A stretch of DNA of 64,000 nucleotides, from assembly GCF_007859765.1 (NCBI RefSeq), contig NZ_SIHJ01000001.1, forward strand, positions 3,885,156 through 3,949,155, in the 5' to 3' direction. The notes beneath the pieces were generated by a model. The model saw only the letters and a list, made by a program, of their open reading frames with translations, was not told the DNA's origin and did not search any database. Of the stretch, positions 1 to 64,000 are shown piece after piece. Origin of the DNA: Posidoniimonas corsicana (GTDB taxonomy: Bacteria; Planctomycetota; Planctomycetia; Pirellulales; Lacipirellulaceae). A program made the translations under genes and the position numbers. How positions within the stretch are numbered: position 1 is the stretch's first letter; each line of letters starts with the position of its first letter.

Positions 1-1
1 G

Positions 2-1054
2 GTCGCCGAGCGGGGCGACGACCTCGCCAACGCCAAGGCCAAGGAGCTCAGCATCCCGAAGGGGTACGGCGACTACCACGACCTGCTGGCCGACCCCGAT
101 GTGCAGGTTGTGCACAACTGCACGCCCAACCACCTCCACTTCCAGGTGAACAAGGAGATCATGGCGGCGGGCAAGCACGTCGTCAGCGAGAAGCCCCTGG
201 CGATGGACTCGGCCGAGTCCCGCGAGCTGGTCAAGCTCGCCAAGGAGGCGGGCGTGGTCAACGCGATCAACTTCAACTACCGCTACAACCCGCTGGTGCA
301 GCAGGCCCGGGCGATGTGTGCGGGCGACGACGTCGGGCGGGTGCTCGCCGTGCAGGGCAGCTACCTGCAGGACTGGCTCCTGGAAGAGACCGACTGGAAC
401 TGGCGGCTGGTGCCCGAGATGTCGGGCAAGTCGCGGGCGGTGGCGGACATCGGGTCGCACCTGTGCGACATCGTGCAGTTTGTCACGGGGCTGAAGATCG
501 TCCGCGTCATGGCCGACCTGCAGACCATCCACCCCACGCGCAAGAAGCCGAAGAAGGAGGTCGCTACCTACAGCGGCCAAGAGCTGCGTCCCGAGGATCT
601 GGAGGACGTGGCGATCGACACGGAGGACTACGGCTCGATCCTGGTGGAGTTCGACTCCGGCGCGCACGGGGTGATGACCGTCAACCAGTGCGCCGCCGGT
701 CGGAAGAACCGGTTGTTCTACGAGATCGACGGCGCCAAGTGCGCATTGGCGTGGGACCAGGAACGCCCGAACGAGCTGTGGATCGGCCGCCGCGGCCAGG
801 CGAACCAGGTGATGATGAAGGACGCCAGCCTGATGCACGCCGCCGCCCAGGAGTACGCCCACTACCCCGGCGGCCACAACGAGGCGTACCCCGACGCGCC
901 CAAGAACCTGTTCCGCAACGTCTACGGGTTCATTGCGGGGAATCGCCCCGGCGGCGACTTCGCCACCTTCGTTGACGGCCACAACGAGATCGCCATCTGC
1001 GACGCCGTGCTGGCAAGCAACGACAAGAAGCAGTGGGTAGACGTCGATTATTAG
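2..1054 (+). CDS. Gfo/Idh/MocA-family NAD(P)-dependent oxidoreductase, 5' end cut off
   Basis: The reading frame is open from base 2, so the start and the N-terminal Rossmann glycine motif lie outside the window. What remains is the end of the nucleotide-binding domain, including the NCTPNHLH and EKPLAM stretches; the EKP lysine is typical of the family. The C-terminal alpha/beta substrate domain follows, with the GSHLCDIVQFVTG motif around base 455. The long middle part (QELRPEDLEDVAIDTEDYG) and the GGHNEAYPD tail match the sugar-dehydrogenase-like members common in planctomycetes. The substrate cannot be named; a sugar or inositol derivative oxidised at a ring hydroxyl is usual for the family. 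Confidence 0.9.
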   Translation, partial: VAERGDDLANAKAKELSIPKGYGDYHDLLADPDVQVVHNCTPNHLHFQVNKEIMAAGKHVVSEKPLAMDSAESRELVKLAKEAGVVNAINFNYRYNPLVQQARAMCAGDDVGRVLAVQGSYLQDWLLEETDWNWRLVPEMSGKSRAVADIGSHLCDIVQFVTGLKIVRVMADLQTIHPTRKKPKKEVATYSGQELRPEDLEDVAIDTEDYGSILVEFDSGAHGVMTVNQCAAGRKNRLFYEIDGAKCALAWDQERPNELWIGRRGQANQVMMKDASLMHAAAQEYAHYPGGHNEAYPDAPKNLFRNVYGFIAGNRPGGDFATFVDGHNEIAICDAVLASNDKKQWVDVDY

Positions 1055-1287
1055 CGCCAGCAGCGGTCCGCCGAGTACGCGGGCCGGTTGCGTGTGAACG
1101 CCATCTTAAAGCAGTCTTAACAGTCGGCCGCTATACTCGAAGCAGCTCAGGCCTGGTCCCCTGGGTGAAGTTGGTCGCCTTGTCTTAAACGACTCCGCCT
1201 GCGCCGTAGACCCGTTTCTCTGCGAGGTTCGACCGCTCGTTGGAAGATTCTACGCGCTCTGTTCAAGCACTCTTGCAGGTGGTCGAG

Positions 1288-2829
1288 ATGGTACTGCGCT
1301 TTGGGTATCTGTCGTTGTTGTCGCTGGTGACGCTCGCTGGCGCGTCGGCACAGACGGTGTCAATTGGTGGTCACGAGTACCTGATTGAGAGGATCGGCGG
1401 CGTCGAGATCCCGGGCGCGTTCAATGACCCGGGCGACTTCACGCAGCCGACCTACGTGACCCAGGCGCCGAACGACAACAACACGCTCTACATCGTCGAG
1501 CGCACCGAGGCGTCGAACATCAACTCGGAAGTCGGTCGGATCCTGCGGTTCGATCCGCAAACCAACGCCAGCAGCACCTACCTCGACCTGCACGGCGCCG
1601 TGAACGCCGACGGCGGCATCGCGACGCTGGCGTTCCATCCCGACTTTGGGAATAACGGGCTGTTCTACGTCGCGATGAACAGCAACACGGGCGGCGGCGA
1701 CCGGAACCGCCTGCTCGAGTTCCACGACTCGGGCGCCGGGGCGCCGACGCTCAGCCGCACGCTGCTCGACTACCCGCGTCTGGCCAACAACTTCCACACC
1801 ATCAACTGGGTGGGCTTCCAACCGGGCGACGCGTCGCATCAGCTCTACGTCACCACCGGGGACGGCGGGACCCAAGCCGCCCAGACGCAGTTCAACCCGG
1901 CGCTGATCGAGGACCCGAACTCGCCCTACGGCAAGATCTTGCGGTTCGACCTCGAGGCCGATTTCGCGAGCTCCGCGAGCGACGCCACCCACGACGGGAT
2001 TGAAGTTGTTTCGCTTGGTCACCGCAACCCGTACCGGGCGTCGTTCGACCAGCAGGGAAACCTGTTCTTCGCCGAGGTCGGGTTCAACCAGGTCGAGGAA
2101 CTCAACTTCCTCTCAGCCGAGCAGATCGCGTCGCCGGAGATTGAGGACTACGGTTGGACGGCGCGGGAAGGCACCATCGCAACGCCCGTTTCCGGCGTGG
2201 GCGGGCCGAAAGGACCCAACGACATCGACCCGTTCTTCGACTACTTGCACCCGGGCGTCAACGCGGCCTCGGTTGGCTACACGGGCGAAACCTCGCTCCG
2301 CGGCCAGTCGGTCACCGGGGGCTACCTGATCAACAACCGCTACTTCTTCGGCGATTTCGTCAACGGGACCGTCTACAGCGGCGCGTGGGACGGCGCCTCG
2401 CTGACCGACATTGTCGATCACACCATTGAGCTAGAGGACGCCCTGAACGACGGCATCGCCTGGGTCGCCTCCTTCAGCGCCGACAACGCCGGGAACCTCT
2501 ACATCCTGGACTTTGGCGACAACTTCTTTTCGAACCCGGGCACGGGCGAGGTGTTCAAGCTCAGCCCCAACTTCCTGCCGGGCGACTACAACGACGACGG
2601 CGCCGTCGACGCCGCGGACTACACCGCCTGGCGTGACTTTGTAGGCCGGCCGCCCGGACGACTCCCCAACGACATCGACGGCGGCGTGATCGGCGAGGCT
2701 CAGTACCTGACCTGGCGGGCCAACTATGGTCGGACGCTGGCGAGCGCGGGCGCGGCTTCTGCGCCGGAACCAGCGGCGGTGCTGCTCGCGGCGATCGCGG
2801 CCGGCGTATCGGGCCGACGGCGGCGCTAG
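1288..2829 (+). CDS. Secreted glucose/sorbosone dehydrogenase-like protein with dockerin-like repeat and PEP-CTERM tail
   Basis: About 513 residues. ATG 1288 is chosen over an upstream TTG at 1240 because AGGTGG lies 5 bases before it and it starts directly on a signal peptide ending near LAGASAQ. The body reads as a six-bladed propeller of the GSDH type (IVERTEASNINSEVGRIL, GIATLAFHPDFGNNGLFYVA, LGHRNPYRASFD, YLINNRYFFGDFVNG). Residues about 430-486 carry a type I dockerin-like calcium motif (GDYNDDGAVDAADYTAWRD). The end is PEP, a hydrophobic stretch and RRRR, the PEP-CTERM signal for exosortase sorting to the cell surface. The enzyme activity is inferred from the fold only. Confidence 0.88.
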   Translation: MVLRFGYLSLLSLVTLAGASAQTVSIGGHEYLIERIGGVEIPGAFNDPGDFTQPTYVTQAPNDNNTLYIVERTEASNINSEVGRILRFDPQTNASSTYLDLHGAVNADGGIATLAFHPDFGNNGLFYVAMNSNTGGGDRNRLLEFHDSGAGAPTLSRTLLDYPRLANNFHTINWVGFQPGDASHQLYVTTGDGGTQAAQTQFNPALIEDPNSPYGKILRFDLEADFASSASDATHDGIEVVSLGHRNPYRASFDQQGNLFFAEVGFNQVEELNFLSAEQIASPEIEDYGWTAREGTIATPVSGVGGPKGPNDIDPFFDYLHPGVNAASVGYTGETSLRGQSVTGGYLINNRYFFGDFVNGTVYSGAWDGASLTDIVDHTIELEDALNDGIAWVASFSADNAGNLYILDFGDNFFSNPGTGEVFKLSPNFLPGDYNDDGAVDAADYTAWRDFVGRPPGRLPNDIDGGVIGEAQYLTWRANYGRTLASAGAASAPEPAAVLLAAIAAGVSGRRRR

Positions 2830-5144
2830 CCCGTAGCGTCGCCGGCGTCCAAACTATGGCGGCCGGGCAGACGCAATGAGAAGTAGCACGGCGCCAGCAG
2901 TGTACGGACGACAAACGTGTCGAGCAGCACGCCTAGGGACAACGCGAACCCTAGTTCGATCATCCCCCGCAGGCTGCCCGCCATCATCGACACAAACGTG
3001 CCCGCCATGATCACTCCGCAGCTGGTGATGATGCCGCCGGTCTGGACAATCGCGCGGCGCAGCCCCTCACGCGGGCCGACCCGCCGCTGCTCCTCGAGCA
3101 CGCGCGTGGTCAGGTAGATGTTGTAGTCCTGCCCAACCGCCACCAGGATGACGAACAGGAAGATCGGCGCCTTCCAGTCGAGCCCCTGGTAGGCGTCGCC
3201 CCACAGCCAGCTGAAAAACAGGTGCGTGGCGCCCAGCGTCACCCAGTAGCTGAGCAGCACGGTCGCGACCAGGTACAAGCACGTTAGCGGCCGGCGGATC
3301 AGCACCAGCAGCACCGCCAGCACCGCCGCGACGCTGTACAGCTGGATCCGGCGCTGGTCCGACGCCGCGACGCGCTGGAGGTCGACCAGGCCGGGCGTCG
3401 CTCCCCCCAGGCGGAACTCGGCGTCCCGCCAGGGGTTGGGCTCGCCGCGCAGGGTCTCGAGCTGCTTGATGTGCGCGAGCGCCTGCGCGATTCGGGGGAT
3501 CATCTCGCGGGCCTGCAGGCTGAAGGGCTCGGCCGCCAGGATCAGCGACATCTGCAGCACCTCCCCGTCGAGCCCGGGCGCGCTCGAGACAAAGGTGTTG
3601 ATCGACAGCGGGCTGCCCGCCGCGGCGGAACTGTAGAGCGCGCCGAAGGAGAACCGCCGCTGGTTCTTTGGGTCGCCGCCGGTGGGCAAGTAAGGGCTCC
3701 GCACGTCCTGGATCGACGGCAGGTCGTACAGCGCGTTGTGCAGCAGCGAAACGTCGAACCGCGCGTCAGGCACGCTGAGGTCGGCGCCCGGCAGTCGGAC
3801 CAGCAGCTTCATCGGCGCCAGCCAGCCTTCGCCGAAGTACTCGCCGACAATGCCCGCCCCACGGAGCGAGGCGCTCTCACGCGGGAGTCCCGCCAGGAGG
3901 TTGTGCTCGGTCGGCGCGCGCCAGCCCACCCAGGCGAGCGGCGTCATGAGGCCGACGCAGGTGAGCAGCACGGCAGCCGGCCGCCGCAGCACGAGGTCGG
4001 CCACCCACGCCCACACGCCAGTTGACTCCGCGAGCGCCTCACGCGGAGGGCCCACACCGACCGGCCAGAACACGCGGGCGCCCAGCGCACGCAGCAGTGA
4101 AGGCGCGAAACTCACGCAGGCCGCTAGCGCGACCGCCAGGCAGAGTGCGATGACGGGGCCGCTCGAGGCGAACTTGCCGTACTCCGCGAACGCCATTACC
4201 CCCAAGCCAAGGATCGTCGTCAACGCGCTGCCGGCCAGCGCGCCGCTCACGTTCCGCAGGGCGATGCCCGGCGCACGCCTGGGCGTCACGCCCCGCTGAA
4301 GTTCCTCCCGGTACCTGGCAATGAGGAATAGGCAGTAGTCGGTGCCGGCGCCAAACAGGATGACGATGACGAACACCTTGGTGGTGGTGAAAACCTTCAA
4401 CCCGATGTCCAACGCGCCGCCCGGACCGAGGTAGTCCGCCAGGATCACGATCAGGCTGGTCGCCACCGACACCGACAAGCCGATGGTCGCCAGCGGGATC
4501 AGCACCAGCAGCGGCGCCCGGTAGATCAGAATCAGGCAGCCCAGCACCAGGAGCAGGGTGGCGCGGTGGGTCGCCCTGAGGCTGTCGCGCGCGGCCGACA
4601 GGGTGTCGGCCCCGATGGCGGCCGACCCGGTGACCGCGAACCGCAGGCCGGGAGGCGCCCACGACATCCGCTCGTCAACGCGCTCGGTCACGGCCTGCAA
4701 CACGCGGATGTTGTCGACCGCCATCAGCGGGTTGCTGAGCCGCAGGATCACCATCTCGGCGCGTTCGCCCGGCGCCAACAGCATGCGGCTCACCAGCGGG
4801 CTCTTGGCGTGCCAAACGCCGACCACGGGGAGGTCTTCCGCCGCTTGGAACTGCAACGCCAGGTCGAGCACAAACTGGCGATCGTCGACCGTCAGGGGGT
4901 CGCCGCCGCGGTCGAACAGCAGGACAAGCTCGCTGTTGGTCGCCTCGGCAGGGAAGGCCTCGTGCAGCAGCTCGTCGGCCGCGACGCTCGCCGCTGTACG
5001 CGGCAGGTGCTCCAGATCGCCCTCGTACGCGACCGACTCCCACGGCGGCGCTGCGGACCGCAGCGCTACCGCCAGCACCACCCAAGCCAACAGCACCGCC
5101 ACCCAGTACTTGTTGGCAAGCTGGCGTAGGAACCTGGCGGACAT
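2826..5144 (-). CDS. MMPL/RND-family membrane transporter
   Basis: About 772 residues from the ATG at 5144 (MSARFLRQLANKYWVAV); a further ATG 30 bases upstream would add ten Arg/Pro-rich residues. The layout is that of a single-chain RND protein: a first transmembrane helix, a large periplasmic loop, a block of about five helices (TLLLVLGCLILIYRAPLL onwards), then a repeat of loop plus helix block. The motif GAGTDYCLFLIARYREE in the first half and its counterpart VGQDYNIYLTTRVLEE in the second carry the acidic residues used for proton coupling. Such proteins export lipids or small hydrophobic molecules; the substrate is unknown. Its stop overlaps the stop of the convergent upstream gene in one CTAG. 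Confidence 0.85.
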   Translation of the reverse strand: MSARFLRQLANKYWVAVLLAWVVLAVALRSAAPPWESVAYEGDLEHLPRTAASVAADELLHEAFPAEATNSELVLLFDRGGDPLTVDDRQFVLDLALQFQAAEDLPVVGVWHAKSPLVSRMLLAPGERAEMVILRLSNPLMAVDNIRVLQAVTERVDERMSWAPPGLRFAVTGSAAIGADTLSAARDSLRATHRATLLLVLGCLILIYRAPLLVLIPLATIGLSVSVATSLIVILADYLGPGGALDIGLKVFTTTKVFVIVILFGAGTDYCLFLIARYREELQRGVTPRRAPGIALRNVSGALAGSALTTILGLGVMAFAEYGKFASSGPVIALCLAVALAACVSFAPSLLRALGARVFWPVGVGPPREALAESTGVWAWVADLVLRRPAAVLLTCVGLMTPLAWVGWRAPTEHNLLAGLPRESASLRGAGIVGEYFGEGWLAPMKLLVRLPGADLSVPDARFDVSLLHNALYDLPSIQDVRSPYLPTGGDPKNQRRFSFGALYSSAAAGSPLSINTFVSSAPGLDGEVLQMSLILAAEPFSLQAREMIPRIAQALAHIKQLETLRGEPNPWRDAEFRLGGATPGLVDLQRVAASDQRRIQLYSVAAVLAVLLVLIRRPLTCLYLVATVLLSYWVTLGATHLFFSWLWGDAYQGLDWKAPIFLFVILVAVGQDYNIYLTTRVLEEQRRVGPREGLRRAIVQTGGIITSCGVIMAGTFVSMMAGSLRGMIELGFALSLGVLLDTFVVRTLLAPCYFSLRLPGRHSLDAGDATG

Positions 5145-5243
5145 GCGGGGGCGTGCGGGGCGGCGGGGCGGCAAGCCAAGTGCTGGCGTTGCAGCCTAGC
5201 GGTTCGCGACCCCGCGGCCAAGGATCGCCGCGGCCGACCGCAG

Positions 5244-6698
5244 CTAGAACGACTCCTCGCCGCCGAAGCTGGGCAGGTCGTCGTAGGGCTGCGGCGCGGC
5301 GTTCACGAACCGCGTGTAATCGTGCAGCCATGTCAGTTTGACGTCGCCCACCGGGCCGTTACGCTGCTTGCGGATCAGCAGGTCGGCCTCGCCCCGCACC
5401 CGCTCGCGGTCTTCCTCGTTGGTCTGGTAATACTCGTCGCGGTGCACAAACATCACCACGTCGGCGTCCTGTTCGATGGCGCCAGACTCACGCAGGTTGC
5501 TCAGCTGCGGCTTGTTGTCGCGCGAGTTCTCTACCTGCCGGTTGAGCTGGCCCAGGCAGAGCACGGGCACGTCCAGTTCACGCGCTAGGCCCTTCAGCCG
5601 GCGGGCGATTTTGGCCACCTGCTCCTGTCGCGGGTCGCTCGGGGTGTCCGGGTCAATCAGCTGCAGGTAGTCGATGGCGATCAGGGAGAGGCCGTCACGC
5701 CGCTTGAGCCGCCTGGCGACGGCCGAGATCTCCGTCATCGTGCGGCTGGGCGAGTCGTCGATGTAGAGCGGCGCCGAGCTGATGTCGCCGGCCACGTCGA
5801 TCAGCTTGCGGCTCTCTTCCCCCGTGATCTGCCCGCTCCGCAGGCGGTGCCCACTGACCCTGGCGCGCGAGCAGAGGAGCCGGTCGGCGAGCTCGAGCGC
5901 CGACATCTCAAGGCTCACAAACAGCACCGGCTTGCCACAGTCGACCGCCACGTGCTCCACGATGTTCATCGCGAGGGCGGTCTTGCCCATACTAGGCCGG
6001 GCCGCCAGGATGATCAGCTCCGAGCCATGCATGCCGCCGGTCATCTCGTCGAAGTCGTCGAAGCCGGTCTCGACGCCGCCGGGGTCGTGACCCTCCTTCA
6101 TCCGCTCGTTCATCCGCGCGAGCGACGCCTGCAGCACGTCGCGGATGGAGCTGACCTGCCCCTGCCCCTTCTCCTCGAGGATGCCGAACACCCGCTCCTC
6201 GGCCCGGCTCAGCACGCCGCGGGGCTCCATCGTTTCGTCGAAGGCGTCCTGCAGGATGTCGGCGCCCGCGTGGATCAGCGACCGCAGGATGGACTTCTCG
6301 CGGACGATCTTGGCGTAGTACTCGGCGTGGGCCGCGGTCGGCACGGCCTCGCCGATCTCCGCGAGGTAGGCGCCGCCGCCGATCGAGTCGTACTCGCCGG
6401 CGTCCTTCAGACGCTGGACCAGCAGCACCACGTCGATCGACGCGCCGTCCGAGTGCATGGTCTGGATGTGGCGGAACAGCCGCGCGTTGGCGTCGTCGCT
6501 GAAGTCCTCGGCGCTGACCAGCAGAGCGACGTCGTCGAACACCTCGGGCAGTAACAGCAGGCTGCCCAGAACGGCCCGTTCCGCCTCGAGACTCTGTGGC
6601 GGTGTGCGACCGAGGAAGTCCTTGGCGGTGGCCCGCTGGTCCCCATCGAAGCGGAGGCGCGAGTCCCGCTTGCGGCCGTTCTCTGCTCCCGCAGCCAT
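5244..6698 (-). CDS. dnaB: Replicative DNA helicase DnaB
   Basis: 484 residues. The N-terminal all-alpha domain begins at TPPQSLEAERAVLGSLLL. The RecA-like domain carries Walker A (ARPSMGKTA, about 233-241), VLFVSLEMS, LIAIDYLQLI as Walker B, and LGQLNRQVENSRDNKPQLSNLRESGAIEQDADVV split across the H3 and H4 motifs. It unwinds DNA at the replication fork as a hexamer. The ATG is preceded by GGAG on the coding strand. It is the last gene of the run prs-rplY-pth-rpsF-ssb-rplI-dnaB, an arrangement that resembles the rpsF-ssb-rplI-dnaB linkage of many bacteria. Confidence 0.97.
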   Translation of the reverse strand: MAAGAENGRKRDSRLRFDGDQRATAKDFLGRTPPQSLEAERAVLGSLLLLPEVFDDVALLVSAEDFSDDANARLFRHIQTMHSDGASIDVVLLVQRLKDAGEYDSIGGGAYLAEIGEAVPTAAHAEYYAKIVREKSILRSLIHAGADILQDAFDETMEPRGVLSRAEERVFGILEEKGQGQVSSIRDVLQASLARMNERMKEGHDPGGVETGFDDFDEMTGGMHGSELIILAARPSMGKTALAMNIVEHVAVDCGKPVLFVSLEMSALELADRLLCSRARVSGHRLRSGQITGEESRKLIDVAGDISSAPLYIDDSPSRTMTEISAVARRLKRRDGLSLIAIDYLQLIDPDTPSDPRQEQVAKIARRLKGLARELDVPVLCLGQLNRQVENSRDNKPQLSNLRESGAIEQDADVVMFVHRDEYYQTNEEDRERVRGEADLLIRKQRNGPVGDVKLTWLHDYTRFVNAAPQPYDDLPSFGGEESF

Positions 6699-6818
6699 GG
6701 CAGTCGCTCCATCAACCAGGAATGCGCAGCGCAGCCGGCCACGACTTCGGACCAGCCTTCAAGAATGATTGGTCGCCGGAGGCGGCGACCCGCCGAGGCT
6801 CGGACGCCGAGGCGTCGG

Positions 6819-7349
6819 CTACTCGGCGCCGACCGCCGGGACGACCCAGACCTTCAGCTCGCCCTCGACGTCGGCCGACAGGCGGAACTTGACGGTGTAC
6901 AGGCCCAGCTCCTTCAGCACGCCGTCCAGCTTGACCTGGTCGGTGGCGAGGGTAATGCCGGCCTTCTTGAGCGCGGCCACAATCTCCGGGGCGCCGACGC
7001 TGCCGTACAGGTGGCCTTCCTCGGTGGCCTGGGCCTCGATCGTGACGCTCTGCCGGCTGATTTCGGCGGCGCGGCTGCGGAGCTCGGCCTGACGCAGCAT
7101 CGCGAGCTGCTGCAGCTTGGCCTTGTGCTTCTCCACCATCCGCTGGTGGTGCTCCGAGGCGACCGTCGCCAGCCCCTGCGGGATGAGGTAGTTGAGCGCG
7201 AAGCCCGGCTTGACCTCCACGACCTCGCCCTGCGAACCAAGGTGCTCGACCGACTGGATCAGCAGCACCTGGTAGCCGCCGTGGGGGCCCTTCGGGAGAC
7301 GCTTCAGGCTGCTGGACTTACGCTTGATCTTCTTCTGCTGGGTCGGCAT
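6819..7349 (-). CDS. rplI: Large ribosomal subunit protein bL9 with N-terminal extension
   Basis: 176 residues. The L9 core YQVLLIQSVEHLGSQGEVVEVKPGFALNYLIPQGLA matches the 23S-rRNA-binding N domain, followed by the long connecting helix and the C domain (SVTIEAQATEEGHLYGSVGAPEIV). Unlike typical L9, which starts at this strand, about 25 residues precede it, rich in Lys/Arg (QQKKIKRKSSSLKRLPKG). No ATG nearer the core is available, so the extension looks genuine. It lies between ssb and dnaB. Confidence 0.95.
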   Translation of the reverse strand: MPTQQKKIKRKSSSLKRLPKGPHGGYQVLLIQSVEHLGSQGEVVEVKPGFALNYLIPQGLATVASEHHQRMVEKHKAKLQQLAMLRQAELRSRAAEISRQSVTIEAQATEEGHLYGSVGAPEIVAALKKAGITLATDQVKLDGVLKELGLYTVKFRLSADVEGELKVWVVPAVGAE

Positions 7350-7448
7350 AGGACTGTCTGCGGGACTAGTGGAACCGGTCAGCCGGCGTGGCCGGCGGTT
7401 GCGTATATTGTTTCATGGTCGGCCCCGGGCGGCGCCAACCGGTAGCTA

Positions 7449-7886
7449 TTAGAACGGGATGTCGTCCTCGGGCGGGATGTTCGCCCCGGCCGACGAGGAG
7501 GCGGGCTGGCTGTAGGCGTCCGAACCGCCGCGCGGTCCGCCGCCGCCCCCCCCTCCGCCGCTGCGGCCGCCGAGCATCTGCATCTTGTCGGCAATCACCT
7601 TCAGCTTCGAGCGTTTCTGGCCGTCCTTCTCCCACGAGTCGAGCTTCAGCCGACCCTCGATCAGCACGGGCGATCCCTTGCTGAGGTACTCGTTGGCCAC
7701 CTCCGCCGTCCGCGACCAGAGCGTGACGTCGACAAAGGTGGTCTCGTCGACCCACTGGTCGCCCTTCTTGACCCGATCGTTCACTGCCAGACCGATCTCG
7801 GCCACGGCGGTGCCGCTGGGGATGTATCGCAGTTCGGGGTCGCGCGTCAGGTTGCCGACAAGGATTACGCGGTTGTAGCTGGCCAT
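7449..7886 (-). CDS. ssb: Single-stranded DNA-binding protein
   Basis: 145 residues: an OB-fold ([37 protein letters not shown]), a Gly-rich linker, and the acidic tip EDDIPF that recruits partner proteins in replication and repair. The ATG is preceded by AGGAGA seven bases away on the coding strand. Its place between rpsF and rplI is the conserved one. Confidence 0.96.
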
Positions 7887-7998
7887 GAGTGCATCTCCTG
7901 TGCGGTCGCGTGCCCACTGAACAAACGTCCAGAACTCCTGCTTAGGCTATCCCAAACCCGCTGCCGAAGCAAGCAAACCCGGGACCGTGGCGGCCGCC

Positions 7999-8391
7999 CT
8001 AGGCTCCGGTGCCGGCGGGCTCGCCCGCGGCCTCCTCGGCGGGGGCGTCCTCTTCCTCGGGCGAAGCGGTCGCGTGGGCCAGGATCGGCTCGACCAGCCG
8101 CGGGTGGATCTTCAGCACCAGCTGGCGGAGCACCAAGTCGTTCAGGTCGCAGCGGCGGTTGAGGGCTGTGACCTCGGCGCCCGGCAGCTTGAAGTACATC
8201 AGCCAGTAGGCGCCCTTGCGGTGGCCGTTGATGGGGTACGCCAGCCGGCGCTCCTCCCACAGGCGGCTCACCAGCACCTCGCCGCCGAGCTCGGAAATCG
8301 CCTGCTCGACGCTAGTCGACGCCGCGCTCTGGTCACGCGCAAACTTGTTGGCGTCAAAGATAAACAGTCCTTCGTAGACGCTGTCGGCCAT
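7999..8391 (-). CDS. rpsF: Small ribosomal subunit protein bS6
   Basis: 130 residues from the ATG at 8391 (MADSVYEGLFIFDANKFARD). This start is preferred over an ATG 21 bases upstream because GGAGGTG lies six bases before it. The S6 fold is recognisable (GGEVLVSRLWEERRLAYPINGHRKGAYWLMYFK). The tail is a Glu/Ala-rich extension (ASPEEEDAPAEEAAG). It binds 16S rRNA next to S18. Confidence 0.94.
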   Translation of the reverse strand: MADSVYEGLFIFDANKFARDQSAASTSVEQAISELGGEVLVSRLWEERRLAYPINGHRKGAYWLMYFKLPGAEVTALNRRCDLNDLVLRQLVLKIHPRLVEPILAHATASPEEEDAPAEEAAGEPAGTGA

Positions 8392-8499
8392 GCCGCCCAC
8401 CTCCGAAATCATCCGTTAACGCGACGCCTGGCGCCGCATGAAATTCGTTAAACGCGGCGCGGTGCGTCGCGTGTGCCCGTTGCCAAGTTGTATTGGCGC

Positions 8500-9057
8500 C
8501 TAGTTGTATTGGTTCATCGCGTCGACGATGCCGTGCTCCGCCCACACAGCCACCGACTCGGCCGCCCGCCGGATCGCCTCGTCCGCGTCGTCCGCCTCGT
8601 CGGCGTTAAACCTGCCGAGGACGAAGTCGGCGGCGTCCCACCGCTCGGGCACGGGCCCGACGCCGATCCGCAGCCGCGGCGCCTCTTCGGAGCCAACGGC
8701 GCGGATAATGTCTTTCAGGCCGTTCTGCCCCCCGGAGGAGCCCTTGGCCCGGTATCTCAGCCTGCCCAGCGGCAAGCTGAAATCGTCGCAGATGACCAGC
8801 ACGCTTTCCAGTGGCGTCTTATAAAACGACACCGCCTGCTGCACGGCCATCCCGCTGCGATTCATGAACGTCTGCGGCCAGACGAGCAGCGACTTCTGCT
8901 GCCCAATCCGGCACTCTGCGACGCGGCTGTCGAACTTCGCCCGGGGCGTGTCGGCCGACCACTGCTGGGCCAGCCGATCGAGCGCCTCGAACCCGACATT
9001 GTGCCGCGTTTTGTCGTACTTCTTACCGGGGTTGCCCAGCCCGAAAATCAACTTCAT
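8500..9057 (-). CDS. pth: Peptidyl-tRNA hydrolase
   Basis: 185 residues from the ATG at 9057 (MKLIFGLGNPGKKYDKTRHNVGFEALD). The catalytic His of TRHNVG, the MNRSG motif and the VICDDFSLPLGRLRYRAKGSSGGQNGLKDI block are all present. It cleaves the ester of peptidyl-tRNA released from stalled ribosomes. It sits directly downstream of rplY, as in many bacteria. Confidence 0.96.
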   Translation of the reverse strand: MKLIFGLGNPGKKYDKTRHNVGFEALDRLAQQWSADTPRAKFDSRVAECRIGQQKSLLVWPQTFMNRSGMAVQQAVSFYKTPLESVLVICDDFSLPLGRLRYRAKGSSGGQNGLKDIIRAVGSEEAPRLRIGVGPVPERWDAADFVLGRFNADEADDADEAIRRAAESVAVWAEHGIVDAMNQYN

Positions 9058-9132
9058 GGCTGTGGGTCCCCGCCCCCGGCCGGCACAGCGGCCGCCCGGC
9101 AAGGGGCGGACCAGCAACCGACCAGGACTCCG

Positions 9133-9768
9133 CTACTCCTCGCCGTCCGCTTCCTCGTCCTTCTTGCCGACCACTTCCGGCTCGGCGGCGCCGCTGACGG
9201 CGCCCTCCTCGTCCTCCGCGGCCTCGCCCGCAGGCGGCACGCAGTGGACGATCACCTCGCCCTCGTCCAGCAGGACCTTGGCCCCTTCGGGCAGGTCGAG
9301 GATCTGGGCGGCGTGGGCCGCTTCGTTCATGTGCAGGCCAGACGCGTCGATGTGCAGCTTCTCGGGGATCCCCGCCGGCGCCACCTCGATGCTGACCGTG
9401 TGGTGCACGAACTCGATAACGCCGCCCTCACGCTCGCCCGGGGCGTCGCCTTTCAGCTCGACCGGGATCTCAACCGTCACGCGGTCGCCGGCGTGCACCC
9501 GCAGCAGGTCGACGTGCAGCAGCCTCTTGCCGAAAGCGTCCCACTGCAGGTCCTGCAGCAGCGCCTGGCCCTTGGCCGCGCCCTGCAGCTCGACCAGCTT
9601 GCCGCCGTGCCGCAGCACCGTGCGCAGCTGCTCCTTCGCCAGCGACAGGCTGACCGATCCCTCGCCGTGGCCGTACAGCACCGCGGGGATCTTGCCCGTG
9701 GCGCGGAGGCGGCGGTTGTGCAGCTTGCCGACCTTCTCGCGCGGTTCGGCCTTGAGGATGTCCGACAT
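9133..9768 (-). CDS. rplY: Large ribosomal subunit protein bL25 (Ctc type)
   Basis: 211 residues from the ATG at 9768 (MSDILKAEPREKVGKLHNRRLRATGKIPAVLYG). The N domain binds 5S rRNA; the long C-terminal beta domain (VTVEIPVELKGDAPGEREGGVIEFVHHTVSIEVAPAGIPEKLHIDASGL) makes this the CTC stress-protein form rather than the short E. coli form. The tail is acidic. GGAG lies ten bases upstream of the start. Confidence 0.95.
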   Translation of the reverse strand: MSDILKAEPREKVGKLHNRRLRATGKIPAVLYGHGEGSVSLSLAKEQLRTVLRHGGKLVELQGAAKGQALLQDLQWDAFGKRLLHVDLLRVHAGDRVTVEIPVELKGDAPGEREGGVIEFVHHTVSIEVAPAGIPEKLHIDASGLHMNEAAHAAQILDLPEGAKVLLDEGEVIVHCVPPAGEAAEDEEGAVSGAAEPEVVGKKDEEADGEE

Positions 9769-10086
9769 GACGTAGCGACTCCGAGTCAATAAAAGAAACC
9801 GGCCCCACGCCCGGCGGCGGGTTGGCTCGCTGGACGGCTCCGGGGTGTTGACGCTGGTCCCGCCACCGCCGCCTGGAGCGGTGACGCGCCCGCCTGGCCG
9901 CCGCTAGCGGGCAGCCGGGAATCCCAGATTGTGACAGGATTCCCGCTGAGATCAAGGGGTGTTTGGGCCGGCCTGCCGCCTGCCAGCTCCAGCAACCTGC
10001 CGCCTGGACCGAAAACAGCGGCCGCGGAGGCTGGCGAAACTCTCCGGCCAGCGGTCGGTTTATGCCAACCGCCGGTGGAAAAACTG
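9769..10086. other. Gap between prs and rplY, 318 bases
   Basis: No protein-coding frame with a plausible start was found. The stretch is rich in CCGCC/GGCGG words with several small potential hairpins. It must hold the 3' end of the prs transcript and possibly a promoter for rplY, but I could not identify either with confidence. Confidence 0.5.
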
Positions 10087-11034
10087 TCAGCGGAACAGCT
10101 TGCTGATCGACTCGTTGCGGTGGATCGCCTTGATCGCTCCGCCCAGCAGGGGGGCCACGCTGAGGATCTTGGTCTGGGGCAGCTTCTGATCGTCCCGCAG
10201 AGGGATCGAGTTGGTGCACACCAGGCTGGTCAGGTCCGCCTCGCGGAGGTTGTCCATCGCCGAACCACAAAGAACCGCGTGCGAGGTCGCGACGTGGATC
10301 TCCTTGACGCCGTGGTCGTGCAGCACCCGGGCGGCGCCCTTGATCGAGCCCGCGGTGCTGATCATGTCGTCGAACATCAGGGCGACCTTCCCGTCGATCG
10401 GCCCCCCCAGGATGTTCGCCTGCACCGTCTTTGTGGCGCTAACCCGCCGCTTGTCGATGATTGCGACCGTGCCCCCCAGTCGCTTGGCGTGGCCGAGCGC
10501 CCGCTTGATGCTCCCCTCGTCGGGGCTGACGATCACCACGTCGTCCAGCGCGATGCCGCTGTCGTGCAGGAAGTAGTCGTTCAGGACCGGCGCCCCGTAC
10601 AGGTGGTCGACCGGCACGTCGAAGAAGCCCTGGATCTGCGGGGCGTGCAGGTCCATCGTCAGCACGCGGTCGGCGCCGGCGCGGGTGATCATGTTGGCCA
10701 CCAGCTTGGCGGTGATCGGCACCCGGCCTTCGTCCTTGCGGTCCTGCCGAGCGTAGCCGAAGTAGGGGATGACCGCCGTGATCCGTTCCGCACTGGCCCG
10801 CAGGCAGCTGTCGATCATCACGAGCAGCTCCATGAGGCTCTCGTTGACCGGCGGGCAGGTGGGCTGGATGAGGAACACGTCCCGCCCACGGACGTCCTCG
10901 TCCACTTTGCACGCGATCTCGCCGTCGGGGAAATTGCCGAGCGAGATCTTCCCCAGGGGCACGCCCAGGTGATCGGCAATTTCTCGGCTTAGCGCAGGGT
11001 TCGCGCGGCCGCTCAGGAGCTTCAGGTCGTGCAT
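10087..11034 (-). CDS. prs: Ribose-phosphate pyrophosphokinase
   Basis: 315 residues. It makes PRPP from ribose 5-phosphate and ATP for nucleotide, histidine and tryptophan synthesis. Visible family signatures are SGRANPALSREIADHLGVPLGKISLGNFPDGEI at the N terminus, the ATP-binding VIPYFGYARQDRK, the metal-binding VLTMDLHAPQIQGFF, and the PRPP loop VALMFDDMISTAGSI. Length is normal for the family. It heads the minus-strand housekeeping cluster. Confidence 0.97.
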   Translation of the reverse strand: MHDLKLLSGRANPALSREIADHLGVPLGKISLGNFPDGEIACKVDEDVRGRDVFLIQPTCPPVNESLMELLVMIDSCLRASAERITAVIPYFGYARQDRKDEGRVPITAKLVANMITRAGADRVLTMDLHAPQIQGFFDVPVDHLYGAPVLNDYFLHDSGIALDDVVIVSPDEGSIKRALGHAKRLGGTVAIIDKRRVSATKTVQANILGGPIDGKVALMFDDMISTAGSIKGAARVLHDHGVKEIHVATSHAVLCGSAMDNLREADLTSLVCTNSIPLRDDQKLPQTKILSVAPLLGGAIKAIHRNESISKLFR

Positions 11035-11341
11035 GGGGTGGGAGTATGTGTAGCTTTGGTGAAGCGGGGCCCAGCATCATTGCAAGATTCGGAGCAATGT
11101 TCCAGTGGCGGCGGAGCGACCCCGCCGGCCTTCCGAAGGGCCCGCTAGCACGCCGACGAGAGCCCCTCCATTGGCGGGTGGGGACCGTTTGCAGCAGGCA
11201 AAACCGGCATGGTTGATTAAGCCCGCGAGACCCGCGCGTCCGATACCTGGAGCTGGCGACCACCGCCCAAGACGCCCGCCGCGGCCCCGCACCACGCGGG
11301 GCGCACCCCGGGACGATCGTACCGCCCAAGGAGGAACCACC
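11035..11341. other. Divergent gap between prs and lpxA, 307 bases
   Basis: The start sites of prs (minus) and lpxA (plus) face away from each other here, so promoters for both must lie in this stretch. TTGATT at 11213 could be part of one, but no well-spaced -10 hexamer follows. No coding sequence is supported. Confidence 0.5.
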
Positions 11342-12211
11342 GTGGCCCACGACCCATTGGCCCGAATCAGCCGCCAAGCCCACGTCGGCGTGGGAGTTTC
11401 GATTGGACCGTTCTGCGTTATCGAGCCGGGCGCCAGCATCGGCGACCGCTGCCAGATCGCGGCCCACGTGACCATCAAATCGGGCGTGACCCTGGGGTCG
11501 GACAACGTGGTGGAGGAGGGGGCCGTGCTGGGGGGCCGTCCCCAGCACCTCAACCGGATCGAGAACCCGGGCCCGGTCGTGATCGGCGACCGCAACGTGC
11601 TCCGCGAGCACGTCACGATCCACCAGGCGATGCACGCCGACGGCGAGACCCGCATCGGCAGCGAGTGCCTGCTGATGGTCGGCGCCCACGTCGCGCACGA
11701 CTGCCTGATCGGCGACAACGTCGTGCTGACCAACAACGTGCTGCTGGCCGGCCACGTGCAGGTCGGCGACCGGGCGTACCTGGGCGGCGGCTCGGCCGTG
11801 CACCAGTTCTGCCGTGTGGGCCGCATCGCGATGGTCGGCGGGCTGGCGCGGGTAGCTCAGGACGTCCCTCCGTTCGTGATGATCGACGGCGACAGCTCGC
11901 TCTTGGTTGGGCTCAACCGCATCGGCTTGAAGCGGGCGGGCGTTTCGCCGGAGGAGGTCAAGCGGATCAAAGAGGCCTACCGGCTGTACTACCGCAGCGG
12001 CCTCGGCTTCGACGAACGCACCGAGCTGCTCGGCGAGCGGTTCCGCACCGGCGCGGCGGCCGAGTTCGGCGACTTCTTCCGTGGCGGTTCGCGGGGCTTT
12101 GTCCGCGAGCGTCGGGCCCCCGCCAGTGTGGCGATCCGGCCCATCCACGACGCCGTTGCCGAGCGCCAGACGCCCGACGAGGTCGCCCCGGCCATCAAGC
12201 GGGCCGGCTAG
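11342..12211 (+). CDS. lpxA: Acyl-ACP--UDP-N-acetylglucosamine O-acyltransferase
   Basis: 289 residues from a GTG start chosen because AAGGAGGA stands six bases before it; the frame is open further upstream but has no signal. The protein is a left-handed parallel beta-helix of hexapeptide repeats (AHVTIKSGVTLGSDNVVEEGAVLGGRPQHL). The catalytic histidine in VGAHVAHDC is residue 119. The C-terminal helical domain begins near GLNRIGLKRAGVSPEEVKRIKEAYRLYY. It performs the first step of lipid A synthesis, so the organism should make an outer-membrane lipopolysaccharide. The last 40 residues (RGFVRERRAPASVAIRPIHDA) go beyond the usual end. Confidence 0.93.
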   Translation: MAHDPLARISRQAHVGVGVSIGPFCVIEPGASIGDRCQIAAHVTIKSGVTLGSDNVVEEGAVLGGRPQHLNRIENPGPVVIGDRNVLREHVTIHQAMHADGETRIGSECLLMVGAHVAHDCLIGDNVVLTNNVLLAGHVQVGDRAYLGGGSAVHQFCRVGRIAMVGGLARVAQDVPPFVMIDGDSSLLVGLNRIGLKRAGVSPEEVKRIKEAYRLYYRSGLGFDERTELLGERFRTGAAAEFGDFFRGGSRGFVRERRAPASVAIRPIHDAVAERQTPDEVAPAIKRAG

Positions 12212-12340
12212 ACCGACCCTGGGCCTGCCCTGCGGCCGCGAACTTGCGGCGCTTCAAGGGGTCCCTGCTGGGGCGTACACTAGCACGCCGAGCGCCGGCC
12301 GCCGCCGCGGCTGCGCAGCCAGCTCCCACCAGGCCCACCG

Positions 12341-13582
12341 ATGACCGACGACAACCAACCCAGCAGCTACGAGCCGACCAGCGATTTCAAGATCCAGGTG
12401 GCGCAGCGCGTCACGCGCCTGCCGCCCTACCTGTTCGGCCGCATCAACAAGCGCATCCACGAGAAGCGCACCGCCGGCGACGACGTCATCGAGCTGGGCA
12501 TGGGCAACCCGACCGACCCGCCCGAGAGCCTGGTCATCGACAAGCTGACCGAGGCCGCCCGCGACCCCCGCAACCACCGCTACAGCAAGTCCAACGGCAT
12601 CGCCAACCTCCGCAAGGAGGTCGGCGCCAAGTACTTCAAGAAGTACGGCGTGCGGCTCGACACCGACGAGGAGGTGATCGTCTGCCTGGGGTCCAAGGAG
12701 GGCTTCAGCCACATGTGCCTGGCGATGATGGGCCCCGGGGACACCGCGCTGGTGCCCGCCCCGTACTTCCCGATACACGTGTACGCCATCGCGCTGGCCA
12801 GCGGCAACGTGATCACGCTCGACGTGACCGACAACGAGCGGTTCCTCAAGAACATCGCCTACACCTGCGAGACGCTCTACCCCAAGCCCAAGCTGCTCTG
12901 CCTGTGCTACCCCCACAACCCGTCGAGCGTGGTGGTCGAACAGGGCTTCTACGACGAGGTGGTCAAGCTCGCCAAGAAGTACGGCTTCATGGTGATCAGC
13001 GACTTCGCGTACGCCGACGTGGCCTTCGACGGCTACAAGCCGCCCAGCTTCCTGGCCTCGCCCGGCGCGGCCGAGGTGGGCGTCGAGTTCACGACCATGA
13101 GCAAGGGCTACAACATGGCCGGCTGGCGGGTCGGCTTCTGCGCCGGCAACCGCGAGATGATCAAGGCGCTGGCCACCATCAAGGGCTACTACGACTACGG
13201 CATGTTCCAGGCGATCCAGGTCGCGGCGATCATGGCCCTCCGCCACACCGACGCCGCGGTCGAGGCCCAGAGCGTCATCTACCAGTCACGCCGCGATGCG
13301 CTGTGCGGCGGCCTGGTGCGGCTCGGCTGGGAGGACGCCCGGCCCAAGGCCGGCATGTTCGTCTGGCAGCCGATCCCCGAGCCCTGGCGCAGCCGCATGA
13401 GCACCATGGACTTCGCCATGATGCTGCTCGAGGAAGGCAACGTCGCGGTCAGCCCGGGCAGCGGCTTCGGCCCCGCCGGCGAGGGCTACCTGCGGATGAG
13501 CCTGGTGGAGAACGAGGAACGCCTCCGCCAGGCCGTGCGGCAGATCAAGGCCTGCCTGAAGGAAGCCGAATCGCGGTATTGA
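12341..13582 (+). CDS. alaC: Class I/II pyridoxal-phosphate aminotransferase, AlaC-like
   Basis: 413 residues. It resembles the glutamate-pyruvate aminotransferase AlaC closely along its length: [32 protein letters not shown], the PLP lysine at residue 255 in [16 protein letters not shown], and [28 protein letters not shown]. The likely reaction is alanine synthesis from pyruvate and glutamate; related LL-diaminopimelate aminotransferases have the same fold, so the substrate is moderately certain. The gene follows lpxA by 129 bases. Directly after its stop begins a GTGGTTAGTGG-type repeat. Confidence 0.88.
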
Positions 13583-14239
13583 GTTAGTGGTTAGTGGTTG
13601 GTGCGGAGCGGCACGCTATTCTTTTCCGCTCCCCTTCGGCGCGAGAGGCTAGACGAGGGGCCCAGACAAAAGTGGAGCTCTGCTCCATCCTCCCCCTCGC
13701 TTTGTCCAAAAACACGCGCGGAGCGGACAAAACTCTCCGCGCAGCTCCGCCCTGCATCTCGCCCAAGCCTTTCTGCGGTATAGGTTTGCAGCGAATCCCG
13801 TGAGTTGACCGGCGGGGGTTTTGTCCCCTCGTGCTCACCACAAAGGACAAAGCCCGTACCACCGCCAGCACCATGTGGTCTGACATGTGGCCTTTGGCAA
13901 CCCCTCATTAGATATCGCTGCGTGGCCGGTTTCTACCAAGAACGCTGAAGTTGGACGCGATGCCTAGTTTACGGGACTTCAACCACGCGCGCTACTGCGG
14001 GCATTCAATACTCCGTTTGCGCTACCCCGCCGCCGAAGCCCGCCAACCAAACCGCCATCGCGCAAATCGATTCTGCAAATGCGTCTGGTCCTTGGCATCT
14101 ACGTGCGGGTAGGACATCCTCGACCCATGGAGCTGCGTCACGGCACGCAGCTTGACTGGCCGGAGGCGGACCCAGATCGGGCTCGTTGCCGGCGCTTTTC
14201 GCTGCTTCTTCACTCTGCATCTGTGAGGCTACTCGTCTA
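13583..14239. repeat. Intergenic repeat region with GTTAGTGG and GACAAAA words
   Basis: 657 bases with no supported gene. Immediately after the alaC stop (13580-13602) is GTTAGTGGTTAGTGGTTGGT. Bases 13660-13855 then hold words related to GACTTTTGTCC in both orientations (near 13665, 13701, 13725, 13820 and 13845) and a GCGGTATAGGTTTGCAGCGA stretch. The same order of words occurs in inverse orientation at 49200-49465. Separately, 14131-14152 is a perfect 8-bp hairpin (AGCTGCGT, 6-base loop, ACGCAGCT) in the leader of the next gene; it is not followed by a T run. Confidence 0.6.
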
Positions 14240-14947
14240 ATGAAGATCACCTGGACCCGCGTTTCTGCGCTGGCGTGCGCCGCCGCGATGGTCGCCTCAT
14301 CGGCGACGGCGGCCACTGTCTACGTTGACGCAACCGATGGCGCCGGCGGCAACACCGCCGTGGCCCCATCCGCCGGCGGCGGCGTTTTCACTCCGCTGGC
14401 GGCGCAGGGACCGGCAGGCGACGGCCTGTGGGACGTGCGCGCTTTCTCGAACAACGCAACCATCTATCAGAACGCCGGCACCAGCGGCTCGCCCGACGAT
14501 GCGCAGCGGCTAGTGACCTCGGCAACCGTGCCGGCGGGCACGTACGACGTGTTCGCCTACTTCTGGAGCGACAGCAGCAACACCTGGCGGATGGGCGCGT
14601 CGCTAGTTGACGAGGCCGGCGACCTGCCGGTGTACGACCCTGCGAGCCCGGGCGTTGTCCAGTTCTACGACGGCGTTGACGCTACCGTGCTGAGCTCGAG
14701 CCTGGCGAGCAATCCATTCACGTCGGACGTGATGGTGGGCGAGGGCAACCGACGGCTGTACGAGGTTCCGCTCGGGCAGGTCACCGGGACGGAGATCGCC
14801 GTTTACATCGACGACGAACCAAACCAGGCGGATCAGGCCCAACGCACCTGGTACGACGGCATCGGCTATCGCGCCGTTCCCGAGCCGGCTTCGCTAGCGC
14901 TTATGTGTTTGTCAGCGTTCGCAGCAGCCGCCCGACGCCGGGGTTAG
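14240..14947 (+). CDS. Secreted PEP-CTERM protein of unknown function
   Basis: 235 residues from ATG 14240, preceded by GAGG at 14225; a TTG further upstream is less likely because the signal peptide (MKITWTRVSALACAAAMVASSATAA) begins here. The body is a beta-rich domain (ATVYVDATDGAGGNTAVAPSAGGGVF, YDVFAYFWSDSSNTWRMGASLV, TWYDGIGYRAV) with no enzyme signature that I recognise. It ends VPEPASLALMCLSAFAAAARRRG, a textbook PEP-CTERM exosortase signal. A strong terminator follows. Confidence 0.88.
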   Translation: MKITWTRVSALACAAAMVASSATAATVYVDATDGAGGNTAVAPSAGGGVFTPLAAQGPAGDGLWDVRAFSNNATIYQNAGTSGSPDDAQRLVTSATVPAGTYDVFAYFWSDSSNTWRMGASLVDEAGDLPVYDPASPGVVQFYDGVDATVLSSSLASNPFTSDVMVGEGNRRLYEVPLGQVTGTEIAVYIDDEPNQADQAQRTWYDGIGYRAVPEPASLALMCLSAFAAAARRRG

Positions 14948-14974
14948 CGACGGGCGCGCCAGACTGAGTGGAAC

Positions 14975-15008
14975 CAAGCGGGCGGCCCCAAGCGGGCCGC
15001 CCGCTTCT
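14975..15008 (+). terminator. Intrinsic terminator after the PEP-CTERM gene
   Basis: A perfect 13-bp stem, AAGCGGGCGGCCC (14975-14987) with GGGCCGCCCGCTT (14993-15005), closes a five-base loop and is followed by a short TC-rich tail. The T run is weak, but the hairpin is very stable and stands 27 bases after a stop codon. Confidence 0.65.
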
Positions 15009-15050
15009 CGTTGACGCGTCGCGGCCTGGCTGGCGCCATCGGGCGCCGCC

Positions 15051-15587
15051 CTAGTGGTAGAAAAACACCACGTCCAGGTGCGCGCTGCGGGCCGCTTCGA
15101 GCCAGTCGATGAACTCGTCCAGCAGGTCCTCCAGGTCCTCGTCGAGGACCTTGTCGCGGCGTTTGCGGGCGGCCTTGAGAGCGGCGTCGAGCTCGCTGCG
15201 TTTGAGGTGGCCGATGGCGGGGAAGTCATCGTTCTCGGGCAGGGCGATCGGGGGGCCGGTCTGGGTCAGCAGGTCCTCCAGCCCGCAGTCCTCGACAGCG
15301 GCCCAGCGGACGCCGCCCCAGACGTCGGGCAGGATGGTCTCGCCGGCGTGGTTGCACAGCGCCTGCAGGGCGTAGCCGTACTGGTGGGCGTCGTCGGGCT
15401 GGGTGGGCTCGCCCATGACCAGGTGCCGGAGCGCCTGGGCGACCGACAGCTCGTCGTCGTCGGGCTCGTAATCGAATGCCTCCGGGTCGGCCTCCATCAC
15501 CTGCTGCACAACCGACTCGTCGCCGCAGCCGACCATCCGGGTCAGCTGGTCGGCGTCGACAACACACGCGGACAGGGCGTAGCTCAT
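15051..15587 (-). CDS. Uncharacterised protein, DUF7691-like
   Basis: 178 residues from the ATG at 15587 (MSYALSACVVDADQLTRMVGCGDE), chosen because the N terminus MSY..L....VD...L..+.GSGD is typical of a soluble bacterial family of unknown function that I believe is DUF7691. A GGAG stands about eleven bases upstream. The rest is acidic and helical; Trp/Gly words (GYALQALCNHAGETILPDVWGGVRW) suggest a compact domain, and the protein ends LEAARSAHLDVVFFYH. No catalytic residues are evident and no neighbour suggests a function. Confidence 0.7.
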   Translation of the reverse strand: MSYALSACVVDADQLTRMVGCGDESVVQQVMEADPEAFDYEPDDDELSVAQALRHLVMGEPTQPDDAHQYGYALQALCNHAGETILPDVWGGVRWAAVEDCGLEDLLTQTGPPIALPENDDFPAIGHLKRSELDAALKAARKRRDKVLDEDLEDLLDEFIDWLEAARSAHLDVVFFYH

Positions 15588-15722
15588 CGCAACAAACAAC
15601 TCCACAGGTCGGGCGTGGATCGGGCCGGCGGCGTCCCCCGCTGCGCGGCGTTCCTGGACCGCTGAATATTGTCGACCACGGCGCCGCACCGCAATAGCTT
15701 TCTCGCCAAACCGGTCGGCCGG

Positions 15723-17117
15723 CTACGGGGCGGCGTCCACGCCCAGCTGGTCAAGCTTCCGGCGGAGGGTGGTGCGGTGCAGGCCGAGGGCCCGCGCCGC
15801 CGGGGCGCACTGGCGGCCGTGCAGGTCGAACGCGGCCTTGAGCAGCGGCGGCTCGACCTGCTCCAGGTAGCGGTTGTAGACGTCCCCCGCCGCGGTGGGG
15901 TCCGCCATCAGGGCCCGGGCCCGGGCGGCCAGGGCCGAGTCGAGCCCGCCGGGCGCGTCCGACCCGGCCACCGGCGCCCCGCCGGCCGCGGGGAGGTGCT
16001 CCGGATAGATGTCGCCTGAGTGCGAAACAACCAGCGCGTGGTCGATCGCGTTGCGGAGCTCGCGGACGTTGCCCGGCCACTCACGCGACTCCAGCTCGGC
16101 GACCGCCTCGGAGGAGAGGGTCGACTCCGGCCGGCGGCTGTGCACGAAGCTGCTAGCCAACAGCGCGATGTCCTCGCGGCGGCTGCGGAGCGGCGGCAGC
16201 TCGATCTCGTAGGCGCACAGCCGGTAGTACAGGTCCAGCCGGAACTCCCCCTCGGCGGCCATCGCCCGCAGGTCGCGGTGCGTGGCGGCGATGGTGCGGA
16301 AGCGCGTCGGTACGGGCTGGTCGGCGCCGACCGGCAGCACCTCGTTCTGGTCGAGCGCGCGGAGCAGCTTGGCCTGGATCGATAGCGGGATCTCGCCCAC
16401 CTCGTCGAGGAACAGCGTGCCGCCGTCCGCCTGGGCGAGCAGGCCCTTGCGGGTGCGTTGCGCGCCGGTGAACGCGCCCTCGGTGTGGCCGAACAGCTCG
16501 GCCTCGGCCACGGTCGGGCTCAGCGCCGCGACGTTCACCGCCACGAAGGGCGCGTCGGGCCGGGGGCCGCTGTGGTGGATCGCGTGGGCGGCGACCTCCT
16601 TGCCGACGCCGGTCTCGCCGCGCAGCAGCACCGGCGCGTCGGCGTGCGCGGCGAGCGCGATCTTGTGGAACACGGCCTGCATGCCGGCCGACTGGCCCAT
16701 CATCCCCAGCGCGGCTTCCCCGTCGGCGGCCTGGTCGCCGGCGTCGGCCCGGACCGGCGCCGGCCGCAGCGCCCGCTCGATCACCGACCGGATCTGCGCC
16801 AGGTCGAACGGCTTGAGCACGTACTCGAACGCGCCCTGGCTGACGGCGCGGACCGCGGTCTGCAGGTCGCCAAACGCGGTGATCACGACGATCGGCGCGT
16901 CGCCCACGAGGTCGCGGAACGGGCGCATGGCGGTCAGCCCGTCCATGCCGGGCAGGCGGACGTCCAGGATGATCAGGTCCGGCGGGTCGGCGGCCGCGGC
17001 GTCGAGGCCCTGCTCGACCGAGCCGGCGGTCGTGACCCGGTGGCCCATCCCTTCTCCCAGCCGGGCGATGCCCCAGCAGATGGAGGATTCGTCGTCAACG
17101 ACGAGCAGCTTTGCCAT
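15723..17117 (-). CDS. Sigma54-dependent NtrC-family response regulator
   Basis: 464 residues in the classic three-part order: a receiver domain with phospho-acceptor D52 (LIILDVRLPG) and K102 (EYVLKPFD); an AAA+ domain with Walker A GETGVGKE (168-174), the sigma54-contact loop GAFTGA (214-219) and LDEVGEIPLSIQAKLLRALD; and a Fis-type helix-turn-helix at the C terminus (APAARALGLHRTTLRRKLDQLG). It activates sigma54 promoters after phosphorylation. It lies 8 bases downstream of its partner kinase in one operon. A candidate sigma54 promoter lies divergently upstream of the pair. Confidence 0.95.
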   Translation of the reverse strand: MAKLLVVDDESSICWGIARLGEGMGHRVTTAGSVEQGLDAAAADPPDLIILDVRLPGMDGLTAMRPFRDLVGDAPIVVITAFGDLQTAVRAVSQGAFEYVLKPFDLAQIRSVIERALRPAPVRADAGDQAADGEAALGMMGQSAGMQAVFHKIALAAHADAPVLLRGETGVGKEVAAHAIHHSGPRPDAPFVAVNVAALSPTVAEAELFGHTEGAFTGAQRTRKGLLAQADGGTLFLDEVGEIPLSIQAKLLRALDQNEVLPVGADQPVPTRFRTIAATHRDLRAMAAEGEFRLDLYYRLCAYEIELPPLRSRREDIALLASSFVHSRRPESTLSSEAVAELESREWPGNVRELRNAIDHALVVSHSGDIYPEHLPAAGGAPVAGSDAPGGLDSALAARARALMADPTAAGDVYNRYLEQVEPPLLKAAFDLHGRQCAPAARALGLHRTTLRRKLDQLGVDAAP

Positions 17118-17125
17118 GGCGTTCT

Positions 17126-18508
17126 CTAAGTCGCAAGTGGGAGGGAGAGCTCGAAGCAGGTGCGGTCGGCGTCGCGGCGCCAGGTGAGGCTGCCGCCGTG
17201 CCGCCGGGTCGCTTGCTGGCTGAGGGCGAGGCCGAGCCCCACGCCTTCTGGCTTGCTGGTCACAAACGGGTCGAAGATCGCGGCGGCGACATCGGCGTCT
17301 GGGCCGGCGCCGCTGTCGGCCACGCGGAGCCGCCAGTGGGAGTCGGTCGCGTCCGACTCAACCGACACCACGCCCGCCGGGCCGCCCGCCGCCGCGTGCG
17401 CGGCGGCGGCCTCCAGGGCGTTCTGCAACAGGTTGATCACCACCTGGGTGATCGCCTCGCGGTCCAACACCAGTGTTACCTGGGGCACCCCGGGAGTCCA
17501 CTCGAAGCGGGTCGCGGCGTGGTCGGCCGCGGGCGTGACCAGCGGCAGCGCGGCGGCCACCAGCTCGTCGGGCGCAACCCGCTCTTCGCGGGCCTCCGAA
17601 TCGTCGGCGCCCAGCTTCAGGTAGCGTTGCAGCTGGCTCTCGATCAGGCGGAGCTGCCGCCGCGCGACGGTAATCGACTCGTCGGCGCCGGCGCCGCAGG
17701 CCTCGGCGTGCAGGTCGATCGCCATGCGGCAGCCGGTCGCGGCGTTGCGCATCTCGTGGGCCAGACCGGCGCCGAGCGCGGCGAGCGTCTTGGCCCGCTC
17801 GGCGCCGCGGACCTGCTGCTCGTAGACCCCCAGCCGCTCGGCCGTGCGGTTGATGGCGGCGCACAGATCGGCCAGCTCGTCGTCGCGGGGCGGGTTGGCC
17901 AGCGGGGTGTAGTCGCCCTCGGCCAGGCGGCCGACCTCGCCGCCGAGCCGCGCGGTGGTGCGGCCGATCCGCCGGGCGATCACGCTGACCGCCAGCACCA
18001 CCGCCGCCAGCGACAGCCCGCCCACCACCAGCGGCGGCGCAACCGCCGCCCACAGCGAACGCCGGTAGTCCGCCTGCGGGAACAGCACGTGCAGCACCTC
18101 GTCTGAGGGGCGGCCCGCGCGGGCCGGCATCCGCAGCGCCGCGTGCAGGTACCTCGTGCCGTTGACCTCCGCCACGCGGCGGAGGGTGATCTGTTCGGGC
18201 GAGGCCACGAGCGCGTCGACCGGCATGGCGGCGGGCGCCTCGGACAGGCTGGTCGCCCGGGGCCGCCCGTCGGGCGGCGTGAGCACGAACTGGGCGCCGG
18301 TGAGGTCGCTCATCTGCCGCAGCACCGTGGGCGTGAGCGGGAAACTCGACCGCGACAGCACATCCGCCACACCCCGCAGGCGGGCAACCGCCCCGTCGCG
18401 GGCGGCGGTGTACGCGATCCACGCGTTCGCGCCGCCGATCACCACGACGCTCGCCACCGACGCCGCCAGCACGGGCAGCAGGATCTGGTTTCTCAGGGGC
18501 CAACGCAT
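17126..18508 (-). CDS. Membrane-bound sensor histidine kinase
   Basis: 460 residues from the ATG at 18508 (MRWPLRNQILLPVLAASVAS). Two transmembrane helices (about 9-33 and 157-177) bracket a periplasmic sensor domain of some 120 residues. A HAMP linker follows (RRIGRTTARLGGEVGRLAEGDYTPLANPPRDDELADLCAAIN). The phospho-acceptor is H251 in AGLAHEMRNAATG, and the ATPase domain shows QVVINLLQNALEAA, VADSGAGPD and GVGLGLALSQQ. It is the kinase for the NtrC-type regulator downstream. The signal it senses is unknown. Confidence 0.93.
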   Translation of the reverse strand: MRWPLRNQILLPVLAASVASVVVIGGANAWIAYTAARDGAVARLRGVADVLSRSSFPLTPTVLRQMSDLTGAQFVLTPPDGRPRATSLSEAPAAMPVDALVASPEQITLRRVAEVNGTRYLHAALRMPARAGRPSDEVLHVLFPQADYRRSLWAAVAPPLVVGGLSLAAVVLAVSVIARRIGRTTARLGGEVGRLAEGDYTPLANPPRDDELADLCAAINRTAERLGVYEQQVRGAERAKTLAALGAGLAHEMRNAATGCRMAIDLHAEACGAGADESITVARRQLRLIESQLQRYLKLGADDSEAREERVAPDELVAAALPLVTPAADHAATRFEWTPGVPQVTLVLDREAITQVVINLLQNALEAAAAHAAAGGPAGVVSVESDATDSHWRLRVADSGAGPDADVAAAIFDPFVTSKPEGVGLGLALSQQATRRHGGSLTWRRDADRTCFELSLPLAT

Positions 18509-18550
18509 CAATGCGATCTTACCCGCTGCCGGGTGGGGGCGCCGGGGCCT

Positions 18551-18587
18551 GTCGCGCCCAGCGACCGTGTGTCGCCCCGCGCGACAC
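18551..18587. promoter_or_regulatory. Tandem palindromes, candidate enhancer sites for the NtrC-type regulator
   Basis: Two copies of GTCGC-N5-GCGAC stand at 18551-18565 and 18571-18585; the second extends to GTGTCGC/GCGACAC. Their centres are 20 bp apart, close to two helical turns, which suits side-by-side binding of dimers. They lie just upstream of the kinase/regulator operon and about 120-160 bp upstream of the candidate sigma54 promoter on the other side, the usual distance for enhancers. A looser third copy with a nine-base spacer is at 18606-18624. Confidence 0.55.
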
Positions 18588-18696
18588 CTGAGCGGCGTGA
18601 GCGGCGTCGCCGCCCCCGTGCGACGCTGACTGGCAGAGTGGAATCGCTCGGGGTTGCCGTGCACCACCTGGAAACGCGGGTTGGAGCGACTAGATT

Positions 18697-18711
18697 GGGC
18701 ACGCGGATTGC
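18697..18711 (+). promoter_or_regulatory. Candidate sigma54 (-24/-12) promoter of the DUF1559 gene
   Basis: GGGCAC-GCGGA-TTGC matches the sigma54 consensus TGGCAC-N5-TTGC at all but the first base, with the invariant GG and GC exactly ten bases apart (698-699 and 710-711). Transcription would begin near 18722, about 35 bases before the gene start at 18757. The neighbouring operon encodes a sigma54 activator. Confidence 0.55.
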
Positions 18712-18756
18712 CCTACTTGTCGCCCTCCCCTTTCCCCCCTTCCGACGGAGCCCGCC

Positions 18757-19785
18757 TTGCCCCACCTCCCCCCCCGCGACCATCGTTCGGCGTTCACCCT
18801 GGTCGAGCTGCTGGTGGTGATCGCCATCATTGGCGTGCTGATCGCGCTGCTGCTGCCGGCCGTGCAGGCCGCCCGCGAGGCCGCCCGCCGCACCCAGTGC
18901 GCCAACAACCTCAAGCAGCTGGCGCTCGGCATCCACAACTACGAGAGCTCGTTCAAGCACCTGCCGCCCAGCGCGATCGTCAACCCGCGGGACCTGTCGA
19001 GCAACAACAACGGCTCGTGGGGCGTGCACGGGCGGATCCTGGACTACCTGGAGGAGGGCAGCCTGCGTGACCTGGTGGACGTCGAGCTCGCCTGGGACGA
19101 CCAGCTCGCCATCAACGGCGTCCGCATCGCGGCGTTCCAGTGCCCCAGCGACCAGCGGGCCGGCGAGCCGCGCGACCCGGGCAGCGGCCGGCCGCTGCTG
19201 TACTCCACCACCTACGGCTTCAACTTCGGCACGTGGTTCGTCTACGACCCGACCGCCAACCAGGGCGGCGACGGGATCTTCTACCCCAACAGCAACCTCC
19301 GCCTGGCCAAGGTGACCGACGGGACCAGCAACACGCTGCTGGCCGCCGAGGTGAAGGCCTGGACCCCGTACCGGCGCAACGGCGGCCCCGCCTCGACGGA
19401 CATCCCGGCAACGGTGGCCGACGTGGTCGCCGCCGTCGGCTCGGCCGGCCAGTCGAAGCTCGACCCGGCCACCGGGCACACCGAGTGGCCGGACGGCCGC
19501 GTGCACCACACCGGCTTCACCGCCGTGATGACCCCCAACACCGAGGTGCCCTTCGAGGACAACGGCGTCACCTACGACGTCGACTACAACTCGTGGCAGG
19601 AGGGCAAGAGCTCGGGCGGTTCGTCGCCGCCGACCTACGCGGCCATCACCTCCCGCAGCTACCACCCGGGCGGCGTGCAGACCGCCTTCGTGGACGGCTC
19701 GGTGCGGCTGTTCCAAGAGAACGTCGACCTGCTGGTCTGGCGGGCCCACGCCACCCGCGCGGGCGACGAGGTCCTGCCGGACTAG
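18757..19785 (+). CDS. DUF1559 pseudopilin-like protein
   Basis: 342 residues from a TTG start, supported by GGAG six bases upstream and the lack of a later start before the signal. The N terminus carries the type IV pilin prepilin motif and helix ([37 protein letters not shown]), followed by the DUF1559 hallmark [15 protein letters not shown]. The C terminus has the H-x9-DG motif [14 protein letters not shown]. Such proteins are greatly expanded in planctomycetes and thought to be processed by a prepilin peptidase and placed at the cell surface; their function is not established. The candidate sigma54 promoter upstream is of note. Confidence 0.93.
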
Positions 19786-19794
19786 CCTCGCACG

Positions 19795-19884
19795 GCCGGC
19801 GCGCCGCCCGCTGCTCTTCGCTTGAACCCCGTGCCTTCTTGTTCCACGCACGCGTCGCGACAGAGTGGCGGGCGGCGCGCCGGC
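19795..19884. repeat. Perfect 17-bp inverted repeat between convergent genes
   Basis: GCCGGCGCGCCGCCCGC at 19795-19811 is repeated as its exact reverse complement at 19868-19884, around a 56-base loop. It lies between the DUF1559 gene and the sulfatase, whose 3' ends face each other. No T run follows on either strand, so a simple terminator is not indicated; it could be a miniature repeat element or a bidirectional 3'-end structure. Confidence 0.6.
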
Positions 19885-19889
19885 TTACC

Positions 19890-21368
19890 TCACTTCGGAC
19901 CGCTCGCGGCGCCCGGCGCCGGGCGCCAGTCCGGGTGCTTGGGGCCTTGGCCGTAGTAAGGGTGCGCCTCGAGCTCGGCGCCCCGGCCCCCGACGCGGGG
20001 GTCGCCGGTGGCTTGGAGCTCGGCAAGTAGTGCGTTGCTGAGCCGCCGCCGCGCATCGGCGTGGCGCGGCTCGTCGGCGACATTATGGAGCTGGTCCGGG
20101 TCGGCGGTCAGGTCGTACAGCTCCTCGGCGGGTCGTTTGGCGAACGCCAGCTCGAACAGGCGCTGGTGCGTCGCGTCCTGCCCGCGGTGCTCAACCATGT
20201 AGGTCTTGGTCGGCCCGTTGTCCGAGTCCGAGTACCAGTTGCCCGGCACGAACGCCTGCTGGTAGTTCGGCGTGCCGTTGGGCCAGCGGTCCGGGCTGAA
20301 GTTGCGGATGTAGAGGTAGTCGTGCGTGCGGATTGCGCGGCAGGGGTACCCGCCGCGGTCGGGCGCCTCCTGCGTGGGCGTGTGGCGTTCTTTGCCGAAC
20401 AGCACGTGGGGCCTCGGCCGCCATTGGTCCTCGTCCGTCTTCCCGAGCAGCACCGGGGCGATGCTCTGCCCGGTCATCTCTTCCGGGAGCTCGACGCCAG
20501 CCAACGCGAGGTATGTCGGCGCCAGGTCCGTCAGGCTGACGAAGTCGCTAGACTCGCGCCCCGCCTGGCCGCCGCCCGCGGGCCAGCTGATCGCCAGCGG
20601 CACGCGTGTGCCAGAGTCGTACAGGTTCGCCTTGCAGCGGGGGAACGGCATGCCGTGGTCGCCGGTCATGACCACCACCGTGTTCTCCCACAGGCCGCGT
20701 TCTTTGAGCTCCGCGATGGCGGCGCCGACCAGCCGATCGAACCGCTGCACCTCCCAGTAGTAATCGGCCACATCGCTGCGCACCTCGGTGCTGTCCGGGA
20801 AGCACGCCGGCAGGTCAATCGCGGACAGGTCCATCCCGCTCTCGGCGCCCGAGCCGGCTTGGTAAGGGCGGTGCGGGTCGGAGCTGCCGAGCCAATAGCA
20901 AAACGGGGTGTCGGCGTTGCGCTGCTCGAGGAACTTCTCGAAGCTCTTGTAGCGTCTGCCGGCGACCTCTCTGCCCTGGGGCTCGACCCGCCCCGGTCCG
21001 AAAGCCTTGCCCGTGGCGCCGACCTGGTAGCCGGCGCCGCGGAGCAGTTCGGGGTACGTGGTCAGCCGCGCCGGGAAGTCGGACCACAGGTTGGCGCCGC
21101 TCCCCAGCCGCCAGTGCCACTGGCCGGTGAGGATCGCGTTGCGCGACGGCGTGCAGCTCGGCGAGCTGACGTAGGCGTGGTGGAACAGCACGCCCTGCCG
21201 CGCGATCTCATCGAACGCCGGGGTCCGCACGACCGGGTCGCCGTACGCGCTGGCGTGGGGCCAGCCCCAGTCGTCGGCGATAGCGAACAGGAAGTTTGGA
21301 CGCTCGTCGGCCCCCGCCGTGGCCGCTGCCAGCAGTGTCCCAATCGATAGCAAGATCGCCTTGTGCAT
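19890..21368 (-). CDS. Secreted arylsulfatase-family sulfatase
   Basis: 492 residues. A signal peptide (MHKAILLSIGTLLAAATAGA) precedes the alkaline-phosphatase-like fold: RPNFLFAIADDWGW with the metal-binding Asp pair, and the sulfatase signature SPSCTPSRNAILTG in which C72 would be oxidised to formylglycine. GDHGMPFPRCKANLYDSGTRVPLAISWP completes the active site. The start is backed by GAGGAG five bases upstream. Planctomycete sulfatases desulfate algal or other sulfated polysaccharides; the substrate of this one is unknown. Activation needs a formylglycine-generating enzyme, which is not convincingly present in this window. Confidence 0.93.
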   Translation of the reverse strand: MHKAILLSIGTLLAAATAGADERPNFLFAIADDWGWPHASAYGDPVVRTPAFDEIARQGVLFHHAYVSSPSCTPSRNAILTGQWHWRLGSGANLWSDFPARLTTYPELLRGAGYQVGATGKAFGPGRVEPQGREVAGRRYKSFEKFLEQRNADTPFCYWLGSSDPHRPYQAGSGAESGMDLSAIDLPACFPDSTEVRSDVADYYWEVQRFDRLVGAAIAELKERGLWENTVVVMTGDHGMPFPRCKANLYDSGTRVPLAISWPAGGGQAGRESSDFVSLTDLAPTYLALAGVELPEEMTGQSIAPVLLGKTDEDQWRPRPHVLFGKERHTPTQEAPDRGGYPCRAIRTHDYLYIRNFSPDRWPNGTPNYQQAFVPGNWYSDSDNGPTKTYMVEHRGQDATHQRLFELAFAKRPAEELYDLTADPDQLHNVADEPRHADARRRLSNALLAELQATGDPRVGGRGAELEAHPYYGQGPKHPDWRPAPGAASGPK

Positions 21369-21456
21369 GCCGCTCCTCGGGTCCGCGTTGGTGCTGCCCG
21401 CCGCTTGCGTCGGCGACGGCGGCTCCAGCCTACTGGAAAAACGCCCCCGATTCCCG

Positions 21457-21484
21457 TTGACAGGCGAGTGACCACTGTTACACT
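21457..21484 (+). promoter_or_regulatory. Sigma70-type promoter of the GntR/ABC operon
   Basis: TTGACA (21457-21462), a 16-bp spacer, and TACACT (21479-21484). Transcription would start near 21491, giving a short leader before the ATG at 21519. Confidence 0.6.
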
Positions 21485-21491
21485 TGTGTAA
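21478..21491. promoter_or_regulatory. Palindromic operator, likely site of the GntR regulator
   Basis: TTACACTTGTGTAA has perfect 6-bp arms about a 2-bp centre and covers the -10 hexamer of the operon's own promoter. YtrA-type GntR regulators autorepress by binding palindromes of the GTGTA...TACAC kind, so autorepression is the natural inference. Confidence 0.55.
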
Positions 21492-21518
21492 TCACTTATC
21501 CCCAGCGAGGCTCCCGCG

Positions 21519-21929
21519 ATGCTGATCCGCATCGAAAAAGGCTCGAGCGTCCCGATCTCCAAGCAGCTGGCCGAGCAGATCGCCGCCCAGTGCGCCGCCG
21601 GCCGGCTGCAGCCGGGCGACCGCGTGCCGTCGGTCCGCGAGCTGGCCCGCGAGCTGGCCGTCAACCAGAACACCGTGCTCCGCGTCTACGAACGCCTGAC
21701 CGGCGAGGGCCTGCTGGAGCGGCGGCACGGCCAGGGCACATTCGTCGCGAAGACGGCCGGGAAGAAAGCCGCGGCCGCCCACGAGAAGAGACTTGTCGAA
21801 GAGCTCCGCCAGCTCGCCCGCCAGGCGCAGGGCCTGGGGCTCTCTTCTAACGAGTTGCACGGGCTGCTGGCCCAGGCCTGGGAGCAGCTCGGCGCGGAAA
21901 CCCAGCAGAACGAGGAGGCCCACCACTGA
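21519..21929 (+). CDS. GntR-family transcriptional regulator, YtrA subfamily
   Basis: 136 residues. The winged helix is at the N terminus (SVPISKQLAEQIAAQCAAGRLQPGDRVPSVRELARELAVNQNTVLRVYERLTGEGLLERRHGQGTFVA), followed only by a short helical tail of about 55 residues instead of a large effector domain; that short tail defines the YtrA group. These repress ABC transporter operons in response to antibiotics or cell-envelope stress. GAGG eight bases upstream marks the start. The ABC genes follow at 11 bases. Confidence 0.93.
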   Translation: MLIRIEKGSSVPISKQLAEQIAAQCAAGRLQPGDRVPSVRELARELAVNQNTVLRVYERLTGEGLLERRHGQGTFVAKTAGKKAAAAHEKRLVEELRQLARQAQGLGLSSNELHGLLAQAWEQLGAETQQNEEAHH

Positions 21930-21940
21930 GTGGGATCGGC

Positions 21941-22864
21941 ATGAGCGACTACGCGATCGAGATGCACGCCGTGAGCAAGTGGTTCCGCCGCAACCTGGTG
22001 CTGAGCGGCGTGACGCTGAACGTCCAGCGCGGCAAGACCTTCGCCTTCCTGGGCCGCAACGGCGCCGGCAAGACCACCTCCATCCGCCTGATGATGGGCC
22101 TCATCAACCGCAACGACGGCGTCGTCCGGGTGCTGGGGCTCGACCCGGCGCAGGACCCGCTGCTCGTCCGCGACCGGGTCGGCTACCTGGCCGAGGACCA
22201 GACCATGTACGGCTGGATGCGGGTGGACGAGATCGTACGCTACGTGGCGCCGTTCTACTCCACCTGGGACCACGACCTGGCCCGCATGTACCTGGGTGAA
22301 TTCGAGCTGCCGCTGCGGACCAAGATCAAGCACCTCTCCAAGGGCCAGACCGTGCGGCTCGGGCTGGTGCTGGCGCTCGCCCACCGGCCTGAGCTGGTGA
22401 TCCTGGACGACCCGGCGCTCGGCCTGGACCCGATCATGCGCAAGCAGTTTAACCGCGACCTGATCACCCATCTGCAGGGCGAGGGCCGGACCGTGTTCTA
22501 CAGCTCTCACCTGCTGTACGAGGTGGAGCCGATCGCCGACGAGGTCGCCATCATCGACGCCGGCAAGGTGCTCCGCCAGAGCGGCACCGAGGAGCTGCGG
22601 GCCGACGTGAAGCAGCTGGTCACCACGCCCACGGGCGCCGCGATGATCGACTCCGGCCAGGTGCTCGACTCACGACGCGAAGGGGACGAGGTCGCCCTCA
22701 CCGTGACCGGCACCGCGGCGTGCGAGTCGCTGCTGTCCGAACGGGGCGAGCTCCGCCGCGTGACCGACCTGAACCTCGATGAGATCTTCGAAGCCTACGT
22801 CGTGGGGAAGAAAACGAACACCACTGGAAACACAACGCGCGAACCTGAAACAACCACCGCCTAG
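21941..22864 (+). CDS. ABC transporter ATP-binding protein
   Basis: 307 residues. Walker A is GRNGAGKTT, the signature motif is degenerate (LSKGQTVRLGLVLAL), Walker B is LVILDDPALGLDP, and the switch His lies in VFYSSHLLYEVE. The C-terminal 80 residues form an accessory domain seen in drug and bacteriocin exporters. With the GntR regulator and the permease it forms a YtrA-type export operon; substrate unknown. Confidence 0.93.
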   Translation: MSDYAIEMHAVSKWFRRNLVLSGVTLNVQRGKTFAFLGRNGAGKTTSIRLMMGLINRNDGVVRVLGLDPAQDPLLVRDRVGYLAEDQTMYGWMRVDEIVRYVAPFYSTWDHDLARMYLGEFELPLRTKIKHLSKGQTVRLGLVLALAHRPELVILDDPALGLDPIMRKQFNRDLITHLQGEGRTVFYSSHLLYEVEPIADEVAIIDAGKVLRQSGTEELRADVKQLVTTPTGAAMIDSGQVLDSRREGDEVALTVTGTAACESLLSERGELRRVTDLNLDEIFEAYVVGKKTNTTGNTTREPETTTA

Positions 22865-22984
22865 CGATCTCCCTCCCCCTTTGGGGGATGGCCGGGGGGC
22901 GCCCCGAGTAACAGCTTCGCCCCCACCCTAATCCTCCCCCCTCGGCTGAGGGGATCCTTGTCCCAACAACCACCAATCACCCCC
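22865..22984. repeat. C/G-rich intergenic repeat between the ABC ATPase and permease
   Basis: A 120-base spacer inside the operon with CCCCCTTTGGGGG (a short palindrome) and CCCCTCGGCTGAGGGG, another. It is of a kind often repeated between planctomycete genes. It has no second copy in this window. Confidence 0.4.
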
Positions 22985-24550
22985 ATGTCCAGCATCTGGC
23001 TCAACCTGTTCTGGAGAGAGTGGCGCGAGCACCAGTGGAAGCTGCTGGCGCTGTGCAGCGTGGTGTTCGCGCTCGTGCTGGCGACCATGCCCGACCGCCT
23101 GCAGGACTGGGGCGGCGCCGCGGTGGTGCTGGCGTGGATGCTGAGCGCCCCGTTTGGCCTGTTCATCGGCGCCGGCGTGGCCGCCGGCGAGAACAGCCGC
23201 GGCACGATGTCTTACACCCAGGCCCAGCCGGTGGGGCTGTGGAGGGTGGGGCTGACCAAGCTCCTTGTCGGCGGGGTCGTGGCTACACTGCCCGGGGTGC
23301 TGGCCGTGCTGTTCTTCTGGGGCCTCGACCGCTGGGGAGGGCTGATTTCGGAAGACCTCGCCGAAGGACTCCGTTGGCAGATGGGCATGAGCAAAGGCGT
23401 GTTCTCTTCCGCGCCCGCCCTCCTCATAGCAGTAACGATCGTAACCGCGTTAAGCACGTACCTGTGGTCCGCGGCGCTTGGAGTCAACTCCCGGGACGAG
23501 GTCCGCGCGGCGGTATGGTCCGTCGGTGCGTTGGGCGCTTGGACGATCCTGCTAGTCGCCTTCGCGGCAGTGGGAGACTCTTGGCGGCTCACCAATCGAT
23601 TCACCACCACCTCGTACCTGACGCTCACGTCCTTGGGGCCGCTCGGGCCACTCGCGGCGTTGACGAGTCGCGTCGAGGTGAATGGCATCGAAGTCGTCAC
23701 CCCCGGTCTGCGCTTCTCGTGGCTGATGATATCACTGCTGGTCCACGTGGCTCTCGCGGCGATCTTCGTCACCCGGTATGGCCGCCCACTGGTATCAGGA
23801 ACGGGGAACAGCCAACCGGCTGTCTCGCCGCTGCTGCCGGTGCGGGACTTCCTGGCGCCGCCCCGGCGGAGCCGCGCGGTGGCGTTGGCGTGGAAGGAGC
23901 TGCGCGAGTGCGGCCCGCTGGTGCTGGCGGGCATTGGCGGGTGCCTGCTGTTCGGCCTGACGGTGCTGGTCGTGGCCCTCGTCAACGGCGAGGGGGACTT
24001 CTCGGCGCGGGGGCGGCGCGAGCTGGCGTTATTCCTCGTCGCGCCGGTGGTCTACGTCGCGCCGCTGGTGGCGGTGATCGTCGGCCTCGGCGCCACGCTG
24101 CGCGACCTGAGCCCGTCGCTCAACACGTTCTGGCGGTCGCGGCCGATCGATGCGGACCAGGCCTTCTGGGTCCCGGCGGCGACCGGCGTGGCCACGCTGG
24201 CGGTGTGCTTCGTGCTCCCTGCCCTGCTGGTGGTGTGGTGGGTGCAGGTCAGCCCGTGGACCCTCCACAACGAGGTGACGATTGGCTGGGTCGGCACGGG
24301 CGCCGCGGCCCTGCTGCTGTTCTTCTCCACCGGAGCGTGCTTCGCCGCCGCGACGCGCAACGCCATCTACGCGGCGATCCTGTCGCTGGGGGTCTCGCTG
24401 ACGGCGGTGGTCTGGCTGGGCGAGTTGTTCGACGACCGCCGCTGGATCACCGAGCTGTGGCAGATGAACCTGGCCCTGCTGGCCCTAGGAACGGCCGCCC
24501 TGCTCGCCGCCTGGGCTATCTACCGGGCCGACTGGCCGGTGCGCGGCTGA
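22985..24550 (+). CDS. ABC transporter permease
   Basis: 521 residues from ATG 22985 (MSSIWLNLFWREWREHQWKLLAL); a TTG 27 bases earlier is in frame but precedes the typical N terminus. It has about twelve hydrophobic segments in two halves, each opening with a W/R-rich amphipathic start (FWREWREHQW, and ALAWKELRECGPLV near residue 300), which points to an internal duplication of an ABC-2-like unit. It is the membrane partner of the ATPase upstream. From about 23350 to 23815 the codon choice (GTA, ATA, TCT, CTA) differs from the rest of the gene. Confidence 0.85.
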   Translation: MSSIWLNLFWREWREHQWKLLALCSVVFALVLATMPDRLQDWGGAAVVLAWMLSAPFGLFIGAGVAAGENSRGTMSYTQAQPVGLWRVGLTKLLVGGVVATLPGVLAVLFFWGLDRWGGLISEDLAEGLRWQMGMSKGVFSSAPALLIAVTIVTALSTYLWSAALGVNSRDEVRAAVWSVGALGAWTILLVAFAAVGDSWRLTNRFTTTSYLTLTSLGPLGPLAALTSRVEVNGIEVVTPGLRFSWLMISLLVHVALAAIFVTRYGRPLVSGTGNSQPAVSPLLPVRDFLAPPRRSRAVALAWKELRECGPLVLAGIGGCLLFGLTVLVVALVNGEGDFSARGRRELALFLVAPVVYVAPLVAVIVGLGATLRDLSPSLNTFWRSRPIDADQAFWVPAATGVATLAVCFVLPALLVVWWVQVSPWTLHNEVTIGWVGTGAAALLLFFSTGACFAAATRNAIYAAILSLGVSLTAVVWLGELFDDRRWITELWQMNLALLALGTAALLAAWAIYRADWPVRG

Positions 24551-24827
24551 CTCCCTGCATCTGGAGACAATCGGCCTCCGATCACGGGCGGGCGCCCTTG
24601 CCCGCGTCGCAACGCCTTGGCGCCCTGCCGGGACCCTCGCCTGCGCCGCCATCTACGATCGAATCTAGAAGAATTGCGAGAATTCGCCCAAGCCTCTCAA
24701 ACAACGGCGTTGTCCGGATCGGAGGGCGGGACACGCCGTGCAACCGCGGGGCAACTTGATTAGACTCTGGGACTACTCAATGGGCGCAGGTCGCGCCCAA
24801 GCAGACGGCAGGGACCTGGAGCAACCC
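24551..24827. other. Gap before the NRAMP-related gene
   Basis: 277 bases. A GCGGGC/GCCCGC hairpin at about 24589-24606 could end the ABC transcript but has no T run. Further on, AATTGCGAGAATTCGCC contains GCGAGAATTCGC, a small palindrome. No coding sequence is supported. Confidence 0.4.
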
Positions 24828-26588
24828 ATGGCGGACACGAGTGCGGCTGGCGAAACGGGAGTGGAGCGGGACCGGAGGATGCTGGCCGAGGCGAACGCCG
24901 CGGGCGCCGGCGCGCGGCTCAAGACCTACGTGCGGCTGTCGGGGCCCGGTTGGCTGCAGAGCGCCATCACGCTGGGCGGCGGTTCGCTGGCCGGCGCACT
25001 GTTCCTTGGAATCCTGGGCGGCCCGAGCATGCTGTGGCTGCAGTTGGTGGCCATCGTGCTGGGCGTGGTGATGCTGTCGGCCATCAGCTACGTCACGCTG
25101 AGCACGGGCGAGCGTCCGTTCGGCATGATCAACCAGCACATCAACCCCGTGCTGGGCTGGGGCTGGCTGATCGCGACGATGATGGCCAACATCATCTGGT
25201 GCATGCCCCAGTTCGGCCTGTGTTTCGAAGCGCTCGAGCAGAACCTCGGCCCCGCGGTGGTGGGCGACGTGGTGCAGTCAACGCCGGGGTGGAAGTACGG
25301 CGTCTCGTTCGTGCTGCTGGCAGTCGCGATGTCGGTCCTGATGCTGAGCATCAAGGGGGGCGCCACCGCCAAGCTGTTCGACGTTTTCCTGAAGGCGTTG
25401 ATCGGGATGATCGTGCTCTGCTTCTTCGGCGTGGTGATCAAGCTGTCGCTGGAGGGGTTGGTTGATTGGGGGGCGGTGCTCGCCGGCTTCCTGCCCGACC
25501 TCGACCAGACGCGGCACGCCACCGGCGACCTCAAGGCCCTGGCCGACCAGCTTCCTGAAGAGGCCAAGCAGTTCTGGGAGTCGCGTCTGGTGCGCGAGCA
25601 ACGCGACGTGATGATCGGCGCCGCGGCCACCGCGGTCGGCATCAACATGACCTTCCTGATGCCCTACTCGCTGCTCCAGCGAGGGTGGGACAAGACGTTC
25701 CGCGGGCTGGCGCGGTTCGACCTGTCCACCGGCATGGCGATCCCCTACGTGCTGGTCACTAGTTGTGTGGTGATCGCCGCCTCGCAGGCATTCCACGCCA
25801 CGGCGGACGATCAGTTCCTCAGCACCGACCCGGCGCAGTTCCAAGAGAGCCCGCTCTTCGCCGCCACCGAGAAGAACCTGCTGGCGCGGGTGCGGCCCGA
25901 CCAGGCCGCGGGCGGGCTGGAGGGCCTGGAGCCGGCCGGGCGCGACGAGGCGATTGCCGCAATGGCGGCCCTGCCGGAGGAAGAGAAGCGGCTGGCCGCG
26001 TCGCTGGTGCGGCGCAACGCGTTCAGCCTGTCCAGGGCGCTGGAGCCGCTGCTGGGCCAGGAGCTAGCCAACCTGGTGTTCGGCCTGGGCATCTTCGGCA
26101 TGGGCTTCTCCACCATCATCATCCTGATGATGATCAACGGGTTCGTGTTCCGCGAGGCGTTCGGGCAGCCCACGAGCAACGCGGCGTTCTTCGTCGGCGC
26201 CCTGGTGGCCGGCGTGTGCGGCGCGCTGTGGCCCTACATCTGGCGGGCCGACGCGCAGATGTGGCTGGCGATCTTCGCGTCGAGCTTCGGGATCATGCTG
26301 CTGCCGATCGCCTACGCGACCTTCTTCATGATGATGAACAGCCGCAAGGTCCTGGGCGACGACATGCCGCGGGGACTGTCGCGGGCGGTGTGGAACGTCA
26401 TGATGGTGGTGGCCGTGGTGGGCGCCGTCGCGGCGGCGGCGACCTCCATCTATAACAAGGTCTCGAACCCGAACCCGGACGCGGCGTTTGTCGGGCAGGC
26501 GGCGCTGGGCGTCTCGCTCGCGTACCTGGCCGCGGTGGTGGTCGGCTTCTTCATCAAACCCAAACCGCTCGAAGCGATTGGCGACTAA
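24828..26588 (+). CDS. NRAMP-related divalent metal or cation transporter with altered motifs
   Basis: 586 residues from ATG 24828, preceded by GGAG six bases away. About eleven or twelve transmembrane helices in the LeuT/NRAMP order. The first helix reads GPGWLQSAITLGGGSLAGALFLG where true NRAMPs have a DPGN metal motif, and helix 6 reads TFLMPYSLLQRGW where they have MPH. A large hydrophilic insert (about residues 325-410) precedes the later helices. The family is recognisable by layout and by GPG and MP landmarks, but the metal ligands are changed, so the substrate may not be manganese or iron. Confidence 0.75.
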   Translation: MADTSAAGETGVERDRRMLAEANAAGAGARLKTYVRLSGPGWLQSAITLGGGSLAGALFLGILGGPSMLWLQLVAIVLGVVMLSAISYVTLSTGERPFGMINQHINPVLGWGWLIATMMANIIWCMPQFGLCFEALEQNLGPAVVGDVVQSTPGWKYGVSFVLLAVAMSVLMLSIKGGATAKLFDVFLKALIGMIVLCFFGVVIKLSLEGLVDWGAVLAGFLPDLDQTRHATGDLKALADQLPEEAKQFWESRLVREQRDVMIGAAATAVGINMTFLMPYSLLQRGWDKTFRGLARFDLSTGMAIPYVLVTSCVVIAASQAFHATADDQFLSTDPAQFQESPLFAATEKNLLARVRPDQAAGGLEGLEPAGRDEAIAAMAALPEEEKRLAASLVRRNAFSLSRALEPLLGQELANLVFGLGIFGMGFSTIIILMMINGFVFREAFGQPTSNAAFFVGALVAGVCGALWPYIWRADAQMWLAIFASSFGIMLLPIAYATFFMMMNSRKVLGDDMPRGLSRAVWNVMMVVAVVGAVAAAATSIYNKVSNPNPDAAFVGQAALGVSLAYLAAVVVGFFIKPKPLEAIGD

Positions 26589-26600
26589 GGACACGCAACG

Positions 26601-27995
<1,395 letters not shown>

Positions 27996-28019
27996 AGCGG
28001 GATCCGCGCTTGGGGCGGC

Positions 28020-28388
28020 CTACTCGGCGACCAGCGTCAGGATCTCCAGCGCGGCGAACGTCCTGGCGAGCGACCCGCCCGGCTCGGCCTGGTAGTCGGC
28101 CACAATCGCCTCGGCCTTCTTCAGGTACTGCTCACGCGACTCGTCCAGCGCGGCGGGGTGCGTGTCCCGCGCGGTCTGCCGGTACAAGCGGACCGACTCG
28201 TCCAGCGCGGTGGCGTCGCCGTCCAGGGCGGCGAACACGGCGTCGTCCAGGGCCTCAATCTGCTCGAGCTGCTGCAGCGTGAGCTCCTCGCCTGAGGCGC
28301 AGCGCACGCGCACCCCCATGCCAACCGCGTGGGGCTTGGGCGTGGGAGAAGCGGCTTGGTTGCGGCCAAGGGCGGGGTTGTAGGTCAT
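28020..28388 (-). CDS. Small protein of unknown function, last gene of the GTPase operon
   Basis: 122 residues. After a Pro-rich start (ASPTPKPHAVGMGVRVRC) it is mostly acidic helix (EELTLQQLEQIEALDDAVFAALDGDATALDESVRLYRQTARD ...). No membrane segment, signal peptide or known motif. It lies 76 bases after the GTPase gene on the same strand, which suggests it is part of the same unit. Confidence 0.65.
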   Translation of the reverse strand: MTYNPALGRNQAASPTPKPHAVGMGVRVRCASGEELTLQQLEQIEALDDAVFAALDGDATALDESVRLYRQTARDTHPAALDESREQYLKKAEAIVADYQAEPGGSLARTFAALEILTLVAE

Positions 28389-28464
28389 GAGGGGTCGCCG
28401 TGTGGAGTGGGGGTCTGCCTGGTGGGTTCTAGGAACGGGGTTGGGGTGCGGGAAGGGTAGAAAA

Positions 28465-29376
28465 CTACATCTGACTCAGCAGCCAGCCGAGCGGCTCGAC
28501 CACGCCCTGCGGCTCGATCCGCAGGGGCGTCTCGCGGCGGTGCCCGCCGATGGTCCGCTGGGCCGAGGCCCCCGCCACCGAGGCGCCGAACACCCGGGTG
28601 TTGGGGAAGCGGTTCTCGCAGTCGCGGAGCAGCGCCTCGGCGTGCGCCTCGGCGAACCCCGTGGGGTCGTCCAGGCAGCTCTGGCGCTGGTCGGCCTTGG
28701 TAAAGACCATCGCCAGCGGCGTCCGGTTCGCTCTGCGGGAGGAGCGTTTTTCCCGCCGCCGGGACTCCTCCAGCTGGGACAGCAGCTTGAGCACAATAAA
28801 GTCGCCCGTGTGGTCGCCGCCGTGCAGCTGCTGCGCGTCGGCGATGATCATCATGCCGGAGCACTTCTTGAGCAGCGCCCCCAGCGCGGGGTGCGTGCCG
28901 GGCCGGTCGGCTTCCTGCCGCCACGCTTCGCCGGACACGTCCGCCAGCACCAGCTCGGTCCGCCGCCTCCCGCGGCTGCAGTCCACCTGGCAGTGCACCC
29001 AGTGCCAGTCCTCCGGGTTCAGCGAGGTGCGGTCCGGGTAGTAGCCCGACGCGAGCGACGTGGTGGTGGCCTGCTGCAGCCCGATGGAGTACGGCCCGCA
29101 AACGCACGCGCTGATGCCGCCGACCCGGCGCACCAGCATGTCCATCATCATCCCCAGGTAGACCGTCTTGCCGACGCCCGGCGCGCCGACCACCGCGATC
29201 AGCTGTGGCGCGCGGCGCGAGCCGGCGGCGGCCCGCGAGATCGCCAGCGGCGCCGAGCAGCGGCTGCACCGCTCGGTGGCGGAGCTGTTCTCGGTCCCGC
29301 AGATCAGGCAGTCGAGCGGCGCGGCCCGCTGGGCCAGCAGAAACGACTCCAGCGGCACGTTGATGAGTTGCGACAT
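28465..29376 (-). CDS. Zinc-ribbon TRAFAC-like GTPase
   Basis: 303 residues. The N terminus carries CLIC-N10-CSRC (C23, C26, C37, C40), a small zinc ribbon. A P-loop follows (AVVGAPGVGKTVYLGMM, about 61-77), then VLADVSGEAW as a likely switch II, and FTKAD as the guanine-specificity motif (G4). This best fits the TRAFAC-clade GTPases called double-GTPase 2 in comparative studies of prokaryotic conflict systems, but that family name is from memory and not checked. It stands in an operon with a SUMF1-fold membrane protein and a coiled-coil protein. GTP binding is well supported; function is unknown. Confidence 0.75.
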   Translation of the reverse strand: MSQLINVPLESFLLAQRAAPLDCLICGTENSSATERCSRCSAPLAISRAAAGSRRAPQLIAVVGAPGVGKTVYLGMMMDMLVRRVGGISACVCGPYSIGLQQATTTSLASGYYPDRTSLNPEDWHWVHCQVDCSRGRRRTELVLADVSGEAWRQEADRPGTHPALGALLKKCSGMMIIADAQQLHGGDHTGDFIVLKLLSQLEESRRREKRSSRRANRTPLAMVFTKADQRQSCLDDPTGFAEAHAEALLRDCENRFPNTRVFGASVAGASAQRTIGGHRRETPLRIEPQGVVEPLGWLLSQM

Positions 29377-29455
29377 GGTCGGTTGATGCTTGTGGTTGGA
29401 GCGGTGGCCGTCCCGCCTGGCGGCGGGGGCGGAGGGGTGTTGGCGGGCGGGCGCG

Positions 29456-30712
29456 CTACGGCTGAACAGCCTGCTCGCCGGCGCCCTGCGACGCCGACGC
29501 CAGCACGTCCATGCTGATCGCCAGCCGGATGCCGATGTTCGGCCGCCGCGAGAGCGGGTGCTCGGCGCTCTGGAAGTGGCAGGTGGCCTGGTTCTCGAAG
29601 TACGTGTTGTAAGCGCCGCCCCGGATGGTCCGCAGCGCGGACGGGAACTTGACCGACTGGGGAGTGGTCTCGTCGAGGGTGGAGCTGGTCCACTCCCACA
29701 CGTTGCCCACCATCTGCTCGAGGCCGCCCACGGTGGCGCCGTCCGGGTAGACGTCGACGGCGACCGGCTTGCCGTGCCCGGCCGACCACAGGTTGGCCTT
29801 GCGGGTGTCGAACGATTCGCCCCACGGGTAGCGCCGCTGGGCCACGCGGCCCGGGGCCGACTCGACCGGCCAGGCGCAGCTCTTGGTCCACTCGGCGTCG
29901 TTCGGCAGCCGCTTGCCCACCCAGCGGGCGTAGGCGACCGCCTCGTACCAGCTGACGCCCACCACCGGCAGGTCCTCTTCCCCCGGCGTGTGGTGGCCGT
30001 CTCGCCAAAACCGGGGCGAGGTGACGCCGGTCTGGTCCACAAAGTCGAACAGCGCCGGCAGCGCCTCCTCCGGCCAGAACTCGAGGGCCTCGTAGCCGCC
30101 GGCGTCGACGAAGCATTGGAAGTCGGCGTTGGTGACCGTGTAGCGGTCCAGGTAGCAGGGCTCCACGCGGGCCACGGCCTCGGAGCCCGCCTCGAGCAGG
30201 TTGGCGGTCGCCTCGTGGCCGAGCGTTTCACGCTCGGCGGCCACCCCCACCAGCACCGAGCCGGCCGGAGTGAGCGCCATCGCCTCGTCCAGGGCGCGGA
30301 TCGCCCGCACGTACTGCTCGCGGTCGATCTGGCTGGCGGTCTCGGGGCGCAAGAGCAGCGCGTACCGCCGGTCGGCCAGCATCTCGTCGATGAGGTCGCC
30401 CTCGCTGGTGCTCGGCTTCCGCGGCCGCGGCGCCCGGGGCGGCGTGTCCTGCTGCTGCGGACCGCCGGCGCCCTGCCGCGGGCCGGCCCAGTCGTCACCG
30501 CCGGCAACCGGACCAAAGCGGCCGCTCCGCTTTATCAGGTTGCGGGCGACCATGCACGCGCCGACGGCGCCGGCGCCGGCCAACACCGGCTGCCCGAACG
30601 CCAGGCCGATCAGCAGCAGCGCGACTCCGGCGGCGCCGATGGTCAGCTCGCTGTCGAGCCACTCGCTCCAGCGGAGGCACGCCCTCAGCGGGGTAAGGAT
30701 GGCTGCTGTCAC
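29456..30712 (-). CDS. Membrane-anchored SUMF1/FGE-fold protein lacking catalytic cysteines
   Basis: 418 residues from a GTG at 30712, favoured because GAGG lies seven bases upstream; a TTG at 30745 has no such signal. Two hydrophobic helices near the N terminus (about 24-57, IGAAGVALLLIGLAFGQPVLAGAGAVGACMV) are followed by a Pro-rich linker, a helical region (NLLEAGSEAV), and the formylglycine-generating-enzyme fold (YLDRYTVTNADFQCFVDAGG, PVVGVSWYEAVAYARWVGKRLPNDAEW, QMVGNVWEWTSS, TIRGGAYN, PNIGIRLAI). True enzymes have a CHDSYC-type pair and GFRC; here these positions lack the cysteines, so it is probably a binding or other non-oxidase member. Confidence 0.8.
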   Translation of the reverse strand: MTAAILTPLRACLRWSEWLDSELTIGAAGVALLLIGLAFGQPVLAGAGAVGACMVARNLIKRSGRFGPVAGGDDWAGPRQGAGGPQQQDTPPRAPRPRKPSTSEGDLIDEMLADRRYALLLRPETASQIDREQYVRAIRALDEAMALTPAGSVLVGVAAERETLGHEATANLLEAGSEAVARVEPCYLDRYTVTNADFQCFVDAGGYEALEFWPEEALPALFDFVDQTGVTSPRFWRDGHHTPGEEDLPVVGVSWYEAVAYARWVGKRLPNDAEWTKSCAWPVESAPGRVAQRRYPWGESFDTRKANLWSAGHGKPVAVDVYPDGATVGGLEQMVGNVWEWTSSTLDETTPQSVKFPSALRTIRGGAYNTYFENQATCHFQSAEHPLSRRPNIGIRLAISMDVLASASQGAGEQAVQP

Positions 30713-30782
30713 GGGTTCGCCTCGGTTCAGGGAATTGGTCTTCAAGGTGAGGTGCCTAGGTGTGTCGGGGCGCGGCGGCCGG

Positions 30783-31325
30783 CTAGCGGTGGCCGCGCTC
30801 GGCGCGTTGCTGCCGCAGCTTGCTGAACTGGGCGACTACCGACCCCAGCACGGGGTCGCCAGACACGGCCGGGCCGGGCCCGGCGGCGGCCGGCGCGTCG
30901 GCCGGGGCCGCGGACTGCTGCTCCAGCAGCTTCGCGACCCGCTCCAGCTCGCCGCTCCAGTGCTGCTTCTCGCGGGCCAGCTCGGCGCGGGCCTCCTCGA
31001 GCTGCCGCTGCAGGTCCTGCTGCCCCTGGCGGGCCTGCTCGGCCTCTTCGCTGAGCCTGGCGTTCTCGCTCTTGAGCTGATCGGCGGACTGGTCGGCCTG
31101 GCCGTTGGCGTCCGCCAGCTCCTTCAGGCGGGCCCGCTGCTCATCCAGCTGCTCCTGCTCGTCCGCCAGCCGCCGCTGCCAGGCGTCGAGCTGTCGTTGG
31201 AACGCGTCGAGCGCGTCGAACGATTCCTGCAGGTCGGCCTCGTACCGCTGCCGTTGATCGGACCACTCGGTCAGGCACGCAAAGGTTGGTTCTAGCGCAG
31301 CGGTTGCCATCGGGTAGGCGCCCAT
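30783..31325 (-). CDS. Coiled-coil protein, first gene of the GTPase operon
   Basis: 180 residues; a second ATG at 31310 (MATAALEPTFACL) is an equally possible start. Residues 20-130 are an unbroken Gln/Glu/Leu-rich coiled coil (DAFQRQLDAWQRRLADEQEQLDEQRARL ...). An Ala/Pro linker then leads to a short conserved-looking tail, DPVLGSVVAQFSKLRQQRAERGHR. The gap to the SUMF1-fold gene is about 70 bases. It may scaffold the neighbouring membrane protein or GTPase; that is inference from context. Confidence 0.7.
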   Translation of the reverse strand: MGAYPMATAALEPTFACLTEWSDQRQRYEADLQESFDALDAFQRQLDAWQRRLADEQEQLDEQRARLKELADANGQADQSADQLKSENARLSEEAEQARQGQQDLQRQLEEARAELAREKQHWSGELERVAKLLEQQSAAPADAPAAAGPGPAVSGDPVLGSVVAQFSKLRQQRAERGHR

Positions 31326-31385
31326 TGTTGGGTTGGAGAAGAATGCCCGGCGCGCTGGTGCGCACGCCTAGAAAAGGTGGCTGCC

Positions 31386-31445
31386 CTAGCGACAGACTCT
31401 GCCCGTTGTGAGTCTGTACGCTCTGCCATCTGAAACGTAGGTCAC
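31386..31445 (-). other. Short GTG-to-TAG frame with internal hairpin upstream of the GTPase operon
   Basis: A 19-codon frame (beginning VTYVSDGRAYRL after GTG, ending GRVCR) contains a perfect 8-bp inverted repeat, ACAGACTC at 31392-31399 and GAGTCTGT at 31410-31417. It lies between the end of carA and the start of the operon. Translation is not shown; there is no strong ribosome-binding sequence. It could be a leader, a small RNA or a repeat. Confidence 0.3.
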
Positions 31446-31463
31446 GTTCCGGGGGCAGGCAAA

Positions 31464-31495
31464 CGAAAAGCCCGCGGGCGGGCGCAGCGGCCCGC
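31464..31495 (-). terminator. Likely terminator of carA
   Basis: On the minus strand a GC-rich hairpin (GCCCG, four-base loop, CGGGC) is followed at once by TTTTCG, about 60 bases after the carA stop. A second, larger hairpin, GCGGGC/GCCCGC, overlaps it. Confidence 0.5.
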
Positions 31496-31542
31496 AAGTC
31501 AGGCCCGACTGGGGGGCCAAGCCGCGTCGCCTGAGGCGGCGG

Positions 31543-32670
<1,128 letters not shown>

Positions 32671-32694
32671 ACGTTAAGACCGTTGGGTTGCGAG

Positions 32695-32712
32695 GCCCCG
32701 CTCGGGCGGGGC
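32695..32712. other. Hairpin between trxB and carA
   Basis: GCCCCGC and GCGGGGC form a 7-bp stem with a four-base loop in the 65-base gap between the two genes. No T run follows, so it may be a processing or partial termination signal. Confidence 0.4.
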
Positions 32713-32735
32713 AGGGGACGCTGCTGGTTACTTGC

Positions 32736-33782
32736 TTACAGACCCTGGGCGGCCAGCCAGCGTTCGGCGTCGAGCGCCGCCATGCAGCCGGTGCCCGCCG
32801 CGGTGATCGCCTGGCGGTAGTAGTCGTCCGCGACGTCGCCGGCGGCGAACACGCCCTCGACGCTCGTGTTGGTGCGGAACGGCACGGTCCACCTGAGGTA
32901 CTTCTTGTCGTTCATCTCGACCTTGCCCTCGAGAAACCGCGTGTTGGGCGTGTGGCCGATCGCGACAAACATGCCGCCGGCGTCCAGCTGGCGGGTCGAG
33001 TCGTCGACCGTGCTCTTGAGGGTCACGCCGGTCACGCCGTCGCCGTCGGTGCCCAGCACCTCGCCGACCTCGCTGTTCCACTCGATCTGGATCTTGGGGT
33101 TTTTCTCCGCCCGCTCGGCCATGATCTTCGAGGCGCGGAGCGTGTCGCGGCGGTGGACCAGGTGCACGGTGCTGGCGTACTTGGACAGGTAGTCGGCCTC
33201 CTCGACCGCCGAGTCGCCGCCGCCCACCACCACCAGCGGCTTGTTGCGGAAACGCGGCAGCGCCCCGTCGCAGACCGCACAGGCGCTGACGCCGCGGTTC
33301 TTGTACATCTCTTCTGAGTCCAGGCCGAGGTAGTTGGCCCGGGCGCCGGTGGCGATGATCACGCTGTGGGCCTCGACGGTTTCGCCCTGGCTGCTGGTGA
33401 GCTTGAACGGGCGCCCGCTGAAGTCGACGTCGACGATGTCGTCCGTGATGACCTTCGTGCCGAAGTTGGTCGCCTGCTGACGCATCAGGTGCATCAGCTC
33501 GGGGCCCGACACGCCCTCCTTCTTGTGCATGTCGGCCAGGTAGTGGTGCTCCTCGGACAGCGACGTCTTGAAGTACGCGCTGAGGTCACCCGCAGGGAAG
33601 CCCGGGAAGTTCTCCACCTCGGTGGTCAGGGCCAGCTGGCCCAGCGGCATGGTGCCGCTCAGGCGGTTCTCCTCGGTCACGGCCCCCTCGAAGACCACCG
33701 GGCTCAGGTTGGCGCGGGCGGCGTAGATGGCCGCGGTCCAGCCGGCGGGTCCGCTTCCAACAATAACGACGTGTTCAGGCAC
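32736..33782 (-). CDS. trxB: Thioredoxin-disulfide reductase
   Basis: 348 residues from a GTG at 33782, with GGAAG nine bases upstream and no usable ATG nearby. The FAD motif GSGPAG is at residues 9-14, the redox pair is C168/C171 (SACAVCDGA), the NADPH motif is [16 protein letters not shown], and the C-terminal FAD motif is [15 protein letters not shown]. It passes electrons from NADPH to thioredoxin. The frame is open far upstream of the GTG on the opposite side of acs, but that part is not coding. Confidence 0.95.
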
Positions 33783-33913
33783 AGGTGGGGGCTTCCGTGT
33801 GGGGGGAGGGGGTCGGCGGGGGCAATCGATTTTCGTGATTATAGCGCCGCCCGGCGGGACCGTAAACTCGCCGCAGCGGGCTCCCAAGGGAATCCACGCG
33901 GCGCGTTGCCGGA

Positions 33914-33945
33914 GCGTGAAAAACGTGCGCAACCGCCGTTCACGC
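33914..33945. promoter_or_regulatory. Inverted repeat just upstream of the acs promoter
   Basis: GCGTGAA (33914-33920) and TTCACGC (33939-33945) are perfect arms 18 bases apart; one more matching base on each side gives AGCGTGAA/TTCACGCT. The repeat ends four bases before the -35 hexamer, where an activator would be expected to bind. The regulator is unknown. Confidence 0.4.
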
Positions 33946-33949
33946 TCGT

Positions 33950-33978
33950 TTGACACGCGCATTTTGCTCCGCCACAAT
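33950..33978 (+). promoter_or_regulatory. Sigma70-type promoter of acs
   Basis: TTGACA (33950-33955), a 17-bp spacer and CACAAT (33973-33978). Transcription would begin near 33985, some 38 bases before the acs ATG. Confidence 0.6.
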
Positions 33979-34022
33979 CGCCAATCTCTAGTCACGCTCT
34001 CTTTTTCTACGCGGAGCCCTCG

Positions 34023-35978
34023 ATGGCAGACCCCCACGGTCAGATCGACAATGTGATGCATGAGTCGCGGCTCTTCCCGCCGCCGGCAGAGTTCAGCAAG
34101 CAGTCGCGGATCCCCTCCCGCGAGGCGTACGATCAGCTGTGGGAGCGGGCGGCCGCCGACCCGACCAAGTTCTGGGCCGACCTGGCCAAGGAGGAGCTGC
34201 ACTGGTTCGAGCCGTTCCACACCGCGCTGGAGTGGAACGAGCCGTTCGCCGAGTGGTTTGTCGGCGGCAAGACCAACGCCTGCTACAACTGTGTCGACAA
34301 GCACGTCGCGGAGGGCCGCGGCGACCGCGCCGCGATCATCTGGGAGGGCGAGCCGGGCGACCAGCGGACGCTGACCTACGCCGAGCTGCTGGAGCAGGTC
34401 TGCCGGTTCGCCAACGCGATGAAGTCGCTCGGGATCGAGAAGGGGGACCGGGTCTCGATCTACATGCCGATGACCCCGGAGCTGGCGATCGCCATGCTGG
34501 CGTGCGCCCGCATCGGCGCCGTGCACTCGGTGATCTTCGCCGGGTTCAGCTCCGAGGCGATCGCCGAACGCAACAACGACGCCGGCGCCAAGGCCGTGAT
34601 CACGGCCGACGCCGCCTGGCGACGCGGCAAGGCGTTGCCCCTGAAGCACACCGTCGACAAGGCCCTGGAGAAGAGCCCCACGGTCGAGCACTGCATCGTG
34701 CTGGACCGCGTCAACGAGGCGGTCGAGTGGACCCACGGCCGCGACCACTGGTGGCACGAGCTGGTCAAGGCGGCCTCGCCCGAGTGCCCGGCCGAGCCGA
34801 TGGACAGCGAGGCGCCGCTGTTCATCCTCTACACCAGCGGCTCGACCGGCAAGCCGAAGGGCATCAAGCACACCACCGCCGGCTACAACCTGTTCGCCAA
34901 GAAGACGTTCGAGTGGGTGTTCGACCACCGCGAGGGGGACGTCTACTGGTGCACGGCCGACTGCGGCTGGATCACCGGGCACAGCTACGTGGTCTACGGG
35001 CCGTTCTCCGCGGGCGCGACCTGCCTGATGTACGAGGGCGCGCCCAACCACCCGGCCGAGGACCGCTTCTGGGACATGGTCGAGCGCCACAAGGTGACGC
35101 TGTTCTACACCGCCCCGACCGCCATCCGGGCCATCATCAAGTGGGGCAACGAGCACGTCGAGAAGCACGACCTCAGCTCGCTGCGGCTGCTGGGCACCGT
35201 CGGCGAGGGCATCAACCCGCAGGCGTGGATGTGGTACCACGAGACAATCGGCAATGAGGAGTGCCCGATCGTCGACACGTGGTGGCAGACCGAAACGGGC
35301 GGCATCATGATGTCGCCCCTGCCGGGCGCCATCGCCACGAAGCCGGGCAGCTGCTGCGTGCCGCTGCCAGGCGTGCTGCCCAAGATCGTCGACGAGAACG
35401 GCGCCGAGGTCGGGGTCGACCAGGGCGGGTGGCTCACCATCTCGCACCCCTGGCCCGGCATGCTCCGGGGCATCTGGGGCGACGACGAACGCTACAAGGA
35501 GGTCTACTGGTCCAAGACGCCCGGACTGTACCTGGCCGGCGACAACGCCCGCCGCGACGCCGATGGCTACTACTGGATCATGGGCCGTATCGACGACGTG
35601 CTGAACGTCTCGGGTCACCGGCTGTCGACCATCGAGATCGAGAGCGCGCTGGTCTCGCACCCCGAGGTGGCCGAGGCGGCGGCGGTCGGGCGGCCGCACG
35701 AACTCAAGGGCGAGGCCGTGGCCGTGTTTGTCACGCTTAAGAAGGCCCTGCCGAGCGACGAGCTCCGCGAAGCGCTCAAGCAGCACGTCCGCAAGGAGAT
35801 CGGCGCCCTCGCCCAGCCGGACGACATCCGCTTCACCAACGCGCTACCGAAGACCCGCAGCGGCAAGATCATGCGCCGGCTGCTGAAGGACATCGCCGCC
35901 GGCAAAGAGACCGTCGGCGACACCACCACGCTGGAGGACTACAGCGTGATCGCCAGCCTGCGTGACGACGAGGACTAA
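34023..35978 (+). CDS. acs: Acetyl-CoA synthetase
   Basis: 651 residues, the normal length. It activates acetate to acetyl-CoA through acetyl-AMP. Adenylate-forming motifs are complete: [44 protein letters not shown], and the acetylatable lysine in [17 protein letters not shown]. The N terminus ([22 protein letters not shown]) is also typical. It is followed by aroE at 16 bases. Confidence 0.97.
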
Positions 35979-35994
35979 AGAACCCGCACGCCCC

Positions 35995-36846
35995 ATGCAG
36001 GAACTCAACTTCAAGCAGGAGCTGACCGGCTGCTTCGGCCAGCCGATCGCCGAGAACCCGAGCCAGGCGATGGTCGAAGCCGCCTACCGGCATCACGGCC
36101 TCGACTGGCGTTACCTGACCATCGAGGTCGGCGCCGCCGGCCTGGCGGACGCGGTCCGCGGCGCCCGGGCGATGGGCTTCCGCGGGTTCAACTGCACGAT
36201 CCCCCACAAGGTCGCGGTGATCGAACACCTGGACGGGCTGGCCGAGTCCGCATCGGTCATCCAGGCGGTCAACTGCGTGGTGCGTGACGGCGACCGGCTG
36301 ATCGGCGAGAACACCGACGGCAAGGGCTTCCTCAGCTCGCTGGGCCGGATCGAGAGCCCGGCCGGCAAGCGGGTGGTGGTGTTCGGAGCGGGCGGCGCCG
36401 CCCGCGCAATCTGCGTGGAGCTCGCGCTGGCGGGAGCGGCGCGGGTGACGATCGTCAACCGCACGGTCGCCAAGGCGGAAGTGATCGCCAAGACCATCCG
36501 CGAGAACACCGCGGCGGACGCGGTCGCAACCGAGTGGCAGGGCGACTACCGCCTGCCGCCGGAGACGGACATCGTCGTCAACTCCACGTCGATCGGCCTG
36601 TTCCCGGATGTCGACGCCCGGCTGGCGATCGACTTCGATACGCTGACCCCCTCGATGGTGGTGGCCGACGTCATCATCAACCCGCCGCGCACGCACCTGA
36701 TCAACACCGCCGAGCAGCGGGGCTGCCGCGTGATCGACGGGCTGGGGATGCTCGTCGAGCAGGGCGTAGTGGGGATCCAACTCTGGTCGGGCGTCGAGGC
36801 CGACCCCGGCGTGATGCGGCGGGAGCTCGAGGCGATCTTTGGCTGA
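35995..36846 (+). CDS. aroE: Shikimate dehydrogenase
   Basis: 283 residues from ATG 35995 (MQELNFKQELTGCFGQPIAENPSQAM). It reduces 3-dehydroshikimate with NADPH. Signatures are FNCTIPHKVAVIEHLD with the catalytic Lys, GENTDGKGF, the nucleotide motif VVVFGAGGAARAICVELALAGA followed by NRTVAKAE, and DGLGMLVEQGVVGIQLWSG. The first residues deviate from the usual S-x-S substrate motif (usually in the form IGxPIxHSxSP): here FGQPIAENPSQAM has lost the first Ser, so the binding of the carboxylate may differ. Linkage to acs is unexpected. Confidence 0.9.
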   Translation: MQELNFKQELTGCFGQPIAENPSQAMVEAAYRHHGLDWRYLTIEVGAAGLADAVRGARAMGFRGFNCTIPHKVAVIEHLDGLAESASVIQAVNCVVRDGDRLIGENTDGKGFLSSLGRIESPAGKRVVVFGAGGAARAICVELALAGAARVTIVNRTVAKAEVIAKTIRENTAADAVATEWQGDYRLPPETDIVVNSTSIGLFPDVDARLAIDFDTLTPSMVVADVIINPPRTHLINTAEQRGCRVIDGLGMLVEQGVVGIQLWSGVEADPGVMRRELEAIFG

Positions 36847-36865
36847 CGCCGCACCGCCGCGGGCC

Positions 36866-37783
36866 CTAAGCCGGCTCGCCTAGCAGCCAAGCCAACACGC
36901 CCTTCTGCGCGTGCAGCCGGTTGGCGGCCTGCTCGACCACCAGGCTCTGCGGCGAGTCCATCACCTCGTCGGTGACCTCCTGCCCCCGCTTGGCGGGCAG
37001 GCAGTGCAGGAAGATCGCGTCGGACGGCGCCGCGCCCATCAGCTTCGCGTTCACCTGGTAGTCGGCGAAGTCGCGTTTGCGCTGCTCCTCCTCGGCCTCC
37101 TGCCCCATGCTGGCCCACACGTCGGTGTAGATGGCGGCGCACCCGTCGACGGCCTCGCGGGGGTCGGTCGTCTCGGTGATTGCGGCGTCGGGGCAGTCGG
37201 CCCGCAGCTGGTCGACGAACTCCCTGGCGAGCTCGTAGCCCGTGGGGGTCGCGATGGCGAACTCGGCGCCGGTCTTCGCGCAGCCCACCGCCAGGCTCCG
37301 CGCCACGTTGTTGCCGTCGCCCACCCAGGTGATCTTCTTGCCCTTGAGTCCGCCGAACCGCTCGCGGACGGTCAGCAGGTCGGCCAGCGCCTGGCAGGGG
37401 TGGTCGAGGTCGGTCAGGCCGTTCACCACCGGGCAGGTCGAGTGCGCGGCGACGTCCTCCACCGTGCTGTGGCTCTTCGCCCGCACAACGATCACGTCGA
37501 CCATGGCGCTGAGCACGCGGGTGAAGTCTTCGATGCTCTCGCGTTTGCCGAACCCGGCGTCGGCCCCCAGCATCATGCTGCCGCCGCCCAGGTGGGTCAT
37601 GCAGGACTCGAAGCTGACGCGGGTCCGCAGCGACTGCTTCTCGAACAGCAGCGCCATCATCCGGCCGGGGAACAGCGGCTCGCGGACCCCCCTGACGAAC
37701 TTCGACTTCAGGTCCGCGGCGATGGCGAGGATCGCCTCGATCTCGCTGCTCGACAGATCACTCAGGGCAACCAGGTGTCGCAT
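36866..37783 (-). CDS. argF: Ornithine carbamoyltransferase
   Basis: 305 residues. Carbamoyl-phosphate motif is present as EKQSLRTRVSFE (S-x-R-T-R variant SLRTR), ornithine loop as FLHCLPAKRGQEVTDEVMDS, and FMGGGSMML equivalents as THLGGGSMMLGAD. It makes citrulline from ornithine and carbamoyl phosphate. It is the last gene of argB-argD-argF. Directly upstream of its ATG is a GCCGA/CGGCT repeat and no clear ribosome-binding site. Confidence 0.96.
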   Translation of the reverse strand: MRHLVALSDLSSSEIEAILAIAADLKSKFVRGVREPLFPGRMMALLFEKQSLRTRVSFESCMTHLGGGSMMLGADAGFGKRESIEDFTRVLSAMVDVIVVRAKSHSTVEDVAAHSTCPVVNGLTDLDHPCQALADLLTVRERFGGLKGKKITWVGDGNNVARSLAVGCAKTGAEFAIATPTGYELAREFVDQLRADCPDAAITETTDPREAVDGCAAIYTDVWASMGQEAEEEQRKRDFADYQVNAKLMGAAPSDAIFLHCLPAKRGQEVTDEVMDSPQSLVVEQAANRLHAQKGVLAWLLGEPA

Positions 37784-37822
37784 GTTGGGCTCTCGGCTAC
37801 TGGTTCTCGGCTGTCGGCCAAA
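37784..37822. repeat. CGGCT repeat directly upstream of the argF start
   Basis: Short words TCTCGGCTAC, TTCTCGGC and TGTCGGCC stand in a row immediately next to the argF initiation codon. The same word family builds the larger inverted repeat at 43768-43833, again directly next to an initiation codon (cimA). Confidence 0.5.
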
Positions 37823-37857
37823 TCAGCCCACCCGGGAGGGGTGGGGCAGGCGAAGCG

Positions 37858-39075
37858 TCACAGCTCAAGATTCTCGATCACGTTGACAAGGATGTCGCAC
37901 CCTTCCTGGACCTCGGCGTCGGTGAGGGTCATGGCCGGCAGCAGCCGGATGACCGTGCCCTGGGTGCAGTTGATGAGCAGGCCGCGTTCCATGCACTGCT
38001 GCACGACCTGGGACCCGTCGACCGACAGCTCCAGGCCGATCATCAGGCCGCACGCCCGCAGCTCCTCGACGTACGGCAGCTTGTCGACCAGCGGCTGCAG
38101 GCGGGCGGCGAAGGCGTCGCTGATCTGACTGGCGCGGCCCAGCAGGTTTTCTTCCTCGATGGTCTCGATCGTGGCGATGCCGGCCGCCGCAGCGATGGGG
38201 TTGCCGCCGAACGTCGACGCGTGCATGCCGGGCCGCAGGCTGGGGGCGATCTCGGCCGTGGTCAGCAGGGCGCCGCCGGCGACCCCGCCGCACAGGCTCT
38301 TGGCCAACGTGATCACGTCCGGCGTAACGCCCCCGTCCCCCAGTGACGCGTGCTGGTAGGCGAACCACTCGCCGGTGCGGCCGCAGCCGGCCTGCACCTC
38401 GTCGAACGCCAGCACCAGGCCGTTCTCGTCGGCGATCTCCCGCAGGCCCTGCAGGAAGCCCTCGGGCGGGATCCGCACGCCGCCCTCGCCCTGGATCGGC
38501 TCGATCAAGATGCCGGCGGTCTCGTCGTCGACCAGTTCGCGGACGGCGTCGAGGTCGCCGAACGGGGCGTAGGTGAAGCCGGCCATCAGCGGGCCCAGGC
38601 CCTCGTGGTACTTGGGCTGCGCGGTCGCCGTGACGGCGCCGATGGTGCGGCCGTGGAAGCCGCCCTGGAAGGTGATGATCTTGTACCGCTCGGCCGGCGT
38701 GTGCAGGCGGATCAGCTTGATGGCCGCCTCGTTGGCCTCGGCGCCGGAGTTACAGAAGAACGCCTTGCCGCCGAAGCTCCGCTCGCTGAGCATCTTCGCC
38801 CAGCGGCCCTGGGCCTCGGTGTACCAGGTGTTGGGCACGTGGATCAGCTTGGCGACCTGGTCCTGAACCGCCTTCACGACCTTCGGCGGGCAGTGCCCCA
38901 GGAGGTTGCACCCCCAACCGGGGAACAAGTCCAGGTAGGCGCGGCCCTGATCGTCCCACACGCGGCTCCCCTCGCCACGCTCCAAACAGACCGGGTACCG
39001 GCCGTAGTTGGGGATGACCGCCTCGTCGAAGAGGGCGGCGGTTTGCTCGGACATCGATTGGGTAGTAGCGGTCAT
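37858..39075 (-). CDS. argD: Acetylornithine aminotransferase
   Basis: 405 residues. Class III aminotransferase: [42 protein letters not shown], the PLP-anchoring region [39 protein letters not shown] with the lysine, and [17 protein letters not shown]. It makes N-acetylornithine in arginine synthesis (and possibly succinyl-diaminopimelate transamination). Its only apparent ribosome-binding word, GAGG, is formed by the outer end of the cassette repeat upstream. Confidence 0.95.
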
Positions 39076-39086
39076 TGTCGGATTGC

Positions 39087-39581
39087 CTCACGCAGAGACG
39101 CAAAGGCGCAGAGGAAACTGGGGGTTAGTTCTCAGGTAAGTTGTTCGCAATTCTTGAAATGCCGTCTTTCATCAATTCCGTATTGAAGTTCAGGAGCAAA
39201 CCGAGAGGCTTCTTCATGAGCTTCAAGTAGGTGAGGAGCTGCTTCTTATGGACCCCGGTGATCGCTTCGGTGGACTTGATCTCGACAATCACGGAGTCTT
39301 CAACGATCAGATCGAGCCGATATCCCTCGTCAAACCTGATCCCGCGAAACTCGATGGGAACGGGAACCTGCCGCCGCACTTCGAGTCCGCGCTGCTTGAG
39401 TTCATGGGCAAGAACTACCTCGTACACCGACTCAAGCAGCCCCGGCCCGACCTCACGATGTACTACTAGCGCCGCGTCAACGATTTCTCCGCTAATTCCA
39501 TTGAGTCGATCAGCATGCACCGCTCAAACCCTGGATCTCGAGCCGCTAGCTGTCCTCTGCGTCTCCGCGACTCTGCGTGAG
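39087..39581. mobile_element. GxxExxY cassette with 29-bp imperfect terminal inverted repeats
   Basis: The left end 39087-39115 begins CTCACGCAGAG and finishes CGCAGAGGA; the right end 39553-39581 is its reverse complement with four mismatches in 29. Between them is a single GxxExxY gene. The cassette begins 11 bases upstream of the argD ATG and ends 3 bases before the argB stop, filling the whole spacer of the operon. No target duplication was found. CTGCGTCTCCGCG-type repeats around GxxExxY genes are known to me from other genomes, but I cannot verify how general this is. Confidence 0.65.
39125..39520 (-). CDS. GxxExxY family protein with PD-(D/E)xK nuclease-like core
   Basis: 131 residues. 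The name-giving motif GLLESVY is at 27-33 (GPGLLESVYEVVLAHELKQRGL). A nuclease-like core follows: D70 in YRLDLIV, then E80 and K82 in VIVEIKS, spaced as in PD-(D/E)xK enzymes. A C-terminal QLLTYLKLMKKPLGLLLNFN segment completes the fold. The family is multi-copy in many genomes and its role is not established. It reads in the same direction as the arginine genes. Confidence 0.88.
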   Translation of the reverse strand: MHADRLNGISGEIVDAALVVHREVGPGLLESVYEVVLAHELKQRGLEVRRQVPVPIEFRGIRFDEGYRLDLIVEDSVIVEIKSTEAITGVHKKQLLTYLKLMKKPLGLLLNFNTELMKDGISRIANNLPEN

Positions 39582-39584
39582 ACC

Positions 39585-40487
39585 CTAAACTGCCGCCGCC
39601 GGTTCGCCGATTATTTCGGTCCCCACGCCCGTGTTCGTGTAGACCTCCAGCAGCAGCGAGTGCCGCAGGCGGCCGTCGATGATGTGGATCTTGCGGACGC
39701 CCTTCTCCAGGGTGGCCAGGCAGGCCTCGACCTTGGGGATCATGCCGCTGGCGATCACGCCGCTGGAGATCAGCTCGCGGGCCTTCTGGGCGTTGAGCGT
39801 GTGGATCAGCGAGTCGGGGTCGTCCTTGTCCTGGCGGACGCCGTTCACGTCGCTCAGGAAGACCAGCTTCTCGGCGCCCACCGCCTGGGCGACCGCCATG
39901 GCGGCCGTGTCGGCGTTGACGTTGTACTTGTTCCCGGCTTCGTCGACGCACATCGATGGGATCACCGGCACCTGGCCGGCGTAGCACAGGTTGTCGATGA
40001 TGTCGCGGTCGACGCGGGTCACCTGGCCGACGTGGCCCAGGTCGACCGGCTGCCCGTCCTCGCCGTCGAGCGTGATCCGCTCGCCGAACAGCACGTTGTT
40101 GTCCGACTCGCCGACAAAGTTGAGCGGCATCGCGCGGCCGCCGAAGGCCTCGATCTGCTCGGCGATCGACTCGTTGATCTGGCCCGCCAACACCTTCTCG
40201 ACGATGGCCAGCGTGGCGTCGTCCGTGTAGCGGCGGCCCTGCACAAAGTTGGGCTCGATGCCCGCCTCGGCCATGGCGCGGCTGATCGCGGCGCCGCCGC
40301 CGTGCACGACGATCGGCCGCATGCCGACCGTTTCCATGAACACGATGTCCACCAGCAGGTGCCGCAGCGCGTCCTCGTCCTCCATGACGCTGCCGCCGAG
40401 CTTGATCACGGTGACCTTGTCGCGGAACTCGCGGATCCAGCCCATCGCCTCGATCAGGGTGTCGGCCTTTTCGATCGCTGCTTGCAT
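39585..40487 (-). CDS. argB: Acetylglutamate kinase
   Basis: 300 residues from the ATG at 40487 ([35 protein letters not shown]). It phosphorylates N-acetylglutamate, the usual point of feedback control by arginine. Amino-acid-kinase signatures are [52 protein letters not shown] and [17 protein letters not shown]. It is the first gene of the argB-argD-argF operon. Confidence 0.96.
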
Positions 40488-40548
40488 GGGTCGCTCGGGC
40501 GGAAAGTCTGCGAGGGGGTCGTGGCGCCTGGGATCGGGAGAATCCCGC

Positions 40549-40577
40549 AATATAAGGCCCCCGGGGACCCAGGTCTA
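40549..40577 (-). promoter_or_regulatory. Candidate promoter of the arginine operon
   Basis: On the minus strand TAGACC, a 17-bp spacer, then TATATT (40554-40549). Transcription would begin near 40542, 55 bases before argB. Confidence 0.45.
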
Positions 40578-40700
40578 GCAGCGGCGCCCACGCCGGCGGG
40601 CGCCGCGGCCGCCGGTGTCGCGGGCCGGCGGGCGGCGATATACTACCGCCAGAGCGGCCCCGCCGGGCCGCGGAACCTCTATCAACCGCCCTGCCCTGCT

Positions 40701-41039
40701 ATGCCGACCAAGACCGAACTGTACAACGAAGCCGACAAGCTCAAGGACGCCGGGGACCTGGACGGCGCGGCGGCCAAGCTGCAGGAGATCCTGGCCGACG
40801 ACGCCGATTACGCCCTGGCGCACTCCGCCCTGGCGGTCGTGCTGCAGCGGTCCGGCAAGCACGCCGAGGCGATCGAGCACGCCAAGAAGGTCTGCGAGCT
40901 GGAGCCGAGCGACCCCTTCAGCTTCACCGCCCTGTCGGTCACCTACCAGCGGGCCTACGCCGGCACCGACGAGATGAGCTACATCCCGCTGGCGGAAGAG
41001 GCCATGGAACGCAGCCGCCAGCTGCAGATGGGCCACTGA
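40701..41039 (+). CDS. Small tetratricopeptide-repeat protein
   Basis: 112 residues from ATG 40701 (MPTKTELYNEADKLKDAGDLDGAAAKLQEIL). Two to three TPR units are visible (DYALAHSALAVVLQRSGKHAEAIEHAKKVCELEPSDPFSFTALSVTYQRAY). There is no signal peptide, so it acts in the cytoplasm, presumably as a protein-binding adaptor. TATACT at 40639-40644 is a likely -10 element 57 bases before the start. Confidence 0.85.
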   Translation: MPTKTELYNEADKLKDAGDLDGAAAKLQEILADDADYALAHSALAVVLQRSGKHAEAIEHAKKVCELEPSDPFSFTALSVTYQRAYAGTDEMSYIPLAEEAMERSRQLQMGH

Positions 41040-41261
41040 TCGCAGTGCGCCAGCGGGTGCCCTGCCCGTAAAACCGGCCCCGTGGGTCCTCTTGCGGCCT
41101 GTAGTAATGGCGCCGGTTTTGACGATAATGGACGTCAGGCATTCTCAGCCAGCCGCCCGCAGCCGCGGAAGCCGCGACGTGGTTAGCTAGGATTGAACGA
41201 GGGCCCGCGCGTTGGCGGCCCTGGATTCCGTGTGTGTTTCTACGAGAGGATGGGAAGCAAA

Positions 41262-41726
41262 ATGATGATCCGAACTCGCATGCTGACCCTCGCCGCTGTC
41301 GGACTGATGGGCGTCGCGGCGAGCACCCACGCTCAGCCCACGCCCGCCGAGGAGCAGGCGCTGCCCGCCGCCCCCACGGCCGAGGCGCCGAGCATCGTCG
41401 AATACGCCGAGCCGGCCGCGCCCGCCATCGAGTGCTGCCCGATCGGGGTGGTCCGCGAGGTGGCGACCCTGTCGGCCAAGAAGAAGTACCGCTGCTACGG
41501 CGCGCCGATCAAGCAGGTGCTGTGCGTCGACAACCCGGCCGACTGCTACTGCAAGCACTTCGCGGTGCCGGTGTGCGTGCCGAGCTGCTGCACCGGCGAG
41601 CCGGTCTGCTGCGACTCCCGCTCCGGCCTGCTGGGCCGCGGCTACGTCACCTACCGCTGGCCCTGCGGCTTCGAGGCGACCATCGCCTTCCGCGTCCACG
41701 GCGGCGTGATCATCACGTACCGCTGA
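41262..41726 (+). CDS. Secreted cysteine-rich protein of unknown function
   Basis: About 154 residues from ATG 41262 (an ATG at 41250 is also possible). A signal peptide (MMIRTRMLTLAAVGLMGVAASTHAQ) leads to a Pro/Ala/Glu stretch and then a domain with twelve cysteines in about 65 residues, several in CC or CYC pairs (IECCPIG, DCYCKHF, VPSCCTGEPVCCDS). The tail (FEATIAFRVHGGVIITYR) is a beta hairpin in character. I do not recognise the family. Disulfides in the periplasm or metal binding are possible. Confidence 0.75.
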   Translation: MMIRTRMLTLAAVGLMGVAASTHAQPTPAEEQALPAAPTAEAPSIVEYAEPAAPAIECCPIGVVREVATLSAKKKYRCYGAPIKQVLCVDNPADCYCKHFAVPVCVPSCCTGEPVCCDSRSGLLGRGYVTYRWPCGFEATIAFRVHGGVIITYR

Positions 41727-41752
41727 GCGGCGGCACTACGGCTTGGAAACAG

Positions 41753-41787
41753 AAAGCCCCGGGGGACCGCCTCCGGGGCTTTTTTAT
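41753..41787 (+). terminator. Intrinsic terminator
   Basis: AAAGCCCCGG pairs with CCGGGGCTTT around a GGGACCGCCT loop and runs into six T residues. It stands about 30 bases after the cysteine-rich gene. The A-rich start of the stem lets it also serve the SPFH gene coming from the other side. Confidence 0.85.
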
Positions 41788-41813
41788 GCGCGGCGCCGCG
41801 GCGCCTCGTTCAC

Positions 41814-43400
41814 TTACTCGGCCTGCTTGCCGACCATCGAGTCGAGCATGGTGCCGATCAGGGCGGTGGTCTCGGCGGACTGGGCGCCGCCCTCACCGCC
41901 GACCACCATCACCCGCGGCGTCACGGTGATGTTGTTCTCGCCGACCACCTTCAGCACCTCGACCAGGGCCGCGTTGCCCTTGCCGATCTGCTCGGCAATC
42001 AGCTGGTAGGCGTTGGCCTGGGCCTCGGCCTTGATGCGCACCGCCTCGGCGTCGGCGCCGGCCTCGATGATCTTCCGCTCCTTCTCCTGCTCGGAGATCT
42101 GCACGCCGTACTTGGCGGTCGCCAGGCGTTTCTCTTCCTCGGCCTCCTGCTCGGTGCGGGTCAGCTCCTTCTGCTGCTCGGCGGCGCGCTGCTGCTCCTG
42201 GATGGTCTCCTGCTCCTGGATCGCGATCTCGCGTTTGGTCTGGGTCTCGAGGAGCGGGCCGAGGGTCTTCTCGTCGCCCACGTCGCCGATCCGCACCGCG
42301 GTGACCGTGGCGCCAATCTTGGTCATCTCGTCCTGCAGCATCTTCAGCGACTGGCTCTCCTGCTGAGAGCGCTGCTGCACGTAGTCCAGCGCCTTCACCC
42401 CCTCGGCGTTGTTGCGGAAAATGGCCCGCACGGCCGAGTTCATCACGCTCCGCAGCCCGTCTTTGTCGTCGCCGACGGTGGCGACCAGGAGCGGCGCGCT
42501 GTCGGGCTCAATCTCGTACTCCACCCTCACGTCCACGGGGAAGGTGAAGCCGTCCGACGTGCGGACGATGATCTCGCTCTCCTCGTGGATCCCCGAGCCG
42601 GCCACGGTGGCGTCGGTGTACCGGACCACCTGCTTGCGGGTGGAGATCTCCGTGACCTCGAACGCGTCGGTGTTCAGGTAGTACTGCCCCGGCTTGAGCG
42701 GCTCGCGCCAGATGCCGCGCTGGCCCTTCGACACCAGCCGCGCCAGGCGGCCGGTCTGCCGGTTGCCCTCGTCGTCGGTCGGCGGCGCCGGCCGGTCGCC
42801 GACGTTGGACTTCACCACGCCCACGGTCGCTTTGGCGATGGTGGTGATGTCCGCCTGGACAACTTCAAACAGCTTGGTGTTGACTCGGTAGGAGGCCGGC
42901 CGCAGCACGGTGGTCTGCGGGCCCTTGTAGCCATCGCCGGTGGTGAGGAAGTACTCGGCGTCGGTCATGCGGCCCTCGACCTCCTCGGCCCACTCGGGCG
43001 CGTAGGTGGTGTCGGGCGGCAGGGGGCGGCCGTCACGGGCGTTGATGATGCCGACCTTGCCGGCCGGGATCTGCACCAGGCCCTCTTCTTCGATGTCGTA
43101 CACGCCGGGCCAGTACCACAGGTGCCAGCCGGGCGGCAGCACCTCGGCCTGGGGGCCCATCTCGCCGTTGGTGGCGATGATCTTGCCGGGCGGTAGGGCC
43201 GCGACGCCGAACCGCTTGGTCACCATGCCGGCCGCGTCCTCCGGCACGTACCGGAACGACGCCAGCGTGAAGCCAATGGCCAGGGCCACCAGCGCCAGCC
43301 CGAACGCGCCGAACCGCAGGTCGGCCCGGGGCGCCTTCACGCCGCCCACCACCAGCATAATGGCCAGGGCGATACCGCCGATGAGGAAGATTGCCGACAT
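41814..43400 (-). CDS. SPFH/Band 7 (flotillin-like) membrane protein
   Basis: 528 residues. Two N-terminal transmembrane helices (about 4-20 and 30-47) are followed by a Band 7 domain (EDAAGMVTKRFGVAALPPGKIIA ... SDGFTFPVDVRVEYEIEPDSAP) with an insert of some 150 residues, then a long Glu/Gln/Ala-rich coiled coil (QTKREIAIQEQETIQEQQRAAEQQKELTRTEQEAEEEKRLA) and a short hydrophobic end. Such proteins oligomerise in membrane microdomains. AAGG upstream is consistent with the ATG at 43400. No NfeD partner lies next to it. Confidence 0.88.
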   Translation of the reverse strand: MSAIFLIGGIALAIMLVVGGVKAPRADLRFGAFGLALVALAIGFTLASFRYVPEDAAGMVTKRFGVAALPPGKIIATNGEMGPQAEVLPPGWHLWYWPGVYDIEEEGLVQIPAGKVGIINARDGRPLPPDTTYAPEWAEEVEGRMTDAEYFLTTGDGYKGPQTTVLRPASYRVNTKLFEVVQADITTIAKATVGVVKSNVGDRPAPPTDDEGNRQTGRLARLVSKGQRGIWREPLKPGQYYLNTDAFEVTEISTRKQVVRYTDATVAGSGIHEESEIIVRTSDGFTFPVDVRVEYEIEPDSAPLLVATVGDDKDGLRSVMNSAVRAIFRNNAEGVKALDYVQQRSQQESQSLKMLQDEMTKIGATVTAVRIGDVGDEKTLGPLLETQTKREIAIQEQETIQEQQRAAEQQKELTRTEQEAEEEKRLATAKYGVQISEQEKERKIIEAGADAEAVRIKAEAQANAYQLIAEQIGKGNAALVEVLKVVGENNITVTPRVMVVGGEGGAQSAETTALIGTMLDSMVGKQAE

Positions 43401-43555
43401 GCCGAGTCTCGCCTTTCGCTAGTTGGTGTGCTGACCGCCGCCCTGGTGAACCAGGAAGGCCCCGCGTGGGTCGCTTGCTAAGGGTACGTCCCACTGAGCG
43501 GTTCCCGGCCGGCTTATTCGCCGCCCGGCCGCCGATCTTGCCCCGCCGCGGTCGT

Positions 43556-43584
43556 TTGACAGCCCCGCCGGGGCGGGGTAGCCT
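43556..43584 (+). promoter_or_regulatory. Candidate promoter of the cimA leader
   Basis: TTGACA (43556-43561), a 17-bp spacer that is itself a GC palindrome (GCCCCGCCGGGGCGGGG), then TAGCCT (43579-43584), which keeps the three most conserved -10 bases. Transcription would begin near 43591, 32 bases before the leader peptide. A second TTGACA at 43585 has no fitting -10. Confidence 0.5.
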
Positions 43585-43622
43585 TTGACAAACGCCATCC
43601 AACCTCTGGAACCGGAACAGCC

Positions 43623-43691
43623 GTGCCCCCCGCCGCCCCACAGCCGACGATTGTCGGGATTATTGTGATTACCCAGGAGCAGCGGCCTTAG
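43623..43691 (+). CDS. Leader peptide of the cimA attenuator, Ile/Val-rich
   Basis: A 22-codon frame from GTG (GGAA five bases upstream) to TAG. Its core reads TIVGIIVIT, encoded ACG ATT GTC GGG ATT ATT GTG ATT ACC, so four of nine codons are isoleucine and all four are ATT, whereas neighbouring genes nearly always use ATC. The stop codon lies within the antiterminator segment. The next gene makes citramalate for isoleucine synthesis, so ribosome stalling at these codons when charged tRNA-Ile is scarce would be meaningful. No homology evidence was available. Confidence 0.65.
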   Translation: MPPAAPQPTIVGIIVITQEQRP

Positions 43692-43734
43692 GGCGGTTTG
43701 GCGGATAACGTTACAATCCACAGCCCCAAGGCCG
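43683..43734 (+). promoter_or_regulatory. Antiterminator pairing of the cimA attenuator
   Basis: CGGCCTTAGGG (43683-43693) can pair with CCCCAAGGCCG (43724-43734) at 10 of 11 positions. The second segment is also the left arm of the terminator, so the two structures exclude each other. CCGCCC (43633-43638) can in turn pair with GGGCGG (43691-43696), giving the classic segment 1:2 pause hairpin. Confidence 0.65.
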
Positions 43735-43756
43735 AAAACGGTCTTGGGGTTTTTTT
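43724..43756 (+). terminator. Intrinsic terminator of the cimA attenuator
   Basis: CCCCAAGGCCG, loop AAAA, CGGTCTTGGGG: an 11-bp stem with a single G-U pair, followed by seven T residues. It begins 33 bases after the leader-peptide stop and 78 bases before the cimA ATG; no larger gene precedes it on this strand, so it terminates the leader itself. Confidence 0.9.
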
Positions 43757-43767
43757 ATTGGCTTTCG

Positions 43768-43833
43768 GCTGTCGGCTATTGGCTGTCGGCCTTACCGAAG
43801 CCAGCCATCAGCCGACAGCCAACAGCCGATAGC
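43768..43833. repeat. 23-bp inverted repeat ending at the cimA start codon
   Basis: Arms 43768-43790 and 43811-43833 (GCTGTCGGCTATTGGC... against its complement) match at 21 of 23 positions, one mismatch being a G-U in RNA. The loop is 20 bases. The right arm ends one base before the ATG, leaving no ribosome-binding sequence, so translation may depend on structure. The same CGGCTGT words stand next to the argF start. Confidence 0.7.
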
Positions 43834-43834
43834 T

Positions 43835-45409
43835 ATGCAACGCATCGAAATCTACGACACCACCCTCCGCGACGGCGCCCAGGGCGAGGGCGTGAACTTC
43901 TCGCTGGACGACAAGGTGCTCATCGCCCGGCGGCTGGACGAGGTGGGGGTCGACTTCATCGAGGGGGGCTACCCGCTCTCCAACCCCAAGGACGCCGAGT
44001 TCTTCCAGCGCATCGCGGCCGAGCCGCTCGCCAACAGCCAGGTGTGCGCGTTCGGCATGACCCGCCGCCGCGGCATGACGCCGGCCGAGGACCCGGGCAT
44101 GAAGTCGCTGATGGACTCCCAGGCGCCGGTGATCACCATCGTCGGCAAGACCAGCGCGTTCCACGTCGAGGAGGTGCTGCGGGTCAGCGAGCAGGAGAAC
44201 ATCGACATGATCGCCGAGACCATCGCCTACTTCGTGGGCGAGGGCCGTCGGGTGATCTACGACGCCGAGCACTGCTTCGACGGGCTGAAGCTCAACGAGG
44301 AGTACGGCCTCAAGACGCTCAAGGCCGCCGCCGACGCCGGCGCGATGCGGATCGTCATGTGCGACACCAACGGCGGCACGATGCCCGAGGAGATCGCCCG
44401 CTATGTGAATCTGGTGGCCGGGGCGGTCGACAAGCCGGTCGGCATCCACACGCACAACGACTGCGAGCTGGCGGTGGCCAACAGCCTGGCCGGCGTCGAC
44501 GCCGGCGCCACGCACGTGCAGGGCACCATCAACGGCTTCGGCGAGCGGTGCGGCAACGCCGACCTGATCAGTGTGATGGCCAACCTGGCGCTCAAGAAGC
44601 AGGGCTACGAAGTCTTGGGGGGCGCCCAAACGGACCACCTGACCGAGTTGTCGCGCTACGTGTACGAGATCGCCAACATGGGCTACCGCACCAGCCAGCC
44701 GTTCGTGGGCGCCAGCGCGTTCGCCCACAAGGGCGGCATGCACGTGCACGCCGTGAACCGCGTGGCGCACAGCTACGAGCACATCCCGCCGGAGAGCGTC
44801 GGCAACGAGCGGCGGGTGCTGGTGAGCGAGCTGTCGGGCCGCTCCAACATCCTGGCAATGGCGACCAAGCTCAACCTGCAGGAGGACAAGGAGCTGATGG
44901 ACCGCATCCTGCGGGAGGTGGTCGAGCTGGAGAACCAGGGCTACCAGTTCGAGGCGGCCGAGGCGTCGTTCGCGCTGCTGGTGCAGCGGATCGCCGGCAC
45001 GTTCGCGCCGCACTTCGAGCTGGTGAAGTACCACGCGTCGACCGAGAGCCGCGGCGGCTCGCCACTCACCGAGGCGACCGTCAAGCTGCTGGTCGACGAC
45101 GAGGTACAGCACCGCGTGGCCGAGGGCGACGGCCCCATCAACGCGCTGGACGGCGCGCTCCGCAAGGCGCTAAAGGGTCGCTTCCCGGCGCTCCAGCAGA
45201 TGCAGCTGGTCGACTACAAGGTCCGCGTGATCAACAGCGAGGCCGCCACCGCGGCCAGTGTCCGCGTGATCATCGAGTCCCGCGACGCCGACGGCGAAAC
45301 CTGGGGCACCGTGGGCGTGAACGAGAACATCATCCAAGCCAGCTGGGACGCCCTGGTCGACAGCTTCGAGTACAAGCTGGCCAAGGAAAGCCGGGCGGCT
45401 GGCGGCTAG
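43835..45409 (+). CDS. cimA: Citramalate synthase (2-isopropylmalate synthase family)
   Basis: 524 residues. The DRE-TIM barrel begins IEIYDTTLRDGAQGEGVNFS and shows GVDFIEGGYPLSNPKD, the HTHNDCELAVANSL metal site and GTINGFGERCGNADL. The C-terminal regulatory domain is present (GPINALDGALRKALKGRFPALQQMQLVDYKVRVINSEAATAASVRV). GYPLSNPKD and the length are those of the CimA branch that condenses pyruvate and acetyl-CoA to citramalate, the threonine-independent route to isoleucine. The ATG lacks a Shine-Dalgarno word and stands against a large inverted repeat. An attenuator-like leader precedes it. Confidence 0.93.
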   Translation: MQRIEIYDTTLRDGAQGEGVNFSLDDKVLIARRLDEVGVDFIEGGYPLSNPKDAEFFQRIAAEPLANSQVCAFGMTRRRGMTPAEDPGMKSLMDSQAPVITIVGKTSAFHVEEVLRVSEQENIDMIAETIAYFVGEGRRVIYDAEHCFDGLKLNEEYGLKTLKAAADAGAMRIVMCDTNGGTMPEEIARYVNLVAGAVDKPVGIHTHNDCELAVANSLAGVDAGATHVQGTINGFGERCGNADLISVMANLALKKQGYEVLGGAQTDHLTELSRYVYEIANMGYRTSQPFVGASAFAHKGGMHVHAVNRVAHSYEHIPPESVGNERRVLVSELSGRSNILAMATKLNLQEDKELMDRILREVVELENQGYQFEAAEASFALLVQRIAGTFAPHFELVKYHASTESRGGSPLTEATVKLLVDDEVQHRVAEGDGPINALDGALRKALKGRFPALQQMQLVDYKVRVINSEAATAASVRVIIESRDADGETWGTVGVNENIIQASWDALVDSFEYKLAKESRAAGG

Positions 45410-45766
45410 TCGAAGCCGTTAGGTATGGAACCACAAAGGGCACAAAGGACACCAAGACGAGGCTCTTCGCGGCCCCACTTGGTGTCCTTCGTGGTGAAAA
45501 CGCCCCCGGCACCCGCGCAACCACAAAGTCACAAGGCACTGATTCACAGAGTAGTACGCCTGCTGCTTTGTGCCTTCGTGCCTTCGTGCCTTTGTGGTTA
45601 GTCCCTTCCCCGCCAGCCGGACAGTCGCGCCCCGGCGAACCAATGTGATCTCCGTGCCCTCTGTGGTGAAAGCCGGCCGCTTGGCGGCGCCCTCGCCCAG
45701 GCCCGGGCAATCCTGGTATCCTGTCCGTTTTCCTGAGCCCGTCATCTCGCCCGTAATCTGCGTCCC
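45410..45766. repeat. Cluster of ACCACAAAGGCAC-type inverted repeats
   Basis: 357 bases without a gene. ACAAAGGACACCAAG (45442-45456) faces its near-complement at 45478-45492 (14 of 15). AACCACAAAG (45519-45528) faces CTTTGTGGTT (45590-45599) perfectly, with GTGCCTTCG tandemly repeated inside the right arm. A third, poorer copy (CCTCTGTGGTGAAAG) is near 45659. This looks like several nested copies of one miniature repeat. Confidence 0.65.
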
Positions 45767-48700
45767 ATGCCAGCCTTCGACCCCGCCAGCCTCCCCGCCC
45801 AGTACGATCACCAGGCCGCCCAGGACAAGTGGTACGCCTACTGGGACGACAAGCAGTACTTCCACGCGGACCCGGCCAGCGACAAGCCGCCGTTCTCGGT
45901 GGTGATCCCGCCGCCCAACGTGACCGGCGCTCTGCACCTGGGGCACGCGCTCAACAACACGCTGCAGGACATCCTCTGCCGCATGCGCCGCATGCAGGGC
46001 TACGAGGTGCTGTGGATGCCCGGCACCGACCACGCCGGCATCGCCACCCAGGCGGTGGTCGAGCGGCGGCTGCTGCAGGAGGAGGGCAAGAGCCGGCACG
46101 ACCTGGGCCGCGAGGGGCTCATCGACCGCATCTGGCAGTGGAAGGAGCAGTACGAGAAGCGGATCACCGGCCAGCTCAAGCAGCTCGGCGCCAGCTGCGA
46201 CTGGGCCCGGCAGTGCTTCACGCTCGACAAGAAACGAGGGCGGGCCGTCAGAGAGACATTTATAAGGCTTTTTTCAGACCCTAATGGGCGCAAGATCTAC
46301 CGCGGCAAGCGGCTGGTGAACTGGGACACGTTCCTGCAGACCGCCGTCAGCGACGACGAGGTGTTCCACGAGGAGGTCAAGGGCCACTTCTGGCACTTCA
46401 AGTATCCGGTGAAGCCTGAGGATCGGAAGCCGGGCGAACCAGAGTTCGTCACGATCGCCACCACGCGGCCGGAGACCATGCTCGGCGACACCGCCGTGGC
46501 TGTGCACCCGGACCCGGCCATGCAGCTCGACAAGGTCGAGGCCGAGTTGAAGGAGAAGCTGGCCGCGGCGCCCGCCAAGGAGAAGCCGCCGATCGAAGCT
46601 CAGCTTGAGGCCCTCGCCGAGCGGCGCGAGTCGAAGCTGCCGCAGCTCGAGCAGCTCCGCGACATGGCCGCCCGCGGCGTGATGCTCAAGCTGCCGCTGA
46701 CCGGTCGCCAGATTCCGCTGATCGCTGACGAGTGGGCCAAGCCCGAGCTCGGCTCTGGCTGCGTGAAGATCACCCCCGCGCACGACGCCAACGACTACGA
46801 GGTGTGGCAGCGCAGTATTTCTGGGGAGGGGCAGTCGATCGGCGCGATCAACATCATGACCACCGAAGGCAAGCTGAACGACAGCGTGCCCCAGAAGTAC
46901 CGCGGCCTGACGATGAAGGACGCGCGGAAGGCGGTGGTCGAGGACCTCACCGAGCTCGGCCTGCACGACCCGGAGACCGACCGCGAGGACCGCGTCATCG
47001 ACCTCGCCCACAGCGACCGCAGCAAGACGCCGATCGAACCGTACCTGGCCGATCAATGGTTTGTAGAGATGGGAAGCCTTGCACAATCTGCGATTGACGC
47101 GCTAGATCAAGATTGCGAACCCGAGGACAAGCTACACTTCCGAATCAGTCCGTCCCGTTATGCCAAAGGGTATGTCGACTGGCTCGCCGAGAAGAGAGAT
47201 TGGCCGGTTGGTCGACAATTGTGGTGGGGACACCGGATCCCAATCTGGTCAGTGACAAAGGAACGGTACGAAGAACGCGGGTTGCCATGGAAGGGCATTG
47301 AGCAAGTCCTAGACTTACTTTCAAAACATCACAATGACGTTCAGATGTCTTGGGACTACCAGGGAGATCGCGTCTTAGTATGTGCATCGGATGATCCAAC
47401 GTCCCCTAACGCTCGCATACTAACTAGCGCGCTGGAAAATGAGTTTGGTTTCGCAAGAGAGGAGGAAGTCCTCGACACCTGGTTCTCCAGCGCCCTGTGG
47501 CCTTACTCCACCATGGGCTGGCCCGAGGAGACCGACCTCCTCAAAAAGTTCTACCCGACCAGCGTGCTGATCACCTCGCGGGACATCCTCACGCTGTGGG
47601 TGGCGCGGATGGTGTTGACGGGCCTATACAACGTCGGCGAGATCCCATTCCACCAGGTGTTTATCCACCCGAAGATCCTCGATGGCTTCGGCGAGACGAT
47701 GTCCAAGTCGAAGGGCAACGGCGTCGACCCGCTGGACGTGATCGACAAGTTCGGCGCCGACGCGCTGCGGTTCGGCATCGCGTACCTCACCACCGAGACG
47801 CAGGACGTCCGCATGCCGGTGGAGTTTGTCTGCCCGCACTGCGACGCCACGATCAAGCAGACCAAGAAGAACCGCGTGCAGCCGCGGGTGAAGTGCGACA
47901 AGTGCGGCGGGGAGTTCCGCACGCAGTGGGCCGAGAAGGAAGAGGACCTGGCGCTCGAGCGCGGCGCTGTGACCAGTGAGAAGTTCGAGCTCGGCCGCAA
48001 CTTCTGCAACAAGCTGTGGAACGCGTCGCGCTTCGCGCTCACCAACCTCCAAGGCTACGAGCCGGGAGCTTCAGCTCCCGGAGAGCTCAAGATCGAGGAC
48101 CGCTGGCTCCTCAGCCGCCTGGCCACGGTCACCCAGAAGGTTACCGAAGCCCTGGACGAGTTCCGCTACGCCGACGCCGCCCGCGAGCTGTACGACTTCG
48201 CCTGGAACGAGTTCTGCAGCTTCTACGTCGAGATGACCAAGGCCCGTTTCGCCAAAGAGGGCCCGGACAAGCAGGTGGCTCAGCGGGTGCTGGCCCACGC
48301 GCTCGACCGGCTGCTGCGGCTGCTGCACCCGATGACGCCGTTCCTGACCGAAGAGGTCTGGCAACTGCTCGGTCGGTTGGCGCCCGAGCGGGGCCTGCCG
48401 ACGCCGGCCACGGCGGAGGAGTCGGTCTGCATCGCGGCGTGGCCCGAGGCGAACACGGCCGACGTCGACGCGACCATCGAGGAGCAGTTCGCCAAGTTCC
48501 AGGCGGTGCTGGGCGCGGTGCGCGAGGTGCGGCAGGGGCAGAACGTGCCGTTCAAGGAGGAGCTGGAGTTCGTGGTCCGCTGCGACGAGGCTTCGGCCGC
48601 GTTGATCGAGCCGATGCAGCCCTACTTCGCCAAGATGGCCAACGCCCGACTGACCGCGATCGGCCCCGACCCGGCCGAGCCCGACATGCCCGCCAGCAAG

Positions 48701-48946
48701 ACCGCCGCCGGCATGGAGGTGCTGGTCGACGTGAGCCGGTTCATCGATGTCGAAGCCGAGAAGACGCGGCTGACGAAGGAGCGGGACAACCTGGCCAAGT
48801 TCACCAAGAGCCTGGAAGGGAAACTCAAGAACGAGAAGTTCGTGAGCAACGCGCCGGCCGAGGTGGTCGAGCAGGAACGCACCAAGCTGGCCGACGCGCA
48901 GGCGCAGCTCGAAGTGGTCGAGAAGGCGCTGAAGAAGCTCGGCTAG
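45767..48946 (+). CDS. valS: Valine--tRNA ligase, long form with zinc-ribbon insert
   Basis: 1059 residues, about 100 more than usual. HIGH motif as NVTGALHLGHALN; editing domain VTIATTRPETMLGDTAVAVHPD followed by a charged insert (KVEAELKEKLAAAPAKEKPPIEAQ); KMSKS as GETMSKSKGNGVDPLD; then an inserted ribbon FVCPHC-N15-VKCDKCGG; the anticodon domain; and a C-terminal coiled coil (FIDVEAEKTRLTKERDNLAKFTKSLEGKL). Bases 47057-47466, and shorter runs near 46229-46292, use AT-rich codons (TTA, CTA, AGA, ATA) foreign to the rest. A perfect palindrome near 48061 adds Pro-Gly-Ala-Ser-Ala-Pro-Gly. Confidence 0.96.
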   Translation: MPAFDPASLPAQYDHQAAQDKWYAYWDDKQYFHADPASDKPPFSVVIPPPNVTGALHLGHALNNTLQDILCRMRRMQGYEVLWMPGTDHAGIATQAVVERRLLQEEGKSRHDLGREGLIDRIWQWKEQYEKRITGQLKQLGASCDWARQCFTLDKKRGRAVRETFIRLFSDPNGRKIYRGKRLVNWDTFLQTAVSDDEVFHEEVKGHFWHFKYPVKPEDRKPGEPEFVTIATTRPETMLGDTAVAVHPDPAMQLDKVEAELKEKLAAAPAKEKPPIEAQLEALAERRESKLPQLEQLRDMAARGVMLKLPLTGRQIPLIADEWAKPELGSGCVKITPAHDANDYEVWQRSISGEGQSIGAINIMTTEGKLNDSVPQKYRGLTMKDARKAVVEDLTELGLHDPETDREDRVIDLAHSDRSKTPIEPYLADQWFVEMGSLAQSAIDALDQDCEPEDKLHFRISPSRYAKGYVDWLAEKRDWPVGRQLWWGHRIPIWSVTKERYEERGLPWKGIEQVLDLLSKHHNDVQMSWDYQGDRVLVCASDDPTSPNARILTSALENEFGFAREEEVLDTWFSSALWPYSTMGWPEETDLLKKFYPTSVLITSRDILTLWVARMVLTGLYNVGEIPFHQVFIHPKILDGFGETMSKSKGNGVDPLDVIDKFGADALRFGIAYLTTETQDVRMPVEFVCPHCDATIKQTKKNRVQPRVKCDKCGGEFRTQWAEKEEDLALERGAVTSEKFELGRNFCNKLWNASRFALTNLQGYEPGASAPGELKIEDRWLLSRLATVTQKVTEALDEFRYADAARELYDFAWNEFCSFYVEMTKARFAKEGPDKQVAQRVLAHALDRLLRLLHPMTPFLTEEVWQLLGRLAPERGLPTPATAEESVCIAAWPEANTADVDATIEEQFAKFQAVLGAVREVRQGQNVPFKEELEFVVRCDEASAALIEPMQPYFAKMANARLTAIGPDPAEPDMPASKTAAGMEVLVDVSRFIDVEAEKTRLTKERDNLAKFTKSLEGKLKNEKFVSNAPAEVVEQERTKLADAQAQLEVVEKALKKLG
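48061..48081. repeat. Palindrome inside valS
   Basis: CCGGGAGCT, two bases, AGCTCCCGG: a perfect 9-bp inverted repeat lying in frame within valS, between the catalytic core and the anticodon-binding domain. It encodes PGASAPG. It resembles an intergenic repeat that landed in a tolerant loop. Confidence 0.55.
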
Positions 48947-48958
48947 GCGCAGGGTTGC

Positions 48959-49099
48959 GGTCGCCAATTCGTAGCACGGCGGTCCCCGCCGTATCCCTGA
49001 CGGCATGACCGTCGGGGCGGATCAGCGGTAAGCGTGTTCGGTGGGCAGCGTGCAACCAAGTTCTCACGGTGGAGGACCACCGTGCTACTATTGGCGACC
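48959..49099. mobile_element. MITE-like element with terminal inverted repeats
   Basis: The left end 48959-48985 begins GGTCGCCAATTC and continues GTAGCACGGCGGTCC; the right end 49074-49099 is GGACCACCGTGCTAC followed by TATTGGCGACC. The arms match nearly throughout apart from one indel and a few substitutions. The 141-bp unit encodes nothing and starts 13 bases after the valS stop. Confidence 0.55.
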
Positions 49100-49465
49100 G
49101 TCTATTAGCTTGTTCCTGCTACTTTGTTGTAGAAACCGGCCACCCTGCGCGGTCGAATGGGGTACTGATCCGCGGTCCGCGCTGCGACAGAGCCGCAGTG
49201 GGCGGTCACTATCACAAGCTGCCTTCGAGTGAGCTACTTTTGTCCCTATGGGCGACACCCCGTGGACAAAAGTCGCCGCTCGCCCAGCAGGAGAAAACTC
49301 GCAAACACTGCTATACCAGAGTGAAACGAGGTTCGGGGCCGGCGATGGGGTCCGACTTTTGTCCCTAAGATTGCGTAGCGCCAAAAGGGACAAAAGTCTG
49401 GGCGAGGGGGCCGAGCGCCGCGACGCTTCCGTCCCAACCACCAACCACCAACCACTAGCCACCAA
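49100..49465. repeat. GACTTTTGTCC hairpin repeats downstream of sthA
   Basis: No gene is supported. ACTTTTGTCC (49236-49245) faces GGACAAAAGT (49264-49273), and GACTTTTGTCCC (49354-49365) faces GGGACAAAAGTC (49387-49398); both are perfect. The stretch ends in ACCACCAACCACTAGCCACC, directly against the sthA stop. Read on the minus strand it has the same order of words as 13583-13860. Confidence 0.65.
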
Positions 49466-50881
49466 CTAGATGTGCGCCAGCTTGTTGAGCCCGTTGTAGG
49501 CCGCGACCTTGTAGCATTCGGCCAGCGTGGGGAAGTTGAACACGTTGTCGACGAAGAACTCGGCGGTGCCGTCTAGCGCCATCACGGCCTGGCCGATGTG
49601 GACCAGCTCGGTGGCGCCGGTGCCGATGATGTGCACGCCGAGCAGCTTGTGGCTGTCCTGGTGGATCAGCATCTTGAGCATGCCCTGGTCGTCGCCGAGC
49701 AGCTGGCAGCGGGCGATCTCGCGGTACTGGGCGATGCCGGCCTCGTAGGGGATGCCGTCGCGGGTGAGCTCTTCCTCGGTGCGGCCGACCATGGAGATTT
49801 CCGGCACCGCGTAGATGCCGAAGGGGAACAGCTCGGTGTTGTAGTTGCGCACGTCGCACACGCCGAACGCGTGGCAGATGGCGCGGCGGCCCTGCTCCAT
49901 GCTGGTGGACGCCAGCGCGGGGAAGCCGATGACGTCGCCCGCGGCGTACACGTGCTCGGCGCTGGTCTGGTAGTGCTCGTTGACGTGCAGGCGTTCGCGG
50001 TCGTCGTACTCGACGCCGACCTGATCCAGGCCGAGCGCGCCGCACACGCCCTGCCGGCCGACGGAGTAGAGCAGCGCCTCGGCGCGGAGGGTCTTGCCGC
50101 TCTCGAGTTGGGCCTCGACGAGCCGCTGCTTCTTGCCGGAGACCGTGGAGTCGACCTCCTGGATGCTCTCGACCTTCTCGCCGAGCCGCAGGGTGATGCC
50201 CTTCTGCCGCATGAAGTACTGGCAGGCGCCGGTGATCTCGTGGTCGAGGAAGCCGAGCACGTCGCTGCGGCCCTCGACCAGCGTGATCCGCACGCCGAGG
50301 GTGGCGAGGATCGTGGCGTACTCGCTGCCGATCACGCCGCCGCCCACCACGATCATGGTCTTGGGGATGCGGTCGAGCTTGAGCAGCTCGTCGGAGGTGA
50401 CGATCGAGTGGCCGTTGAACGGGATGTGGGGCGGCTTGGCCGGGCGGGTGCCGACCGCCACCAGGAACTTCTCGCCCTCGAACTGCTGCAGCCCTTCGGG
50501 GCCGTCGACCTCGACGTGGTTGGGGCCGGTGAACTTCGCCTTGCCCCAGATGAGGTCGACGCCGTTGCGGTCGAACTGGCTGCGGATGATGTCCCACTCG
50601 CGGCGCATCACCTGCTGGGACAGGCTCGCGAGGTCGGACATCGCGATGTCCTGCTTGATGCGGTACGACTGGCCGAACATCCCCTTGCGATTGGCGCCGG
50701 TCAGGTGCAGCACGGCCTCGCGGAGGGCCTTGCTGGGGATGGTGCCGGTGTTGACCTGGGCTCCGCCCAGCACGGCGTTCTTCTCGACGATCGCGACGCT
50801 CTTGCCGAGCTTGGCGGCCTGGATCGCGGCCTTCTGGCCGGCGGGGCCGGTGCCGATAACGATGCAGTCGTACTTCTTCAT
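49466..50881 (-). CDS. sthA: Soluble pyridine nucleotide transhydrogenase
   Basis: 471 residues from the ATG at 50881 (MKKYDCIVIGTGPAGQKAAIQAAKLGKSVAIVEK). The flavoprotein disulfide reductase fold is complete (VVGGGVIGSEYATILATLGVRITLVEG, HVYAAGDVIGFPALASTSMEQGRRA, and GTGATELVHIGQAVMALDGTAEFFVDNVFNFPTLAECYKVAAYNGLN). The redox site reads GGAQVNTGTIPSK, without the two cysteines of lipoamide dehydrogenase, which supports transhydrogenase. It balances NADPH and NADH. Confidence 0.92.
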   Translation of the reverse strand: MKKYDCIVIGTGPAGQKAAIQAAKLGKSVAIVEKNAVLGGAQVNTGTIPSKALREAVLHLTGANRKGMFGQSYRIKQDIAMSDLASLSQQVMRREWDIIRSQFDRNGVDLIWGKAKFTGPNHVEVDGPEGLQQFEGEKFLVAVGTRPAKPPHIPFNGHSIVTSDELLKLDRIPKTMIVVGGGVIGSEYATILATLGVRITLVEGRSDVLGFLDHEITGACQYFMRQKGITLRLGEKVESIQEVDSTVSGKKQRLVEAQLESGKTLRAEALLYSVGRQGVCGALGLDQVGVEYDDRERLHVNEHYQTSAEHVYAAGDVIGFPALASTSMEQGRRAICHAFGVCDVRNYNTELFPFGIYAVPEISMVGRTEEELTRDGIPYEAGIAQYREIARCQLLGDDQGMLKMLIHQDSHKLLGVHIIGTGATELVHIGQAVMALDGTAEFFVDNVFNFPTLAECYKVAAYNGLNKLAHI

Positions 50882-50966
50882 GGCGGGGGCTCGGGGGGAG
50901 GCGGTCGTGAGCAACCGACAGCGTACCAGCCCGGGGGCCAGCGACAAGGGTGATCGGGCGTCGGCG

Positions 50967-52418
50967 CTAGACCCAGCGCAGGGCAAACTGGCACCAGAAC
51001 GCGGCCACCGGCGGCCCCACCAAGCCCGTCAGCAGGCCGGCCAGCAGCAGGTCGCGGGCGGTGAGCCGCTTGGCGCCGTACACGATGGCGTTGGGCGGGG
51101 TGCTGATGGCCAGGCACATGGCGAGCGACGCGCACAGCGCGATCGGCACGACCAGGCGGCCGTCGATCGAGGTGGTGGCGGCCAGCGCCAGCGGCAGCAC
51201 GATGTTGGCCGTGGCCGTGTTGCTCATCAGGTTCGAGAGGACCACGGTCAGGAACCCGAACCCCAACACCATGGCCATCGGCGACAATCCTTCCAGCGGC
51301 AGCTGGGCGACCAGCCAGTCGGCCAGCCCGGTCTCGGCGATCGCGACGCCCAGCGAGAGCCCGCCGGCGATCATCAGCAGGATGTCCCACGACAGGGTGC
51401 GCAGGTCGTCGCCCAGCAGCACGCCCGTGGAGGTCAGCACGCAGATTGGGATGAACGAAACGACCGTTGTCGGGATGCCGTGCCACGGGCTGGTGATCCA
51501 CATCCCGATGGTCGCCACGAACGTGCCGACCACGATCACCTGGCGGAGCGGCGGCACCACGGGCGGCTTGCCCCCGCCGAACGACAGGTTCTCAACCGGC
51601 TTGAACGCTGCCCCGCCGAGGTACGCCGCCGTGAGGTACCCCCAAGACAGCACGAGGATCAACGCGGCGGGCGGCACGGCCAGGATCATCCACTGGGCGA
51701 AGTCGACGCCGTGCTCCGGCGGCATGGCGCCGGAGCCGACCGCCTCGCTCAGCACGCCCGCCGCGATTGCGTTAGGCGGCGTGCCGATCACCGTGCCCAT
51801 GCCGCCGACGTTCGCGCCGAACGCGATCGCCAGCAGTAGGGCTTTGACGAATCGGTCGTCCACGGGACGCGACACAATGAGAGGTCCAAAGACCGCGACC
51901 ATCAGCGTGGCCGTGGCGGTGTTGGACATGAACATCGAGAGCACCGCCGTGATGCTCATCACGCCGACCAGCAGCATGGCGGGCTTGTCGCCGAAGAACC
52001 CGACCGCCCGAAGCGCGAGCCAGCGGTCCAGCCCGGTCTTCTCGGCCGCCGCGGCCAGGCAGAAGCCGCCAAAGAACAACCAGATCAGCGAGCTGCCCCA
52101 CGGCTCGATGAACATCTCCCAGTCCTTGGGGCCGGTGGCGAACACCCCGCCCGGGCGGCCGAGGATGGCGATCTCCAGCCCGATGGCCAGCAGGCTCACG
52201 GCGACCGCCGGGATCGCCTCGGTGACCCACAGCCCGGCCGACAGCACCAGGATGAACAATGCCCAGCGGCCGCCGTCGGTGAGGCCCTCGTGCTCGGGCC
52301 ACACCGCCGCGGCCCAAGCAACCAGAGCGCAGGCGGCCATAGTGGTGATAGTCCACAGGTGCGAGGTCTCGAACAGCCCTAGGATCCGCCGGGCCTGGCG
52401 TCGTGTTTGTGGCATCAT
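50967..52418 (-). CDS. DASS/SLC13-family sodium-coupled anion transporter
   Basis: 483 residues from the ATG at 52418; a GTG 18 bases upstream is an alternative. About eleven to twelve transmembrane helices in two repeats, each with a re-entrant loop carrying SNT (MFMSNTATATLMV and NLMSNTATANIVLPL) and each followed by a T-P-P-N motif (VIGTPPNAIAAG, ISTPPNAIVYG). These bind sodium and a dicarboxylate, citrate or sulfate. The substrate is not determined by what is visible. Confidence 0.9.
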   Translation of the reverse strand: MMPQTRRQARRILGLFETSHLWTITTMAACALVAWAAAVWPEHEGLTDGGRWALFILVLSAGLWVTEAIPAVAVSLLAIGLEIAILGRPGGVFATGPKDWEMFIEPWGSSLIWLFFGGFCLAAAAEKTGLDRWLALRAVGFFGDKPAMLLVGVMSITAVLSMFMSNTATATLMVAVFGPLIVSRPVDDRFVKALLLAIAFGANVGGMGTVIGTPPNAIAAGVLSEAVGSGAMPPEHGVDFAQWMILAVPPAALILVLSWGYLTAAYLGGAAFKPVENLSFGGGKPPVVPPLRQVIVVGTFVATIGMWITSPWHGIPTTVVSFIPICVLTSTGVLLGDDLRTLSWDILLMIAGGLSLGVAIAETGLADWLVAQLPLEGLSPMAMVLGFGFLTVVLSNLMSNTATANIVLPLALAATTSIDGRLVVPIALCASLAMCLAISTPPNAIVYGAKRLTARDLLLAGLLTGLVGPPVAAFWCQFALRWV

Positions 52419-52522
52419 AATCGCCCATGCTAGCACTACACGATCTTGCCGCTAAGGAGGAAAGTCGCCTAACATCCGAGCCGCTCGGAAGTAGGCGCCG
52501 ACGCACGAGATAGAGGAGTTCC

Positions 52523-53170
52523 GTGTCCCCAACCCCACAAACCGAAGCGCCGTCGCCGCTGTCGCTTCAGCGTCTGACCGCGGCGTTCGCGCAGATGCTC
52601 GGCGGCGCCTCCGATGCGCCGGACGAGGCGCCCGCGCCGCCGCCCAGCGCGGTCAGCCCGAAGGGCATCATCGAGGCGATCCTGTTTGTCGGCGCGGAGA
52701 ACGGCCGGCCGCGCACCGCCGAGGAACTCGCGTCCGAGATGCGCGACGTCACGCCCGAGGAGGTCCGCACGGCGGTCGCCGAGCTGAACAACGAGTACCA
52801 GCGTGACGCCGCGCCGTACGAGATCGCCGACCGCGCGGAGGGCTTCCGCCTGCAACTGCGCGAGGACCTGCAGCGTGTGCGGGACAAGTTCTACGGGCGG
52901 GTGAAGGAGGTCCGGCTCTCGCCCAAGGCGCTGGAGGTGCTGTCGGTGGTGGCGTACCGACAGCCAACCACCGCCGCCGCGGTGGACAAACTGCGGGGCG
53001 TGTCGAGCGGGCCGCTGTTGTCGCAACTTGTGCGTCGGGGCCTGCTGCGACGCGAGCTGGCCGGGGAACCGGGCGGGCAGGGTCGGTACTTCACCACCGA
53101 CAGGTTCCTGCAGTTCTTCCGGCTGGACAGCCTGGAGCAGCTGCCCCGCGCCGCCGAGCTGGACGACTAG
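52523..53170 (+). CDS. scpB: Segregation and condensation protein B
   Basis: 215 residues from a GTG with GAGGAG four bases upstream. Two winged-helix domains: GIIEAILFVGAENGRPRTAEELASEM ... and VRLSPKALEVLSVVAYRQPTTAAAVDKLRGVSSGPLLSQLVRRGLLRREL, which is the ScpB signature. It joins SMC and ScpA in chromosome condensation. scpA is not adjacent. A Pro/Ala-rich N-terminal extension of about 45 residues is unusual. Confidence 0.93.
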   Translation: MSPTPQTEAPSPLSLQRLTAAFAQMLGGASDAPDEAPAPPPSAVSPKGIIEAILFVGAENGRPRTAEELASEMRDVTPEEVRTAVAELNNEYQRDAAPYEIADRAEGFRLQLREDLQRVRDKFYGRVKEVRLSPKALEVLSVVAYRQPTTAAAVDKLRGVSSGPLLSQLVRRGLLRRELAGEPGGQGRYFTTDRFLQFFRLDSLEQLPRAAELDD

Positions 53171-53482
53171 CCGCCAGCCACCCATCCACCGCAACGCGAG
53201 CACTCAAAACAACTTAGGCCGAGCCCTCCGCCCTTCGCACCCGGCGGATGCGGGTTTGGCGCCAGTGGCGGGGCTTGATGCCCGGGGCGGTTCTTGGCAC
53301 AAAGGGATGACCCAGGCCGCGACTCGCGGCCCTTTTTTTCGACCCGCGAGAACGCCCCAGCCGGCCCACCGGCGCCCCAACACGACCCTTCTTCGCGCCG
53401 CACAGGGGCGCAGCGTGCCGGAGACGGCTTGCCCGCACGCCGCCGCGACCGACCGCCCCCTCGCCCGCCCGCTCTCCAGGTC
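53171..53482. other. Gap between scpB and rpe; possible small RNA ending in a terminator
   Basis: 312 bases without a supported protein. Bases 53215-53314 hold several GC-rich inverted pairs (for example TCCGCC with GGCGGA near 53230-53254). This is followed by a strong terminator at 53315, leaving a further 143 bases to rpe. The length and the well-formed terminator are compatible with a small RNA or with the 3' UTR of scpB; I cannot tell which. Confidence 0.35.
53315..53339 (+). terminator. Intrinsic terminator between scpB and rpe
   Basis: GGCCGCG, loop ACT, CGCGGCC: a perfect 7-bp stem, then C and seven T residues. Confidence 0.85.
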
Positions 53483-54193
53483 ATGCCCAACTTTCGCAAC
53501 AGAGAATCCGTCCGCGCCTCGCTGGGCAGCCGCTCGCCGGTGCTGATGCCGTCGCTGCTGGCGTGCGACTTCGCCAACCTCCAGCAGGAAATCCGGGACA
53601 TCGAGGCCACCGGCGTCCACGGGCTGCACCTGGACGTGATGGACGGGCACTTCGTGCCGAACCTGTCGTTCGGGCTGCCGGTGATCGAGGCCATCCGCGC
53701 GGTGACAGACCTGCCGCTGGACGTGCACCTGATGATCGACAACCCGGCGGAGTACGCGGCCCGCTACCGGGACGCCGGCGCCGACTGCATTACGGTCCAC
53801 GCCGAGGTGCTCGACGACCCGCGGCCGCTGCTCGATGAAATCCGCGAGTCCGGCGCCATGGCCGGCCTGTCGCTGAACCCGCCCACGCCGCTCGAGACGA
53901 TCCTCCCCGCCCTGCCCCACTGCGACCTGGTGCTCGTGATGAGCGTGATGCCCGGATTCGGCGGGCAGGAGTTCGACCCGGTCGCCCTCGAGAAGCTGAG
54001 CCGCCTGCGCGACGACCCAGCCTGCGACGCGTTGCTCGAGGTCGACGGCGGTGTGAACCCGTCGACCATCGCCGACTGCGTGCGGGCGGGGGCCGACCTG
54101 CTGGTCGCGGGCACGGCGGTGTTTGGAGCGGACGACTACCAGCAACGCGTTGATTCGCTCAACCAGCTGGCCCGCTCGGGCCGCGACGGCTGA
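53483..54193 (+). CDS. rpe: Ribulose-phosphate 3-epimerase
   Basis: 236 residues from ATG 53483 (MPNFRNRESVRASLGSRSPVLMPSLLACDFANL). A TIM barrel with the metal and catalytic residues in LHLDVMDGHFVPNLSFGLPVIEAIR, LDVHLMID, VLVMSVMPGFGGQEF and LLEVDGGVNPSTI. It interconverts ribulose 5-phosphate and xylulose 5-phosphate. The frame is open upstream but lacks a signal there; AGG seven bases before this ATG supports it. Confidence 0.94.
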   Translation: MPNFRNRESVRASLGSRSPVLMPSLLACDFANLQQEIRDIEATGVHGLHLDVMDGHFVPNLSFGLPVIEAIRAVTDLPLDVHLMIDNPAEYAARYRDAGADCITVHAEVLDDPRPLLDEIRESGAMAGLSLNPPTPLETILPALPHCDLVLVMSVMPGFGGQEFDPVALEKLSRLRDDPACDALLEVDGGVNPSTIADCVRAGADLLVAGTAVFGADDYQQRVDSLNQLARSGRDG

Positions 54194-54216
54194 GCCGCCT
54201 CCTCAGGAAACCATGA

Positions 54217-54795
54217 ATGCTCCGCATTCTGCTAATCACCCCCGGCGCCACCGAGTACGACCAGCAGGGCCGTGTCCAGGGCAACCTTGATATCCCGCTG
54301 TCGGCGGACGGGCGCGAGCAGGTGGCGAAGGTCATCGAACAGCTCGAGGGGTTCGAGCCCGAGGCGATCTACTCCAGCCCCTGCGAGTCCTGCGAGCAGA
54401 CCGCCAAGCAGGTCGGCGCCGCGCTGGACGTGCGGCCCAAGACGCTGGACAAGCTGGCAAACCTGGACCACGGGCTGTGGCAGGGGATGCTGATCGAGGA
54501 CGTCAAGACGAAGCAGCCCAAGGTGTTCCGCCAGTGGCGCGAGCAGCCGGAGACTGTCTGCCCGCCGCAGGGCGAGACCGTGCTGGCGGCCAAGAACCGC
54601 GTCTCGGAGGTTCTCCGGAAGGTGCTGAAGAAGCACAAGTCGCACGACTCGGTGGTGGTGGTCGCCCCCGAACCACTCGCCAGCGTGGTCCGCCACGTGC
54701 TGCGGCACGACGAGCTGACCGACTTCTGGGGCCGGCGGCCCGGCCAGGCAGGCTGGGAGGTGCTGGAGCCGATGGTCCCCCTGAAGGATGCGTAA
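54217..54795 (+). CDS. Histidine-phosphatase-fold protein lacking the catalytic histidines
   Basis: 192 residues, 23 bases after rpe. The phosphoglycerate-mutase-like fold is clear ([56 protein letters not shown]). However, the active-site RHG is TPG at residues 8-10 ([11 protein letters not shown]) and the second histidine region reads VVVAPEPLA where active enzymes have a His-Gly pair. Both catalytic histidines are lost, so it is most likely a pseudoenzyme or has another activity. Confidence 0.85.
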
Positions 54796-54857
54796 ATCCG
54801 CCCCCAGGCGGTCGGCCCCAGGGTCCCCCCGGTGGCATGGTGGCGCCCCGCGGGGAT

Positions 54858-54866
54858 TGGTATGAT
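54858..54866 (+). promoter_or_regulatory. Extended -10 promoter of accD
   Basis: TGG-TATGAT is an extended -10 element. No good -35 hexamer is present, as is common for this type. The start of transcription would be near 54873, eighteen bases before the accD ATG. Confidence 0.5.
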
Positions 54867-54890
54867 AGGGGCCTGTCGGGCCTCAAGCCC

Positions 54891-55775
54891 ATGTCCGCGA
54901 TAGCACGTATTCGGCAGTCGATGCAACGGTCCCCCTCCATGGCGACAGGCGAAACCAACCCAAACGGCCCGCGAGAAAAGCGCGGCGTCCCCAGCGGGTT
55001 GTGGATTCGCTGCGGCGATTGCGGCGAGACCATCTTCCGCAAGACTGCCACGGAGCAGATGAATGTCTGCCCGATGTGCGGCCACCACATGTACCTCAGC
55101 GCGGCCGACCGCGTCCGGCACATGCTGGACGAGGGCACGTTTGAGGAGTGGGACGCCAACCTTATGCCCACCGACCCGCTGGGCTTCGCCGACAAGAAGC
55201 CCTACGCACAGCGGATTGTCGCCGAGCAGAAGCGGACCGGCCTCCGCGACGCGGCGCTCACCGGCGCCGGCATGATCCGCGCCCGCCGCGTGGCCTTCGG
55301 GGTCACCGACTCGGCGTTCATCATGGGCAGCATGGGCTCGGTGGTGGGCGAGCGGCTGACGCGGCTCGTTGAGCGGGCCACCGATCAGAACCTGCCCCTG
55401 ATCATCACCAGCGGCTCGGGCGGAGGGGCCCGGATGCACGAAGGCATCCTGTCGCTGATGCAGATGGCCAAGGTCTCCGCCGCGTTGGCGAGGTACGACC
55501 AGGCGGGCGGGCTGTTCATCAGCGTGCTCACCAACCCCACCATGGGCGGCGTCGCCGCCAGCTTCGCATCGCTGGGCGACCTGATCTTCGCCGAGCCGAA
55601 GGCGCTGATCGGCTTCGCAGGGCCCCGCACCATCAAGGCGACGCTCCGCACCGAGCTGCCCGAAGGTTTCCAGACCAGCGAGTTCTTGCTGGAACACGGC
55701 TACATCGACCGCATCGTCCGCCGCGCGGACATGAAGAGCGAGATTGCCCGCGCGATCGACTACTGCGGCAAGTAG
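54891..55775 (+). CDS. accD: Acetyl-CoA carboxylase carboxyltransferase subunit beta
   Basis: 294 residues from ATG 54891; ATGs at 54921 and 54939 are possible alternatives. The N-terminal zinc ribbon is complete ([12 protein letters not shown] ... [11 protein letters not shown]). The crotonase-fold core shows DALTGAG equivalents ([35 protein letters not shown]), [14 protein letters not shown] and [34 protein letters not shown]. It transfers carboxyl from biotin to acetyl-CoA in the first step of fatty acid synthesis. Confidence 0.95.
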
Positions 55776-55837
55776 CGGCCGCACGCTTCCGGACGCCGCG
55801 GTTCCCTTCGACCGCCGCCACGGCTATGCTGCCCGGC

Positions 55838-56569
55838 ATGAGCCAACGCATCGACGGTCGCCCGGACGACCAACTCCGACCCATCAAGATCGAACGCGGC
55901 TTCGCGTCCAACGCGCCCGGCAGCGTGATGATCCACGCCGGGCAGACCATGGTGCTGTGCACCGCCAGCGTCGCGGCCGACGTGCCGCCGTGGCTGGCCG
56001 GCCGCGGCAAGGGCTGGGTCACCGCCGAGTACAACATGCTGCCCGGCAGCACCTCACCCCGCAAACCCCGCGACCGCGCCAAAGTCGACGGTCGCACCAC
56101 CGAGATCCAGCGTCTGATCGGGCGCAGCCTGCGGGCGGTGGTCGACCTCGAGGCGCTCGGCGAACGCTCGATCACCGTCGACTGCGACGTGATCCGCGCA
56201 GACGGCGGCACCCGCACCGCGAGCATCACCGGCGCGTTCGTCGCGTTGGTGGACGCGGTCCGGTCGATCGATATCGATCCGCCAGACCCGTCACGCGTGT
56301 TTCGCGATAGCGTCGCGGCCGTGAGCGTTGGGTTGGTAGACCGGCGTGTCCGACTGGACCTCAACTACCACGAGGACGCCGCGGCCGAGGTCGATATGAA
56401 CGTCGTGATGACTGGCGGCGACCGCTTCGTCGAGGTGCAGGGGACCGGTGAAGAGGCTACCTTCTCCGCCACGGAACTGCAGCAGCTGGTGGCCGCCGCG
56501 ACCGCGGGGGTAGCCCGTCTGACCGAGTTGCAGCGAGAGTCGCTTGGGCCCCATTGGCCCGGCGCCTAG
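55838..56569 (+). CDS. rph: Ribonuclease PH
   Basis: 243 residues from ATG 55838 (MSQRIDGRPDDQLRPIKIERGF); an ATG four codons earlier is in frame. The phosphorolytic exoribonuclease fold is complete: GSVMIHAGQTMVLCTASV, GKGWVTAEYNMLPGST, DGRTTEIQRLIGRSLRAVVDLEALGERSITVDCDVIRADGGTRTASITGA, and MNVVMTGGDRFVEVQGTGEEATFS. It trims tRNA 3' ends. Confidence 0.96.
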   Translation: MSQRIDGRPDDQLRPIKIERGFASNAPGSVMIHAGQTMVLCTASVAADVPPWLAGRGKGWVTAEYNMLPGSTSPRKPRDRAKVDGRTTEIQRLIGRSLRAVVDLEALGERSITVDCDVIRADGGTRTASITGAFVALVDAVRSIDIDPPDPSRVFRDSVAAVSVGLVDRRVRLDLNYHEDAAAEVDMNVVMTGGDRFVEVQGTGEEATFSATELQQLVAAATAGVARLTELQRESLGPHWPGA

Positions 56570-56575
56570 CCCGGC

Positions 56576-59500
56576 TCAGTTGTTCCCGCCGGCGTCGTCA
56601 TCGCCGCCAACGTTCACGCCACGCCGACCCAGCAGCAGAGCGGCCGCGTCGCCGTCGTCGTCGCCGTCGTCATTGCCGTCGTCGGCGTCCTGCGAGGCGC
56701 CAGCGAAGGTGAACGTGCTGACGTCCGAGATCGACGTGATCGACGGCGCCGGGCGGACGATCACGTAGCGGCGGTCCGCGGTAGCCACGGCGTTGACCGT
56801 TAGCTGGGTTCCGTCAGGCAGGACGGTGATCTGCGGCTGGAAGCCGACCGCTCCCCCTCCGCCACCGGCCAACTGCCGGCGCCGGATCCGCTGCAGGTCA
56901 TCCGGACGCAGAGCGGTCACGCCCGGGTCAGACATCGAGCCGAGCTGCTGAGCAAGAACCGCCCGTCCGACCGCCTCCTGACGATTGATCGCGTTGACCA
57001 ACTGCTGCTCGTCAACACGCTCGGCGCGACGCCCGTCGGCCAGCTCGAACTTCACCGCCGAGTCGCCCTTGCCGAGCTCCACCTGGCCACGCTGGTGCTT
57101 CTCATTGGGGGCGCCGTAGTTGGTGTACACGTCGACCGTCACGACGCCGGCAGTCACGTCACCCCAGACCCGACGGACGACCGCCTGGTAGGCGCCGTTG
57201 AAGCCGCGCGGGCAGAGGTAGGTCTCGGAGAAGCCCTTCTGGCCGGGGCCGTCACTGGTGGCGAAGGTGTCGCCCAGCATCACGCCGCCGCCGGGGGTGC
57301 GGGGGTTGCTGCTCGAGCAGACCGAGCCGTCCGGCTCCTCGACCAGCAGGTCGACGTCGGCGTCGCCGGTCCACGTGACGCGGATCACGCAGTCACGCTG
57401 CATGGCGGCGACCAGGTCGTCGTTGTAGGCGTCGTGCTCGCTGATGCGTCCATCGACCTCAAGCTGCCGGAGCGTTGCGGCCGCTAGGCGGCGGGCCTCG
57501 TCCTCGATGCCCTGCTGGTCGCTCGGCCAGGCGCGGCTGAGGATGCCCACCGTGGCCCAGCGGAGGCCGTCGAGGTCGCCGGTGCGTTCGGCGGACTTCA
57601 TCCCGAGCAGGTAGGCCTCTTTCAGCGTCGGGTCGAGCTTGACCGCCTGCTGCAGAACCTGGATCGCCCGGCTATCGAGCTCAAGCTTGGTCAGGTAGTG
57701 AGAGATCAGGATCAGCTCGTCCGCGGAGCTGCTGAAGTCGACGGCGGACATAATGGCCCGCTCGACGTCGTGCGGCGAATTGCCCGCAACCTGCATGGCG
57801 ATGCCGAGCGCCTCGTACATCCAGGGCTGGGGCTGGCCGTGCCGCAACGCGTTCTGGATGAGAGCAACCACACCGGCGTGGTCTCCGCGCTTCATCAGCT
57901 GACGCGATGTCTCACGCACCGCTGCGGGGTCAACCTCACCGGCCTCAAAGTAGTCCGCCCAGAACTGATCGGCCGGGATCGAATCGTCAATCTTGATGGG
58001 GCTGGGCTTGGCCGCACGCTTGGCCTTGCGGACAGGCTCGGCCACAACCGCTGGGGCGCTGGCGTTCGTTGGGACAGCGCGCTTAGTGAGGACCAAGTCC
58101 TCCGGCACGCTGAAGGCGCCGCCACCGCCGCCGAAGCCGCCACCGCCGCCACCCAGGCCGCCGCCACCACCGCCGAAGCCGCCGCCGCCGCCACCCAGGC
58201 CGCCGCCGCCGCCGCCAAAGCCGCCGCCACCGCCGCCGGCGCCGCCGAGGGCTGGGATAGGCGTCTTGTCGATGACCAGGTCACCAACGTTGTAGACGCG
58301 GACGGTGAGCCGGGTCTCGGCTTCTTCCTCGGTGGTGATCAGCAGCACCTCGTCGGCAATGACGTAGGTGAGCTCGAGCTGCTTGAACATGAGCCGCAGT
58401 GCGCTGCGGAGCGAGATGTTGCGGAGGTTGACCGTGACCGGCTCGTCGGTGCCGATGCCCAGATCGTCCAGCGCTGTCTCGTCGAGCTGGATCTCGATCT
58501 CGTACTCGGTGCGGAGGAAGTCGACGACCTCCTCCAGCGGAGTATCCAGGAAGTCCAGGCCGGCGCTGGTAAGCGGCGAGGCGAGGGCCTCGGCGATCCG
58601 CTCTTCCGAGTCACTCTTGCCGGTGATGCCAACCGACTCGTACTTCTTGCGGCTCTCGGTGATCTGACGCCAGAACTCCGCGTCCGGGTAGACGATCGGC
58701 GGGTTGTCCGGGAACGGGATGGCCGACTGCTCGACCTGAGCCAGGGTTTCAATCCAGGCCTTCGCGCGGAGCGCCCGGAGCTGTTGGTTCTGGTAGTGGT
58801 ACCGGCTGAACGCGGCCCACTGGTCGGCCGCGACCGGGGTCACGCCTTCGGGGTCAATCGTGCGGACGATCTCGGCGACCTCTTCGGCTTGGGCGTACTG
58901 CTCCTCGTCCATCAGGGCGTTGAAACGATCCATCAGCTGCTTCTCGCGTTCACGGTTCTGCTCCATCGAGTCGAGCAGCTGCATGCGTTCGCGGGCGGCG
59001 GCGATGGCCTCCTCCGACTGGCGGTCGAGCTCATCCTTGATCGACGCCGCACGGGACGCCTGACGCAGCGCCATCTCCAGGCGGTCGCTCAGGCTCGCGC
59101 GGACGTCCGCCAGCAGCTCGGGCGCATTCTGGATGCTCTGTGCCATCAGCTTGAGCGACTGGATCGCGTCCTGCGGAGAGCGGGACATGATGTCACGCGC
59201 CTCAGAGATAGCAACCTGCACTTCCTTCCGGAGCTGCTCCGCCATGATGCGGTTCTGCTTCTCAACGGCGGTGAGGAACTCGTCATCCCGCACCACGTCG
59301 GCCGGCGGCAGGCCGCTGGGGTCGTAGTAGGGTTCGGCCGAATCGTAGACAACTACCGGGTCGCCCAAGGCCGGGGCGTCCACGACCTCAACCTGAGCCA
59401 CCCGCACCATATTCAGGTCCGCGCGGTTGTCGGTCGGCTCGTCGGACTCGCCCGTCTTGCGGGCCACAACCCGCTTGACGGTCTTGGCGCGGAGGTTGCC

Positions 59501-60694
59501 CGGGTCACGCCGCAGAACCGCCTCGGCGATCTGGTTGGCGCTCTTCGAGTCGCCGGTCGCGACCGCCTTCTCGGCCAGGTTGGTTAGCTGCTCGACGCCG
59601 GCGTTCAGCGTGCGGGCGACTTCGTTCAGGCCGGCGGTGCCGAGCGTCGGGAGGCTAACGCCCTGATCGCTCTCGGCCTGTCCCACCAGCTGCGAAAGAT
59701 AGGCATTGGCTTCGCTTGCCTCGGGCACGGCGTGCCGCCAGGCCGACGGCTGCGGACGGTCGGCGTGGCCGAGCGAAGCGGAAATCTGAATCTGCTTGGC
59801 GTCCGGCTTCAGACGCCCGACAACGATGCTGTCGCGGTCGGAACGCATCGGCGGCAGCTCCGCCGGGTAGAGCTCGGAGATCGAGTCGCTGACGGCTACC
59901 GACTTGGGCCAGACCACCTCGGCCTGCGCCCAGCTGGCCAGTGTACGACCCACCTGAGCGCCGCGGCGGGCGTTCTCTTCATTGGCTCGCTCCAGGGTCA
60001 CGCCCGAGGCCTCGTCGGCCAGCGACATGGCGCCGTCGACGTACAGGTTGCCGCCGGTTCCGTTGGCGATCGCCGCCAGCAGTTCGGCGTCCCGCTGTGG
60101 CCCGATGGCGTAGCTGTTCACCGAGACGCGGCCGTCACGCAGTTCGCTGATCAGCCCCGCGAAGGACGGGCCACGCAGCAGGTTAGCGGCGCTGACGCCG
60201 TCACCGATGTAGACCACAACGCGATTCGAGGCGTTCGACTCCTCGAGGTCGTGGGCCGCTGCCTTGAGCGCCTTGTTCAGGTCGGTTGAGCCCAGCGGAG
60301 TCTCATGCTTGAGCTTCTCAACCGCGGCGCCCAACGCTGCGCTGCCGGCCGGGGAGAAACGGTCCCCCATGGGGCGGGCCTCCAGGTCGACCGCGTACAG
60401 CCGCACCCGGTCTTCGGCCCGCAGCTTGCCGAGCATCGCCTTGAGGGCGGAGAGGGCGGTCGTGCGGTACATGCCGGTCTGGCTGGCCGACGTGTCGAAC
60501 AGCACGGCGATGTTGCGTCCGGCTTGGGCGGGCTCCGCTCCGAAGTCCGCCGACAGGCTCATGGAGAAGTACGTGTCACCGCTCTCGTGCTGGTAGACGC
60601 CGACGGGGCCAACCTGCCCGGCCTGCGCGGCCGCCGGCAGCAACGCGGCGGCCAGGGCGATGACGAGAGAGTGGCGTGTGAGAAGGTTCATCAT
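56576..60694 (-). CDS. Large secreted von Willebrand A/STN/DUF2135 protein with Gly-rich tract
   Basis: 1372 residues from the ATG at 60694; signal peptide MNLLTRHSLVIALAAALLPAAAQAG. In order: a von Willebrand A domain with MIDAS DTSAS near residue 67 and GSTDLNKAL; helical and coiled regions (DELDRQSEEAIAAARERMQLL); a secretin/TonB short N-terminal domain (LDFLDTPLEEVVDFLRTEYEIEIQLDETAL ... LRSALRLMFKQLELTYVIADEVLLIT); a Gly tract of alternating Phe and Leu seven-residue units (about 815-860); TPR-like helices; a DUF2135-like domain (VIRVTWTGDADVDLLVEEPDGS); and an Asp-rich tail. It probably acts at the cell surface or periplasm. No enzyme activity is visible. Confidence 0.85.
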   Translation of the reverse strand: MMNLLTRHSLVIALAAALLPAAAQAGQVGPVGVYQHESGDTYFSMSLSADFGAEPAQAGRNIAVLFDTSASQTGMYRTTALSALKAMLGKLRAEDRVRLYAVDLEARPMGDRFSPAGSAALGAAVEKLKHETPLGSTDLNKALKAAAHDLEESNASNRVVVYIGDGVSAANLLRGPSFAGLISELRDGRVSVNSYAIGPQRDAELLAAIANGTGGNLYVDGAMSLADEASGVTLERANEENARRGAQVGRTLASWAQAEVVWPKSVAVSDSISELYPAELPPMRSDRDSIVVGRLKPDAKQIQISASLGHADRPQPSAWRHAVPEASEANAYLSQLVGQAESDQGVSLPTLGTAGLNEVARTLNAGVEQLTNLAEKAVATGDSKSANQIAEAVLRRDPGNLRAKTVKRVVARKTGESDEPTDNRADLNMVRVAQVEVVDAPALGDPVVVYDSAEPYYDPSGLPPADVVRDDEFLTAVEKQNRIMAEQLRKEVQVAISEARDIMSRSPQDAIQSLKLMAQSIQNAPELLADVRASLSDRLEMALRQASRAASIKDELDRQSEEAIAAARERMQLLDSMEQNREREKQLMDRFNALMDEEQYAQAEEVAEIVRTIDPEGVTPVAADQWAAFSRYHYQNQQLRALRAKAWIETLAQVEQSAIPFPDNPPIVYPDAEFWRQITESRKKYESVGITGKSDSEERIAEALASPLTSAGLDFLDTPLEEVVDFLRTEYEIEIQLDETALDDLGIGTDEPVTVNLRNISLRSALRLMFKQLELTYVIADEVLLITTEEEAETRLTVRVYNVGDLVIDKTPIPALGGAGGGGGGFGGGGGGLGGGGGGFGGGGGGLGGGGGGFGGGGGAFSVPEDLVLTKRAVPTNASAPAVVAEPVRKAKRAAKPSPIKIDDSIPADQFWADYFEAGEVDPAAVRETSRQLMKRGDHAGVVALIQNALRHGQPQPWMYEALGIAMQVAGNSPHDVERAIMSAVDFSSSADELILISHYLTKLELDSRAIQVLQQAVKLDPTLKEAYLLGMKSAERTGDLDGLRWATVGILSRAWPSDQQGIEDEARRLAAATLRQLEVDGRISEHDAYNDDLVAAMQRDCVIRVTWTGDADVDLLVEEPDGSVCSSSNPRTPGGGVMLGDTFATSDGPGQKGFSETYLCPRGFNGAYQAVVRRVWGDVTAGVVTVDVYTNYGAPNEKHQRGQVELGKGDSAVKFELADGRRAERVDEQQLVNAINRQEAVGRAVLAQQLGSMSDPGVTALRPDDLQRIRRRQLAGGGGGAVGFQPQITVLPDGTQLTVNAVATADRRYVIVRPAPSITSISDVSTFTFAGASQDADDGNDDGDDDGDAAALLLGRRGVNVGGDDDAGGNN

Positions 60695-61076
60695 GGACTC
60701 GTGGGCCATCGAACAAGGCGCTCCGAATGCGTAACTCAAACTAGCGACCGCTCTGTTCCGAATCGGGGCGACCGCGTAAATTGGCTGACTCTGTGCATTT
60801 AGCCAGATATCCCCAGTTTATCCGGGCGGACTCGGGGACGCCATAAGTTTCCGCTATTTTCAAGGGTCCGGTCCTGCAGGTTGTGCCGACAGCGACCCCT
60901 TGAGTTCGCCCGGCGCCGCACCGATTATTGCCGAGTCTGGGACGCGCCTCGCCGAAGAAACCCGGATGGGACGCCCCGCGTAAGGGGGCCCGCCAGTTGC
61001 TCTCTGCGAGCGCAACCACCCGCCCCGGTCACCAGGCAGTCTGACGCCAATCCCGCGCCCCACGCGCACCGAACCC
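60695..61076. other. Divergent gap, 382 bases
   Basis: The von Willebrand gene and the SLC13 gene start in opposite directions from here, so it must contain at least two promoters. Bases 60780-60870 are less GC-rich than the surroundings (AAATTGGCTGACTCTG, ATTTAGCCAGATATCCCC) and are the likeliest promoter zone. No coding sequence is supported. Confidence 0.45.
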
Positions 61077-62999
61077 ATGACCCTAGCCGTCCTCCTCGCT
61101 CAACAGCCCGCGCTCACGTGGCAGGGGTCGCTGGCCATCCTGGTGACCGCCCTGGTCTTCCTCGGCCTGCAGGTGCGGCGGGTGCCCGTTGAGCTGCTGT
61201 TCCTCAGCGGCCTTGCGGTGATTACGCTCGCGGGCGTGATCACGCCAAAGATGGCGCTCAAGGGGTTCTCCGAGCCGGCGGTGATCCTCATCGGCGCCCT
61301 GTTCGCGGCCTCGGCCGGGCTGCGGACCACCGGCGCCCTCGACTGGGTCGGAAACCTGCTGCTAGGGCGGGCCACGAGCGAACGCGGCGCCCTGCTGCGG
61401 CTGACGCTCGTGGCGCCCATCTCGGCGGTGGTGCTCAATACCCCGCTGGTCGCCATGCTGGCGCCGGTGGTGATCGACTGGTGCCGCAAACGCGATGTTT
61501 CGCCCTCCCGGCTGCTGATGCCCCTGAGCTACTTCACCATCCTGGGCGGAGTGGTGACGGTAATCGGCACCAGCACTACGCTGGTCTGCAACGCCAAGCT
61601 GAGCGAGAGCGCCAGCGCATGGCAGAACCGCCCCGACGTGCTGAGTCAGGTGTCGGACATCGGGCTGCTGGAAATCACCTGGGTCGGGTTGCCGGTGATG
61701 GCGGTCGGCGTTCTGTACGTGCTGACGATCGGCCACTGGATGCTGCCCAACCGGTCGGAGCCCTCCACGCGGCTCGCCAAACGCCGGCGCGAGTACCTAG
61801 TTGAGCTGATGGTGCAGCCGACCTGCCCGCTAATCGGCAAGTCGGTCGAAGACGCCGGACTGCGGAACCTGCCTGGACTGTTCCTCATCGAGATCGCCCG
61901 CGAGGACCAGGTGATCACGCCAGTTACGCCCCGCGACGTAATCCAGTCCGGCGACCGGATGGTGTTCACCGGCGTCGTCGATACGATCGCCGACCTGGAG
62001 CGGATCTCCGGCCTGGTGCCTGCCGTCGATGACAGCTACGAGCACGAACCTGAGAAGCGCACCCGCCGGCAGCTGACCGAGGCGGTGCTGTCTCGCACCT
62101 CACCGATCATCGGGTCGACCGTGCGGGACGCCAACTTCCGCGAGCGCTACAACGCGGCCATCGTCGCGGTGCACCGAAACGGCGAACGCCTGACTAACAA
62201 GATTGGCAACATCCGCCTAGAGCCCGGCGACACCCTGCTCCTGCAGACCCGCAACGACTTTGTGGAGCAGCACCGCAACAACCGCGAGTTCTACCTGGTG
62301 AGCCAGATCGACGGGTCGTCCGCCCGCCGGCACGACCGCGCCCTGATCGCCGTCGGGCTGTTCCTGCTGCTGATCGCGTGGCTGATGACCATTGCGTTGG
62401 CCGGCGGGCCGACTCATCTGGGGCCCGTGCCGATCGGCAACCTGCTGGGCAACGACCCGAAGCCGGTCGCGGCGGTGACTGTCGTGCTGGCGATGATCCT
62501 GTTCCGCTGCCTGTCGAGTTCGCAGGCACGGTCGGCAATCGACCTGCAGGTGCTCATGACGATCGCCGCCGCCATCGGCCTGGGGCAGGGGATCGAGAAG
62601 AGCGGCGCGGCCGACTGGATCGCCCAGGGCCTGATCGGGCTGACCCAGGCGTCGCCGCTGCCGCCCGCCGCGGTGCCGTTCGCGCTGCTCGTGACCGTGT
62701 ACCTTGTGTCGATGGTGTTCACCGAGGCGATTACCAACGTGGCGGTCGCGTCGATCATGATCCCGCTGTCCATCAGCGTCGCGGCCGCCGGCGGTCTGAA
62801 CCCGCGGCCGTTCATCATGGCGGTCGCGATCGCCGCTTCGCTGAGTTTCGCCACCCCCATCGGCTACCAGACCAACCTGATGGTCATGGGCCCGGGCGGC
62901 TACCACCCCCGCGACTACCTGCGGGTCGGCGGCCCGCTGACGCTGCTCTGCGCGGTGGTTGCGCTCACGCTAATCCCCCTGATCTGGCCGCTTACCTGA
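61077..62999 (+). CDS. SLC13-family permease with two TrkA-C domains
   Basis: 640 residues. N-terminal transmembrane half (VELLFLSGLAVITLAGVI, FSEPAVILIGALFAASAGL, TPLVAMLAPVVIDWC, TVIGTSTTLVCNAKL), a central cytoplasmic part with two RCK_C/TrkA-C modules (LVELMVQPTCPLIGKSVEDAGLRNLPGLFLIEIAREDQVITPVTPRDVIQSGDRMVFTG, then a second ending GDTLLLQTRNDFVEQ), and a second transmembrane half (FTEAITNVAVASIMIPL, ATPIGYQTNLMVMGPGGY). The order is that of putative sulfate or dicarboxylate permeases gated by ligand binding. Confidence 0.92.
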   Translation: MTLAVLLAQQPALTWQGSLAILVTALVFLGLQVRRVPVELLFLSGLAVITLAGVITPKMALKGFSEPAVILIGALFAASAGLRTTGALDWVGNLLLGRATSERGALLRLTLVAPISAVVLNTPLVAMLAPVVIDWCRKRDVSPSRLLMPLSYFTILGGVVTVIGTSTTLVCNAKLSESASAWQNRPDVLSQVSDIGLLEITWVGLPVMAVGVLYVLTIGHWMLPNRSEPSTRLAKRRREYLVELMVQPTCPLIGKSVEDAGLRNLPGLFLIEIAREDQVITPVTPRDVIQSGDRMVFTGVVDTIADLERISGLVPAVDDSYEHEPEKRTRRQLTEAVLSRTSPIIGSTVRDANFRERYNAAIVAVHRNGERLTNKIGNIRLEPGDTLLLQTRNDFVEQHRNNREFYLVSQIDGSSARRHDRALIAVGLFLLLIAWLMTIALAGGPTHLGPVPIGNLLGNDPKPVAAVTVVLAMILFRCLSSSQARSAIDLQVLMTIAAAIGLGQGIEKSGAADWIAQGLIGLTQASPLPPAAVPFALLVTVYLVSMVFTEAITNVAVASIMIPLSISVAAAGGLNPRPFIMAVAIAASLSFATPIGYQTNLMVMGPGGYHPRDYLRVGGPLTLLCAVVALTLIPLIWPLT

Positions 63000-63155
63000 C
63001 CGGCCCGCCAGCGACAGCAGGCCCAAACCGGCCTTGCCGGCGAACGAAGCCAGGGCGATCATCGTACACGTAGGGGCCCAGGCCGCCGGAGGCTCCCGGT
63101 CCGCTGGGACCACCCAGTTTCACTCCTTAACACTTGCTTCTATCCAACCGATCCC

Positions 63156-64000
63156 ATGCACCTGTTCAGGAACCGTTCAACACTCACGTGTGTCCTCTGC
63201 ATGCTGGTCGGCGCCGTTGTGGGCGCCGCGCTGATGGCGGGCCTGGTTGACCTGCCGGCGATGGAATCCACGGCCTTCGCCCAGCCCGCCGCTCCCAATC
63301 AGGCTTCGCCCTACGCGGTGGCGCCCGCCGGCGCGCCGGCCGACCGGGCGCCGATCAACCTGACCCCTGAGGAGCTGGCCAACATCCGCGTGTACGAGGT
63401 CGCTCAGCGGGCCGTGGTGAACATCACCACCAGCACGCTCCAGGCGGACATGTTCTTCCGTGTGCAGCACGGGAAGGGCTCCGGATCGGGATCCATCATC
63501 GACCGCCAGGGCCACATCCTCACCAACAACCACGTCATCGAGGACGCCCAGGAGATCCAGGTCACGCTGTTCAACGGAGAGACCTATGACGCCCAGCTCA
63601 TCGGCGCCGACTCCGAGTACGACATGGCCGTGCTCAAGATCGACGCCCCCGCCGACCGGCTGTCGCCGATCGAGATGGGCGAGTCCGACACCCTCCGCGT
63701 AGGGCAGAAGGCGTACGCCGTGGGCAACCCGTTCGGGCTCGAGGGCACGCTCACCACCGGCATCATCTCGAGCCTCAACCGCTCGCTCCCCAGCCGCGTT
63801 CGCAACCGTACGATGACCTCCATGATCCAGACCGACGCCGCGATGAACCCCGGAAACTCCGGCGGCCCGCTGCTGGACACCAGCGCGCGGATGATCGGCA
63901 TGAACGTGGCAATCGCGTCGAAGATCGGGCAGAACTCCGGCGTCGGCTTCGCCATCCCGGTGAACCGGGTGCGGCGGTTCCTGCCCGATCTCATCGAGCA
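63156..64000 (+). CDS. DegP/HtrA-like serine protease, 3' end cut off
   Basis: 281 residues are visible from ATG 63156. A membrane anchor or signal sequence (TCVLCMLVGAVVGAALMAGLVDL) is followed by a linker and a trypsin-like domain with the triad H126 (TNNHVIED), D156 (YDMAVLKID) and S235 (NPGNSGGPLL). The usual PDZ domains would lie beyond the window. It would act in the periplasm in protein quality control. Confidence 0.93.
   Translation, partial: MHLFRNRSTLTCVLCMLVGAVVGAALMAGLVDLPAMESTAFAQPAAPNQASPYAVAPAGAPADRAPINLTPEELANIRVYEVAQRAVVNITTSTLQADMFFRVQHGKGSGSGSIIDRQGHILTNNHVIEDAQEIQVTLFNGETYDAQLIGADSEYDMAVLKIDAPADRLSPIEMGESDTLRVGQKAYAVGNPFGLEGTLTTGIISSLNRSLPSRVRNRTMTSMIQTDAAMNPGNSGGPLLDTSARMIGMNVAIASKIGQNSGVGFAIPVNRVRRFLPDLIE

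Follow-up and report, generated by a model that had tools for sequence, protein, structure and literature searches.

An isoleucine-codon leader upstream of cimA in Planctomycetota, predicted to act as a transcription attenuator, and its leucine and aromatic counterparts

RESULTS

The window analysed, a 64,000 nt stretch of DNA from Posidoniimonas corsicana, contains the citramalate synthase gene cimA, with which isoleucine synthesis begins, preceded by a short leader region. The assignment of cimA rests on an equivalog model, TIGR00977, matched above its cut-off, and on the presence of the LeuA allosteric domain (PF08502) in its product. The gene upstream of the leader is divergent, while that downstream of cimA codes for valyl-tRNA synthetase (valS; Table 1). 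An inspection of 80 loci (L001–L080) found valS 3′ of cimA and in the same strand in 61 of them; the gap between the two genes was shorter than 300 nt in 43 of these 61, and was free of terminators in 59. It is possible that valS is carried on the cimA transcript; there are no co-transcription data.

Table 1. Coordinates of the leader parts and genes discussed in the text (positions within the window).
Feature	Position	Strand	Basis
Promoter-like pair, TTGACA (43556-43561), 17 nt, TAGCCT (43579-43584)	43556..43584	+	Sequence
Leader frame MPPAAPQPTIVGIIVITQEQRP, 22 codons, GTG start, stop TAG (43689-43691)	43623..43691	+	Sequence; relatives Ile-enriched
Stall codons ATT GTC GGG ATT ATT GTG ATT (four Ile, two Val)	43650..43670	+	Sequence
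Segment 2 CGGCCTTAGGG, overlaps the stop codon; partner of segment 3 (antiterminator)	43683..43693	+	Fold and duplex tests
Segment 3 CCCCAAGGCCG, partner of either segment 2 or segment 4	43724..43734	+	Sequence and folds
Segment 4 CGGTCTTGGGG	43739..43749	+	Sequence
Intrinsic terminator, segments 3:4, 13 pairs, T7 at 43750-43756	43722..43756	+	Mechanical terminator search
cimA, citramalate synthase, regulated gene	43835..45409	+	TIGR00977, 633.5 bits (cut-off 450)
valS, valyl-tRNA synthetase	45767..48946	+	NF004349/TIGR00422

The original prediction, made from the window alone, was that of a peptide-leader attenuator assembled from these parts. On re-reading, the GTG-initiated frame proved exact to the base, with an ATT at each of its four Ile codons (43650, 43659, 43662 and 43668). 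Segment 2 does lie over the stop codon and can form 10 of 11 pairs with segment 3, and the mechanical search recovered the stem of segments 3 and 4 with its T run. The proposed promoter held only in part: the pair of motifs is present, and 44 of 54 relatives have the pattern TTGAC-(15..19)-TAnnnT before their leader (1% of shuffled sequences), but a generic sigma-70 scan of the window returned no promoter at the scan cut-off. A transcript start near 43591 is inferred.

A terminator was present in 71 of 94 planctomycete cimA upstream regions. When the most Ile-rich short frame was picked in each region, 61 of these 71 contained a frame with at least three Ile codons among its last 20, compared to 4% of shuffled controls. 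In 54 of the 71, a short frame ended inside segment 2 or within a few bases of it. The conservation of both the Ile codons and the stop position, which the prediction had called for, was therefore found. For the 54 leaders with the stop in segment 2, whose frame was chosen without regard to Ile content, Ile accounted for 25.3% of the last 15 codons, or 3.8 codons per leader, compared to 0.13 and 0.20 when the other two frames were read and 0.58 after shuffling. This stop-based rule mis-picked one leader (L083, which has a longer overlapping frame) and missed the Ile frames of four others (L021, L025, L028 and L044); the count was therefore redone with the most-Ile-rich-frame rule. ATT made up 74% of the Ile codons in leaders but 22% in cimA (Fisher p = 5e-49, with rows that are not independent), and 12 of 154 Ile codons across five genes of the window's genome. 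The distance from stop to terminator was 28–46 nt in 49 of 53 leaders. In the nearest relative, from the same genus, the core GIIVIT reads GIIAIT; one Val is altered and the three core Ile codons are retained. The first Ile of the window's frame (codon 10) has no match there.

Leaders retaining the terminator without the Ile frame had been named as a pattern that would refute the prediction. This pattern does occur, in 10 of the 71 regions, against the 61 that have the frame. The ten comprised one clear case of decay (L011), three Val-rich leaders (AQGVRV type), two regions of Phycisphaerales type, two that are the end of a longer gene, and two unrelated regions. Further, 13 of the 36 assessable genomes of the family had no leader before cimA. 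In view of these two counts the cimA leader is labile, yet not refuted.

The 30 nt around the stop codon formed a duplex with the 5′ arm of the terminator at −17.7 kcal/mol, compared to −11.05 (SD 0.39) for shuffled sequences and about −8 kcal/mol elsewhere in the leader (51 of the 54 leaders; three with fewer than two Ile were left out). Segments 2 and 3 matched better within than between genomes (0 of 20,000 permutations reached the observed value), and did so within Pirellulales alone (p = 0.002); within Planctomycetales, own pairs were no better than permuted ones (p = 0.28). In 23 Pirellulales leaders the 2:3 helix was conserved, with 82% of cells paired, although its column covariation did not exceed that of shuffles; the case for this helix therefore rests on conservation and the duplex permutation test. 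The alternative pairing is thus upheld by the matching of segments within genomes and not by covariation. The 3:4 terminator helix did covary in the same 23 leaders, its score being reached by 0 of 500 shuffles.

Both states of the leader were then folded for 57 leaders, with frames picked by Ile content, an assumed ribosome footprint of 14 nt and, where available, stall codons lying 21 nt or more ahead of the stop. With the ribosome stalled, segment 3 paired upstream before segment 4 existed in 57 of 57 leaders (−26.2 kcal/mol for the stalled-state fold of the window's leader), while with the ribosome at the stop codon it paired with segment 4. Distances and folds together indicate that a ribosome at the stop covers segment 2 and that a stalled one leaves it free. 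The antiterminator pairing is exclusive with the terminator, with the caveat that Pirellulales lack column covariation. In the presence of segment 4, the stalled state had the terminator as its minimum-energy fold in 48 of 57 leaders; the switch must therefore be kinetic. A further pairing, of a segment 1 with segment 2, had been proposed as a 'protector'. It exists in the sequence, but was no stronger than chance: −27.5 in the window compared to −27.7 for shuffled upstream sequence, with a mean z of −0.45 over the 57 leaders, 22 of which lay below z −1. A base-paired protector is unsupported, and is unnecessary for the mechanism.

Leaders of the same design were found before two other genes. 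Poly-Leu frames preceded leuA in 34 of 35 loci of the family, and Phe/Tyr/Trp frames preceded the gene for DAHP synthase in 27 of 30 loci (an example of the run is YFWFSFT). In a test that involved no choice of frame, the z for codon enrichment was 27.8 for Ile at cimA, 23.8 for Leu at leuA and 24.2 for aromatics at DAHP synthase; before ilvB it was never above 3.7. Leu made up 48% of the leuA leaders and 2.3% of the cimA leaders, and Ile 0.2% and 25%, respectively. The little-used codon CTA made up 36% of leader Leu compared to 1% in leuA. With frames picked by content, at least five Leu codons were present in 48 of 53 terminator regions (2.1% in shuffles), and at least six aromatic codons among the last 30 in 26 of 28 DAHP synthase leaders (1.8% in shuffles). 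The rule of a stop inside segment 2 was satisfied in 2 of these 28, since segment 2 sits in their last codons.

The regions before ilvB, hisG and trpE were first searched as possible positives; leaders were absent and they hence served as controls. No leader was found upstream of ilvB in 30 loci, where two weak terminator calls (L198 and L201) had no leader frame. Scanning from the match start detected no terminator before hisG in 29 loci (L223 being too short) or before trpE in 30. With Ile, Leu and aromatic runs before the matching genes and none at these controls, the codon run, judged by sequence, is tracking the pathway end product. Such switching of codons is a stronger check than those put forward with the original prediction.

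The DNA pattern of segments 2 and 3 gave 45 matches in the window's own genome, compared to 27 for the reversed pattern; among the matches listed, the only recognised leaders were those of cimA and leuA. All the strong matches to a covariance model (R1) that could be placed were cimA or leuA leaders (some on short contigs were left unplaced), and weaker ones pointed to DAHP synthase. Of the other weak matches inspected, three (L340, L345 and L350) resemble gene ends and one (L344) shows no leader. At gathering score, Rfam returned no match in the window and two tRNAs only in 20 loci, with no match to the T-box model in either; there were four sub-threshold matches.

DISCUSSION

The region before cimA is, with high confidence, a ribosome-mediated transcription attenuator responding to charged tRNA-Ile; tRNA-Val is probably sensed as well. 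No experiment backs this prediction, which is supported by conservation and the gene-specific codon runs; these were observed, as were the parts and the predicted folds of both states, while frame translation, stalling, read-through and its response to tRNA charging are inferred. Since relatives share the design, and have leucine and aromatic versions before the matching genes, it resembles a switch that senses supply. Transcription would start near 43591, and a ribosome would begin on the leader frame. With ample charged tRNA-Ile (and probably tRNA-Val), the ribosome would reach the TAG and cover segment 2, segments 3 and 4 would pair, and the RNA polymerase would halt at the U run before cimA. 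When charged tRNA-Ile is scarce, the ribosome would wait at an ATT codon and leave segment 2 free. Segment 2 would then capture segment 3 ahead of the synthesis of segment 4, and the polymerase would read through into cimA and, possibly, valS.

Leader-frame attenuation might respond to some other signal, for instance to a free metabolite that acts on the nascent peptide, or to translation slowing down in general. A subgroup of five leaders (L056, L059, L062, L064 and L068) has a sequence-conserved AQGVRV frame with few Ile codons, which speaks for this reading, but most clades retain the codon run alone, and the Leu and aromatic versions at leuA and DAHP synthase favour amino-acid-specific stalling, leaving this alternative very improbable. 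It is very improbable that the frame codes for a functional small hydrophobic (membrane) peptide that has a promoter and a terminator to itself and stands before cimA without a regulatory role. The frames are indeed hydrophobic, being rich in Ile, Val, Leu or aromatic residues. However, the type of residue follows the downstream pathway, synonymous codons are skewed to ATT and CTA, the stop codon is tied to an RNA element, the peptides diverge widely outside the codon run (by eye), and in the window's peptide the run is followed by Q, E, Q and R.

It can hardly be credited that the terminator merely marks an ordinary 3′-end, or that the region is a riboswitch or T-box. A terminator exists, as it would before a gene controlled by either of these elements, and in L093 and L099 that before cimA follows a longer gene. 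In the window, however, the upstream gene is divergent, so the terminator is not that gene's end; apart from two tRNAs in the 20 loci scanned, Rfam yielded sub-threshold matches only, and the frame signal would be left unexplained.

The literature search found no description of such leaders for Planctomycetota, in line with the original prediction, which knew of none for planctomycete cimA. The mechanism is already known; the phylum, the target and the three-way set appear new. On this evidence, classical attenuation extends to a phylum for which no earlier report was found, and the codon runs of three parallel leaders spell out the pathway specificity. This suggests a logic by which Planctomycetota may regulate amino-acid synthesis. 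We lean, with some reserve, towards the view that these three attenuators control the committed enzymes for Ile/Val, Leu and aromatics in this phylum (cimA with valS, leuA and DAHP synthase), and that their presence in Gemmatales (e.g. Zavarzinella formosa) would mean that those transcripts are translated while being made. The switch needs a translating ribosome no more than a few dozen bases away from the polymerase, so leaders in Gemmatales would imply co-transcriptional translation, at least of these transcripts; transcription and translation are reportedly spatially segregated in this order. The leaders thus offer a clean handle on transcription-translation coupling in bacteria with a disputed cell plan: a starvation response from a Leu or Ile leader in a Gemmata relative would mean that transcription and translation are coupled in that organism.

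The trp, his, leu and ilv leaders of enterobacteria combine a run of end-product codons with mutually exclusive 2:3 and 3:4 hairpins and a terminator; the leu leader uses rare CUA codons. The 1:2 protector hairpin is a trp-type feature and is not taken here as defining the class. The planctomycete leader is alike in its codon run within a short frame, its 2:3 and 3:4 alternatives, and its terminator before a biosynthetic gene. It differs in its phylum, its target (cimA), the stop inside segment 2 and the lack of a 1:2 pairing above chance.

The Corynebacterium ilvB-II uORF (PMC10272879, as described in PMC11109978) is similarly rich in Ile, Leu and Val codons and has a terminator with an antiterminator complement (PMC11109978); it controls ilvBNC in one actinobacterial genus, whereas planctomycetes have the leader at cimA and none at ilvB (30 loci). 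A 2010 paper that describes a case from Firmicutes was aware of no earlier leader-peptide system beyond Proteobacteria and Actinobacteria (PMC2965389). That case, the His leader of hisS/hisZ, has a leader peptide with a codon stretch and a terminator (PMC2965389), and differs from the cimA leader in amino acid and gene. A uORF with a terminator is also described for uORFC-13-1 (aroF, Acholeplasma) and uORFC-8-2 (cysS, Rhodobacterales), of which the former precedes DAHP synthase and contains one or more Phe codons (PMC8632094). These belong to other phyla; the planctomycete DAHP synthase leaders have runs like YFWFSFT and form part of a set that also includes versions for Ile and Leu.

Organization of the region upstream of cimA

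The interval between the Band_7 gene and cimA (the citramalate synthase gene) spans 434 bases and contains, in this order, a promoter-like pair, a GTG-initiated frame and an intrinsic terminator (see table). Since the Band_7 gene is divergent, the terminator would act on a cimA-directed transcript. The leader frame reads MPPAAPQPTIVGIIVITQEQRP; as noted earlier, all four of its Ile codons are ATT, which makes up 12 of 154 Ile codons in five genes of this genome. The reported pairing of segment 2 (43683-43693) with segment 3 (43724-43734) was likewise confirmed: CGGCCTTAGGG contains the stop codon, and 10 of its 11 bases can pair with the terminator's 5′ arm. The loop between these segments (43709-43721) carries a GGTACAATCC-like motif kept in several relatives, and by eye, without a count, the two sides of a small inner stem in this loop seem to change together (GACC/GGT, GAGC/GCT). 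An imperfect inverted repeat lies between the terminator and the cimA start (43765-43833); with up to one mismatch allowed, 19 bases from one arm match the genome six times, at four sites of which this is one.

Features of the cimA leader region and location of the leuA and DAHP synthase loci
Feature	Position or loci	Strand	Basis or remarks
Band_7 gene	41814-43400	minus	PF01145; divergent from cimA
Promoter-like pair TTGACA-17-TAGCCT	43556-43584	+	Sequence
GTG leader frame, 22 codons	43623-43691	+	Sequence
Intrinsic terminator	43722-43756	+	Sequence and terminator scan
cimA	43835-45409	+	TIGR00977, 633.5 bits (cut-off 450)
leuA loci	L142-L171, L269-L273, L381-L466		Poly-Leu leader with little-used CTA codons
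DAHP synthase locus, window genome	L353, C2:330851-331861		Family loci L351-L380

The two states of the switch were modelled with an assumed ribosome footprint of 14 nt, starting at the first A-site nucleotide. With the ribosome on an Ile codon, segment 2 was predicted to be exposed and the RNA up to segment 3 to form the 2:3 antiterminator (-26.2 kcal/mol); with the ribosome at the stop codon, segment 2 would be covered and the terminator would fold. The model returned the stalled-state antiterminator and the stop-state terminator for 57 of 57 leaders each, the frames having been picked by Ile content. When segment 4 (43739-43749) was present, the minimum-energy fold in the stalled state was the terminator in 48 of the 57, indicating that the decision must fall before segment 4 is copied.

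Conservation of the cimA leader

A protein search identified 80 cimA loci among titled genome records, including Pirellulales, Planctomycetaceae, Gemmataceae and Singulisphaera, the closest being that of Aeoliella straminimaris (77%; genus Aeoliella, Lacipirellulaceae, Pirellulales); within the family, 38 of 43 genomes had matches. After dropping 15 duplicates and one too-short region, 94 upstream regions remained; in 71 of these a terminator lies no more than 800 nt from cimA. The Ile codons proved to be conserved: 61 of these 71 terminators, compared with 4% of shuffled sequences, were preceded by a short frame that stops 5-80 nt ahead of the terminator and has at least three Ile in its last 20 codons. 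The pattern that would have refuted the prediction, a terminator without such a frame, was thus confined to the other ten. Three of these are of a Val-rich AQGVRV type (L059, L062, L064), two are Phycisphaerales-type (L075, L076), two look unrelated (L018, L061), and the remainder are L011, L093 and L099.

The position of the stop was also maintained: a short frame, chosen blind to amino acids, had its stop in or adjoining segment 2 in 54 of the 71 regions. The last 15 codons of these 54 leaders held a mean of 3.80 Ile, and 49 leaders had at least two; the corresponding means were 0.58 for shuffled sequences and 0.13 and 0.20 for the alternative frames. ATT made up 152 of 205 leader Ile codons but 22% of the Ile codons of cimA itself at these loci. 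Val was elevated as well (1.93 per 15 codons, versus 0.43 in the other frames and 1.17 when shuffled). In a separate phylum-wide sample (157 genomes searched, 57 with cimA, 29 new loci examined), Ile frames were present at 10 of the 29 loci, including three listed in the same phylum but not the same class (L285, L290, L295); no terminator was found at 15 of the 29.

By reading, the 38 family genomes with cimA comprised 23 with the leader, 13 without it (G001, G002, G004, G007-G012, G015, G022, G023 and G040) and two that could not be assessed (G013, G024). The weakest positives were G033, in which 27 codons include three Ile, and G031, in which a small contig of its own carries the leader together with the 5′ end of cimA. 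A gene of 648-674 codons separates the leader from cimA in G027 and G029, where the two are about 2 kb apart. G015 (L011/L109) retained the terminator and lost the frame. G007 and G010 (L099, L093) have a terminator, but the frame preceding it forms the last part of a longer gene. At these last two loci a homologue, recognized by eye, of the Cys-rich protein at 41193-41726 of the window stops directly before the terminator; its natural C-terminus is itself Ile/Val-rich.

Several loci showed further peculiarities. In L001 (PF05635 by scan) and in L003, L004, L015 and L343 (by eye), the terminator of the leader is separated from cimA by a gene for a four-helix 23S rRNA-intervening-sequence protein, which looks like an insertion; another large gene occupies this place in L337 and L338. 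Five cimA leaders (L056, L059, L062, L064, L068) share, by eye, a nearly invariant GCGCAGGGAGTGCG (peptide AQGVR), with the potential for a small hairpin whose loop is GGGAG; a further layer is possible, for instance an arrest peptide or a protein site. Upstream of cimA in L075-L079 (Phycisphaerales-type), inspection by eye revealed a terminator and, between GTGCGGACAG ... CTGTCCGCGC, a conserved long-range pairing; Ile codons are few there, and the element may be a regulatory RNA of another type.

Covariation had been proposed as a check on both stems. In 23 Pirellulales leaders the terminator helix passed it (0 of 500 shuffles reached its score); the 2:3 helix did not, being 82% paired with covariation no higher than in column shuffles. 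A duplex test spoke more in its favour: the stop region paired with its own terminator arm at -18.1 kcal/mol and with that of another genome at -15.7 (0 of 20,000 permutations). Within groups defined by cimA identity, the result was p=0.002 for Pirellulales (26 leaders) and p=0.013 for a low-identity group (8 leaders); in a Planctomycetales-like group (23 leaders) own pairing was no better than permuted (p=0.28). Common descent, not pairing alone, contributes to the between-clade part of this signal.

Leaders of leuA and DAHP synthase

A covariance model spanning segment 2 to the terminator, run on the 43 family genomes, gave strong matches mainly at cimA and leuA leaders, with a weaker third site before DAHP synthase (NCBIfam NF006421). 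The second cimA homologue of the window genome is LeuA, and its leader frame reads MSSQTLQTLLLLELAPSGS. The family has 36 leuA matches, and the upstream region was examined for 35 of them; 34 had a terminator, always with a Leu-rich frame (31 by rule, three by reading), and neither was found in the 513 nt of upstream sequence of L148. Over the last 15 codons of the 31 leaders, the share of Leu was 48% and that of Ile 0.2%; CTA supplied 36% of Leu codons versus 1% in leuA. Class-wide, 53 of 86 leuA regions had a terminator and 48 combined it with a frame of at least five Leu codons (shuffles, 2.1%); the leader was patchy in two families (4/26 and 9/20).

DAHP synthase sequences at least 70% identical occurred at 39 places, 30 of which were examined as loci; paralogues of about 50% identity, also present in the window genome, were excluded. 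A terminator lay within 500 nt in 28 of the 30, and 27 had a frame with a Phe/Tyr/Trp run (YFWFSFT-type), MSGKYWQFFWFSFTGFFYGNLGAGGCA in the window genome. Here segment 2 falls within the last codons, not over the stop.

For each of 14 residue classes, a frame-free test recorded the highest count reached, relative to shuffles, within any 10 consecutive codons free of stops ahead of the terminator. Ile stood out for cimA (z 27.8; next, Val 6.6), Leu for leuA (23.8; next 6.3) and aromatics for DAHP synthase (24.2; next 6.6); no class exceeded 3.7 for ilvB. The comparison was limited to these four genes, hisG and trpE. The 30 ilvB loci had no leader, only two weak terminator calls without a frame, and neither terminators nor such leaders were found at hisG (29 loci scanned) or trpE (30 loci).

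The cimA leader as a probable attenuator

Pathway-matched codons, a shift to less-used synonymous codons, a stop held near segment 2 and a terminator ahead of the gene together make up the pattern that attenuation predicts. A small-protein gene, a riboswitch or a stray terminator would not predict this combination. We are highly confident that the cimA leader exists as a ribosome-mediated attenuator.

Its reach may extend beyond cimA. The order cimA-valS is found again across the phylum: in 61 of 80 loci (L001-L080; some of the others are cut short) valS lies 3′ of cimA on the same strand, at less than 300 nt in 43 of the 61 and without an intervening terminator in 59. In the window the gap is 357 nt (45410-45766), again without a terminator; by eye it contains imperfect inverted repeats of ACCACAAAG...-type sequence. 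Since valS mostly adjoins cimA in this way, the switch may also set valyl-tRNA synthetase, co-transcription being inferred; such control would fit the Val codons of the leader.

The planctomycete cell plan matters here, since leader-peptide attenuation requires that a ribosome be at work on RNA still being transcribed. Two papers cite work by Gottshall et al. in this connection, and for the order Gemmatales a spatial separation of transcription from translation has been reported. In Zavarzinella formosa (Gemmatales, Gemmataceae; L065) the cimA terminator is preceded by a frame rich in Ile and Val. This leader leads to the inference that transcription and translation are coupled, which is testable and is no proof.

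Comparison with Rfam 15 assigned the cimA leader to no family, and no description of planctomycete leader peptides or attenuation was recognized in the CC-licensed PMC literature, the only scope within which 'not described' applies. PMC4833913 counts leader genes near genes in Planctomycetes and makes no mention of isoleucine. According to PMC2965389, leader peptides were known in 2010 from Proteobacteria and Actinobacteria, plus its own Firmicutes cases, and uORF attenuators have been reported in other phyla (PMC8632094, PMC11109978; 'planctomyc-' is absent from their main text). The kind of mechanism is already known; what appear to be new are the phylum, the target and the three-way set.
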